This document shows positions 1-39,010 of a stretch of DNA of 39,010 bases, piece after piece; the first letter of the stretch is position 1, and every line of letters begins with the position of its first letter. This DNA is from a virus. The translations under genes and the position numbers were made by a program. The notes beneath the pieces are model-generated. The model searched no databases. It was given only the letters and a program-made list of their open reading frames with translations, and was not told the DNA's origin. The DNA lies in IMG/VR virus record IMGVR_UViG_3300046507_000265, positions 1-39,010 of that record; one strand, given 5' to 3'.

Positions 1-127
1 ACCATGGTTCACCCCAAAGAAGATTCATAGCAACCTGAAAGAAAATATGTCCCTGCATCCAATGCCGCGCCGTCGTAACGGCTCAATGTCAATACCGACG
101 AGTTCGGACCGACTACGCCCGAAGCCA
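1..127. repeat. Terminal direct repeat, left copy
   Basis: These 127 bases are identical to 38884-39010. The right copy carries the start codon and upstream region of the gp7-like gene, and the left copy carries the end of the tail gene that precedes it, so joining the copies makes continuous gene order. The exact 127-base length is a typical k-mer overlap of a circular assembly, so this is probably an assembly sign of a circular or circularly permuted molecule and not a true phage terminal repeat. Confidence 0.9.
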
Positions 128-365
128 TGACACCGTTGGCCGATGCGCCAGGAATAATTCCCCTCTGGTCGCTGAGTCCTTGGTGAGTGAATGGAAGTGT
201 TACGGTTGGTTTCCCGCCCGCTTTCAGCACGAGCGTGATCTCGACATATATGAGCGTTCCAATGGACGCCCATACGCCTGTTGCAACGCCGCTTGATGCG
301 ATCGGCGCGTATCCGTTCATTGCGCTGCCGTTGACCACATTCCCGATGGCATCGGCCACGGCCAT
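9..365 (-). CDS. Small tail-associated protein, uncertain start
   Basis: From the ATG at 365 this gives 118 residues, Gly/Ala/Val-rich with no recognised domain. It lies between the gp10-like gene and the gp7-like ejection gene, whose ATG is only a few bases past this stop, so it is probably a virion component (a tail needle or plug is possible by position only). The frame stays open upstream through protein-like sequence reading ANLTRVPQSQLTAALGGN before the ATG, back to the amber stop of the gp10-like gene at 432-434. No ATG, GTG or TTG lies in that stretch. Two ATC codons (about 422 and 425) sit about 3 to 6 bases after an AGGGG Shine-Dalgarno-like sequence. The true start may therefore be AUC, or the protein may be made by amber readthrough. 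Confidence 0.65.
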   Translation of the reverse strand: MAVADAIGNVVNGSAMNGYAPIASSGVATGVWASIGTLIYVEITLVLKAGGKPTVTLPFTHQGLSDQRGIIPGASANGVMASGVVGPNSSVLTLSRYDGAALDAGTYFLSGCYESSLG

Positions 366-431
366 GTTGCCGCCGAGCGCTGCGGTGAGTTGCGACTGAG
401 GGACGCGCGTTAAGTTTGCGATGATCGGCCC

Positions 432-2141
432 CTAAGTGTTGAGCGCTTCGAGCTCGACCAGCAGCCCGAACCAAGTTACATGCGCTGTCGTCACATGGGT
501 AATCCGAACCTGCATCCGATCTCGCGCAAGTCCTGCCGGAAGCCAGCGAACGCGCCGGTCATATCCCCCGCGCGGAGCGGCCGAAGCGAACCGCACCTGC
601 GACCAGCGAATGCCGTCCGACGAGTACTGCATGGCGATCCGCGACTTGTCGCCCGCCTGCCCGGTGATGCACTTCAGTTCGACCGAGCGCAGCCCGGCAG
701 ATGCCAGTGGAAGCAGAGCCATCGGCCCCGTTGCTTGATGGATGACCGGCTGCCCATAGTGGCCACCGGTCGAAGCGTCCAGAAAGCCCACGCGATTATC
801 AGCCAGATCGCCGCACAGCCACATGCCAGCGAACCGCGTGAAGTTACGCGCGCGGTAGAAGTTATTGTCCTCGGCGCCGCTGTTCAGTTGCGTCCAGAAC
901 TTCAGGCCCACACCGACAGTCGCGGTCGCATCGAACACCAGCGTTTTCGTCGGCAAGTGCACATACAGAAGCTCGGAGTCTTCGAACGAGATCGCCTCAA
1001 GCGTCACCACCGAGACCTGTTCAGCCGTTAGCTTCGAGATTTCATAGTCCACCGCGGCGGAACTGATCTTGGCCGGCGCGTTGCCGTTCAGCGTCCACAC
1101 GCCGTTCGGCATGTTCCGGCCGCCGCCGATCCATGCCAGCGTCTGATTGAAGTAGCACATCGTCTGGCGCGAGACGCAGCCAATGTCGAGCGTGTACGAC
1201 TGCTGGACCGTGAACGGAAAGTTGTTGCCCCCCGTGTTCGCCATCGTCTGCGTGGTGTTCTTGCCGAACACGTAAAGCTGGTTGTTCAGCTTGTACTGCG
1301 CCGTGATGCCGTCAGGATCGTATTCAGCGCTGCCGAAGAAGCCGGGAAAGAACGTCAGGTTGGTCAGCGAGCTGCACCACACGTCAACGCCATCCGTGAC
1401 CATCACATAGCCGGCAATGAATGTTGCGTCAATGATCGGCGTTATCCCGGCCGACTTGCTCATATCGACCTGGATGAAGTTGCCCAGCGACGTCCACGTG
1501 AGATTGAACGTTGCGCCCGTTCCGCCGCCGCTCGACAGCACCTGAGGCACAGGATTGGTCGGGATGAACTTCGTCAGCACCTGAGGCGCGGCAAACACGC
1601 TGATACCGTTGATCACGCCACCGGCAACGCTCGTCACCTTCAGCGTCACCTGCTCGCCCAGCGGGCCGATCGTGATCGTGTCGTTGACCGCGTATCCCGT
1701 TCCACCGCTCACCACCGCTGCCGCCGTCACATGGCTGTAGCCAGTCGGCGCATAATAATAGAGCAGATTGTCCGAGACGATGATCAGATTGTCGAAACCG
1801 TAATCGAGGCGGCATTTCAGCCCGTCATTCGCCACCGTGCCGATCTTCGTCCGCGTGCCATCTGTAGCGTACGAGTAGACCGATGAGCCCTGCACGCGGT
1901 ACATCAGGTCAACCCACAGGATCCCGCCGCGATCCGATTCGCCCACCGCCGACGACGCGACCCATTGCGTCAGGCCGCCATGATCAGTCGGCGTGCCCGG
2001 CTTCTGGTCGGTCGAGATCTGGCGCAGTTTCAGATTGATCGCGAACTCGCCCTGGATATTGCCGTCATCGGTCGTCACTGTCCCACCAGTCATCAGCGGG
2101 ACCGGGAAAGGTTGAACGTTGGCGAGCGGTACCTGAGCCAT
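432..2141 (-). CDS. P22 gp10-like packaged-DNA stabilisation / tail hub protein
   Basis: This 569-residue protein resembles the P22 gp10 family, which closes the portal channel and forms part of the tail hub after DNA packaging. The C-terminal third carries the family pattern: a YRARNF / CGD stretch, then SSDGIRWSQ and a DRRVRW segment. It is about 100 residues longer than P22 gp10. The excess is largely a block at about residues 138-216 with GGTGYAVNDTITI and GGGTGATFNLTW, a beta-ribbon repeat type common in phage tail proteins. The ATG follows the stop of the preceding gene directly, with GGGG about 8 bases upstream. It sits downstream of the gp4-like gene, as in P22-type tails. It ends in an amber codon followed by open frame. 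Confidence 0.85.
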   Translation of the reverse strand: MAQVPLANVQPFPVPLMTGGTVTTDDGNIQGEFAINLKLRQISTDQKPGTPTDHGGLTQWVASSAVGESDRGGILWVDLMYRVQGSSVYSYATDGTRTKIGTVANDGLKCRLDYGFDNLIIVSDNLLYYYAPTGYSHVTAAAVVSGGTGYAVNDTITIGPLGEQVTLKVTSVAGGVINGISVFAAPQVLTKFIPTNPVPQVLSSGGGTGATFNLTWTSLGNFIQVDMSKSAGITPIIDATFIAGYVMVTDGVDVWCSSLTNLTFFPGFFGSAEYDPDGITAQYKLNNQLYVFGKNTTQTMANTGGNNFPFTVQQSYTLDIGCVSRQTMCYFNQTLAWIGGGRNMPNGVWTLNGNAPAKISSAAVDYEISKLTAEQVSVVTLEAISFEDSELLYVHLPTKTLVFDATATVGVGLKFWTQLNSGAEDNNFYRARNFTRFAGMWLCGDLADNRVGFLDASTGGHYGQPVIHQATGPMALLPLASAGLRSVELKCITGQAGDKSRIAMQYSSDGIRWSQVRFASAAPRGGYDRRVRWLPAGLARDRMQVRITHVTTAHVTWFGLLVELEALNT

Positions 2142-2510
2142 TTATGCCCCAGATTGCGGCGAGTAGAACACTTCGACGCCCGACGTATTCGCCGCGGCAA
2201 GCACGGTCGCGTCGTTGTCGGCAGGATTGAGCGTCACGGCGATCTGCAAGCCGAGCTTCATGGCGCAAGTCTCGACGCCCCAATCCACGCGTACTGGCAC
2301 ATTCGCCGGGATCTGGAACGTCATCGTCGGCACATCGGTGCCCAGCACAGGCGCGCGCGCCAGATCGAACACCTTCAGGTAGCAGACGACCGTGGCCCAT
2401 GCGACAAAGCCGTCCAACCCGGTCGGCACGGTCGAGAGAGAGTTCTGGTTCGTCGATGCACCCGTCACCAGGTGGAACTTCTTCAGCGAACTGATTGCAG
2501 TCACATTCAC
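2142..2510 (-). CDS. Conserved-type phage structural protein, unknown function
   Basis: A 122-residue protein starting at GTG (SD GGAGGTGCGCC just upstream). The start overlaps the preceding stop as GTGA, indicating translational coupling. The sequence is rich in V, A and T with beta-strand character and no catalytic motif (segments such as PTMTFQIPANVPVRVDWGVE). Its place between the small tail genes and the gp10-like gene suggests a virion or tail-assembly role. I do not recognise a named family. Confidence 0.75.
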   Translation of the reverse strand: MNVTAISSLKKFHLVTGASTNQNSLSTVPTGLDGFVAWATVVCYLKVFDLARAPVLGTDVPTMTFQIPANVPVRVDWGVETCAMKLGLQIAVTLNPADNDATVLAAANTSGVEVFYSPQSGA

Positions 2511-2737
2511 GGCGCACCTCCAGCAACAGCCGAACCCGAACCGCCCGCGATCAGATCGGCCTGATTCGCCACGGCGATGAACCAGTCACGCACCGCTTTG
2601 GCCTGCACGACATTGGCCGTCGCCGCCAGTTGCGACAGCGTCACAGACACGTCGCGCCGGATGCCGAACGGATCAACGAACGACGGCGGTCCGGGCGGCA
2701 ACTCGGACCAGTGCGGATTCTTCTTTGTTGCGGGCAT
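2507..2737 (-). CDS. Small tail-region protein, unknown function
   Basis: A 76-residue protein with a good SD (AGGAG, 8 bases before the ATG at 2737). It starts with a basic, Pro-rich segment, then has a helical part ending in a Gly/Ala-rich tail. No catalytic or metal-binding motif is visible. Its stop overlaps the GTG of the next gene by four bases. It belongs to the tail gene run and is probably a minor structural or assembly protein. Confidence 0.7.
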   Translation of the reverse strand: MPATKKNPHWSELPPGPPSFVDPFGIRRDVSVTLSQLAATANVVQAKAVRDWFIAVANQADLIAGGSGSAVAGGAP

Positions 2738-2746
2738 GGAAAACTC

Positions 2747-2962
2747 CTAGAGAGCTACTTTGATCGCATTGCCGGCGGACTTGTCGATCCACAATTCACC
2801 CGACCCGGCAACAGGCTGGACCGTGGGAAGCTGCGCGAGGACTTGCAACAGCAGGTTGATCGACGTGCGCTGCGTCACGCCGCTGTCGGTCTTGTAGATC
2901 GGTACGGAGTCCGAAAGGTTCGGCGTATCGTTAAACGGGAGATCGTTGATGGTCGCCATCAT
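2747..2962 (-). CDS. Short protein with tail-fibre-type N-terminal module
   Basis: This 71-residue protein starts MMATINDLPFNDTPNLSDSV. The same pattern, MTTINDL...S.S.DDKLPLW, begins the 648-residue tailspike at 22261-24207. Such MxxINDL starts are typical of phage fibre and spike proteins and serve as attachment adaptors (family recollection). Here only the adaptor part and a short LWIDKSAGNAIKVAL tail are present, with no receptor-binding domain. It could be a small fibre adaptor or collar protein. The ATG overlaps the upstream TGA as ATGA, and an AAGGTG SD precedes it. Confidence 0.7.
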   Translation of the reverse strand: MMATINDLPFNDTPNLSDSVPIYKTDSGVTQRTSINLLLQVLAQLPTVQPVAGSGELWIDKSAGNAIKVAL

Positions 2963-3138
2963 TTACACCTTGCGGCAATCACCGCTTCGATATCCGAGAC
3001 TGTCTGGGCATCGACGACTTCTTCCAAGATGCTTTTCACGTCAGTCCAGTGCATCTCGCCAGACGGCAACCTAAGCGTATTCGTGGCTGCATCCCATTTC
3101 GATAGCTGCCTGACTTCTTCACGTGTTAGCGTCGCCAT
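2959..3138 (-). CDS. Small phage protein, unknown function
   Basis: A 59-residue protein starting at ATG 3138, one base after the stop of the gp4-like gene. An upstream extension is open but lies inside the gp4-like gene and has no support. The sequence (MATLTREEVRQLSKWDAATN, then a helical DVKSILEEVVDAQTVSDIEAVI) looks soluble and helical. It is coupled by ATGA overlap to the next gene. Probably a minor structural or assembly protein. Confidence 0.65.
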   Translation of the reverse strand: MATLTREEVRQLSKWDAATNTLRLPSGEMHWTDVKSILEEVVDAQTVSDIEAVIAARCK

Positions 3139-3139
3139 G

Positions 3140-3661
3140 TCAGAACCCGTTGATGTTGTTGTCACCAGACCAAAGCTCCATGTCCGGGTCAACGTGTGAG
3201 TCTGGGCCAGCGTCCAAACGAGGAGGCCGGTTAATATAAAATTGAACTCCGTCCGCCCAGACCTGATTGCCCGACCCAACCGGCGTATTCGTGTTCCGCT
3301 GATACTGCGGAATGCGCTTGCCGAAGAACAGCAGGTTGTCGCGCGCCAGCTTCAGCTCGGCCACGGTGACCGATGACAGGTTCTTGCCGATGCTCGGCGC
3401 GGCCACGATCGCAGCCGACAGGATGACCAGGTTGACCAGTCCCATCGGGATATTCACGACCGTAGCAGCGTTCGCAACATCCGGCGAGTCAGCGTAGACC
3501 CAGCCGCGCACCCTGGCCCCCTTCGTCTCAAGCTCAGCAAGATTCGCATCCAGCCGATTGCACACGCGCTCCATCTCCTCCGGCGGGAAATCGTAGACCA
3601 TCCCGCTCAAGCCAAGTTCGGCGAGACCATTTTCGACGAAGTAAGATTTCGGAGCGCGCAT
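3140..3661 (-). CDS. P22 gp4-like head-to-tail adaptor (tail accessory factor)
   Basis: The 173-residue protein matches the P22 gp4 tail accessory factor in length (166 in P22) and layout: an N-terminal helical part (SYFVENGLAELGL), a conserved middle with a GWVYADSPD segment and a long helical stretch, and near the C-terminus the PVGSGNQ motif that corresponds to PTGSGN in P22 gp4. In P22 this protein binds below the portal after packaging and begins tail assembly. It is followed within the operon by the gp10-like protein, its known partner in that tail type. Confidence 0.8.
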   Translation of the reverse strand: MRAPKSYFVENGLAELGLSGMVYDFPPEEMERVCNRLDANLAELETKGARVRGWVYADSPDVANAATVVNIPMGLVNLVILSAAIVAAPSIGKNLSSVTVAELKLARDNLLFFGKRIPQYQRNTNTPVGSGNQVWADGVQFYINRPPRLDAGPDSHVDPDMELWSGDNNINGF

Positions 3662-3663
3662 GG

Positions 3664-3963
3664 CTATACGCTCGGCGCTTCAGTAGCGACGGGCTCAAGC
3701 TTCGCCTTCATTTCCTTCGCCGCCTTGGTCCGACCGTCCAGCTTGGTCTGCTCCGTGGTGATCTGCGCCTGGAGCGTTTCGTTCTCTTTCTCCAGCACCG
3801 CCAGCTCATGCGCTTCGAGCGCTTCAGCCGCGCTTTCGTACCAGCCTTCGGCCACGTGCGCAGGCGCTTCAGCCGTTTCCACAACCTTCTGCTTAAGCTT
3901 GCCCCAGACCGTATCACCCTCGGTCGTATGCAGCACGGACTTGAAAAGAGCAACGAGCATCAT
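3664..3963 (-). CDS. First gene after the putative late promoter; coiled-coil protein of unknown function
   Basis: A 99-residue, Glu/Ala-rich protein. The middle (about residues 40-85) reads as a continuous charged helix or coiled coil (AHELAVLEKENETLQAQITT). The ATG at 3963 follows a GAGGT SD by five bases; a second ATG comes next. It stands directly after the promoter at 3996-4024 and before the gp4-like gene. No named family is recognised. A scaffold-like or assembly role is only a guess from composition and position. Confidence 0.7.
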   Translation of the reverse strand: MMLVALFKSVLHTTEGDTVWGKLKQKVVETAEAPAHVAEGWYESAAEALEAHELAVLEKENETLQAQITTEQTKLDGRTKAAKEMKAKLEPVATEAPSV

Positions 3964-3995
3964 GCCGACCTCAGAATTAGTTAGGATTCCCGCGT

Positions 3996-4024
3996 ATTTT
4001 ATTACCGAAAGCTATATAACTCAA
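3996..4024 (-). promoter_or_regulatory. Putative sigma-70-type promoter before the structural genes
   Basis: On the minus strand TTGAGT (4024-4019) is separated by 17 bases from TAAAAT (4001-3996), in AT-rich DNA that contrasts with its surroundings. Transcription would start near 3990 and lead into the gene at 3963, whose SD lies within the leader. The -35 box overlaps the end of the 83-residue gene upstream. It is the best promoter match seen ahead of the structural run, so it may be the late promoter. Confidence 0.6.
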
Positions 4025-4272
4025 CGCGTTTCGGACTTTACGACCTTCACCGTCACGGCCGGTGCGCCATCTTTGCCGCCCAACTCCAGGTCGATCGGTA
4101 TCAACTTGGCGTAAATCCCGTAGAACTGCGTAGGATTTTCCTCTGCCCACTTCACCATTGCCTGAATGCCGCCCAATCGGGTGAACACGCAGGCGATGTT
4201 CTCCTTCGCGGTCCCTCCCAGCTTGTTTGGCGTTCCCTTCTGGCGACCACCCGTCTTTTTACCGATAGCCAT
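4021..4272 (-). CDS. Small basic DNA-binding-like protein; candidate small terminase
   Basis: An 83-residue protein with a basic N-terminus containing GGRQKGTPNK, a pattern shared by small phage proteins that often sit near packaging genes, followed by a helical part (FTRLGGIQAMVKWAEENPTQFYGIYAKLIP). No other candidate for a small terminase subunit is visible, and the large terminase at 29284-30567 has no small partner beside it. By elimination and by basic character this is a candidate for the DNA-recognition subunit. The evidence is weak, and a transcriptional role is equally possible. Confidence 0.65.
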   Translation of the reverse strand: MAIGKKTGGRQKGTPNKLGGTAKENIACVFTRLGGIQAMVKWAEENPTQFYGIYAKLIPIDLELGGKDGAPAVTVKVVKSETR

Positions 4273-4285
4273 AGTTTTTACCTAT

Positions 4286-4474
4286 CTACTTTGGATAAGA
4301 AATCGCTGATTCGTTGACAACTTCCCCATACAGGATCTGCGAAGCCGCGACAAGCTCGCGAGCCTCGGCAAGCGCCCGCTCATTGCTCTCGACTGCAAGC
4401 GCCGCTGTCAGACGGTCGAGACGCTTCTTGACCTCTTTGAGCCACGCGCCGCTGTTGCACTCTTTCATGATCAT
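4286..4474 (-). CDS. Small phage protein, unknown function
   Basis: A 62-residue protein. The ATG at 4474 is chosen because it overlaps the preceding stop as ATGA and follows GGGAGA by six bases; an in-frame start further upstream would lie inside the preceding gene. It is mostly one charged helix (WLKEVKKRLDRLTAALAVES). Probably a small early or middle gene at the end of the replication operon. Confidence 0.6.
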   Translation of the reverse strand: MIMKECNSGAWLKEVKKRLDRLTAALAVESNERALAEARELVAASQILYGEVVNESAISYPK

Positions 4475-4959
4475 TTCGATTCTCCCGTGTGTTTCTCCCA
4501 CCGCTCCAGACTCATCTGCGCCTGCTCGTCGCTCATCATGGCGATAGCGATACGCTCGAAGTGGGCGTATGCGATGCTTTCAGGCTGGACTGGATGAAGG
4601 ATCGCCCACATTTCATCGTTCGTGAGCCAGCGCACTGCACTCATTTCGACAATGCATCGTGCTCCATCAGGCTTCGACAGAACGACGCCGGTCAGCTTGA
4701 AACCGTCGCGAGCGATAATGTGATTGGCCTTTTCATCAGTGAGCCTGTCGCCGGTATTCACCGGCATGGCGGCTCTTATACCCCGCGCGCACCAGAACGC
4801 CCACCGTGCCCAGTCATAAGTCGGCCAGTACGCCCACTTGTCGGGCAGCCCGTGGATATCGCAGAACACGCTGAACTCGCGCTCGAAAGCTGACCACTGC
4901 TCGGGAGTGGTGCGGGCGCGGGCCTGCTCAAGCGACTTTGCGGGGTTTTGCCAGCACAT
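4471..4959 (-). CDS. Accessory early phage protein with W-rich motif
   Basis: A 162-residue protein of the variable accessory type seen in early regions of temperate phages. The N-terminal half carries YDWARWAFWCARGIRAA, similar in style to the F..W ... W..W.AR motif of the small proteins at 11727, 15975 and 16594. The remainder has no recognised domain. The ATG overlaps the upstream TAA by one base. No function can be given. Confidence 0.65.
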   Translation of the reverse strand: MCWQNPAKSLEQARARTTPEQWSAFEREFSVFCDIHGLPDKWAYWPTYDWARWAFWCARGIRAAMPVNTGDRLTDEKANHIIARDGFKLTGVVLSKPDGARCIVEMSAVRWLTNDEMWAILHPVQPESIAYAHFERIAIAMMSDEQAQMSLERWEKHTGESK

Positions 4960-5204
4960 TAATCTTTCTCCTTGAACTCGCCGCAGTAGTCGCCCTTGCT
5001 TACAACTGGCGATGCGCCGCGCCCATCAGCATTGGCAACCGGCGGCATGCGCTTGCAGACGATCACATCGGTCGTCTCGCATTTGTAACCACCATACGGG
5101 GAAACAACAGTTCCATATGGCGGAGGCACATAGCGATGCTCGATATGGCCGAACCGGCAAAGTTCGCACCGATCTGGCCGCGTCTCAACGGTGATTCCTA
5201 ACAT
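4959..5204 (-). CDS. Small Cys-rich (putative zinc-binding) protein
   Basis: An 81-residue protein with a CELC pair at about residues 13-16 and further cysteines (KCETTD, IVCKR, DYCGE), suggesting a metal-binding fold. The start at 5204 follows AGGAGAGAGCG. No family is recognised. It lies in the tightly packed run of small genes between the nucleases and the late promoter. Confidence 0.65.
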   Translation of the reverse strand: MLGITVETRPDRCELCRFGHIEHRYVPPPYGTVVSPYGGYKCETTDVIVCKRMPPVANADGRGASPVVSKGDYCGEFKEKD

Positions 5205-5213
5205 CGCTCTCTC

Positions 5214-5282
5214 CTATTCCACAAAAAGCCCGGTGACTGCGAGGAACGCAGCCAGGGCGAGAACTATTAGGTCGGGTTGCAT
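5214..5282 (-). CDS. 22-residue membrane peptide
   Basis: A very short frame starts at ATG 5282 after a perfect SD (AAGGAGG, four bases before the start) and encodes a single hydrophobic helix (LIVLALAAFLAVTGLF) with short polar ends. It overlaps the 3' end of the VRR-NUC-like gene by 16 bases in another frame and is followed by the SD of the next gene. The strong SD and the single membrane span argue for real translation. Function unknown. Confidence 0.5.
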   Translation of the reverse strand: MQPDLIVLALAAFLAVTGLFVE

Positions 5283-5590
5283 GCAGCCTCCTTCCAATGA
5301 GCTAGCGGCTTGCCGGTCGCGCACAGCACGGCGAATTCCGGCGTCTCGCAGACGTAGATCGGGCCTGTCCAGGCTGCGTGGAATTCCTTCTGCGCCGGAG
5401 TCAGCTTGCGTTTGTTCAGGTCTTGCGCCGGGTCTTTGATCTCGATCAGGCAAGTTTTCCCACGCCAATCAACTATCAGGTCCGGTACGCCTTGGCCGAT
5501 CGTGTGCGTGCAGACCACCGAGCAGCCAGCATCACGTAGAGCCTTCACAATCTCAGGCTGATTGCCGTCAGCTCGGCGTGCGTATTTCAT
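5267..5590 (-). CDS. VRR-NUC-like PD-(D/E)xK nuclease
   Basis: A 107-residue protein that fits the small stand-alone VRR-NUC nucleases of phages. The catalytic pattern is visible: PDLIV with Asp37, then LIEIK with Glu50 and Lys52, followed by a helix with KLTPAQKEF (Gln67). Such nucleases are thought to act on branched DNA, for example as junction resolvases. The start at 5590 is chosen because it overlaps the upstream stop as ATGA; an in-frame ATG nine codons earlier lies inside the previous gene. It sits with the replication genes, consistent with recombination or concatemer processing. Confidence 0.8.
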   Translation of the reverse strand: MKYARRADGNQPEIVKALRDAGCSVVCTHTIGQGVPDLIVDWRGKTCLIEIKDPAQDLNKRKLTPAQKEFHAAWTGPIYVCETPEFAVLCATGKPLAHWKEAACNPT

Positions 5591-5853
5591 GCTGCTGGCT
5601 CCCGGAGGCCGCGCCATGCCTTGTGTTGCGATCCGAGGATGACCCCTTTCGCTATCGCCTCTTCCACGGTTGACTGAGTTGTCGCCCAGCCTACGGTGCC
5701 GAAGTAGCAGAATCCCTGCTCAAGCGCGTGGCCGCCTAACCGGTCCTCAATGACCCGAAACAGAACTTCATAAACTCCTGGCCGCACCGGCTTCACATCA
5801 GCCGGATACCAGGGCGTCGTCTCGCGCGCGCCTATGCGTGTGGTGGAGGTCAT
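5587..5853 (-). CDS. Small accessory protein (WYPADVKPVRPGVYEV type)
   Basis: An 88-residue protein from the ATG at 5853, which has a GGAG SD eight bases upstream. The PWYPADVKPVRPGVYEV segment followed by aromatic strands (GFCYFGTVGW) is a pattern I associate with a recurrent family of short phage and prophage proteins of unknown function. No catalytic residues are evident. It is coupled to the nuclease gene downstream by ATGA overlap. Confidence 0.65.
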   Translation of the reverse strand: MTSTTRIGARETTPWYPADVKPVRPGVYEVLFRVIEDRLGGHALEQGFCYFGTVGWATTQSTVEEAIAKGVILGSQHKAWRGLREPAA

Positions 5854-5857
5854 GCCG

Positions 5858-6019
5858 TCACTCCTGCGGGCGAATGGGCGCGCGGTATGAACAGCCGCCA
5901 GAAACGCCCTTGGTCGACGAAGCATCAGGGGTGCGAGCGTCGATCTTCGAATGACACTTGCATGCGTGAACTTTCTTTTCGCAGCGAACGCAGCGCGGCG
6001 ATTCGAGCTTCTTCTTCAT
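5858..6019 (-). CDS. 53-residue putative zinc-finger protein
   Basis: A short gene starting at ATG 6019 with a GAGGGG SD four to five bases before it, and ending five bases before the next start. It begins MKKKLESPRCVRCEKK and has a Cys cluster (CVRC at 10-13, CKC at 20-22, then His23) that could hold one zinc ion. The tail is low in structure. It fills what would otherwise be a gap between the YbcO-like and the 88-residue genes. Possibly a small nucleic-acid-binding protein. Confidence 0.55.
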   Translation of the reverse strand: MKKKLESPRCVRCEKKVHACKCHSKIDARTPDASSTKGVSGGCSYRAPIRPQE

Positions 6020-6060
6020 ATCCCCTCACCCATTAATCCGAGAAATTACCCACGGAGCGG

Positions 6061-6402
6061 TCATGCGATCACTCCCTCTGAATGCAGAATCACGATCGAG
6101 CGGATGTGCGCGCCGAACCATGCGAGCCACACTTCGATCAGGCTCATTCCCTTCGGAATCGGCTTCTGCCCGTCATAAATGGCGTCGCAGTGCGTGCAGG
6201 CATAAGCCCCGCACAGATCGTCAGCCTTCAGCGCTATCCCCTTGCCGCCCGCTTCGCCCCTGTAGTGGCTCCAGATCGTCGACTCGGTGCCGCCGCAGCA
6301 GCCCGGCAGGTTCATAAGGCATTCCTTGCCGCGCGCCGATTCACGGATTTTTTTGTTCCGGTAGGTGACGTTCTTTGGGAAGCCGACGAGGCGTGCGGTC
6401 AT
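6061..6402 (-). CDS. YbcO-like (DUF1364) putative nuclease
   Basis: A 113-residue protein from ATG 6402, preceded by a near-perfect SD (GAAGGAGG). It matches the lambdoid YbcO / DUF1364 pattern: ARGKECLMNLPGCCGG, then SHYRGEAGGKGI, then CGAYACTHCDAIYDG and a final EGV. The Cys/His arrangement is that of a metal-bound HNH-like fold, and the family includes the Ref-type RecA-dependent nucleases. In lambdoid phages it lies in the nin-type region between replication and late genes, as here. Role in recombination is inferred from family. Confidence 0.8.
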   Translation of the reverse strand: MTARLVGFPKNVTYRNKKIRESARGKECLMNLPGCCGGTESTIWSHYRGEAGGKGIALKADDLCGAYACTHCDAIYDGQKPIPKGMSLIEVWLAWFGAHIRSIVILHSEGVIA

Positions 6403-6430
6403 AGTTCCTCCTTCGCCACGTCTGGGCGCA

Positions 6431-6799
6431 TCAAAACGGACACTCGTCGAGCGATACGCCATGCTTTTCAAGCAATTCCGCATGCTGGCGCGTGTAGATA
6501 GCCATTTCCTCGGCAGTCGGCAATGGGAACGGCCAAAACCAAAAGTCGTCGTAGCGTTCGAGATACCACCCGCGGTTTGCAAGCCACGCTTCGAATGCCA
6601 CATGAACGCCGAAGTGGTAGTTGTCGTCGTCCGAACAATCGTCGAGCATGCGAAGCCCATCGGGCATGCATGCGTTTTCGTCGCCACCGATCATCCAGCT
6701 GAGATCGCCGGTTCGGCTCGTCGTGTATTGTGTCCGCTGAACGACGGCGATCTTCGGGAAGGTCACGCGCACGTCTGCAATCATTTGATCTGCTTGCAT
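6431..6799 (-). CDS. Phage protein of unknown function, aromatic and acidic
   Basis: A 122-residue protein directly downstream of the DnaC-like gene (3 bases apart). It is rich in Asp, Trp, Tyr and Phe (DDFWFWPFPLP) and starts with a helix MQADQMIADV. No metal-binding or catalytic pattern can be assigned. The acidic, aromatic composition might mimic nucleic acid or bind a partner protein, but this is only an impression. Confidence 0.65.
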   Translation of the reverse strand: MQADQMIADVRVTFPKIAVVQRTQYTTSRTGDLSWMIGGDENACMPDGLRMLDDCSDDDNYHFGVHVAFEAWLANRGWYLERYDDFWFWPFPLPTAEEMAIYTRQHAELLEKHGVSLDECPF

Positions 6800-6802
6800 G
6801 CC

Positions 6803-7600
6803 TTACTCCTTCGATGCCTTGCGGCGATAGCTGGCCCAGTCGAAAGCGATCAGCCGGCCGCCGTTCTCCCGCAGGCGATCAAGCGCGCGCTCACCGATAA
6901 ACTCGGCCAGCTTGTCCTTGGCGAGATTACTGACGACAATCGTCGGCAAAACTTCCTCATACCGGCCATTGATGATTCGGAACAGGATCAGCTTCTCCGT
7001 GTCGGAGCCGATCTGCGCGCCGACCTCATCCAAGACCAGCAGGTCGGGATGGATGAACTTGTCGATGGCCTTCTGTTCGGAAATCTCGCTGTCCTTGGCG
7101 TATGTCGCCTTGACCGACGCTATGGCGTCGATGACGGATGCGAATAACACCCGCTTTCGCTGATCCATCAGGTGCTTCATGATCCCGATTGCCAGGTGCG
7201 TCTTGCCGGTCCCGACGCCGCCGCAAAAAATCAGGCACGTACCGGATCTGCGCATTTCAGCGAAATCGTCTGCGTAGGCTTTCGCGAGGTTCAGCGCTTT
7301 GCGCGCCGGCTCGCATGAGGGAACGTAAGATTCGAGCGAGCTTTCCTGAAACCGGAGCGGGATGCACGCACGGACAAGTCGATCCTTGCGCTCCTGTTCC
7401 TCAAAGCGACGCTGCATTTCTGCGTTTTGCGCCTCGCGCTCAGCCTCCGCGCACCGCTCGCAGCGGCTCCAGTTGCCGCTGGGGTACTGGGTGGCCGTGA
7501 ACGCGCCGTGTTCGTCGCAGGAGCTTTGCTGCGTCGGTCGGTTAAAAAGACCCGTCTTCTGCAACGCCTGCCCGATAGTCCTGATTTCCGAATCCGCCAT
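6803..7600 (-). CDS. DnaC-like helicase loader (AAA+ ATPase)
   Basis: The 265-residue protein has the layout of phage DnaC-type loaders: an N-terminal part with a zinc-binding-like cluster (CDEHG at about 28-32, CERC at 47-50), a charged linker, and an AAA+ ATPase core. Walker A is GGVGTGKT at 127-134, Walker B is LLVLDE ending at Asp191-Glu192, and a sensor SNL follows. A C-terminal ALDRL...GRLIAFDW completes the fold. It would load the host DnaB helicase at the phage origin. The gene overlaps the 3' end of the initiator gene by 59 bases. Confidence 0.9.
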   Translation of the reverse strand: MADSEIRTIGQALQKTGLFNRPTQQSSCDEHGAFTATQYPSGNWSRCERCAEAEREAQNAEMQRRFEEQERKDRLVRACIPLRFQESSLESYVPSCEPARKALNLAKAYADDFAEMRRSGTCLIFCGGVGTGKTHLAIGIMKHLMDQRKRVLFASVIDAIASVKATYAKDSEISEQKAIDKFIHPDLLVLDEVGAQIGSDTEKLILFRIINGRYEEVLPTIVVSNLAKDKLAEFIGERALDRLRENGGRLIAFDWASYRRKASKE

Positions 7601-8345
7601 GTTTGCTCACCGTTCCGTTAGCCGCGGTCTTCACCGCGAAAAATCCCTGCCAGCTTTTCAGAACGCTCTGGTTGATGACCGCTTCGGCGTTCTGCCCTTG
7701 TGCGACTAAATTTTGCAAATCCTTCAAAGCCAACTCTTTTGCGTATTCGGTCAGCGGCTTCTTGATCTTCTGCCGCATCTCGATGAAAGCTCTCCATGCT
7801 CGATCAGGAACCCAGTCGGGAATCTCTGTCGCACTAGAGCTTTTAGATTCTTTCTTTCGGTTTTCTTTTAGGTCTTCTATTACGGGTACCAAATTTGGGA
7901 CTGTTTCAAGGGAAATTTGGGACTGTTTCAAGGGAAAAACGGTACTGTTATGCGGAAAAACGGTACTGTTACCACTTTCCGAAGGGTTCCGTTTTTGGGA
8001 CTCTTTAGCAGTACCAAATTCGGTACTGTTTGGCGAATCCGCATCATCACTACCCTCATCCGAAGCGGTGCCGTTTTTGGTACCGTTAATGAGGTAGACC
8101 GGAATCTGCCCTGTCTCTCCAACTCGCCGTTTTGTGTCGGCGATGAACCCTTCTTCGATCAACCGTGCAATATTTACAATCACCGTTTTGCGATCTTGGC
8201 CGGTGAACTCGGTCATCCGCTTGACGGCAAGAAACGACTCCCATGTGTTCTTGTCGGCGTAGTGAGCCATCACGACCAGCAGGAACTTGGCGGCCGAGTG
8301 TCGGACATTCTGGGCAAGCGCCCAGTTGACAGCCTGATAGCTCAT
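7542..8345 (-). CDS. Replication initiator (lambda O-like role) with N-terminal helix-turn-helix
   Basis: A 267-residue protein. The N-terminal 90 residues form a winged-helix-like domain (AAKFLLVVMAHYAD, then a DRKTVIVNIARLIEEGFI recognition part) as in phage O-type initiators. The middle is Ser/Asn/Thr-rich and disordered (repeats such as NSTVFP), because the DNA there carries iterons. The C-terminal part (DWVPDRAWRAFIEMRQ, then a helix to LKSWQGFF) is typical of initiators that contact the loader. Directly upstream of the DnaC-like gene. The start at 8345 overlaps the stop of a tiny upstream gene. Confidence 0.85.
   Translation of the reverse strand: MSYQAVNWALAQNVRHSAAKFLLVVMAHYADKNTWESFLAVKRMTEFTGQDRKTVIVNIARLIEEGFIADTKRRVGETGQIPVYLINGTKNGTASDEGSDDADSPNSTEFGTAKESQKRNPSESGNSTVFPHNSTVFPLKQSQISLETVPNLVPVIEDLKENRKKESKSSSATEIPDWVPDRAWRAFIEMRQKIKKPLTEYAKELALKDLQNLVAQGQNAEAVINQSVLKSWQGFFAVKTAANGTVSKHGGFGNQDYRAGVAEDGSF
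7836..8090. other. Putative replication origin with iterons inside the initiator gene
   Basis: At least seven related 16-base units read on the plus strand as AAAnnnGGKACTGTTW: 7891-7906 and 7913-7928 (identical), 7935-7950 and 7956-7971 (identical), 7991-8006, 8016-8031 and 8073-8088. The first four are 21-22 bases apart, about two helical turns. Beside them at 7836-7883 is a pyrimidine/AT-rich stretch suited to unwinding. This is the lambda arrangement: iterons and AT-rich DNA within the initiator gene. Confidence 0.75.
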
Positions 8346-8428
8346 TTAATCCGCGTCAGGAGAACCGGCAAGCCGAACGCAATAACAATCACGCCGACCA
8401 TCCACAGAACCATCAGATCGCCTGTCAT
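8342..8428 (-). CDS. 28-residue membrane peptide
   Basis: A tiny frame joined to both neighbours by four-base ATGA overlaps: its ATG (8428) overlaps the stop of the CII-like gene and its TGA overlaps the ATG of the initiator. It encodes one hydrophobic helix (VLWMVGVIVIAFGLPVLL) ending in TRIK. The perfect coupling on both sides, with no wasted bases, supports a real gene or at least a translated linker that carries ribosomes into the initiator gene. Confidence 0.55.
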   Translation of the reverse strand: MTGDLMVLWMVGVIVIAFGLPVLLTRIK

Positions 8429-8796
8429 GCTGCTATCCCCGCTTTACGAAGCAACTCGATCATCTGCGGGCCGAGAGCTTGGATCTGCTCCAGTGCCGCG
8501 GCCTTCCCGTTCGTCTTGTCGGCTAGGAACTTCTCGACGAGGTAATAGATCGGCGACATGTCGCCAGTCTTTTCGAGGTACTTCTCAAACGAGTCGATCG
8601 AGAAGTGCCGCGACCCATCTTCCGAGAGCTGCACGCTCAGATTGCTGGGCGCCTGATCGAGGTCGATCGCTACGCGCTTGAGGCCGCGCTGATAGACGCC
8701 GGTTGCTACGCAATCCTTCAGGCTGCCGTAGCGCTCGACGAGGCCCGGTTCGAAATCGAGTTGCATCTGATTGCCTTTGATATTCGGAGATGCCAT
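8425..8796 (-). CDS. CII-like phage regulatory protein (CP76 type)
   Basis: A 123-residue protein whose core resembles the phage CII/CP76 regulatory family: RGLKRVAIDLDQAPSNLSVQ as helix-turn-helix, then SRHFSIDSFEKYLEKTGDMSPIYYLVEKFL. It lies just after the Cro-like gene in the early operon, where lambdoid phages hold cII. It would be a DNA-binding regulator of the lysis/lysogeny choice. An internal ATG (8766) is possible; neither start has a strong SD. Confidence 0.7.
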   Translation of the reverse strand: MASPNIKGNQMQLDFEPGLVERYGSLKDCVATGVYQRGLKRVAIDLDQAPSNLSVQLSEDGSRHFSIDSFEKYLEKTGDMSPIYYLVEKFLADKTNGKAAALEQIQALGPQMIELLRKAGIAA

Positions 8797-8840
8797 GTGT
8801 TATCGCCCCAATTCACCGGTTATCAATGCGTCCGGTTAAA

Positions 8841-8866
8841 AATGGCGCCATTACATCGACGCCATT
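8841..8866. promoter_or_regulatory. Palindrome and direct repeat upstream of the CII-like gene
   Basis: A perfect 12-base palindrome, AATGGCGCCATT (8841-8852), is followed by a second GCCATT (8861-8866), giving a direct repeat with a 14-base period. It lies in the 123-base gap between the Cro-like and CII-like genes. Both features are typical of regulator binding sites. Which protein binds is unknown; the CII-like protein is the obvious candidate. Confidence 0.4.
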
Positions 8867-8919
8867 GAAAAATCAAAATGCCAACTACAAACGCCGGTCC
8901 CGTCTTTGCCGATCTGGCT

Positions 8920-9225
8920 TTACGCCACCATTCGAGCTTCTTTTGTGCTCTTGCGATTCTTGCCACCAGTGATTCGAGCCGGTGCGCACAGGACAGCTCT
9001 GAGCGTCACCCAGTCCTCATTCGGGTTGAGTTCCTCACAAGGAACGCCGGTCACCTGTTCGATAGCGGCGCACATGCCGGCGTCGCTGACGAAACCGGTG
9101 TTCTTCCAGTAGGAAACCATTTGCTGCTTGGCACCAATGGCGGTGGCGAGCTTGACTTGAGATCCGGCCTTCTGGATCGCTTTGTCGATACCCGTTTGAA
9201 CGTCAGGAGAGGTTGGTTTCGTCAT
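8920..9225 (-). CDS. Cro/YdaS-like repressor
   Basis: A 101-residue protein with a helix-turn-helix close to the YdaS/Cro-like type: IDKAIQKAGSQVKLATAIGA, then KQQMVSYWKNTGFVSDAGM. It is the first gene of the minus-strand early operon, divergent from the S24 repressor, the lambda cro position. It should bind the TACAA-N6-TTGTA operators between the two genes. ATG 9225 is preferred; an in-frame GTG lies three codons upstream. The C-terminal tail is basic. Confidence 0.8.
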   Translation of the reverse strand: MTKPTSPDVQTGIDKAIQKAGSQVKLATAIGAKQQMVSYWKNTGFVSDAGMCAAIEQVTGVPCEELNPNEDWVTLRAVLCAPARITGGKNRKSTKEARMVA

Positions 9226-9244
9226 GGCTCGCACGCTGTTTGTC

Positions 9245-9319
9245 TACAAGCATATTTGTAGCACAACGCGACTCTCGTTACAAGCACTTTTGCAGCACGA
9301 TAATACAAAATCCTTTGTA
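9245..9319. promoter_or_regulatory. Right operator cluster: three 16-base operators
   Basis: Three copies of a partly palindromic 16-base site: TACAAGCATATTTGTA (9245-9260), TACAAGCACTTTTGCA (9279-9294) and TACAAAATCCTTTGTA (9304-9319), consensus TACAA-N6-TTGTA. Centres are 34 and 25 bases apart. The first covers the -10 and the second the -35 of the promoter toward the Cro-like gene. The third ends on the A of the repressor start codon. A GATAAT box at 9299-9304 could serve the repressor promoter, giving an almost leaderless message. Confidence 0.8.
9255..9283 (-). promoter_or_regulatory. Early promoter toward the Cro-like gene (PR-like)
   Basis: On the minus strand TTGTAA (9283-9278) and TACAAA (9260-9255) are 17 bases apart. 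Both boxes lie inside operator copies, so bound repressor would block this promoter. It would drive the Cro-like, CII-like and replication genes. Confidence 0.6.
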
Positions 9320-10128
9320 TGAAAACTTTCGCAGACCGCCTAGAGTGGGCAATGACGTGCGCGGGCCTTAGTCCCAGAACAGACCAGAGCGAGTTGGCGC
9401 GGCGCGTTGGCGGGGGTTGCACGCCCCAAAACATCCAGTACCTGCTCGATCACAACCGCAACGCCAAGTCGAGCAAATACACGCCGCGGCTCGCCCAGGT
9501 GTTGGCGTGTGATGTCAACTGGCTGGCGTACGGCACCGGCAAGCCCCCAGTCCTACGAAATGGGACGGATGCACAGCACGAATTGTTAAATAGTGACGTT
9601 CCGAACAAAAGGCATCCTCCGAGCATGTTTGCGGAATTGCCTTTTGGGCAGGCGCCTAATACTGATGAACCTGGCCGAGAACCGTTCGACCAGAATGTGA
9701 TCCCCGCGCCGACCGCAGTGCGTAGGATCCCCATAATCAGTTACGTGCAGGCCGGCATGATGACCGAAGCATTCGATCCGTACTCGATGGGCGACGGGTT
9801 CGAGACAATTACGACCGATCTCGATCTGTCTGGAAGTGCGTTTGGACTGATCATCAAGGGGCCATCGATGGAGCCAGAGTTCAGAGATGGTGACAAGGTG
9901 ATCATTGACCCAGCTGTATCTCCGCAACCAGGTGATTTTGTCGTTGCGAAGAACACCCAGGAGGAAGCTACATTCAAGAAGTACAGGCCGCGAGGGACCG
10001 ATGAGCGCGGCGAGATGGTGTTTGAACTGGTCCCGCTGAATGACGATTTCCCGACGCTCCACAGCGAGCGCGACCATCTCCATGTTATTGGGGTCATGGT
10101 TGAACACCGGAAGTACCGACGCCGGTAA
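9319..10128 (+). CDS. CI-like repressor with S24 (LexA-type) autocleavage domain
   Basis: A 269-residue protein. The N-terminal 75 residues hold a helix-turn-helix (SELARRVGGGCTPQNIQYLLD). The C-terminal domain is a LexA/CI-type S24 peptidase: cleavage site Ala145-Gly146 in VQAGMM, catalytic Ser183 in GPSMEPEF and Lys220 in ATFKKY. It should keep the prophage silent by binding the TACAA-N6-TTGTA operators, and be cleaved when RecA is activated by DNA damage. There is no SD; the start codon abuts an operator and lies a few bases after the putative transcription start, as in leaderless cI messages. A terminator follows. Confidence 0.92.
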   Translation: MKTFADRLEWAMTCAGLSPRTDQSELARRVGGGCTPQNIQYLLDHNRNAKSSKYTPRLAQVLACDVNWLAYGTGKPPVLRNGTDAQHELLNSDVPNKRHPPSMFAELPFGQAPNTDEPGREPFDQNVIPAPTAVRRIPIISYVQAGMMTEAFDPYSMGDGFETITTDLDLSGSAFGLIIKGPSMEPEFRDGDKVIIDPAVSPQPGDFVVAKNTQEEATFKKYRPRGTDERGEMVFELVPLNDDFPTLHSERDHLHVIGVMVEHRKYRRR

Positions 10129-10153
10129 TATCTTCCTGATCGATTTGTAATTA

Positions 10154-10179
10154 AGCCCGCCTAGTGCGGGTTTTTTCTT
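10154..10179 (+). terminator. Rho-independent terminator after the repressor
   Basis: Stem CCCGC (10156-10160) and GCGGG (10166-10170) with a five-base loop is followed by TTTTTT (10171-10176). It lies 28 bases after the repressor stop and separates the repressor from the next operon. Confidence 0.85.
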
Positions 10180-10188
10180 ATCTGCGCC

Positions 10189-10241
10189 TACAAAAATATC
10201 CGTAGAAAGTGCTTGCATTGCTACAAGGCGTTTTGTAGAAT
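10189..10241 (+). promoter_or_regulatory. Left operator pair and early promoter (PL-like)
   Basis: Two more operators lie here: TACAAAAATATCCGTA (10189-10204) and TACAAGGCGTTTTGTA (10222-10237). A promoter with TTGCAT (10213-10218), a 17-base spacer and TAGAAT (10236-10241) has the second operator inside its spacer. Repressor bound here would shut off the plus-strand operon beginning at 10283, matching lambda OL/PL. Confidence 0.75.
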
Positions 10242-10282
10242 TATCTCATGCACCACCCGAAACCAACACTGTGAGGTGTGAG

Positions 10283-10483
10283 ATGGACGACAGCGAAGTT
10301 GAAGTTTTCTACCTGATCGCATGGGTCGATGAATGCGCGTACGGCCCGGTGCCTTCGCATGAAGTGGCGACGGAATACGCTGCCGAGATCGGTCTGTGGG
10401 ACGGCTCTTTCGAAGTTCGCAGCGACCCGAACGGCTACTACGTGAAGGCGCCGAGCGCGGCCTTCATGGGCGCACACGTTTAA
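10283..10483 (+). CDS. First gene of the plus-strand early operon, unknown function
   Basis: A 66-residue acidic protein with a strong SD (GAGGTG) before ATG 10283. Segments EVEVFYLIAWVDECAYGPV and a Ser/Asp-rich C-terminal half suggest a small folded domain; no family is recognised. As the first gene behind the PL-like promoter it holds the position of lambda N, but it is acidic and lacks an Arg-rich motif, so an N-like role is unlikely. Confidence 0.65.
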   Translation: MDDSEVEVFYLIAWVDECAYGPVPSHEVATEYAAEIGLWDGSFEVRSDPNGYYVKAPSAAFMGAHV

Positions 10484-10493
10484 GGAGCGTGCC

Positions 10494-10631
10494 ATGTCCA
10501 TCCTGGCGAAAGACCTGATCGAACTGAACGCGCTGCCACTGCCGCACGGCTGCTTGACCGAACACCTACTGCGCGAGCTGGCGATGAATCTGATCGCTGA
10601 AGGCGTGGCCGACGAGCGCGGGGGTCTGTGA
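10494..10631 (+). CDS. 45-residue small phage protein
   Basis: A short gene with a good SD (AAGGAG) eight bases before ATG 10494. The product is Leu-rich and helical (LAKDLIELNALPLPHGCLTE, then HLLRELAMNLIAEGVADE). Its stop overlaps the next ATG (TGATG). It is part of the leading run of tiny genes in the PL-like operon. Function unknown. Confidence 0.6.
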   Translation: MSILAKDLIELNALPLPHGCLTEHLLRELAMNLIAEGVADERGGL

Positions 10632-10825
10632 TGTTGACGCTCGACCAATGGCGCCAACGCCCGCTGACAGTCCGCACGCTTACGCGGTGCGATCGATGCG
10701 AGACGCTGAAGGACGACGTAGAGGTTCGGTCGAATTACTGGCCGCCGGTCAAGCCGACACCGTGTTGCGCGCCCTGCTTCACACGCCTGATCGCCGAAGC
10801 GCAGGGCCTGATTCCGATTTGCTAG
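10631..10825 (+). CDS. Small putative zinc-binding protein
   Basis: A 64-residue protein with a CDRC pair at about residues 20-23 and a CCAPC cluster near 45-49, which together could bind one zinc ion. It starts at ATG 10631, overlapping the previous stop. No named family is recognised. Small zinc-ribbon proteins are common in this position in early operons of temperate phages. Confidence 0.6.
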   Translation: MLTLDQWRQRPLTVRTLTRCDRCETLKDDVEVRSNYWPPVKPTPCCAPCFTRLIAEAQGLIPIC

Positions 10826-10834
10826 GAGAACGAG

Positions 10835-11125
10835 ATGAGCGCAATTCCACTGGTCATCAATCAGACCATGAAGTACGGCGAATGGATGTTCGACCGCGAC
10901 CTCGAAGCCCGGGACAACGCCGCTTGCGCCGCAGAGGATCGCCGCAATGCAATCGCTGATGCGGTCACGTTCGCGGATCTGCTCGAAGAGTGCTGCGAAT
11001 TTACCGGGCCGCAGCGCGAAGTTTTCATGCTGGCTCTGGCGCGCGACGACTCGCACACGCTGCTCGCGCTGCTGGATCAGGCGAAGCAAACCATCGTTAA
11101 GTGCCGGCTGGCGCAAGGGGACTGA
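10835..11125 (+). CDS. Small helical phage protein, unknown function
   Basis: A 96-residue protein with an SD (AGGAGAACGAG) just before ATG 10835. It is acidic and helical (ARDNAACAAEDRRNAIADAV, then LLEECCEFTGPQREVF). No recognised motif. It is coupled by position to the gene at 11127 and probably co-translated. Confidence 0.65.
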   Translation: MSAIPLVINQTMKYGEWMFDRDLEARDNAACAAEDRRNAIADAVTFADLLEECCEFTGPQREVFMLALARDDSHTLLALLDQAKQTIVKCRLAQGD

Positions 11126-11126
11126 A

Positions 11127-11441
11127 ATGCAACTGACTATCAAAGGCCACATCTACGCCATGCAGAATCCGTGGGAGACGAAGCCGAATTTCACATTTTT
11201 CGACTTCCCTGCCAGCGATTGGGTTCCGGTTATGGCGCACGAGATCACCGTCGAAATTCCCGATACCTTCGATATTCGCCCGGGCTTGGTTTCCAACCTT
11301 GAGCGCGAGAAGGAAAAGCTGAGCCGCGAATTCAACGCGAAGGTTATGGAGATCAATCAGGAAATTCAATCGCTGCTGGCGATCGAGAACAAACCGACCA
11401 CCATGACGGAAGCAGAATCCGCGTCCGACATTCCGTTCTGA
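11127..11441 (+). CDS. Unknown protein with SSB-type C-terminal tip (DIPF)
   Basis: A 104-residue protein: an N-terminal half with beta character (MQLTIKGHIYAMQNP, FTFFDFPASDWVPVM), a charged coiled-coil-like helix (LEREKEKLSREFNAKV) and a flexible tail ending ESASDIPF. An acidic tail with terminal DIPF is the hallmark of bacterial SSB, used to recruit repair and replication proteins. The body does not show a clear OB fold. It may act as a single-strand-binding cofactor or recruit SSB partners. It belongs with the recombination genes. Confidence 0.7.
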   Translation: MQLTIKGHIYAMQNPWETKPNFTFFDFPASDWVPVMAHEITVEIPDTFDIRPGLVSNLEREKEKLSREFNAKVMEINQEIQSLLAIENKPTTMTEAESASDIPF

Positions 11442-11449
11442 GGCCTGAC

Positions 11450-11650
11450 GTGAGCCGCTATCTGCTCCACCGCCTGTCCGGCCGCCTCCTACGCCGCGTA
11501 ATGGGCATCCGTCGCGAGCCAGTACGACAGCTCACCGAAGCCGACCTACGCAGCCTTGACCACGCGTACGCGCTGCTTGTGTCGCTGATCGCTGCGGGAT
11601 GCGTGGTCGCGATGATCGTTACTTTCTGGGCAGCGAGGCCGACATGCTGA
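11450..11650 (+). CDS. Small membrane protein
   Basis: A 66-residue protein starting at GTG 11450 behind GAGG. The N-terminal half is Arg-rich (RLSGRLLRRVMGIRREPVR) and the C-terminal half has one membrane helix (YALLVSLIAAGCVVAMIVTFW). A basic N-terminus with one span suggests an inner membrane protein with its N-terminus in the cytoplasm. The stop overlaps the next start by seven bases. Function unknown. Confidence 0.55.
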   Translation: MSRYLLHRLSGRLLRRVMGIRREPVRQLTEADLRSLDHAYALLVSLIAAGCVVAMIVTFWAARPTC

Positions 11651-11730
11651 GCCGCGCGTTCGATTGGGCAATCGCCGTTGTGTGCGGCGTTCTGCTGGCT
11701 TGGAGTGCTGTACACGGGTGGACGACATGA
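11644..11730 (+). CDS. 28-residue membrane peptide
   Basis: A tiny frame overlapping both neighbours: seven bases with the gene before, four (ATGA) with the gene after. It encodes a single hydrophobic helix (FDWAIAVVCGVLLAWSAV). The tight overlaps favour translation. Function unknown. Confidence 0.5.
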   Translation: MLSRAFDWAIAVVCGVLLAWSAVHGWTT

Positions 11731-11966
11731 CGGAACGAGAACAATTCGAATCATGGGCAAAAGGAAAATTCAACCTTGCACCGCTGGGAGGTGTTGGTGA
11801 TTTTTTCTATGACCGTGAAAACACGCAAGCGGCTTGGGATGGTTGGAATGCAGCTCGCCGTGAAACGCTTGGTAAATGCCTCAATGCCACATGCGAATCG
11901 ATAACGATAACGAGCGCTCGCAAGGCTTTGAAGGCGATGCTTGATAGCTTCAAGGCCGCGCAATGA
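11727..11966 (+). CDS. Ea22-like accessory protein, short form
   Basis: A 79-residue protein with the recurring module FESWAKGKFN ... YDRENTQAAWDGWNAAR, seen in varied form in at least two other proteins of this window (15975-16409 and 16594-17268). Such F..W / W.GW.AR modules are common in variable early genes of temperate phages. Function unknown. Both ends overlap the neighbouring tiny genes by four bases. Confidence 0.65.
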   Translation: MTEREQFESWAKGKFNLAPLGGVGDFFYDRENTQAAWDGWNAARRETLGKCLNATCESITITSARKALKAMLDSFKAAQ

Positions 11967-12073
11967 TCCGCAGCATCTCAACGTGGCTCGAAGCGCGCCC
12001 GAAGACGGCGATTGTTCTGGGGCTGATTGCGGCGTTCGTGGTTATGGCTGTGAAACGGAGTCTGTATGGATGA
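11963..12073 (+). CDS. 36-residue membrane peptide
   Basis: Starts at ATG 11963 overlapping the preceding TGA. It has a basic stretch, then a membrane helix (TAIVLGLIAAFVVMAV) and a KRSLYG tail. It overlaps the next gene by eight bases. It is one of four very short membrane peptides in this genome. Function unknown. Confidence 0.5.
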   Translation: MIRSISTWLEARPKTAIVLGLIAAFVVMAVKRSLYG

Positions 12074-12284
12074 CGACGATGGGCCTGACTGGCAGATGCA
12101 AGAGGAAGTTTTAGAACAATTGTACTGGTTCGAACAACAAGGAGTTCAGCGTGAAGACAAGCGAATCGCTAATCAAAATCTCAAAGGCTTTGCTCGACGC
12201 GCAAATGGCGATCAGTTTTGCTTCGAAGGATGCGACAAACCCGCACTTCAAGAACAAGTATGCGGACCTGCCAGCCGTGATTGA
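12066..12284 (+). CDS. Small acidic protein overlapping the ERF gene
   Basis: A 72-residue frame from ATG 12066, with an ACGGAG SD at suitable spacing. The first 30 residues are acidic and helical (MDDDDGPDWQMQEEVLEQLY). The last 134 bases overlap the start of the ERF gene in another frame. The N-terminal half looks protein-like and bridges an otherwise empty 77-base stretch; the C-terminal half may be only a run-on. Confidence is moderate. Confidence 0.45.
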   Translation: MDDDDGPDWQMQEEVLEQLYWFEQQGVQREDKRIANQNLKGFARRANGDQFCFEGCDKPALQEQVCGPASRD

Positions 12285-12762
12285 TGCCATCAAATCACCG
12301 CTCAACGATAACGGCATCGTGTTCATGCAGACCGGCAGCCCGTCCGATGACGGCTATTTACACCTGACAACGCGCCTCATGCACGAATCGGGCGAGTGGA
12401 TCGAAGACACGCTGGTCATGCCGTTACCTAAGCAAGACCCGCAAGGTTATGGCAGCGCTATGACGTACGCGCGCCGCTATGCGCTCTCGGCAATCACCGG
12501 ACTGTACCAGGACGACGACGACGGCAATCTTGGATCGGGTCACGGCAACAAAGCACCGCAGTCGGAAAAGATCCTGCCGCCGCGCGAGTTGGCGAAGCAT
12601 TCGAAGGCCATCAAGGATGCCACCGACGAAGCCTCACTTCGCAAGGCGTTCTCGACCGCCTACAAGGCTGCAGAAGCCGCTGGCGACAAGATCGCTATGG
12701 AAGTACTCACCGAAGCCAAGGATGACCGCAAAGCGGCTATCGGCGACACGCAAACAGCCTGA
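12151..12762 (+). CDS. ERF-family single-strand annealing recombinase
   Basis: A 203-residue protein from GTG 12151, with a perfect AAGGAG SD. It carries the ERF pattern: an N-terminal helix with LLDAQMAISFASKDATNPHF, KNKYADLPAVIDAI, then the central DPQGYGSAMTYARRYALSAI and GLYQDDDDGN. ERF proteins anneal complementary single strands and promote phage recombination and circularisation. The C-terminal half is a charged helical region. It is followed by an SSB-like protein and Gp157, a usual recombination module. Confidence 0.9.
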   Translation: MKTSESLIKISKALLDAQMAISFASKDATNPHFKNKYADLPAVIDAIKSPLNDNGIVFMQTGSPSDDGYLHLTTRLMHESGEWIEDTLVMPLPKQDPQGYGSAMTYARRYALSAITGLYQDDDDGNLGSGHGNKAPQSEKILPPRELAKHSKAIKDATDEASLRKAFSTAYKAAEAAGDKIAMEVLTEAKDDRKAAIGDTQTA

Positions 12763-12769
12763 GAAGATC

Positions 12770-13057
12770 ATGACCGACTACGACAATACAAACCGCGGCG
12801 TCGCCTTCGCGAACGACAAGAAGGAATCGGACAGCCATCCCGACATGAAAGGCTCGATCAACATCGAAGGCGTCGAGTACTGGCTATCGGCTTGGTGGAA
12901 AACGCCGCGCAATGGTGGCGAAGACTTCCTGAGCTTTTCTGTGAAGCCGAAAGAAGCGCCGCGTGCCGCAGCACCGAAACAGCATCCAGTCGCACGGCGC
13001 GGACGCCCTCAACCGGCGCAGCAGCAAGCCGACGATGACAGCGATGTCCCTTTCTGA
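12770..13057 (+). CDS. Phage SSB-like protein with acidic C-terminal tip
   Basis: A 95-residue protein beginning MTDYDNTNRGVAFANDKK, then HPDMKGSINIEGVEYWLSAW and FLSFSVKPKE, a pattern I know from short phage proteins placed beside ERF or RecT and predicted to have an OB-like fold. After a Pro/Gln/Arg-rich linker it ends DDDSDVPF, the SSB-type tip that recruits host repair factors. It most likely binds single-stranded DNA together with the ERF protein. Confidence 0.75.
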   Translation: MTDYDNTNRGVAFANDKKESDSHPDMKGSINIEGVEYWLSAWWKTPRNGGEDFLSFSVKPKEAPRAAAPKQHPVARRGRPQPAQQQADDDSDVPF

Positions 13058-13069
13058 TTGGAGACCACC

Positions 13070-13582
13070 ATGAACAATCTTTCTCTCTACACCCTGTCGT
13101 CGCAAGTCGAGCAGATCCTGAGCAGCCCGGATGCGATCGACCCGGAAACCGGCGAACTGTCGGAAGCACTCGTCGAAGCCCTCGCCATGACAAAGGATAA
13201 AGGCGTCAGCGTCTGCGCCTACATCCTGAATCAGGATGCTGTCGTCACGGCGATCGAGGCGCATGAGGCGCAAGTCGCCGCGCGCAAGGCTGCGATCGTC
13301 AGCAAGCAGATCAAGTTGCGCGAGTACCTGGCGGTCAGCATGAAGCGCGCCGGGATCAGCGAGATCACAGCGCATGACGGGACATTCGGCGCGAAGCTTC
13401 ATGCCGAGCGCGATGCTTCGGTCGAGATATTCGACGAGGCACAAATCCCGGCTGAGTTCATGAAGGCACCAAAGGCGCCGGCACCAAATCCCAGCAAGAC
13501 GGACATTTCGAAAGCCATCAAGGCTGGCCGCGAAGTTCCGGGCGCACGCATTGTGAAGCGCGACCGTCTGGAGATTGCGTAA
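13070..13582 (+). CDS. Gp157-like siphovirus-type recombination accessory protein
   Basis: The 170-residue protein fits the Sipho_Gp157 family: an N-terminal helical segment (LYTLSSQVEQIL), an acidic DPETGELSE, a long helix over about residues 60-95 (EAHEAQVAARKAAIVSKQIK), then the beta part around GISEITAHDGTFGAKL and a basic end. Family members sit next to single-strand annealing proteins. The biochemical role is not firmly known. ATG 13070 is chosen for its GGAG SD at seven bases. Confidence 0.85.
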   Translation: MNNLSLYTLSSQVEQILSSPDAIDPETGELSEALVEALAMTKDKGVSVCAYILNQDAVVTAIEAHEAQVAARKAAIVSKQIKLREYLAVSMKRAGISEITAHDGTFGAKLHAERDASVEIFDEAQIPAEFMKAPKAPAPNPSKTDISKAIKAGREVPGARIVKRDRLEIA

Positions 13583-13584
13583 GC

Positions 13585-13929
13585 ATGAGCGACGAAAGCG
13601 AGATCAACATCTTCGCGGCGCTGAACTTCATCCGCGACAAGGCTCCGGTATACGCCAAAGCAAAGGCTGAACGCGTTTATCTGGAGCAGTACCGGAAAAG
13701 CAAGAAGGCTCTGTGCATGCGTGAGGCTGAGATTGCGGGTCACAAGTCGGCGGTACTCCAGGAGCGCGAAGCGTATGCCGATCCCGACTATATCGGGCTG
13801 CTGGAAGGCCTGAAGGCAGCCGTCGAAGTCGAGGAAAAGTTGCGCTGGCTGATCGTGGCCGCCGAGGCCCGAATCGAAATATGGCGAACTCTATCTGCAA
13901 ACCAGCGCGCAGAAGCGAAGAACATTTGA
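13585..13929 (+). CDS. Helical phage protein of the recombination module
   Basis: A 114-residue protein two bases after the Gp157 stop. Almost entirely charged helix (KAKAERVYLEQYRKSKKALC, then a long helix to the C-terminus). Proteins of this size and composition recur behind Gp157 in temperate phages of proteobacteria; I know no function. A coiled-coil partner of the recombination proteins is possible. Confidence 0.7.
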   Translation: MSDESEINIFAALNFIRDKAPVYAKAKAERVYLEQYRKSKKALCMREAEIAGHKSAVLQEREAYADPDYIGLLEGLKAAVEVEEKLRWLIVAAEARIEIWRTLSANQRAEAKNI

Positions 13930-14045
13930 ACCCCCGAAAACCGCGTGGTGATCTCCGCGCGGCGGCGTTTGAAGGGGCGTGGCCTATTGTGCGCGCCCTG
14001 CTTTTTATACCGCCCCATACGCCGCGCAGTGGCTGCGCGAATTGA
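13926..14045 (+). CDS. Possible 39-residue protein with TTG start
   Basis: The 122-base gap before the methyltransferase contains a frame beginning at TTG 13926, overlapping the previous stop as TTGA. It encodes NPRKPRGDLRAAAFEGAWP and a hydrophobic VRALLFIPP stretch. No strong SD is present. The overlap and amino-acid make-up are suggestive but not proof. If it is not a gene, the stretch holds only a GC-rich hairpin (CCGCGTGG ... CCGCGCGG). Confidence 0.3.
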   Translation: MNPRKPRGDLRAAAFEGAWPIVRALLFIPPHTPRSGCAN

Positions 14046-14051
14046 CTCGAG

Positions 14052-15356
14052 GTGAAAGTGAATGACGTGGCTCTACATTCCATCGAACTGTGTGCCGGAA
14101 TCGGAATGCTCGGAGAAGGTGTCCGGGCCGCACTCGAGTATCTCGGATGCCAGCATCGAACCGTTTGTTACGTGGAGCGGGAAGCCAGTGCAGCCGGACA
14201 ACTTGCCGCGCTTATGGAAACGGGAGCGCTTGATGAAGCGCCTATCTGGTCTGACCTTCTCACCTTCGACGGCGCAGCTTGGCGCGGACGAGTTCATTGC
14301 GTCATTGCCGGTTTCCCATGCCAAGACCTTTCAGTTGCCGGAAGGCGCGCCGGGCTCAACGGCAAACGCTCCGGTCTCTTCTTCAACGTGCTCGACATCG
14401 CGGATGCTTGCGGTGCGCAATTCCTCGTTCTGGAGAACGTGTCAGGCATCACTTCTGCCACCGCCGCCGTTGTGGACGAAACCGAAGGCGAGCTCGACGA
14501 GCGCGCGGCCGCCCGAGTCCTGGGAGAACTGGCCGACCGCGGGTGGAATGCGGAGTGGATGCATCTTCGCGCGTCCGACGTGGGAGCGAATCACCAGCGT
14601 GAGCGTTGGTTCTGCATCGCCTGGCGGAACGTGGCTGACGCCGTTTGGAATGTCGGGCATCGAGGCGGAGACGGGGAAAGTTGGGGCGGGCGGGGAATTC
14701 GCGAAGCAAGTGCATCAATGGCAAACGCCGACGACGATGGCGGCCAAGGGCGTGGAATATCAGCGCCAGGCGGACGGATCGAACATAGCCATTCTGAGCG
14801 GACAGGCGCAGCAGTGGGCGACACCGGATGCGCATGCAATGGAGCGCACGAACCGGAGCGACTCGCCGAATGCTGCCGTTCGGCCGACGCTGGCTCTGGC
14901 TGCTGCGCAATGGTCGACGCCGAACGTTCCGAACGGTGGCCGATCAGTCTCGGCGGAAGTGGTAGCGAGCCGCGGCAAGACGGAGAACGGCAAGCGTCAG
15001 GTCGGCTTGGAGTCGGAGGTTCGACATTGGGCCACTCCAACAGCGCGCGATCACAAGGACGGCGCGACGTCGCTGGAAAACGTGGAAGTGAATGGGCTGC
15101 TCGGACGCCAGGTGTTGGCGACATCTTTGCACCCGGTCCACTCGACGCTCGATGGTCGGGAATTGTCACCGACCGCCCGGACCTTGCGCCGGCGACTGAA
15201 CCCGGCATTCACATGCTGGCTGATGGGATGGCCTATCTGGTGGACGAATCCCGCAATCACCAACTGCGTCAGGCTGGAAACGGCGTTGTGGCGCTCCAAG
15301 CTGCAACGGCAATTATCGAGCTTCTTCAGCGCGCCGGATTTTCGCGTATCGCCTAA
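14052..15356 (+). CDS. C5-cytosine DNA methyltransferase (Dcm-type)
   Basis: The 434-residue frame contains the ordered C5-methyltransferase motifs (numbered from GTG 14052): I, ELCAGIGMLGEG (12-23); IV, GFPCQDLSVAGRR with catalytic Cys90; VI, ENVSG (128-132); VIII, HQRERWF (181-187); X, RQAGNGVVALQ with Gly-Asn-Gly at 409-411. Between VIII and X the target-recognition region is unusually Gly/Ser/Arg-rich and repetitive (MANADDDGGQGRG, VGDTGCA, MVDAERS, LGHSNSARS). All key residues are present. GTG 14058, five bases after GAGG, is an equally good or better start. It would methylate cytosines on phage DNA to evade host restriction. A second complete frame overlaps it. Confidence 0.88.
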   Translation: MKVNDVALHSIELCAGIGMLGEGVRAALEYLGCQHRTVCYVEREASAAGQLAALMETGALDEAPIWSDLLTFDGAAWRGRVHCVIAGFPCQDLSVAGRRAGLNGKRSGLFFNVLDIADACGAQFLVLENVSGITSATAAVVDETEGELDERAAARVLGELADRGWNAEWMHLRASDVGANHQRERWFCIAWRNVADAVWNVGHRGGDGESWGGRGIREASASMANADDDGGQGRGISAPGGRIEHSHSERTGAAVGDTGCACNGAHEPERLAECCRSADAGSGCCAMVDAERSERWPISLGGSGSEPRQDGERQASGRLGVGGSTLGHSNSARSQGRRDVAGKRGSEWAARTPGVGDIFAPGPLDARWSGIVTDRPDLAPATEPGIHMLADGMAYLVDESRNHQLRQAGNGVVALQAATAIIELLQRAGFSRIA

Positions 15357-15393
15357 CCCCATCCGCGCCTCGCGCGAATCAATCGACATCTGA
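14062..15393 (+). CDS. Overprinted 443-residue protein in a second frame of the methyltransferase gene
   Basis: An uninterrupted frame in another phase covers the methyltransferase almost end to end. Its ATG (14062) follows a GAGGTG SD by seven bases and it runs 37 bases past the methyltransferase stop. It starts MTWLYIPSNC, is Ser/Thr/Pro/Trp-rich, contains four Q/H-W-x-TP motifs (Trp at 220, 252, 284, 323) and ends with LNPAFTCWLMGWPIWWTNPA. I recall proteins with this start, W-x-TP repeats and the LxPxFxxWLMGxPxxW end recurring in many phage genomes, which argues for selection on this frame. Function unknown. That two intact frames persist over 1.3 kb is remarkable. Confidence 0.6.
   Translation: MTWLYIPSNCVPESECSEKVSGPHSSISDASIEPFVTWSGKPVQPDNLPRLWKRERLMKRLSGLTFSPSTAQLGADEFIASLPVSHAKTFQLPEGAPGSTANAPVSSSTCSTSRMLAVRNSSFWRTCQASLLPPPPLWTKPKASSTSARPPESWENWPTAGGMRSGCIFARPTWERITSVSVGSASPGGTWLTPFGMSGIEAETGKVGAGGEFAKQVHQWQTPTTMAAKGVEYQRQADGSNIAILSGQAQQWATPDAHAMERTNRSDSPNAAVRPTLALAAAQWSTPNVPNGGRSVSAEVVASRGKTENGKRQVGLESEVRHWATPTARDHKDGATSLENVEVNGLLGRQVLATSLHPVHSTLDGRELSPTARTLRRRLNPAFTCWLMGWPIWWTNPAITNCVRLETALWRSKLQRQLSSFFSAPDFRVSPNPIRASRESIDI
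14716..15044 (+). repeat. Four-copy repeat coding in both overlapping frames
   Basis: Units beginning CARTGG or CATTGG occur at 14716, 14812, 14908 and 15025; the first three are exactly 96 bases apart. Each is followed by a related run of the type (g)(c)RACnCCGA. In the methyltransferase frame they give MANAD, VGDTG, MVDAE and LGHSN; in the other frame WQTP, WATP, WSTP and WATP. Confidence 0.7.
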
Positions 15394-15399
15394 GGACAT

Positions 15400-15978
15400 A
15401 TGAACACCACTGATACAGCAGCGCCGAGCGACGAACAGATTGTCGAATCCGGCTATATGCACACGGTCGAAGACGACGAACCGCTGTTCGCGTTTGACCG
15501 GAAAGAATTGATCGCCATGGTGCGCGAGCTAATCGCTCTCGCCACCACTCCGCAGACAGACGGCGCGACTGTGGCGCTGAACGATGCCGCTGTTCAATTG
15601 GACGCTGCTCGCTACCGCGGAATGCGGACGCTTGTGATGACCGACGATTTGGGAGACGCCGCAGCAGAGGCGCTTGACCTTCTTAACGGCCCCGAGCCGA
15701 GCACTGAACGCGAATACGACGCCCTCATTGACTACGCGATGGCGAAGGCGGGAATCGTGATCGACCCCGATCTCGCCGCTACCCACGCTCCCGCGATGGC
15801 AGAGACGCAAGTGCCGCAGTTCGACGCAAAGCATGTGAGCCTGAAACAGCGCGGTCAGAACATCATTCTGACACTTGAACTCAACGGCGTCGAACCTGCA
15901 CCGCGATACAAGGTGATACCGGTCAATCCCGGCGTGGTGCGTCGTGCCGCTGCATCTGGCGGAGAGCTGGGATCGTGA
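15400..15978 (+). CDS. Accessory early phage protein, unknown function
   Basis: A 192-residue acidic protein with a GAGG SD six bases before ATG 15400. It begins with a charged region (SDEQIVESGYMHTVEDDEPL), then helices (MVRELIALATT; DAARYRGMRTLVMTDDLGDA) and a basic end. The AARYR..R pattern recurs in many variable phage early proteins. No catalytic motif. Its stop overlaps the next start (GTGA). Confidence 0.65.
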   Translation: MNTTDTAAPSDEQIVESGYMHTVEDDEPLFAFDRKELIAMVRELIALATTPQTDGATVALNDAAVQLDAARYRGMRTLVMTDDLGDAAAEALDLLNGPEPSTEREYDALIDYAMAKAGIVIDPDLAATHAPAMAETQVPQFDAKHVSLKQRGQNIILTLELNGVEPAPRYKVIPVNPGVVRRAAASGGELGS

Positions 15979-16409
15979 GCGCCATTCGAGTTTGCGCGAT
16001 CAGCGACATTCACTGCTCTGTCGGTTGTGGGTCTGGTCCCTGCCTGAAAGAGCAGGCCTTGAACCATCCCAACAGAGTGCAAATGGCCATCCCCAACAGG
16101 CCCGAAGCCGGGAATATGCAAATGACGGATGATCAGATTTACGAGTTGCTCGCGCCAATCGCCGATGAGGAAATCATGGCTCGCAATAAGGCAAGCATCA
16201 TCGCAGCCGGGCGCGAACTGCTCTCTGCAAGCAAGCCTGCCGCGCCATCACCTGCGCAGACAGAGCGCGGGGCGTTCAAGGCCATGCACAAGCACCTTGA
16301 CACGTCTGAAGAGACTGATGCGTGGGGGCAACCGAAGTTCAAGCATCCGCATGTCGAGTCCGCTTGGCTTGGATGGAAAGCACGCGCTGCATTACAAATA
16401 GGAGGCTGA
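15975..16409 (+). CDS. Ea22-like accessory protein
   Basis: A 144-residue frame from GTG 15975, coupled to the previous stop. The first 47 residues are Cys-containing and unlike the rest; an internal ATG near 16122 starts a segment (MTDDQIYELLAPIADEEIMA) that looks like a natural protein start, so two short proteins or a fusion are possible. The C-terminal part holds GAFKAMHKHL ... VESAWLGWKARAALQ, the module shared with the proteins at 11727 and 16594. Function unknown. Confidence 0.6.
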   Translation: MSAIRVCAISDIHCSVGCGSGPCLKEQALNHPNRVQMAIPNRPEAGNMQMTDDQIYELLAPIADEEIMARNKASIIAAGRELLSASKPAAPSPAQTERGAFKAMHKHLDTSEETDAWGQPKFKHPHVESAWLGWKARAALQIGG

Positions 16410-16411
16410 AA

Positions 16412-16597
16412 ATGCCTTGGGTAGTGATCGATACAAAGAGCGCTGGTCGCCACATCATGCCGGAAGATGAGGTTGAAATTCATATCCCATCCAACTGTAC
16501 GTGCGGCGTCCAGTTTGACGATGAGGCAGATTCCTATATCCATGATGCGTTTGATGGTCGTGAAAAATTCGAGAGAGGCGAGAGGAAACCATCATGA
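16412..16597 (+). CDS. Small acidic phage protein
   Basis: A 61-residue protein with a strong SD (AGGAGG) before ATG 16412. It contains MPWVVIDTKSAGRHIMPEDE, a CTC pair and acidic segments (DDEADSYIHDAFDG). No family is recognised. Its stop overlaps the next ATG by four bases. Confidence 0.6.
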   Translation: MPWVVIDTKSAGRHIMPEDEVEIHIPSNCTCGVQFDDEADSYIHDAFDGREKFERGERKPS

Positions 16598-17268
16598 ATG
16601 AACCGGCAATATTTGAAAAACAGGACGAGCGCGGGGCGTTCGAAGCATGGATGCGTTCGCGCGACGAAACACACTTGTTTCGCCGAGACGCGCCGGGCTC
16701 GACAAAGGTGGGGCAATACTGCCGGCAGTCAGTTCGAGATCAGTGGGAGACGTGGCAAGCCCGTGCCGCACTGCAAGCCGCCCCAGCGGCAGAGCAATCG
16801 GAGCCGGTGTATCAGTTGTGGTTCGATTCGCAAGACAGATGGATTGAAACCAGTGAGGAACTGTATGCCAAGCAGATGTGCAAGAAACGCATCCTATATG
16901 CCGCCCCTCAACCAGCGGCAGATGCGCCGGGGATGGCGGAGCCGGTGGCGAAGACCTGTTGGTCGTGCAACCTGCCGTATTCCGAAGAGCGCCGCCTTGA
17001 AGAGGACGGGCATTGCCCGCACTGTGGCGTTGAAATCCACATAGACGCCGTCGCGCAACCAGTGGAGCAGACGCGGGCGCTGGTATGCCTGATTTGCAAC
17101 TCGACCGGCGAATCGACACCGTGCGCTTATCCGACCGAGATCAATCGACAACAGGCCAAACGCATCGCCGAACTTGTCGCCGACGTTGCTGAAAATGACG
17201 CGCTGATCGACTCACTGCGCGCGCAGATCGCCGCGCGTCCGGCAAGCGGAGAGACAGATGCCAACTGA
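16594..17268 (+). CDS. Ea22-like accessory protein with zinc ribbon
   Basis: A 224-residue mosaic: residues 10-65 hold the shared module (GAFEAWMRSRD ... VRDQWETWQARAALQA), followed by a linker rich in Ala/Pro, an aromatic segment with VYQLWFDSQDRWIE, a zinc-ribbon-like block (CWSC ... HCPHCG), a second Cys pair (CLIC) and a C-terminal helix. This mosaic build is typical of Ea22-type variable proteins in temperate phages. Function unknown. It overlaps the downstream XRE gene by 11 bases. Confidence 0.65.
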   Translation: MNEPAIFEKQDERGAFEAWMRSRDETHLFRRDAPGSTKVGQYCRQSVRDQWETWQARAALQAAPAAEQSEPVYQLWFDSQDRWIETSEELYAKQMCKKRILYAAPQPAADAPGMAEPVAKTCWSCNLPYSEERRLEEDGHCPHCGVEIHIDAVAQPVEQTRALVCLICNSTGESTPCAYPTEINRQQAKRIAELVADVAENDALIDSLRAQIAARPASGETDAN

Positions 17269-17473
17269 TCGCAATTTCGCTCTGCGCCTCATGCTCGCCC
17301 AGGAAGCGCGCGGCCTGACGCAATCGCAACTCGCCGAGGCCATCGGCACGACTAAGAGCGTCGTGTGCCTGCTGCTCCAGGGAAAGTGTCACCCGTCATA
17401 CGAGACGCTGATCGGGCTCGCGCAGAAGCTCGGAGTATCGACTGATTATCTGTGTGGGTTGAGGGGGAATTGA
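17258..17473 (+). CDS. XRE-family helix-turn-helix regulator
   Basis: A 71-residue protein consisting of one Cro/C1-type helix-turn-helix: LMLAQEARGLTQSQLAEAIG, TTKSVVCLLLQGKCHPSYET and LIGLAQKLGVSTDYLCGL. The SD is GGAGAGAC before ATG 17258. It is a small DNA-binding regulator separate from the main repressor pair, perhaps controlling integrase/excisionase or prophage maintenance genes. The targets are unknown. Confidence 0.8.
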   Translation: MPTDRNFALRLMLAQEARGLTQSQLAEAIGTTKSVVCLLLQGKCHPSYETLIGLAQKLGVSTDYLCGLRGN

Positions 17474-17474
17474 C

Positions 17475-17837
17475 ATGCCATACGCAAAGAAAGTAGTGAC
17501 CACTGAAGCCGTGCTTGAACTGATCAAGCCTGGGCAGATTTACGCGCCGTACAATCTCGGCCGGCGGCTTCGCGCACCATCCGTTGATGTCCGCAAAGTG
17601 CTGCTCGATCTCGTCAAGCAGGGCAAGCTGTCAACGATCACGCCGCACCATACTTTGTGTTTCATCCTCAAGAACACCGAGCATCTGCGGAGAAAGGCGC
17701 CCCCAAAGCCCATCATCGATCCGGCAACGGTCGCGCAACCTCGGCGATATGCGGTCCTCACCGGCGAGCTGACCGGCTACTTCGCCGAAATGTACGAGCG
17801 GGCTGATCTGGCTATGATTGGACGGGGGATGCGATGA
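17475..17837 (+). CDS. Phage protein with winged-helix-like fold, unknown function
   Basis: A 120-residue protein, one base after the XRE gene, SD GGGGG. The segment VLELIKPGQIYAPYNLGRRL followed by SVDVRKVLLDLVKQGKLSTI looks like a winged helix (paired helices, then a wing with TPHHTLCFIL). DNA binding is therefore likely, but no family is recognised. It overlaps the excisionase-like gene by four bases. Confidence 0.6.
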   Translation: MPYAKKVVTTEAVLELIKPGQIYAPYNLGRRLRAPSVDVRKVLLDLVKQGKLSTITPHHTLCFILKNTEHLRRKAPPKPIIDPATVAQPRRYAVLTGELTGYFAEMYERADLAMIGRGMR

Positions 17838-18043
17838 GCGAAATCGAAATGTTGGAGCGGGCATTCGAGTTTTATGAGGCGCGCCGGCCGCGCCCGACGC
17901 AGGTCACAATCGGACAAGCCGCAGAAATGCTCGGGCTCAGCCGCTGGACCGTGAGCAAGATGCTACGCACCGGTCAGTTCAAGCTGAACAAGTGCGGACT
18001 GATCCCGATCGAGCAGGTTGACGCGGCGCGGCGCCAAGCTTAA
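17834..18043 (+). CDS. Excisionase-like DNA-binding protein
   Basis: A 69-residue protein with a MerR/excisionase-type helix-turn-helix: VTIGQAAEMLGLSRWTVSKM, then LRTGQFKLNKCGLIPIEQVD. It is the last plus-strand gene and is convergent with the integrase, sharing four bases at their stops. That small size and position fit an Xis that directs excision. A general regulator of the same fold cannot be excluded. Confidence 0.7.
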   Translation: MSEIEMLERAFEFYEARRPRPTQVTIGQAAEMLGLSRWTVSKMLRTGQFKLNKCGLIPIEQVDAARRQA

Positions 18044-19083
18044 AGGCGCGCTGCAATGTCTTCCGCCGACTCGCGATAGTAGGTGGACATGAGAATCTTC
18101 AGATCGGCGTGCCCGCTGATTTTTGCCAAGGTCATCACGTCCACCTTTCTCGATAGCCGCGTCAGCGCTTCGGCGCGCGAGTCGTGGAAATGCAGATCAG
18201 CGATCGATGGAACTGACTCAGCCAGGCGATCTCGGGCTCTCCTGAACAGCACATCGAGGGAGGACGACGAGATCGTGAAGCACTTTTCGCGGTCCGCCAC
18301 CGGCCGCAGCAGACGGATCGCTTGGCGCGTCAGCGGAATCTCGCGCGGCCGCCCGGTCAGGTGCTGCGTCTTGTGCGGCACGCGCGCCACGCGGCGCCGC
18401 ATGTCGAGCGTCTTTTCCCCAAGGCTCAGTATCTCGCCGGCGCGCATGGCCGATCGGATCGCCACCAGGAACGCGAGCGCAGCCTCCTGGCTGAGCGACC
18501 GCGGCACTTGTCCCGACCGATAGCCGAGCCACCGGCAGATCAGCTTCACTTCCTTTGGCGAGACACGCCTGTCACGCGGTGGCGGATCGGACGGCTGTCG
18601 GAAGCCTTCGAAGGGGCTAGTCTCCAGCCAGTGCCATTCCTTGCGCGCGATGTTGAACGCATTGCGCAGCCAGCTGATATCGCGCTGAACCGATGCGATC
18701 CCCACGCGCTCGACCTTCTTCCCATTGCTCCCCACGAAACCATTTAGCCGCGCGTCGCGCCACGCCGCGAGGTCGGGCGTGCGAACCTCTTCTAGTGTTT
18801 TGCCTGCCAACTCAGGGAAGTTGCGCAGGAAGGCGCGCAGGCGCAAAGACTCGGGCCGGGAACCGCGCTTTGCCGGGATGATTTCCGCATCGTAGCGTTC
18901 CAGCATCTGACGCAGGGTATGGCGCGAAGCCGGCCGCTTTTTGCTCTGCTCGCGGATCTCATGCTCGCGCGCGGCAGCCCATGTCTTGGCCTCGCGCTGC
19001 GTGCGGAACGTCCCAGAATCGCGCTCACCCAGCACATAAATCTGGACGCGCCACCCGTCTTTGTATGCGGTGATGGAAGCCAC
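18040..19083 (-). CDS. int: Tyrosine-recombinase integrase
   Basis: A 347-residue integrase. The N-terminal arm-binding part (ITAYKDGWRVQIYVLGERDS) and a SAM-like core-binding domain are followed by the catalytic domain with Arg214 (AMRAGEIL), Lys238, His300-x-x-Arg303 (HDSRAEAL), His325 (SGHADL) and the nucleophile Tyr335 or 336 (MSTYYR). It would insert the phage into the host chromosome. The start codon is GTG and lies inside a copy of the GTGGGGA repeats upstream, so integrase or other factors bound there could limit its own expression. Confidence 0.93.
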   Translation of the reverse strand: MASITAYKDGWRVQIYVLGERDSGTFRTQREAKTWAAAREHEIREQSKKRPASRHTLRQMLERYDAEIIPAKRGSRPESLRLRAFLRNFPELAGKTLEEVRTPDLAAWRDARLNGFVGSNGKKVERVGIASVQRDISWLRNAFNIARKEWHWLETSPFEGFRQPSDPPPRDRRVSPKEVKLICRWLGYRSGQVPRSLSQEAALAFLVAIRSAMRAGEILSLGEKTLDMRRRVARVPHKTQHLTGRPREIPLTRQAIRLLRPVADREKCFTISSSSLDVLFRRARDRLAESVPSIADLHFHDSRAEALTRLSRKVDVMTLAKISGHADLKILMSTYYRESAEDIAARL

Positions 19084-19308
19084 GTGGGGAGTCCCTTGGG
19101 GAATGTTTGGGGACTCGATTCTACAACTTCAGGTGTTTCGTGGGGAATTGTGAAGGTGCGGATTTCGTCAGACTTCCTGCAACCCTTTGTTTACACACAA
19201 ATCTACCTTTACAGGTGATTTGTATATACTATTATTGGTGCGTGAGGCCGGACTCGTCATCCCCTTCTGGTCTTGGATAGTTTTTCCGTGGGGAATTTTT
19301 GGGGACTC
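19081..19308. other. Putative attP region with GGGGA/GGGGAC repeats
   Basis: Two near-identical 20-base direct repeats (TGGGGAATnTTTGGGGACTC) occur at 19097-19116 and 19289-19308. A shorter copy (CGTGGGGAATT) is at 19139-19149. CACGTGGGGAGTCCC at 19081-19095 is matched in reverse by GGGACTCACGTG at the far end (about 19302-19313). Repeats of this type upstream of a tyrosine integrase are typical arm-binding sites. The core crossover site cannot be fixed without a host sequence; the inverted repeat at 19197-19223 is a candidate. Confidence 0.5.
19197..19235 (+). promoter_or_regulatory. Inverted repeat and promoter upstream of the Lar-like gene
   Basis: ACAAATC-T-ACCT and AGGT-GATTTGT (19197-19223) form an 11-base-pair inverted repeat with one bulged base. 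A promoter with TTTACA (19208-19213), a 16-base spacer and TATTAT (19230-19235) overlaps it, reading toward the gene at 19423. The repeat could be an operator or an integrase core-type site. Confidence 0.45.
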
Positions 19309-19422
19309 ACGTGCGATAGATGATGGACTGCCTTACCGAATCTTGTTGTAGACTGCGCCCCATTACCCGCCATGAGCCGGTCTCTACATACTCAGTCTGG
19401 AAAACACAAAAAGAGAGGAAGT

Positions 19423-19644
19423 ATGCTTAACGTAAACCCTTGCTCCCGTTGCGGCGAGAGGGAGCGAGTCATTATTGAGCGCGTCCCATACTCGCGAGGC
19501 GTGACCGATATCACTGTTGTATTCTGTCAGTCTTGCCAGAGAATGGAGTCAGCGCCATCCGGCTATTCTCCTGATGACCCTGCCGACCCAGCTATCAAAA
19601 GATGGAATCTTGCCCCGGATTTAATATTCAGCGAAGGACGATAA
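19423..19644 (+). CDS. Lar-like restriction alleviation protein (zinc ribbon)
   Basis: A 73-residue protein from ATG 19423 (SD AGAGAGGAAG). The pattern PCSRCGE (Cys7, Cys10) ... CQSCQ (Cys35, Cys38) ... AIKRWN matches the Lar-type zinc-ribbon family of phages, whose founder in Rac prophage relieves type I restriction. It stands outside the integrase, near the attachment region, where cargo genes are common. Many Lar-like proteins have no tested function, so antirestriction is inference. Confidence 0.65.
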   Translation: MLNVNPCSRCGERERVIIERVPYSRGVTDITVVFCQSCQRMESAPSGYSPDDPADPAIKRWNLAPDLIFSEGR

Positions 19645-19820
19645 TGACCGACTATTTTTTGCAACTCTTCGAAGCCAACCGACCCAAGCAGGAAGAAAAA
19701 GACCGCCAGCAAGTGACGGCCCCTGATTCTGTTGGCACGCTTTGGCTAGGCCCGCGCGTGCCGCAACGAGCTTACAAGGAATACGGCGCAGAATTTACGG
19801 AACCCGCGCAATCGAAATGA
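19644..19820 (+). CDS. 58-residue phage protein, unknown function
   Basis: The ATG at 19644 shares one base with the stop of the Lar-like gene. The product (MTDYFLQLFEANRPKQEEKD, later GTLWLGPRVPQRAYKEYG) is small and charged with no known motif. It ends 26 bases inside the convergent fibre-like gene. Probably co-expressed with the Lar-like gene. Confidence 0.55.
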   Translation: MTDYFLQLFEANRPKQEEKDRQQVTAPDSVGTLWLGPRVPQRAYKEYGAEFTEPAQSK

Positions 19821-20970
19821 AGTTGAATGCTGGCGATGTATCAAGGGCAAGCGCTCCGCCGCTGTTCTGAAATCCCTGTATCGCCAGAGTCTGGCCAGCC
19901 GTCAACCCGACCGTGACACCGCCATTGACCGATGTCAACGTGGTTCCTGCTGCGGTACGGAAGTTGGCAAATACGGCAACAGCCGAGCCGTTCACGATGA
20001 CCTGAATCTGGACTGACGACGTGATGGCGCCCGAGTTCGACGCGAACCTTAAACCTGCGTCGATGTGGTAGTAACACACGACGGTACAAGCGGCCGGCGC
20101 GGTGAATACGCCGGTCGTTGCATTGAAGTTCGCATTGACACGATCCAGCACCTTAGTCCAGGTGGCCACCGTTGCAGCAGTCCCCGAAGTGAAAGACTGG
20201 CCGGCGGTCGTCTGGTAGAGCAGCGCATCATTGCCAGATGCGTTTAGCCCATCCAAAAACGTCGCCTGCCCCGTCGATCGCTGAATGCTGAACGGCGTAT
20301 CGATGAATGATCCGCCGTCGCTGAATCGCGAAAGATTCCAGTCTGATCCAACATTGCTACCCGATTCAGCCGCCGAGTTGACGAACTGGAACCAGCGCTG
20401 GTTGTTCCCGGTGAAATACTGAATGCCGCGGGAAGTGCCCACTGCGCTACCGATCGTATTCGTCGGCCCCATATTCACCTGAGTGAACGTTCCGGCCGCC
20501 GCAGCCGTCGCGCCGATAGTAGTGTTATTGATCGTGCCACCGCCGATGGTTGCAGACGGCGTGCTGATCGATGAGAATGCCCCGCTGCTTGTCGAGGTAG
20601 AGCCGATCGGACCAGGCGCTGCAAACGTGGCGCCCCCGAGCGTCAGGGCGTTGATGGTGGCATTGCAATTGAAGCCCGAGCCCGCGGTATAGGTCAATGC
20701 GGACGAAGTGCCAGCGCAGTTCGGGACAGCGACTGCGGTAGGGGACGCCACTGAACCGGTTTTGTTCGCAACGACTGTATTGGCCGCCTGAGGCGCGAGC
20801 GTTGTCGCAGTGACGGGCGACCATGCTGGCGCAGTTGTCGGACCCGTCGAGACGATCGCCTGTCCTGCGGTCGAGCCGGCCGGGTTCAGCAGTTGGATTG
20901 GGTTCAGCGTCGCAGCAAAGGAGGATGCAGCAGCGCACGTGAGCGCCAGAAGGGTGAGCAGTCGTTTCAT
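19795..20970 (-). CDS. Secreted tail-fibre-like protein with Sec signal and C1q-like C-terminus
   Basis: A 391-residue protein beginning with a clear Sec signal peptide (MKRLLTLLALTCAAASSFA, cleavage predicted after Ala19). The body has fibre-type repeats rich in G, T, A and S (ATIGGGTINNTTIGA; GTFTQVNMGPTN), and the last 130 residues resemble a C1q/TNF-like jelly roll (NFNATTGVFTAPAACTVVCY, later ALRF-type strands to FISIARVP). A phage fibre does not need export, so the signal suggests a protein displayed or secreted by the lysogen or released before lysis. SD AAGGA precedes the start. It is the last gene of the minus-strand late run. Confidence 0.75.
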   Translation of the reverse strand: MKRLLTLLALTCAAASSFAATLNPIQLLNPAGSTAGQAIVSTGPTTAPAWSPVTATTLAPQAANTVVANKTGSVASPTAVAVPNCAGTSSALTYTAGSGFNCNATINALTLGGATFAAPGPIGSTSTSSGAFSSISTPSATIGGGTINNTTIGATAAAAGTFTQVNMGPTNTIGSAVGTSRGIQYFTGNNQRWFQFVNSAAESGSNVGSDWNLSRFSDGGSFIDTPFSIQRSTGQATFLDGLNASGNDALLYQTTAGQSFTSGTAATVATWTKVLDRVNANFNATTGVFTAPAACTVVCYYHIDAGLRFASNSGAITSSVQIQVIVNGSAVAVFANFRTAAGTTLTSVNGGVTVGLTAGQTLAIQGFQNSGGALALDTSPAFNFISIARVP

Positions 20971-20971
20971 T

Positions 20972-21205
20972 TCAGTCCTTGATCACGGCGTCATCGCCGA
21001 TGGTCGATGTCAGAGCGTTATCGCAGTGGCCGGGATTTATCCAGTTGAGGATGCGGCACAAGACGCAACCCCACTCCCTGCCTTCGTTGCGGGCCTTCGC
21101 CGCGCGCTCGCTGATGGTCTCGTTCGGCGAGCCACCGGCCAGCGTGTTGCCGGCCTGGTCGAGCAGGATCAGCCAGTTCAGCAGGTAGCGGAGGATCGGA
21201 TTCAT
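20972..21205 (-). CDS. Small conserved protein of the lysis region
   Basis: A 77-residue protein from ATG 21205, overlapping the holin-like stop as ATGA. The N-terminal helix MNPILRYLLNWLILLDQ is followed by NETISERAAKARNEGREWGC and LCRILNWINPGHCDNA. I recall this NETIS ... W..PLCRxLDWIxPGHC pattern from many prophages next to holin and endolysin genes, but know no tested function. It does not look like a spanin: no lipoprotein box and no coiled coil. Confidence 0.75.
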   Translation of the reverse strand: MNPILRYLLNWLILLDQAGNTLAGGSPNETISERAAKARNEGREWGCVLCRILNWINPGHCDNALTSTIGDDAVIKD

Positions 21206-21609
21206 TTGCTGACACCCTTGACGCGTTCGAACGAATGCAATCCGCCGAGACCGAGCATGCCGAGCAGAACCGGCATCATTTCCGAGAGATCCGCCGCGCT
21301 CATGCTCACAGGGTGGCCGAGCATCGAAAGCGCGAATTTCGCGACCGGCAAGCCGATCCAGTTCCATGCGCAGCCGGCGCCGCATACCCAGCCGATGAAC
21401 GGACGCCAACCGGCGACGAAGCTGCTTTCATTCGCCGCTTCGGCTTTGTTGATGTCGAGCTGCCCGGTGATCTGCGCAAGTTCGCCGGTCTGCTGAAGCT
21501 GGAGCAACTGGAGTTTCGCCTGTGCGGCCTGCGCCGGATCGGGCCATACGCGGTCAATGACCTGACCGACGACGTTCGTTACCGCGGTGATTGGATCGAA
21601 AGCAGCCAT
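21202..21609 (-). CDS. Holin of the 3TM (gene-transfer-agent) type
   Basis: A 135-residue protein resembling the phage holin 3TM family (DUF3154): N-terminal DPITAVTNVVGQVIDRVWPD, an Ala/Gln/Leu-rich amphipathic helix, then ESSFVAGWRPFIGWVCGAGC and hydrophobic segments to LGLGGLHSFERVKG. It follows the lysozyme gene directly. It is likely to form membrane lesions that release the endolysin, though the small membrane protein at 22054 may share that role. Confidence 0.75.
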   Translation of the reverse strand: MAAFDPITAVTNVVGQVIDRVWPDPAQAAQAKLQLLQLQQTGELAQITGQLDINKAEAANESSFVAGWRPFIGWVCGAGCAWNWIGLPVAKFALSMLGHPVSMSAADLSEMMPVLLGMLGLGGLHSFERVKGVSK

Positions 21610-21610
21610 G

Positions 21611-22057
21611 TCATTCTCCAGTCGTCATCATTTGTGCGAGCCGCGTGGCGCGCGCCCCAACTTGCGACGCCCACGCGCTATTCAGCATCCCGGCAGCCGC
21701 GTCGTCGTATCGGCCCTGACGCATCGCGGCCAGCGTATTCTTGAAGCCGAGCAACTTGTTCGAGCCGAGGTTGAACATCATGTTGGCGACAACGCGCTGA
21801 CGAACGTCGTTCAGATCGGTCCACCACGGAAGATCGCGGTCGAGGTCCGAGAACACGTTTGCAAGGTCGCTCGCCAGAAGTTGATTGACCTGATCGTCAG
21901 TGAGCGGATACGACCACCCAGCGGGCAGCGGAGAGGCTTTCAGGTTGTGCCCTACCCCTGTGGTCGGGATTCCCTTCGTGTCGGCATACGGCACGTACCG
22001 AACGCCTTCATCGCGCCGCAGTTCTGCAACAAGCTGGGCTTCGTTATCTGGACTCAT
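21611..22057 (-). CDS. T4-type lysozyme (endolysin, glycoside hydrolase 24)
   Basis: A 148-residue endolysin of the T4 lysozyme / lambdoid R-type family. The catalytic triad is visible: Glu17 in LRRDEGVR, Asp26 in PYADTKG and Thr32 in PTTGVGH. The rest of the domain follows (NMMFNLGSNKLLGFKNTL). It cleaves the N-acetylmuramic acid to N-acetylglucosamine bond in peptidoglycan. There is no signal or SAR sequence, so it needs a holin. It overlaps the upstream small membrane gene as ATGA. Confidence 0.92.
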   Translation of the reverse strand: MSPDNEAQLVAELRRDEGVRYVPYADTKGIPTTGVGHNLKASPLPAGWSYPLTDDQVNQLLASDLANVFSDLDRDLPWWTDLNDVRQRVVANMMFNLGSNKLLGFKNTLAAMRQGRYDDAAAGMLNSAWASQVGARATRLAQMMTTGE

Positions 22058-22227
22058 TCGCCACCTCTTTGCCCGTTGTTGCGGATCAGATAGAACCCTT
22101 GCAGGCCGATATAGACGATCGTCGCGGCAGCGACATACCAGTTGATGTCATGGCTTTGCAGCCACAGCCACCAGTTCGCCCCGATCGGGGGAACCGCCTT
22201 TACAGCGCTCGCTGCGATCTCTTTCAT
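22054..22227 (-). CDS. Small membrane protein, candidate holin
   Basis: A 57-residue protein from ATG 22227, preceded by GGGG at seven bases; an ATG nine codons earlier has no SD. It has a central membrane helix (INWYVAAATIVYIGLQGFYLI) flanked by polar ends, with a second short hydrophobic part (IGANWWLWL). Size and position, directly before the lysozyme with an ATGA overlap, suggest a holin or pinholin. Confidence 0.65.
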   Translation of the reverse strand: MKEIAASAVKAVPPIGANWWLWLQSHDINWYVAAATIVYIGLQGFYLIRNNGQRGGE

Positions 22228-22260
22228 TTGATTCCCCGTATTGGTCTGCATCATTTTTGG

Positions 22261-24207
22261 TTACGTCACATCGCCATTGCCATAACAAACGACCGACACA
22301 AGCGCGAAGTCAGTTAGCGCCTGAGCCGGGTTCAGCGTCTGGATACGAACGTTAGCGGCGCCGGGAGAGAAGATCACAGGGAAACAGGCACCGTTCACGT
22401 TGATGCTGACGGGATAATTAATGCTCGGCCCTTGCTTCTCAAACGTGATCGTGTAATCACCAGGTCCGTTCTTTGTGATCGCACTGATGTTGTACTTTTT
22501 GATCGGTGTAGGAGATGCCGCCGTGCCGTCGAATGTCACGTAGGCGGATGCCATAGCGGCACCGGTTTTGTTCGGTCCGATATATACGGGCTTCTCGGTG
22601 TTCGATCCGTACATGTTGCCAAGGTCGGTGACGTCATACACTGATCCACCAGACGGATTCACTTGCACGTACAGCCGGCCAAAGCTAGGCGTGTAACTAC
22701 CGAAACCGTTGAAGCCGTTTCCGATGAGCGTCAATTGCACCTTATTCGCAGCACCGATATCCGCGCGTACGTTGTTGGCAACGCAACTTGCGTTGCTCAA
22801 TCGATTGAACGTGCAGCCTTGCGCCAACAATGACGTCGAACCGTCCGACCCGTTCCCCGCAGTGAACCAGATGTCAGCGTTGCCTTCGTTCGCCTCGAAG
22901 TACGTCCCGATGAATGACGCGCATGCGGCGCCCGCCAGCCCCGGCGAACTAATATTCGCAAACACGCCAACACCATAGCGGTTGGCAGCACCACCACCGA
23001 CACCATTGCCTTGAACAGAGCCGCCGAGGAACACGCAAGTAACCGGGTCGCCCAGGTTCACACCGAAATTCAGATTCGAAATGATGTGGCAGCCAGAGAA
23101 ATTGATCGCGTTAGGCTGCGAAAAATCGTTAAACGCGAGAACGATGCCGCCACCATTCGCGCCGATGACGGTGTCGTTGATCGTGCTTTGCAGGACGTCC
23201 GTTCCAGATATGCCGGTCCCAAACACTTGAACCAGCACCTTGTTAAGCGTGAGCGCGGATGCGTGTTGAATGGTCAAGCCAGTGCCCGCGCTTTGGCTGA
23301 CTCCGAGAAAGCGCATTTGCTCGATGGACAGATATGCATTCATCGCGTTAGGCTGACCGCCCTTATACGTAAGTGCGGAGCCTGTGCCGGTGTAGAAGAT
23401 TTCTGTCGCCCCCTGGCCGGATCCAAGAAGTCGCCCATGCTTGATCGAATTGTCGAATACCGCGCTCTGATCGAGCAGAAGTCCCGCCCCCGAAACAAGG
23501 TACTTTCCGGCTGGGAAATTCAGCGTGCCGCCGTTTTGTGCAAGCCACGTAAGCGCTGCATTGATCGATGCCGTGTCATCCGTTACTCCATCACCGCGGG
23601 CCCCGAAAGCCGGATCTTTTACGCTTACGATATCGTTAATGCGGTTATATAGCTTCGACCCTATGACCAGTGAGGAATCTCCAACAGATTGGGGAGCCAA
23701 CTTGTCGGCCGTCACTGCATCATCAGCAAGCTTGGGCGTCGTTACTGCGCCATCTTTGATCGACGATGTGGAAACCGTATCGTCACTAGGTGCGCCGATG
23801 ATCCGGGCAGCGCCGCCGCGTATATATACGTTCTGTACGCCTAAAGGAATTGGCGAAATGAAGGTCAGGCCGAAACCGATCAGCGTGTATTGATCCGGTC
23901 CCTGAAACGTACCGTCGAAGAAGACCTCGATGTTGTCGGCAGAATAATACTGATTCGCGAGCGTCAGAGAAAACGTCGTGCCGGCCACGAATGTCGGCAG
24001 CCCGCCAGGATTCGGCAGGATGCTCGAAACGAACGTCTCGACCTTAGCATCCGCGGCGAGCTGCGCAATATTGTCCTGCGTGACATAGCGGCCGTCCAGC
24101 ACCGAGATCGGAAGCGCCCGCGTTACCCCGTTGGCGTTCTGCCAAAGCGGAAGCTTGTCGTCAGAGCTAACCGACGAGGCCACCGAAAGGTCATTAATTG
24201 TTGTCAT
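22261..24207 (-). CDS. Tailspike with pectate-lyase-type beta-helix
   Basis: A 648-residue receptor-binding protein. The N-terminal 170 residues form an adaptor (MTTINDLSVASSVSSDDKLP, then an IEVFFDGTFQGPDQYTLIG beta domain). Then comes the pectate-lyase-3 signature ARGDGVTDDTASINAAL and LNFPAGKYLVSG (about 205-245), followed by many short right-handed beta-helix turns rich in G, N and I. Such spikes bind and often cut surface polysaccharide. It overlaps the upstream small gene as ATGA. The catalytic residues cannot be placed by eye. Confidence 0.85.
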   Translation of the reverse strand: MTTINDLSVASSVSSDDKLPLWQNANGVTRALPISVLDGRYVTQDNIAQLAADAKVETFVSSILPNPGGLPTFVAGTTFSLTLANQYYSADNIEVFFDGTFQGPDQYTLIGFGLTFISPIPLGVQNVYIRGGAARIIGAPSDDTVSTSSIKDGAVTTPKLADDAVTADKLAPQSVGDSSLVIGSKLYNRINDIVSVKDPAFGARGDGVTDDTASINAALTWLAQNGGTLNFPAGKYLVSGAGLLLDQSAVFDNSIKHGRLLGSGQGATEIFYTGTGSALTYKGGQPNAMNAYLSIEQMRFLGVSQSAGTGLTIQHASALTLNKVLVQVFGTGISGTDVLQSTINDTVIGANGGGIVLAFNDFSQPNAINFSGCHIISNLNFGVNLGDPVTCVFLGGSVQGNGVGGGAANRYGVGVFANISSPGLAGAACASFIGTYFEANEGNADIWFTAGNGSDGSTSLLAQGCTFNRLSNASCVANNVRADIGAANKVQLTLIGNGFNGFGSYTPSFGRLYVQVNPSGGSVYDVTDLGNMYGSNTEKPVYIGPNKTGAAMASAYVTFDGTAASPTPIKKYNISAITKNGPGDYTITFEKQGPSINYPVSINVNGACFPVIFSPGAANVRIQTLNPAQALTDFALVSVVCYGNGDVT

Positions 24208-24407
24208 GCCGTGTGTTCCGCGATTGGTCCGTATTTCCCCGCTACGAGATCCGCGTAGATTTCGCGTCCGTAGTCCATAACGTCTTCAGGCGAAGCGTTG
24301 AATTTCACCGCGGTCGTGCCGAGTGTTTCGAAAACGACATCGACGACGACCGTCGTGTGAGCGGCATCAGCCCATTTCGGATTTGCCACGCTGGTATATG
24401 CGCTCAT
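24204..24407 (-). CDS. Small tail-fibre-associated protein
   Basis: A 67-residue protein from ATG 24407, which overlaps the stop of the fibre gene as ATGA. MSAYTSVANPKWADAAHTTV, then VKFNASPEDVMDYGREIYAD and a final FxPxAxxx-type end are a pattern I recall from small proteins coded next to phage fibres. It may be a fibre chaperone or a minor fibre component. An open extension upstream lies inside the fibre gene and is not supported. Confidence 0.7.
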   Translation of the reverse strand: MSAYTSVANPKWADAAHTTVVVDVVFETLGTTAVKFNASPEDVMDYGREIYADLVAGKYGPIAEHTA

Positions 24408-25459
24408 GCTGTTCTCACCCACATGGAAACGCCGGTTGAGCCCACGCCAGTGACGATTGCCGACCACGTGCCGGGATCGCCCGGCGCGGCCCCGGTCGTG
24501 AGCGTCAGGCCGCCGACCGCCTTGGTCTGGAATATCGTCGCCATGCGCGGCGACATCTTGGCCGCCAGGTTGGCGTCGGTCGCTGCCTGCTGGCCGTTGA
24601 TGTTCAGCTGGGGGCCACCGATCAGGTTGTAATTCGTGCCGTCGTACGTCAGGCCCTTGGATTCGTCCGTCGAGAGGAATGCGCGCCCGTTCTGCGCAAT
24701 CAGGTCGCCAACGGATCGGATATCGCTGTCAGCAGTGATGCCGCCCACAGCCGAGACGTTCACCTTGCCCAAGACGACTGAGCCGTCAGCGCTGACTATT
24801 CGCAGTTGAATACCGCCCGCGCCAGTGCCTTTGTTGCACGTCAGGAAAGCAGTACCGGCTGCGTCATCGTTCCAGCTCATCCACGCACCCGGCGTGGCGT
24901 CGCCCTGCGTACCAGCCGTTGCTGCCGCAGATGCATGCACCCACTGTGCGTTCACGAACTGAAGCCCGAGTTTGTAGCGCGTACCGTCATTTCCGACGAC
25001 GACCGATGGAACAGCTTGTGGAGTGGTCTGGTCGCTCTGGTCGGCAACGAACATGCCGAAGTCCTTGACCCACACCTGATTCGTCGCGGCACCTGACCGG
25101 CTCTGGAGTTCGGCAATGCTGCCCGCGCTCTGAACCGACGAGGTATTGAGCGACGTGAAGATCGGATCGGTTTCGTTCAGCGATGCATAGACGAGCCGGC
25201 CAGCGGCGTCCAGGATCGTGATCGAGTACGGAATCGGACAGAACATGTGCACGAGCGCGCCGGCCGCTGTGGCGTGGCCGTGGACTGTTCGAACGGGCTG
25301 CTGAAGGACGACAAGACCGGCCACGTCAGAAGTGACGACGGCCGGATAGGCAACGGGATCGAGACCGGCCTGACCGATGTAGACGGAGCCGGATTGAAGC
25401 GGATCCCCGTAGAGATCCGTGAAAAATGGAAGCGCGCGCGCCTCGCTGGTAGTCGCCAT
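24404..25459 (-). CDS. Tail fibre with P22-type head-binding domain
   Basis: A 351-residue protein. The first 110 residues resemble the head-binding domain of P22 tailspike: ALPFFTDLYGDPLQSGSVYI, GQAGLDPVAYP, then VYASLN at the end of the domain. The rest is a fibre-type beta region ending in SIMWVRTA-like strands (GVGSTGVSMWVRTA). In P22 this domain attaches the spike to the tail hub, so this protein may be the primary adaptor to which the larger spike downstream is joined. SD is GGGGAGAG. Confidence 0.8.
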   Translation of the reverse strand: MATTSEARALPFFTDLYGDPLQSGSVYIGQAGLDPVAYPAVVTSDVAGLVVLQQPVRTVHGHATAAGALVHMFCPIPYSITILDAAGRLVYASLNETDPIFTSLNTSSVQSAGSIAELQSRSGAATNQVWVKDFGMFVADQSDQTTPQAVPSVVVGNDGTRYKLGLQFVNAQWVHASAAATAGTQGDATPGAWMSWNDDAAGTAFLTCNKGTGAGGIQLRIVSADGSVVLGKVNVSAVGGITADSDIRSVGDLIAQNGRAFLSTDESKGLTYDGTNYNLIGGPQLNINGQQAATDANLAAKMSPRMATIFQTKAVGGLTLTTGAAPGDPGTWSAIVTGVGSTGVSMWVRTA

Positions 25460-25483
25460 ATTGCTCTCCCCGATATAAGCAGA

Positions 25484-25499
25484 GCGCCCCGAAGGGCGC
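25484..25499 (-). terminator. UUCG hairpin between coat and tail-fibre genes
   Basis: On the minus strand GCGCCC-TTCG-GGGCGC forms a six-base-pair stem with a UUCG tetraloop, 15 bases after the coat stop. Only a weak T-rich stretch follows (CTCTGCTTAT), so partial termination or 3'-end protection of the coat message is more likely than full termination. Confidence 0.55.
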
Positions 25500-25513
25500 C
25501 CGGATTTGCCTGC

Positions 25514-26830
25514 TTACGTCTGGTTAAAGAGCATGATCCCGGCCATCTCAGGATTTGTGACCGAAACGCCATAGAACGCATCGACCCGGTACAGAGACTT
25601 GTACGTTTCGATGTGCGCCTGTTTGGTCATCACGATCTCGATGCCCTGCTCGGTCGTGCCGCGCATCACTGCGAGGCCTTGGTCCGAGGGAACAGCCAGG
25701 CGACCCGGCAGGATTTCGACCGCTTCTTTCTTCCAGAAGCAGTTCACGCCGGTCGTGACCGTATTCAGCCAGGTGATTGCGGCGCCCGATGCAGGCGTTG
25801 CGGTGCAGTTCTGGTAAGCCAGCTCTGCATCCGTGGCGCCCTGGCCCGAGATGATCGCCGGGGCGATCGTCACGGTACCGGTGCCGCCCGCGCCGGAGAC
25901 GATGGCGACGATACGGAACGTCTTGAGCTGGCCGGTATCGACCTTAGTGATCGGGTGGACGTTGTTCACGCCAGCGATCGTGAAGGCGTCGCCAACCTTG
26001 ACCGTGCCCGACGTGACGGTGATCGCCAGCGCCTGAATCCGGTTATCGACGTTCGACTGAAGCGGGCCGCTCGGGCTCGCTGCCAGCGCCTTCGGGGTCG
26101 TGAACTGGTTTGCGCCGTTGACCGTAACCGTGACACCAGCCGCAGCCGTCAGGCGCGAGATGTAATCAGCCTTCAGCACGCGCTCGAAGCCAGCCACCTG
26201 GCGGCCAACGGTTGCCATTTCGTACGCGTCCGCGGCCTTCTGGCCTTCGATGATGTACGCACGGCTGGCGAGGTTGCCGGCCATTGCGTTGTAATCGCGC
26301 GAACCGAACACGGAGAAGCGGTTGCCGTAGTCGATGCCCGATTCATTCATCAGCGCATCAGCTTGCGCAATGTCGTCGAAGCCGGTCGCGGCAACGGTAC
26401 GCTTCACAACCAGCGTGCCGAGCGTCGAAACGGAATTGACGACTGCCAGGTTGATATCCGACGCGATCTTCTGCTTGGCGGCGTCACCAAGGCGGTTTTC
26501 TTGCAGTGCATCGCGCAGTTCAGTTGCGTCCATCGTCCACGGCGACGAGCGGATCGTGTCGATCGAGGCCGGAATGGTGAGCTGCGTCTTGCCAACGAAG
26601 TTGGCAGTCTGGTCGAGGCCCGAGAACGAGCGGGCGATGTACGGCATCGGGCGGCGGATCATATCGCCAGCGCGGGCCATCATGGTCTGATCGTTCTGGA
26701 ACACGGTGACGGCTTTCGACATGACCAACTGGTCATGAAAGCCTTCGAGGAGACGTTCGAAAGCGACGCGTTCTTCCTTGCTGAAGGAGTTCGCGGTCGA
26801 GAGAAAAGGTGCGCTCGGGGGATTCGACAT
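25514..26830 (-). CDS. Major capsid (coat) protein, P22 gp5-like
   Basis: A 438-residue coat protein (P22 gp5 has 430). ATG 26830 is chosen; upstream codons lie in the non-coding gap. The family pattern is clear: an N-terminal helical arm, ELRDALQENRLGDAAKQKIA, then VGRQVAGFERVLKADYISRL, the Ig-like insertion domain region (NVDNRIQALAITVTSGTVKV, GDAFTIAGVNNVHPITK) and a C-terminal part with YKSLYRVDAFYGVSVTNPEM. It builds the icosahedral shell around the scaffold encoded just upstream. Confidence 0.9.
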   Translation of the reverse strand: MSNPPSAPFLSTANSFSKEERVAFERLLEGFHDQLVMSKAVTVFQNDQTMMARAGDMIRRPMPYIARSFSGLDQTANFVGKTQLTIPASIDTIRSSPWTMDATELRDALQENRLGDAAKQKIASDINLAVVNSVSTLGTLVVKRTVAATGFDDIAQADALMNESGIDYGNRFSVFGSRDYNAMAGNLASRAYIIEGQKAADAYEMATVGRQVAGFERVLKADYISRLTAAAGVTVTVNGANQFTTPKALAASPSGPLQSNVDNRIQALAITVTSGTVKVGDAFTIAGVNNVHPITKVDTGQLKTFRIVAIVSGAGGTGTVTIAPAIISGQGATDAELAYQNCTATPASGAAITWLNTVTTGVNCFWKKEAVEILPGRLAVPSDQGLAVMRGTTEQGIEIVMTKQAHIETYKSLYRVDAFYGVSVTNPEMAGIMLFNQT

Positions 26831-26943
26831 GGTGTGCAATCCTAAATAAGAGACGAAAAATGAATGGCCACGCGGGCCACAGATTTCGCATCCAGCCAGG
26901 ACTGACGCCATGAGCGTCGATGGTGCTGAGATACGTAAAGCTA

Positions 26944-26988
26944 GTTGTCGAAGCGCGTAAGGAATGTCTCTTATGCGCTTCGACCAAC
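26944..26988 (-). promoter_or_regulatory. Strong stem-loop between scaffold and coat genes
   Basis: GTTG-TCGAAGCGCGTAAG pairs with CTTATGCGCTTCGACCAAC, giving about 17-18 base pairs with one bulge and one wobble, loop about eight bases. It lies in the 219-base gap between the scaffold stop (27050) and coat start (26830), in the middle of a run where genes otherwise overlap. No clean T-run follows. It may set the ratio of scaffold to coat message by pausing, processing or RNA stability. The rest of the gap shows no gene. Confidence 0.6.
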
Positions 26989-27049
26989 AATTGCGCTAAT
27001 GCTACTACTTTCGGTTATGTCAATCAAGTAGTGCTAAGCAATAGGCACA

Positions 27050-27898
27050 CTATTTCGTGGCCATCTGTTTCTTGTAGGCGACGACTTTGGAGTAGTCGCC
27101 GGTGCGCGCCGCTTCGTCGCGGAGCTTTTCCAGTTGCGATCCCGATGCGCTGTGCCCGGTGGCACTGCGTTCGGACGATACGCGCGGCTCGGGCGCCGGC
27201 CGGGTGGTTTTGCGTGCAGACAAGGCAATCTCCAATTTGGCAACGGCCACAGTAAACTTTACCGGGTCAGTGATGTGCGACAGTTCGATCAGTTTCGCGG
27301 GAGACTTGGACAGCGCGTAGACCAGTGCGGCCGGATCGTCGGCGCCGCGCATCAGCAGGCCCGATTGCGTCTGGTTCAGCATCGCGCCGACTTCGGCTTC
27401 GGATTCCTGAAAGTCGCTGACGCCGAGCGCATCAGCACGTGTCTTGTACGACTTCTTGAAGTTCTCGATCTCGTCCTGCTGCTTGCGCTGCTCGTCGAGC
27501 TTCTGGCGGTCCGCGGCATCCATCGCGGCCTTCTGTTCCATCCAGTTGTCGTAAGCCTCGGAGAACCGCGTTTCGTCGTAATCGTACTGGTCGAGCGTCG
27601 GCTTGGCGCCGAGCGTCGGCGCGGGCTTCGGCAGTTGCGCGCGGACTTCTTCCAGTTCGCGTTCGAGGCGCCGCTTGTCTTTCAGCGCGCCGTTCGCCAT
27701 CTTCCGGATTTCCTGGAAGGTGCGGCTTTCGCGCGGCTGGCCTTCTTCGCCGGCCGGCACTTCTGCTTCGCCACCCGGCTCCTGGATTCCCTCACCTTCC
27801 CCGCTCGGCAAGAGTTCTTCGGCGTCTTCAAAGAGAACCGGCGCGGGCGCGGCGCTCTGCGTTTCCGGGTCGATCTGCGTTTCGTCTAGCTGGTCCAT
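27050..27898 (-). CDS. Scaffolding protein, P22 gp8-like
   Basis: A 282-residue acidic, highly charged protein (P22 scaffold 303). The N-terminus is Glu/Pro-rich and disordered; the middle is helical (LKDKRRLERELEEVRAQLPK; DRQKLDEQRKQQDEIENFKK); the C-terminus is a basic helix pair (LEKLRDEAARTGDYSKVVAY, then KKQMATK) corresponding to the coat-binding helix-loop-helix. It lies directly upstream of the coat gene. It would direct procapsid assembly and leave before packaging is complete. SD AGGTGAG. Confidence 0.85.
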   Translation of the reverse strand: MDQLDETQIDPETQSAAPAPVLFEDAEELLPSGEGEGIQEPGGEAEVPAGEEGQPRESRTFQEIRKMANGALKDKRRLERELEEVRAQLPKPAPTLGAKPTLDQYDYDETRFSEAYDNWMEQKAAMDAADRQKLDEQRKQQDEIENFKKSYKTRADALGVSDFQESEAEVGAMLNQTQSGLLMRGADDPAALVYALSKSPAKLIELSHITDPVKFTVAVAKLEIALSARKTTRPAPEPRVSSERSATGHSASGSQLEKLRDEAARTGDYSKVVAYKKQMATK

Positions 27899-27996
27899 TC
27901 GCTCACCTTTTGTTGGCGGAAGTTTGTAGTTTGCAACAAATGTAGTATACGGCGAAAATTACCCCTGGTAGTGCAAAATACCTCTAACATACACAC
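27899..27996. promoter_or_regulatory. Divergent intergenic region between scaffold and the inverted cassette
   Basis: A 98-base AT-rich gap. On the plus strand TTGCAA (27931-27936), a 17-base spacer and GAAAAT (27954-27959) form a possible promoter for the cassette. Partly repeated TTTGTAG / AATGTAG and TTTGCAACAAA (an inverted repeat) lie around its -35 and could be the operator of the ribbon-helix-helix protein. Confidence 0.45.
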
Positions 27997-28149
27997 ATGG
28001 ACCGCCTTCAAATTCACCTTCCCAAACCGATGCTTACGCGGCTGAAGGAAATTGCTGAAAAGCGCGACTACTCGGTCGCTGAAATTATCCGTTCAATAAT
28101 CGAGAAGCATCTCGACGAGAACGAGGAAAAGGAAAAACCATGTGGCTAA
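27997..28149 (+). CDS. Ribbon-helix-helix (CopG/Arc-like) regulator
   Basis: A 50-residue protein starting at ATG 27997. It has the ribbon-helix-helix layout: a short strand with alternating residues (RLQIHLP), helix A (PMLTRLKEIAEKRD) and helix B (SVAEIIRSIIEKHLDE), then an acidic/basic tail. It is divergent from the scaffold gene and heads a three-gene plus-strand cassette inserted among minus-strand head genes. It probably represses its own promoter, and could act on the scaffold gene side as well. It overlaps the membrane gene by ten bases. Confidence 0.75.
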   Translation: MDRLQIHLPKPMLTRLKEIAEKRDYSVAEIIRSIIEKHLDENEEKEKPCG

Positions 28150-28418
28150 TAATCACCATCTGGGCCTGCATTGCCAGTGCATTCCTGATGCCGCCCACGT
28201 TCACCATGATTCTGTTCTTCTGTCTCGCCGCCGCGCGCGTCCTGTTTCTCACGCACGGATCGCTGATTGACGCCGTAGCCGAGACCGGCGCGGAAACGGT
28301 GCAGATCGCGCGGGACATTCGCCGCAACGGCTTGACCGTGCTGAAAACTGTTCTTGGATGGATTACCGCTATCGCCGTGTGGTTTGCGATTGTCGTTTAC
28401 TTTCACATCTCTTTCTAA
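28140..28418 (+). CDS. Two-span membrane protein of the inverted cassette
   Basis: A 92-residue protein with two membrane segments: residues 2-35 (MWLIITIWACIASAFLMPPT, continuing to ARVLFL) and about 70-90 (GWITAIAVWFAIVVYFHI). Between them lies a soluble part (HGSLIDAVAETGAETVQIAR). It overlaps the regulator by ten bases and is one base from the oxygenase start, so the three genes are clearly one unit. Function unknown. Confidence 0.7.
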   Translation: MWLIITIWACIASAFLMPPTFTMILFFCLAAARVLFLTHGSLIDAVAETGAETVQIARDIRRNGLTVLKTVLGWITAIAVWFAIVVYFHISF

Positions 28419-28419
28419 T

Positions 28420-29016
28420 ATGCGCCACTTCCGCATCATTAAAGACAATATGGACGTGAGCGCACTGGCACTCGCCGTCGCGATGGAGCCGTCACGCTGG
28501 GAAGCAGACGATTTCCTGCGCAAGTATCCGCAAGGCCCGTTTGGCGATACCGACACGATCATGCTGCGCTTTCCAGAGATCGCCACCGGCCTGACCGATG
28601 AGCAGATCGAGCTGTACAAGCAGAACATGCTTCCCGGCTACGATCAGCACGAGTCGATCTGCTGGCCGGCGTGGGATCAGTTGCCGCAAGCGCACGGCTT
28701 TGTGTTCGACCTCGCACAGTTCACGCGCGCGACGCGCATAGGCCGCGTTCTCATCAACCGGATCAAGCCGGGCGGACGTATTTTCCGCCATGCCGACACC
28801 CCGGAACACGTGCGCTACTGGCGCCGCTTCCACCTGGTGCTACAGGGCCAACCCGGCGCCGTGATCTACTGCGGCGAGGAAAAGGACGGCAGCAAGGACG
28901 AGGCTATGCAGATGTTGACGGGCCGGTTGTTCTGGTTCCGCAATGAACTGGATCATGAGGTGCGGAATGAGTCATCTATCGACCGCATTTCGATGGTGAT
29001 AGACTTGCACGTGTGA
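28420..29016 (+). CDS. Aspartyl/asparaginyl beta-hydroxylase-like 2-oxoglutarate oxygenase
   Basis: A 198-residue protein with the double-stranded beta-helix iron-binding pattern of Asp/Asn beta-hydroxylases: GGRIFRHADTP with His124 and Asp126, the strand WRRFHLVLQGQPGAVIYCG, then WFRNELDHEV with His179 and SSIDRISMVID with Arg189 for 2-oxoglutarate. All three iron ligands are present, so it is probably active. The substrate is unknown: a virion or a host protein. ATG 28420 lies one base after the membrane gene stop. Members occur in several phages, but an inverted cassette among head genes is unusual. Confidence 0.85.
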   Translation: MRHFRIIKDNMDVSALALAVAMEPSRWEADDFLRKYPQGPFGDTDTIMLRFPEIATGLTDEQIELYKQNMLPGYDQHESICWPAWDQLPQAHGFVFDLAQFTRATRIGRVLINRIKPGGRIFRHADTPEHVRYWRRFHLVLQGQPGAVIYCGEEKDGSKDEAMQMLTGRLFWFRNELDHEVRNESSIDRISMVIDLHV

Positions 29017-29283
29017 AAGCGTATGCGTTTTCAAGTGTGCAGTTCGATTCTGCTCGCTCACCGAGCCTTGGCGGCCTACTCGGATCATAACGGGTGACGT
29101 GGTGAGAGTGTTGACCGCGGTCGGCACACTTGAGAGCGAATGCGCAGGCTGATGCGCTAAGCGAGTGTCCATTCGGGACTGGATTCTGAGCCGGAGATCA
29201 GCACCGGCCGCTCTTACATTTTCCTGTGGCCGGGATTATTTCGTACTTATCACCCGAAATTGACGCGCCGGAAAGACGGCGAT
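29006..29283. other. Non-coding region with several inverted repeats beside the terminase
   Basis: No credible gene is seen on either strand after 29016. Inverted repeats are: TGCACGTGTGAAAGCG / CGTTTTCAAGTGTGCA (29006-29041, over the oxygenase stop); AGTGT-T-GACCGCGGTC-GGC-ACACT (29107-29130, with a perfect 10-base palindrome); GCGCA-GGCTGA-TGCGC (about 29142-29157), enclosed by a further ACACT / AGTGT pair; and a GAGCCGG / CCGGCCGCTC element followed by TTACATTTTCC near 29190-29225, which may act as a terminator. A packaging site or structured RNA is possible. Confidence 0.5.
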
Positions 29284-30567
29284 TTACCTGCTTACATTGC
29301 CCCAATGGTTCACGGTCGGAATGACCTTCACGCGCGAGGCCAGATCGGCCTGCTTCGCCACTCGCTCTGCCGCAGATTTGAAATGCCCCATCGCAATAGC
29401 GGTATAGCGGAAACTGTCCGCGGCATGTGAATGCTCGTCGTGCTGCGGATGCCCTGCTTTGTTCCGCGTGTACCGCCTCAGATGCTCAAGCAGCACATTG
29501 CATCCGTTGTCGTCCGAGATAAACGCGTTCTTCAGCGCCGCGCGCGTGTTCTGTATGCCTGTCTCGACCGGAAGGGACGGCACAATCTGCACATTCCACC
29601 CATATGACTTCATGAGCGCTTCCGACGACATGCCGGTGTGCAGGGAGCGCGCGCGGCCATCATGTGGCAGCCATATCGTGACATGGCCCCAGCCGTTCTG
29701 GCGCAGCCAGTCGCTGTAATCCTTCAGCGCGAGGCCGTGATCTTCATGGAATGCCAGCACGCGCAACCCGCTGATGTCTGCCTGAGCAATGGTGATCGAG
29801 GTAAGGTCGGCCACGCCCAGGTCGAAGATCGCATGCGTCGTGAGCGCCGGATCTTCGGCAATCGGCCGGATACGGTTGTTCACAGATAGCGCGTGCATTT
29901 CCGTCCGGTAGATTGCACCGGATGCGGCCGACAGCGGTACACCTTCCCAAATATGGTCATATCGATCGGGATCGTCAGCTTGGGAGCGCAGCCGCTCTGC
30001 CTCAAGCGCGCTGTTCCAGAACGGATTGCGGTTCCAGTTGACCTGAATCACGCGTGCGTTGGCTGGCGGCTTCTCAATGAACGTCGTGTAGACCGGATCG
30101 GTGTCAAGTTCTGGATTCATCGTCATCCAGATCTCGGACGTTTCCTTGCGGATCGTCGGCAGCAGCAGATCAAGCGAGCGCTGTGACAGCGCTTGCGCTT
30201 CTTCCACCCACACGATATCGATGTTGTCGAGCGACTTGATCGAGTCCGCAGTGATATCGCTCAGCCCGCGAAAGATGAACTTGCTGCCGTTCGTACCGTT
30301 GATCTCTGACTTCTGGATATCGTAAAACGAGCCCGCGAGGTCCATCGCCCGAATGCGCGACTCAAGCATCGACTTGACCGATTCCTGAATCGACTGCTGA
30401 ATCTCGCGGCAGCACAGGATACGTAGCGGTGTCGCCGCCGCCCGGATCGGGAGGGCTGTGCCGACAGACATGGACTTCGCAGAGCCGCGCCCACCGTGAA
30501 ATACGGTATAGCGCGGCCCCTGCGTCAGCAGGCATTCGGCCCAGTCAGGTAGCGAGACTTCACTCAT
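29284..30567 (-). CDS. terL: Terminase large subunit
   Basis: A 427-residue packaging motor of the Terminase_3 type. ATPase part: Walker A GGRGSAKS (25-32), Walker B IDIVWVEEA with Glu122/Glu123, coupling motif WMTMNPE (147-153). RNase H-like nuclease part: Asp249 in IFDLGVADLTS, Asp303 in LPHDGRA and Asp384 in SHAADSFRY. It cuts concatemeric DNA and drives it into the procapsid. It overlaps the portal gene as ATGA. Unusually it follows the portal instead of preceding it, and has no adjacent small subunit. Confidence 0.93.
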   Translation of the reverse strand: MSEVSLPDWAECLLTQGPRYTVFHGGRGSAKSMSVGTALPIRAAATPLRILCCREIQQSIQESVKSMLESRIRAMDLAGSFYDIQKSEINGTNGSKFIFRGLSDITADSIKSLDNIDIVWVEEAQALSQRSLDLLLPTIRKETSEIWMTMNPELDTDPVYTTFIEKPPANARVIQVNWNRNPFWNSALEAERLRSQADDPDRYDHIWEGVPLSAASGAIYRTEMHALSVNNRIRPIAEDPALTTHAIFDLGVADLTSITIAQADISGLRVLAFHEDHGLALKDYSDWLRQNGWGHVTIWLPHDGRARSLHTGMSSEALMKSYGWNVQIVPSLPVETGIQNTRAALKNAFISDDNGCNVLLEHLRRYTRNKAGHPQHDEHSHAADSFRYTAIAMGHFKSAAERVAKQADLASRVKVIPTVNHWGNVSR

Positions 30568-32876
30568 CGGCCGACAGCAGGCCGATTAGACGCATGGATC
30601 GGCGCTTGCGGCGGCGGCGCTTGGTTTCCTGAAGTCAACTGTTGCGCGGTCGGATCAGGCTGAACCTGCTGCACACCGTGGAGCGGATTGATGCCCGGCG
30701 ACGGCGCTGCGTTGCCGCTCGCAATGGCTGCGTTCACCTTGCCGTCAAGTGGATGCTGCGGCTGGCTCCCGGCGATCTGCTCGGCGGTCCCCTGAACGTT
30801 CCCCTGCATGCCTTGCAGCATGGAAATAATCGTCGAGAGTTGCGAGGCGTTCGTCTGCGAGACAGCCTGCGCGGCCTTAGCCTGGTTGAGTTCAGCAGCA
30901 GACAGAGACTGCACAGCCGACGCCTGATTCTTCGTGGCGTTGGCATCGGACTCGCGCGCCTGAGCCATCAGCGCAACCGTGGCGGCGTCTGGCGGTGCAT
31001 TTGCGGCTTGCTGCTGTGCCTCGGCCAATTGCTGCGCCTCCTCGTCGGTCGGCTTGACGACGCCAGCCTGCACCAGTTGCTTGCGCGAGTACGCCGACAG
31101 ATCCTGCATTCCCTCACCGTCGAGGTTCTGGATCAACGTGTTCATGACGAGTTGCGCCATCTGCGGATCGGTCACGCCAGGCAGCAACTTGATGAGCGTG
31201 TTGACCGTCGCATCCTTGCGGCTATTGAACGCGGGCCCGACGTCAACGAACACGTCGAGGCCCGGCGTGAAGCAGCGCGTAATGATCGGCTCGCCATCAG
31301 CATTGAGAGACGGAACGTTGATCTTCGTCGTCTCCGACGTGTTATCTTCGCCGACTGCAGCAAACTGCCGGTTGTCCTCGACGTATACCTCGCACGCCAT
31401 CGACATGTAAATCTTGCCGCAGCGCTCCAGTGCGCGCGCCATGTTGTCGATGAAGATGTAGACCTGCATATCCTGCTGGGACTGCACGCGGCTCACTAGC
31501 GCATCAGACGTGTTCGAATTAACGTGTTCGGCCGCCAGGTCGCCACCAGTGACGTCCAGCATGTCGGCTGCAGTGATCTGCACCAGACCGGCCAGCGCGG
31601 GCGGTACGTCGGGCTGCTTGATCATGCCGACTGGACCGGATACGGTGGATGAGCCATCCGCGCCGGTGATCGGGTTGATCAGCAGGTACGGATTGTTCGC
31701 GACAAGGTCGCCGGCCCACGTCAACTCATGCCCCGCCATCTGCTCAGGCGTGAAGATCGGCTTCTCGCGCGGCGTGAATGCGGTGATATCCGCCAGCGTA
31801 CTGATCTGCATGTTGTACAGGCGCTGGGAGTCCTTGGCGAGCCGCACGGCGCCCTGGAAGCGCTCGATACCGTCGATAATCTGGCGGATGCCGAACACGA
31901 CGACGATCGGAATCTCGCTGCCGGCGATGTAGCCGCAGTCTTTCAGGATGCCCGAGCCGTCGAGGAAATACTTACGCACGCGCTTGCGGTTGCGCTTGCC
32001 CGTGCGGACCTTGACGTATCCGACCGACTTCCAATGGTCTTCCTGCTCGGCGGCATCTTCGCGCGACTCAGCATCGAGCCCGGCATAGACCTTTTCTTCC
32101 TGCCCGGAATGCGGCTCGCGCCATACGGAATATGGCTCGGTCTTTTTCTCGACTTCATAGTACTCGCCGATGTACACGGCATCATTCGAGAACCAGTCGA
32201 ACTGTTTCAGCGAGCGAACCTGTTTGAAGCTCGACGGCCGTTCTGTGAGCTGCACGGCGTCGTCCAGATACTCGGTCGTGTACGTATCCCAGCTGATCGG
32301 GTTCAGCACGACACACCACTTCGCATCCGATTTGTCGAGCTTGCGGCTGTCAGAATCGAAGAACACGCTGATATCGGCGTCGTTGATCGGCTCGAAGCAG
32401 ATTCGCTGCGGCGTGTCGTCGTCGAGATCGGTCTCGGCTCGATAGTCGTAATCGTTCGTCAACCGCCATGCACCGATGCCACCGGCCACAGCTTCTTCGA
32501 ACGCTGATACATAGACGTCCTGCGCGCCGCTGTATTGCTCGTCGGAGCGGTAGACGATGCGCAGCGCGTCGAGGTCATCCTGGCGGCTGTCATCATCGCT
32601 TGACCGGAAATTGACCGTCATCGCATTGGCGCGATACTCCGAAACGATGCGTCGGACTGCTTTTTGAACTTTGTTGACGACGAATCTGGGGCGATTATTA
32701 AATTGGGCACCCAATCCTCCCTCCCACATAGCCCCATCAACGAATGCGAAGCGCCGATCCTCTAGCGAAGCGAGCCGAACCTGCTGTTGTGGGGCGTACG
32801 CACGATCAAATCGATTGGTTGCGCGCTCCCAGACCTTCCCGAGGCGATCCTGCTTTTCTTCTTTGGTCAGAGCCAT
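30564..32876 (-). CDS. Portal protein, P22 gp1-like
   Basis: A 770-residue portal (P22 gp1 has 725). Typical P22 portal N-terminus: ERATNRFDRAYAPQQQVRLA, DRRFAFVDGAMWEGG, RPRFVVNKVQKAVRRIVSEY and SDSRKLDKSDAKWCVV. The C-terminal part is Ala/Gln-rich and helical (EAQQLAEAQQQAANAPPDAA), corresponding to the portal barrel. It forms the dodecameric DNA entry ring. ATG 32876, with AGGAAG at a suitable distance, is preferred over the GTG three codons earlier. It overlaps the 3' end of the GNAT-like gene. Confidence 0.92.
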   Translation of the reverse strand: MALTKEEKQDRLGKVWERATNRFDRAYAPQQQVRLASLEDRRFAFVDGAMWEGGLGAQFNNRPRFVVNKVQKAVRRIVSEYRANAMTVNFRSSDDDSRQDDLDALRIVYRSDEQYSGAQDVYVSAFEEAVAGGIGAWRLTNDYDYRAETDLDDDTPQRICFEPINDADISVFFDSDSRKLDKSDAKWCVVLNPISWDTYTTEYLDDAVQLTERPSSFKQVRSLKQFDWFSNDAVYIGEYYEVEKKTEPYSVWREPHSGQEEKVYAGLDAESREDAAEQEDHWKSVGYVKVRTGKRNRKRVRKYFLDGSGILKDCGYIAGSEIPIVVVFGIRQIIDGIERFQGAVRLAKDSQRLYNMQISTLADITAFTPREKPIFTPEQMAGHELTWAGDLVANNPYLLINPITGADGSSTVSGPVGMIKQPDVPPALAGLVQITAADMLDVTGGDLAAEHVNSNTSDALVSRVQSQQDMQVYIFIDNMARALERCGKIYMSMACEVYVEDNRQFAAVGEDNTSETTKINVPSLNADGEPIITRCFTPGLDVFVDVGPAFNSRKDATVNTLIKLLPGVTDPQMAQLVMNTLIQNLDGEGMQDLSAYSRKQLVQAGVVKPTDEEAQQLAEAQQQAANAPPDAATVALMAQARESDANATKNQASAVQSLSAAELNQAKAAQAVSQTNASQLSTIISMLQGMQGNVQGTAEQIAGSQPQHPLDGKVNAAIASGNAAPSPGINPLHGVQQVQPDPTAQQLTSGNQAPPPQAPIHASNRPAVGR

Positions 32877-33325
32877 AGTGCCCACTTCCTTTCGATGGGT
32901 TCGAATTTGCGTCGCTCAAACAGCGGTGCGGCCGGGAAAGCCAGTTTCTCGCCTGCCATGAAACACTTCACCCCGCGCCGCTTCAGCTCGTTCTCGGTCG
33001 CCTCGAACAGTTGCAGGCCGATCATGGCGCCGCGGCGATCCGGTTTGCAGAAAAAGATGTCGCCGATTCCTTCCAGACAGTCGAGGTAATGGATGCTCGG
33101 CCGCACGAACACGACGAAATACGCGACGATCTGGCCTTCGAGCCGACCAATCATCATCATCAGTTGATCGGCATCCTGCATCGCCTTGTACAGCGCGACA
33201 TTCGGCTTCAGGTCATAACCCATCTGCTTATGGATGCTGATCTCGTCGTAATGCTCGTGCAGCAGCGGCAACAGTTCCGCGTACACGTCCTGAAATCGCT
33301 CGACTGCAAAGGCCGGTGTGTTCAT
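32867..33325 (-). CDS. GNAT-like acetyltransferase of the head module
   Basis: A 152-residue protein with the GNAT layout: an N-terminal helix (FQDVYAELLPLLHEHYDEIS), strands (LMMMIGRLEGQIVAYFVVFV) and motif A around DIFFCKPDRRGAMIGLQLFE, then a C-terminal FFERRKFEP-type end. Similar proteins stand beside the portal or ejection genes in other P22-like podoviruses (family recollection). A role in acetylating a virion or host protein is possible but not shown. Confidence 0.7.
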   Translation of the reverse strand: MNTPAFAVERFQDVYAELLPLLHEHYDEISIHKQMGYDLKPNVALYKAMQDADQLMMMIGRLEGQIVAYFVVFVRPSIHYLDCLEGIGDIFFCKPDRRGAMIGLQLFEATENELKRRGVKCFMAGEKLAFPAAPLFERRKFEPIERKWALWL

Positions 33326-33333
33326 GTGTAGTC

Positions 33334-36300
33334 CTAACGGCGACTGTTAAACTGATTTGCGGTCGCGGCGCCTGCTACGAAGCCCGCTTTGGCGCTCAAC
33401 TGCTCGACAAACAGACGGCGCGCAGCGAGTGACTGATAGTTGCGCAACGCCGCTGCCAGGAGTTTACCGTTGGATAGCAGTTTTGCCGCATTTTCTGTCG
33501 TAATCGCTGAAACTTTCTGCGTGACGGTCCGCGTCAGGGCTCCGCTGATCGCTCCGGCCGCCATGCCGCCGATAGCACCGACCGGCCCGAATGCAGTTCC
33601 GACACCGCCAGCAATCAGGCCTTGCACTGCTGAATCCTTCAGTGCAGAGCCGAGATTGGCGCTAAAGCGCTTTACCGCGCTCTGGTTCTGAAACGTATCG
33701 CTGCCGTTGATCTTGCCAGTCTTGGCGTAGCTCGTCGTCTGGTTGAGCAGATCATCGCCGACCCTATCGAACTTGCTGGCGTCTGCCGAAGACATGTAGG
33801 GCGAATACTTATCAGCCGTCGAGCGGAACTGGTTGCGGTTGAACTCGGTTTTCCCTGCGGCGTTCTTGTTGCGTTCTGCGACTTCGCCCATCGCAAGCTC
33901 GCGCGCACGCTGCTGGCGCAATGCAACGGCCTTCGCGCGGTCGGCCGCCTCCATATCCGGAAGCATCTTGTCGATGGCGCGCAGCCCGGCCGGCGAGTCG
34001 GCGTTTTGGAGCGCCTCCTGAGCTTGCGCGAGCGCCGTCTGGCTGGTGCGCTGCGATTCGATCGTGGCCACGGTCTGCGCATGCGAGCCGTGCAGTTCCT
34101 TGTACGATGGCGATTGAGCATCCAGCACCTTCTGGAATTCGGCATGCGCGGCCGCGTGCTTCTCGCTCGATCCAAGCGCGCGACGGATGAACTCCTGACC
34201 TTCGGCCGGCAAGCCGGTCAGGTCAGTCTTGTTTTGCAGATGGCGCGCGAGTTCGGTCAGGGCGTCGATCGTATCGCTCGGCACCTTGTCGGCCGCACGT
34301 GCGCCGGGCTTCATTTGCTCGGTCTTGACGCTATTGATCGCGTTCACGAGCTTGCCCGGATCGACTTCACCGCTCACCGGATCGACAGCGCCATACAACC
34401 GGCTCTGCACCGACTGCATGGCGTCGATCGGCGCGGATGCCTGTTTGAAGTTGTCCAGATAGTTCTGGAATCCCGGCGCGGCCTTCTCCAGTTGCTTATC
34501 TAGCACTTCCTTGACGCGCAGCAGTTCGCGCGAGGCCTGCACGCCGGCAGGATTCGCGGTCGCCATCTTCGGATCGACCATGTCATCGATGCCCTTGCGG
34601 ATCGAGTCATAGAGCGTCTGAGCGTCCGTGATCGGCGCGCCATCGTTGTCGATAATGCCGCGGAGATTGTTCAGCGATTGAGCGACAGCCGGCCGCTTGC
34701 CGCTCGGGCCAGCCAGAATGCTATCGATCGTATTCAGGACCGGTGTAGGATTCGCGGGCTTGGCGTTCTGGAAAATCTGCTCAAGATCCTGCGATGCCTG
34801 CGTGCTGCGCGCGGCCTTTAGCGCATCCAGTTGCTCAGGCGTGCCAATAACCTGCTTCAGCGTATTGCCGGCGTCTGCCTGCCGCGCCTTCTGCAAGTCA
34901 TCAAACACGGTCGAACCTTCATCCCGCGCCATGCGCTGTGCGAGCTTAACCGGCGCCTCGAACTGCGGCGTCTGGAGCTTCTGTGCGACGTCGGGCGCGA
35001 TCGGCTGCACTTCGGCCTGACCTTTTGAGGCCAGCGCATCGCTGTGCTGTGCTGCGGCCTCGGCTGCCTGATCTGCGGCCTGTGGATTCGCGGGAGTGCC
35101 GGGATTCGCCGGCGTGCCCTGCTGTGCCAATTGACGCGCGATTGCTTCGTCATTCTCTGCGCTGGCATTGGCGAACGTCGATGGATTGGCGTTCGTGCTG
35201 GCCTTCTGCACGGTCGTCACGTTGGCATCGTTCGCGAGCTCGGCAGCGGTCGGCGTGTAGCCAGGAGTCTGCGGCGCGGGTGCAGTCTCAAGTTTCGTCG
35301 CTAGCTGTTCCGGAGTGTTGCCGGATGCCTGCGCGATGTCGGCGGCCACGTGCGCGTCAGTTGCATTTCCGGCTGCTGACACCTGAGTCGCCACAGACGG
35401 CGTGCTGCCAAACATGCCTTGAATCTTGGCGATGCCCTTGGCAATTGTCGGATTCTCGGCAAGCGCTGAAATGCCTTTGCCGATCACCTTGCCGACGCCC
35501 AAGCCTACCGCGCCAGCGCCAGCTCCGACAGCAGCATCACGCGCGATCTCGGCGCCGGATTTGTTGTCAGCGATTGCCGGTACTGCGCCAGCGACAGCGC
35601 CACCTGCGACAGCAGTCGGCAATGAAGCGCCACCGGCCGCCACATACGGAGCAGCCGAGCCGACGACGCCAGCGATCTTGCCCGGCAGACTGCCGCTCGT
35701 ATCGCGCGCGACCTTCTCATTGATCTGGTTGCGAGCATTGACTGCCTGATTGGCGAAGTCGTCAGCACCGACCAGCCTGCCACCGGCCGCAGCGATATCC
35801 AGCAGACTGCCAGCGACACCGCCGACGCCCTTCTCTGCGATGTCGCCAATGGTCGAGCCGCTTTGCGCCGGCGCAACTCGCGTATCCGGTCCGGAAGGAA
35901 GTTGTGTGTCAGATGCAACGCCGCCAAGCGGGTTCCAACTGCTTGTCGCATCAGGAGCGGGCGCCTGCGTGCCTTGCGGCATGACGAGTGAGCCGTCTGC
36001 GAGCCCCTGCTTGATCGTCGCCTGTTGATCGGGCGTGAGTGTGCCATTCTGCATCGCCGCGAGCGTTTGCGGGCCGATTGGCTTGGGGGTGGTGCTCGGA
36101 TTGGCCTGATTTTGAGTCGGAGCCGCTCCAGCATTGGGTTGATCCGTGGTGCCCGACGGCCGCACGAGTTGCGACGGATCAACCGGAATCTTCCCCGCTT
36201 TCACGCGCGCGTCAACCGCATCCATATCAGCAGGCGACAGACGGCCACTGTTGTAGTCGGCCACGATCTGATTGTTGACGCCAGCACCTGGCGCGACGGC

Positions 36301-36846
36301 AGGCTGAGTCGGCGCGACACTCTGCGTCGGCTGCTGCTGCGGCGCCGTATCGGTTCCGACCACCGAAGGATCGAGGCCATATGATGCAGCGCTCGGCAAA
36401 GGAGCGGCAGGCTTCGGCTCAGCCTGCGGAGCATCTTGCCCACCGCTGCCAGTGAAGTGCGACATCACGCGATTCGTGTACGCGCGCGTCTGACCGCCCC
36501 AGTTCGCCGGGTCCGTACCGCCGATGTATTGTGTCACCGCGCCGGCCGCGCTGCCTGTGCGCTGGATGCCTTCTTTCAGCAGATAGGCAGCGCCAAGCGC
36601 GGCCGCTTCAGGTGATGCCGATGGATCGATGCCGTACTTCTTGATGATGGCAGCGCGCGTCGTCGGCGTAATCTGGTACGGCGTGGTCGCGCCCGCGCTG
36701 CTCACCTGATTGGCGTTCGACTTCTCGCCGGCGACACGGATGCTCGTCAGCAAGCCAGGAGGAATGCCGGCCGCCTCAGAAGCAGCCTGATCGGCCGCCG
36801 CGTAGACGGGGTCACGAAACGATACCGGAAAGGTTTGATTGCTCAT
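33334..36846 (-). CDS. Large ejection protein with N-terminal lytic transglycosylase (gp16-like position)
   Basis: An 1170-residue internal virion protein. Residues 15-130 form a lytic transglycosylase domain: AAGIPPGLLTSIRVAGEKSN with the catalytic Glu41, then TPYQITPTT and YLLKEGIQRTG. The remainder is very rich in Ala, Gln, Pro and Asn, with a hydrophobic Gly/Ala region near 370-460 and another near the C-terminus (VQGLIAGGVGTAFGPVGAIG). It would enter the host ahead of the DNA, cut peptidoglycan and help form a conduit. It is about twice the length of P22 gp16. It overlaps the upstream gene as ATGA. Confidence 0.85.
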   Translation of the reverse strand: MSNQTFPVSFRDPVYAAADQAASEAAGIPPGLLTSIRVAGEKSNANQVSSAGATTPYQITPTTRAAIIKKYGIDPSASPEAAALGAAYLLKEGIQRTGSAAGAVTQYIGGTDPANWGGQTRAYTNRVMSHFTGSGGQDAPQAEPKPAAPLPSAASYGLDPSVVGTDTAPQQQPTQSVAPTQPAVAPGAGVNNQIVADYNSGRLSPADMDAVDARVKAGKIPVDPSQLVRPSGTTDQPNAGAAPTQNQANPSTTPKPIGPQTLAAMQNGTLTPDQQATIKQGLADGSLVMPQGTQAPAPDATSSWNPLGGVASDTQLPSGPDTRVAPAQSGSTIGDIAEKGVGGVAGSLLDIAAAGGRLVGADDFANQAVNARNQINEKVARDTSGSLPGKIAGVVGSAAPYVAAGGASLPTAVAGGAVAGAVPAIADNKSGAEIARDAAVGAGAGAVGLGVGKVIGKGISALAENPTIAKGIAKIQGMFGSTPSVATQVSAAGNATDAHVAADIAQASGNTPEQLATKLETAPAPQTPGYTPTAAELANDANVTTVQKASTNANPSTFANASAENDEAIARQLAQQGTPANPGTPANPQAADQAAEAAAQHSDALASKGQAEVQPIAPDVAQKLQTPQFEAPVKLAQRMARDEGSTVFDDLQKARQADAGNTLKQVIGTPEQLDALKAARSTQASQDLEQIFQNAKPANPTPVLNTIDSILAGPSGKRPAVAQSLNNLRGIIDNDGAPITDAQTLYDSIRKGIDDMVDPKMATANPAGVQASRELLRVKEVLDKQLEKAAPGFQNYLDNFKQASAPIDAMQSVQSRLYGAVDPVSGEVDPGKLVNAINSVKTEQMKPGARAADKVPSDTIDALTELARHLQNKTDLTGLPAEGQEFIRRALGSSEKHAAAHAEFQKVLDAQSPSYKELHGSHAQTVATIESQRTSQTALAQAQEALQNADSPAGLRAIDKMLPDMEAADRAKAVALRQQRARELAMGEVAERNKNAAGKTEFNRNQFRSTADKYSPYMSSADASKFDRVGDDLLNQTTSYAKTGKINGSDTFQNQSAVKRFSANLGSALKDSAVQGLIAGGVGTAFGPVGAIGGMAAGAISGALTRTVTQKVSAITTENAAKLLSNGKLLAAALRNYQSLAARRLFVEQLSAKAGFVAGAATANQFNSRR

Positions 36847-38201
36847 TGCGTCGGATCGAAAGATTGAGCACCCGGCGCCGTGTAATAGCTCGGCGCGACC
36901 TTTTTAGCGAACTGCGTGAAGCTATCACCAGACTTGACGAACGAGGCACCGTTAGGCGTCTGGATCGTCATGTCGCGGTAAGCAGGCCCGAACGAGCCGT
37001 TATTGCTACGCGCCCAATCGCCGCGCGCATTCGACCATGCCGCCTTGGATGCGAGGAACTTCTGACGCGCTTGCAGGTACGATGCCCACGCCTGCGGACT
37101 GTCGGTGATCTGCGGTACGTTCTGCACCGCGCGCGCCGTCGAAGCATCCGTGAAGTTGCCGTTGACCATGCTCGCGGTCTCGGCCTGCGTGACGAGGCTC
37201 GACGCTTCCTGCCGCAACTGTTGCAGCTTCGACGTGTCGCCAGTCCAGCGCCGTCCAGCCTGATCCCATGTCGCGCCGAGCAAGCCGCTTGTGCCGCCGT
37301 TCTGGATCGTACTGAAGGCGTTTGCAAGCTCACCAGATTGGGCGGACAACTGCTCGTTGCTCTGGCCGGCCGTGTATTCCGGCTGAGCCGCAGCGATTGC
37401 GGCGGGAGGCGCGGTGATCTGCTGATTGACTAGACCGGTCTGCGCCGTCGTCAGGCCTGTTCCTGCATTCGTCGCGTTGACTCCCGCTTGGGCTTGCGCC
37501 GGAGCATAGGCGGCCTGAGTTCCAGCCACAGAAGCACCAGCGTTTGCCGCTGCGACTGTTGCCGGGACTGTTGCTTGCGCCACCACCGCGCCAGCTTGGG
37601 ATTTCTGGTTCGCATACAGATCCTGTGCAGAGTTCGCGCTGCCGGCGTTCAGGATGCTCGACGCGAGCTGCTTGGCGCCTTCAGGGTTCTTGTTGATTAG
37701 CGCTTCGAACGATCGAGTCTGCGCGGCGCCGGCCTTATCGCCTGCGTTCTCCTGACGCACCGCGCGCTGTTCGAGCAGATCGAGCGCTCCAGGAACATCG
37801 TTCGCCTGCAACCTGGCTTGCATGCCGGCCACAGTCGCGACAGCATCAGACGACATGCGCTGCCGGATGTTCGCCCAATTCGTCTGCTGCTGATTCGTGT
37901 TGGCGTTGACCGCGCCGGCGAACTCCGGATACTTCTGCGCGAGTGCTTGCCAGTCAGCGGAAGTGGCGCTCGGATTGCTCGACAGCGCCGCGGATTCCAT
38001 CTGGAAAGCCTGCTGGCGCTGATTGTTGTTGACCTGAAGGCCGGCGTTCGACACAGCAGCCGTATTCCCGGCGTTCGTCGCCTGGATCCGTCCCGGAATC
38101 GTCGCGTCATTGAACCCGAGTTGCTGGCCGGTTAGGGCATCATTGCCCAACTGCGTGTCGATGCCCTTGCCGATGTTCGAGAAATCGATGAGATCGGCCA
38201 T
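36843..38201 (-). CDS. DNA ejection protein (P22 gp20-like position and size)
   Basis: A 452-residue protein (P22 gp20 has 471), very rich in Ala, Gln, Asn and Thr, without Cys. Helical repeats such as GALDLLEQRAVRQENAGDKA and FEALINKNPEGAKQLASSIL are typical of podovirus internal proteins. It lies between the gp7-like and gp16-like genes, in the P22 order, and its ends overlap or touch both neighbours. It is likely to be carried in the virion and injected. The assignment rests on order, size and composition. Confidence 0.75.
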   Translation of the reverse strand: MADLIDFSNIGKGIDTQLGNDALTGQQLGFNDATIPGRIQATNAGNTAAVSNAGLQVNNNQRQQAFQMESAALSSNPSATSADWQALAQKYPEFAGAVNANTNQQQTNWANIRQRMSSDAVATVAGMQARLQANDVPGALDLLEQRAVRQENAGDKAGAAQTRSFEALINKNPEGAKQLASSILNAGSANSAQDLYANQKSQAGAVVAQATVPATVAAANAGASVAGTQAAYAPAQAQAGVNATNAGTGLTTAQTGLVNQQITAPPAAIAAAQPEYTAGQSNEQLSAQSGELANAFSTIQNGGTSGLLGATWDQAGRRWTGDTSKLQQLRQEASSLVTQAETASMVNGNFTDASTARAVQNVPQITDSPQAWASYLQARQKFLASKAAWSNARGDWARSNNGSFGPAYRDMTIQTPNGASFVKSGDSFTQFAKKVAPSYYTAPGAQSFDPTQ

Positions 38202-38888
38202 TTAGGTCCCCGTGAAGTAGATCGGGTTGCCGGCATCGGTCGTCCCGTATGTCGGATTGTTTGCGCTGCTGGTCTGGGCATACCGGTTGATGCCCTGCGT
38301 GATCGAGCCAATCCCCGAGTTGAACGAGTTCGACAGCGAGCCGGCAAGTGCCGTCTGAGCGTTGGCCGACTGATTATTTGCGTTGGTCACGCCGATCTGA
38401 GCCGCATTGTTCGCCGCCTGCTGGCCGCTGATCGCATTCAGACCATTGCTCATCAACTGACCATAGCCAGCGAGGCGCTGCGTGATGAGACCGTTGAGCG
38501 TGCCAATAGACGTGTTGGCAAGCGTGTTGCTCGTGTTCGAACCGCGCAGTCCGCCAGTAGCCGAGGCATTCGCAAGAATGTTCTGGTTCCCAGTCTGCAT
38601 CAAACCCTGGAACTGGGCGCCGTTCTTGATATCGCCGATCGCCTGATTCTGTGCGTCCGCACCGTTTGAGCCGAGCAAGTCTCCATACGCTGTCACGCCC
38701 TGCTGACCGGCCGCAAGGTATGGCGAAATGTTCTTCTGCTGGTCAGCATACTGCTGCTCGCTGAACTGAAGGCTGTTCTGCGCAGACTGTTGCTGCGCAT
38801 CGGCAGCGCTGCCAGCCGCACTGGCCGACATTGCCGAGCTTGCGACTCCGCCGACGACGGCAGCCGCTCCTACCGCTGCTGCAACCAT
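38202..38888 (-). CDS. DNA ejection protein (P22 gp7-like position and size)
   Basis: A 228-residue protein (P22 gp7 has 229). It starts with a hydrophobic Ala/Gly/Val segment (VAAAVGAAAVVGGVASSAMS) and continues Ala/Gln/Asn/Ser-rich (SLQFSEQQYADQQKNISPYL, then GLNAISGQQAANNAAQIGVT). Such small Ala/Gly-rich proteins open the ejection gene trio of P22-like phages and are injected with the DNA. The ATG lies in the repeated 127 bases, four bases after the stop of the previous gene when the circle is closed. SD GGGGTGA. Confidence 0.75.
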   Translation of the reverse strand: MVAAAVGAAAVVGGVASSAMSASAAGSAADAQQQSAQNSLQFSEQQYADQQKNISPYLAAGQQGVTAYGDLLGSNGADAQNQAIGDIKNGAQFQGLMQTGNQNILANASATGGLRGSNTSNTLANTSIGTLNGLITQRLAGYGQLMSNGLNAISGQQAANNAAQIGVTNANNQSANAQTALAGSLSNSFNSGIGSITQGINRYAQTSSANNPTYGTTDAGNPIYFTGT

Positions 38889-39010
38889 GGTTCACCCCAA
38901 AGAAGATTCATAGCAACCTGAAAGAAAATATGTCCCTGCATCCAATGCCGCGCCGTCGTAACGGCTCAATGTCAATACCGACGAGTTCGGACCGACTACG
39001 CCCGAAGCCA
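38884..39010. repeat. Terminal direct repeat, right copy
   Basis: Identical to 1-127. It contains the gp7-like start codon and SD and, read across the join, the 3' end of the small tail gene at 9-365, which confirms continuity of the circle. Confidence 0.9.

Follow-up and report, generated by a model that had tools for sequence, protein, structure and literature searches.

Can one stretch of phage DNA encode two proteins in two frames of the same strand over its whole length, and what would the two then be to each other? The question is raised by a virus genome (IMG/VR virus record IMGVR_UViG_3300046507_000265, positions 1 to 39,010; one strand), all 39,010 nt of which are called the window here. 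We regard this virus as a temperate tailed phage because an ERF-family annealing protein and Gp157 (12151-12762 and 13058-13582, 5' of the methyltransferase described below) and an integrase (18040-19083, opposite strand) are present. A sequence-only reading had pointed to two intact same-strand frames over the same 1.3 kb, and we could confirm both ORFs, which overlap by ~1.3 kb. Their features, in window positions, are the following:

14052-15356, + strand: frame 1 ORF, 434 aa counted from GTG 14052
14067..15356, + strand: alpha, putative C5-methyltransferase catalytic subunit in frame 1, GTG start (PF00145, PHROG, Foldseek)
14062..15393, + strand: beta, overprinted frame-2 ORF of 443 aa, with W-x-TP repeats and motif IX in its C half
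14049..14069, + strand: dual initiation site (GAGGTG 14049-14054, beta ATG 14062, alpha GTG 14067)
14079..14624, + strand: alpha catalytic region, motifs I-VIII (AlphaFold pLDDT mostly above 90)
14079-14108, + strand: alpha motif I, frame 1
14310-14342, + strand: alpha motif IV (PCQ), frame 1
14424-14450, + strand: alpha motif VI (ENV), frame 1
14589-14624, + strand: alpha motif VIII (QRER), frame 1
14625..15125, + strand: alpha linker opposite the beta repeats, open, unconstrained in sequence, predicted disordered (pLDDT ~35)
15126..15326, + strand: alpha C-terminal block FAPGPxDxRW...PDLAPATEPG...SRNHQLRQAGNGVV (motif X), frame 1
15249-15326, + strand: alpha motif X (GNGV), frame 1
14629..15060, + strand: beta W-x-TP repeats, putative target-recognition segment, frame 2
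14629-14658, 14719-14751, 14815-14844, 14911-14940 and 15028-15060, + strand: the five beta W-x-TP repeats
15190..15249, + strand: beta motif IX, RRLNPAFTCWLMGWPIWWTN, frame 2

In our best reading of the sequence, the locus would make a C5-methyltransferase from two different chains, resembling M.EcoHK31I, with the TRD/motif IX subunit overprinting the whole catalytic gene; we put the probability that the two frames specify subunits of a single C5-cytosine DNA methyltransferase at about 0.8. We favor it because of the stop avoidance, the frame-switching signature and the position-matched homology, and also because of the twin starts, the reciprocity between beta and methyltransferases and the lack of a folded TRD in alpha. 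Against it speak nine relatives joined in another phase, frame-2 stops in two loci (L040, L104) and linker stops in another two (L023, L024).

Residues 10-194 of alpha match PF00145 (8e-24, Pfam), it matches PHROG DNA methyltransferases, and the best Foldseek matches of its model are M.HaeIII (5e-13) and M.HhaI (1e-12), that is, a C5-methyltransferase catalytic fold. Motifs I, IV (PCQ), VI (ENV), VIII and X of PF00145-type enzymes are all present in alpha; motif IX and the putative TRD, which such enzymes carry on the same chain, are in frame 2. The earlier statement that frame 1 holds all C5-methyltransferase motifs has to be corrected accordingly, motif IX and any TRD being absent from it. 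When alpha was modeled as a single chain with AlphaFold, the pLDDT reached 96 in the motif X helix and was ~35 over residues 203-333, and the model of alpha alone contained no folded TRD.

That the two frames might carry adjoining parts of one protein was first suggested by PHROG: beta matches phrog_1008 (“DNA methyltransferase”, 3e-11) at profile positions 103-285, and motif X of alpha matches the next stretch of this profile, positions 293-320. The internal W-x-TP repeats that had been noticed in frame 2 are indeed there, five in all, and together with RRLNPAFTCWLMGWPIWW they form the C half of beta. We take RRLNPAFTCWLMGWPIWW to be motif IX from its position, from homology and partly from its likeness to the motif IX consensus. 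There are relatives, which we call one-frame methyltransferases, in which motifs I-VIII, LPTPxAxD repeats, RLxxxFxEWMMGWPxGW and SRNxxLRxxGNGV follow each other in a single frame; they are carried by mycobacteriophages (Babsiella gp54), a Gordonia phage and Streptomyces, and MelBins gp5 is also of this kind. The frame-2 family aligned with their repeat/IX (VIII-X) segment (hhalign, 97.5%, 6e-12) and the frame-1 family with their X segment (96.2%, 2.6e-9). Because the one-frame methyltransferases carry the same repeats and motif IX between VIII and X, we take beta to be the missing half of alpha's enzyme and not an unrelated or antirestriction protein. Its C half would supply the putative TRD, a fold for which the low-confidence beta model gives no support.

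A different possibility is that frame 2 encodes an independent protein, e.g., antirestriction or regulatory, that merely shares the DNA of the methyltransferase. No known homologue was found for the N half of beta, and none of the 36 members searched matched a Pfam family (0/36), as would suit such a protein; beta had no PADLOC match either. However, the C half has its homologue in the VIII-X segment of methyltransferases, alpha lacks this segment, and beta was not found apart from a methyltransferase, so that we find an independent protein very unlikely and have dropped the idea of a second, perhaps antirestriction, activity. Among the best 80 beta-like matches, 72 of the 73 distinct loci overlap the catalytic domain of a methyltransferase and the exception is cut by the contig end; the proposal to look for a methyltransferase in the other frame of frame-2 homologues thus gave a positive answer in 72/72 complete distinct loci. 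A likeness of the beta profile to the MS2 coat protein was taken as spurious, the matches to solved structures being weak (best 0.005). Modeled alone with AlphaFold, beta had a pLDDT of 52, approaching 80 solely in motif IX and the C-terminal helix, and this poor prediction might faintly hint at an obligate partner.

Long spurious ORFs are common at the ~62% GC of the window gene, and frame 2 could be open merely from base composition and codon usage, with no second protein at all. The null came from shuffling the synonymous codons inside every gene, which leaves its protein and codon usage unchanged, and scoring the stops that arise in the remaining frames. This was done for a first set of relatives, most of them retrieved by a frame-1 query, and for a second one retrieved with the frame-2 profile; some contigs occur in both sets, which are therefore partly dependent. 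Some 2-10 frame-2 stops were expected per relative and nearly all have 0-1, usually at the extreme ends, whereas the stops in frame 3 match the null; frame 2 is open also in genes of 46-55% GC. Over the catalytic half of the 50 distinct loci with the overprinted layout there are 9 frame-2 stops vs. 124.8 expected, and 42 of the loci have none (3.3 expected). Of the 8 remaining loci, 6 have their stop immediately 5' of the frame-2 start, and the true exceptions are L040 and L104, with frame-2 stops within the catalytic half. One-frame and split methyltransferases showed no such depletion (31 stops vs. 25.1 expected in the 8 one-frame genes tested, 31 vs. 28.0 in the 7 split ones). The second set gave 3 frame-2 stops vs. 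71.6 expected in the catalytic half; frame 3 is depleted there as well (118 vs. 244), so that composition must contribute to some extent in this region.

The reverse was found in the linker between VIII and IX, where it is frame 1 that avoids stops: 48/50 loci have zero (3.6 loci expected), with frame 3 at the null, and the second set has 0 stops vs. 211.5 expected, with frame 3 near the null. Frame 2 is open beyond chance in the relatives, as an overprinted gene should be, and the suggestion of a long overlap with both products conserved is borne out by this stop avoidance. Breakage of frame 2 as often as chance predicts in homologues of the methyltransferase, which had been named as the result that would tell against a second gene, was looked for and did not appear. 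The codon-permutation nulls, with their frame-3, one-frame and split controls, rule out an artefact of composition, and frame 2 also has a wobble signature of its own (see below); we give this explanation practically no credence.

Both frames appear to begin at a common site. A single Shine-Dalgarno-like GAGGTG precedes both starts in the window, the beta start lying 5 nt upstream of that of alpha; in-frame GTGs are found further upstream (14052 and 14058), and GTG 14067, which is conserved, is the likely start of alpha. Frame 2 had been credited with an ATG and a GAGGTG of its own, and what stands is ATG 14062 behind GAGGTG, although the latter is common to both starts. In 58/58 relatives the frame-2 ORF opens with NTG and TGG, adjacent or separated by one codon, so that its product begins M(x)W(L/I)xxP; the xTGG at the same time provides a start codon for frame 1, 2 or 5 nt further downstream (CTG in 3/58). 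At the comparable position of one-frame and split genes this twin-start pattern was seen in 1/18 (L084). In the second set 70/71 loci have a frame-2 start, and 69 of these 70 also have one for frame 1, offset by -4, +2 or +5 nt. The W is conserved in the -4 lineage (e.g., L166, ATGCATGACTTGG) though unneeded there for the frame-1 start, which speaks for frame 2. Frame 2 has, in other words, its own conserved start, another mark of an overprinted gene.

Which frame is constrained varies along the locus. Pairwise substitutions by codon position point to frame 1 in the catalytic region, frame 2 in the repeats and motif IX and frame 1 again in motif X, and this switching is seen at every divergence level. 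The pairs are not independent, so that the directions are the result and not p-values. Among those with 84-90% identity over the catalytic half, identities in frames 1, 2 and 3 were 0.858, 0.737 and 0.676 in the catalytic domain and 0.546, 0.696 and 0.545 in the repeats; in frames 1 and 2 they were 0.874 and 0.901 in motif IX and 0.887 and 0.632 in motif X. In the repeats, divergence peaks at the first codon position of frame 1, which is the wobble position of frame 2; in this part frame 2 is therefore the one that codes, and the frame-1 linker, though free to vary, nevertheless stays open. The C half of beta is under purifying selection, as expected for an overprinted gene. Things are different in the N half: wobble constraint in the catalytic half is no stronger than in one-frame, split or neighboring-gene controls, and in a pairwise permutation the excess of frame-2 similarity over the null was just moderately above that of frame 3. 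Because of this the N half of beta may have no function of its own, and its first ~200 residues look like a leader kept open for the shared start, barely constrained in sequence. The earlier supposition that frame 2 is under selection holds for its C half, by the codon signature, and for its being open throughout, but not clearly for the sequence of the N half; in the same way, the wobble-constraint check gave a frame-2 signature in the repeats and motif IX and no clear difference in the catalytic half.

The succession of coding frames (1, 2, 1) is exactly what would be needed for a single chain made through two programmed frameshifts, a +1 shift after VIII into the repeats and motif IX and another back before X, and ordinary enzymes have all these parts on one chain. 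Yet such a chain needs neither an open frame 2 upstream of the shift, nor an open frame 1 through the linker, nor a conserved second start, all of which are found, and we consider it unlikely.

The overprinted arrangement is not restricted to the window phage. One motif pattern matched at least 600 viral-contig stretches, of which at least 439 were confirmed relatives; others come from Acidovorax, Acinetobacter and Synechococcus phages, from MAGs of Betaproteobacteria and Chloroflexota and from alphaproteobacterial plasmids, and no DNA match to the locus was obtained in E. coli genomes. In a tree of the catalytic domain the one-frame genes group with the split ones in a single clade and most of the remainder are overprinted genes, with the root and the number of origins uncertain. 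In the loci looked at, public records annotate a single frame: frame 2 is a “cytosine-specific methyltransferase” in Alfacinha1/3, a “hypothetical protein” in Sphingomonas paeninsulae and a “DNA methyltransferase” in Roseicitreum. At L001 (2504-3637), L139 (2008-3099) and L141 (2414-3163), the overprinted frame is annotated (as methyltransferase or hypothetical) and the catalytic one is left unannotated. At L006 (3005-5227), the frame-2 ORF runs on without a stop into a downstream frame that is ParB-like by eye, giving an ORF of 741 aa.

Profiles for I-VIII, the N and C halves of frame 2, IX and X were run over all loci, and in all loci of the overprinted kind motif IX lies in the +1 frame relative to X, as does the frame-2 N half relative to the catalytic domain. 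Nine distinct relatives, scattered over the tree, have the catalytic/frame-2-N block and the IX/X block each intact and joined in another phase (L015, L019, L033, L074, L075 and L080; L016, L022 and L077). This alters the assignment of modules to chains, and the exact alpha/beta pair of the window could not be made there; they are either indel errors, decay or a real re-partitioning of modules. In L023 (3541-4143) and L024 (3556-4578) the frame-1 linker is full of stops and the X block (~YWPPGP...GNGVVPL) lies in a separate short ORF, possibly a methyltransferase in three pieces. The phase-shifted relatives would also be understandable if the locus were a decayed or recombined methyltransferase pseudogene with TRD-IX shifted out of frame. 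Purifying selection, however, persists in both frames across highly diverged relatives, and the linker is free of frame-1 stops in 116/118 loci over the two partly overlapping sets, making a pseudogene highly improbable.

M.EcoHK31I (YGGCCR), naturally made of two polypeptides, has genes that overlap in different frames. Its large polypeptide carries motifs I-VIII and X, with a predicted TRD, and motif IX is on the second one (PMC3404938). By motif layout alpha corresponds to the large chain and beta to the second, which makes M.EcoHK31I the nearest precedent for this division of motifs; unlike in M.EcoHK31I, the TRD-like repeats are in beta, the alpha linker being unconstrained and disordered, and beta is as long as alpha and spans the whole catalytic gene. 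Another two-subunit enzyme, M.AquI, likewise has I-VIII and IX on different chains, but there motif X sits with IX on the small subunit (PMC3404938), while here it stays with I-VIII in frame 1. The split genes of Arthrobacter and Streptomyces phages (Chickaboom 41/42, Juno112 41/42, Lilbooboo 32/33) belong to the same family and have repeats and IX in the +1 frame relative to I-VIII; in contrast to the window, it is the second gene that carries both IX and X, and over the first one frame 2 is closed. Babsiella gp54 and MelBins gp5 have the identical module order (I-VIII, LPTP repeats, IX, X), but on a single chain, with frame 2 closed as often as chance predicts. Isolated parts of C5-methyltransferases can reassemble, the best split points lying between VIII and the TRD (PMC3404938). 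A phage methylase with an insertion that contains an HNH homing gene in another reading frame (PMC11855218) is an overlap of an unrelated kind.

Returning to the two-subunit reading, we infer that both products are translated. From one ribosome-binding site, ribosomes would most likely initiate at the beta ATG as well as at the alpha GTG, giving an alpha with the SAM-binding and catalytic motifs I-VIII, a disordered linker and X, and a beta with the leader, the putative recognition repeats and IX. The two would assemble into an active heterodimer that would methylate the phage DNA, presumably against host restriction.

In the openly licensed literature we found neither this overlap described nor any widely occurring subunit that overprints an entire catalytic gene from a twin start. 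We lean towards regarding these loci as a widespread and undescribed kind of phage C5-methyltransferase with end-to-end dual coding, in which a specificity subunit lies over the catalytic gene, the start is twin, each frame holds half an enzyme, and out-of-phase joins in the repeat region re-partition the modules between chains. Long complete same-strand overlaps are rare, with 84% of annotated viral overlaps below 50 nt (PMC7017920), and here one of ~1.3 kb recurs in diverged phages, prophages and MAGs. If each product is one half of a single enzyme, catalysis and specificity would be locked in one block of DNA. This would explain database “methyltransferases” that have no recognition domain, as well as W-x-TP proteins labeled methyltransferase or hypothetical, and cloning or annotating a single gene of the overprinted class would miss half of the enzyme. 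With hundreds of one-frame, split and overprinted relatives, the origin and the cost of overprinting become directly testable.
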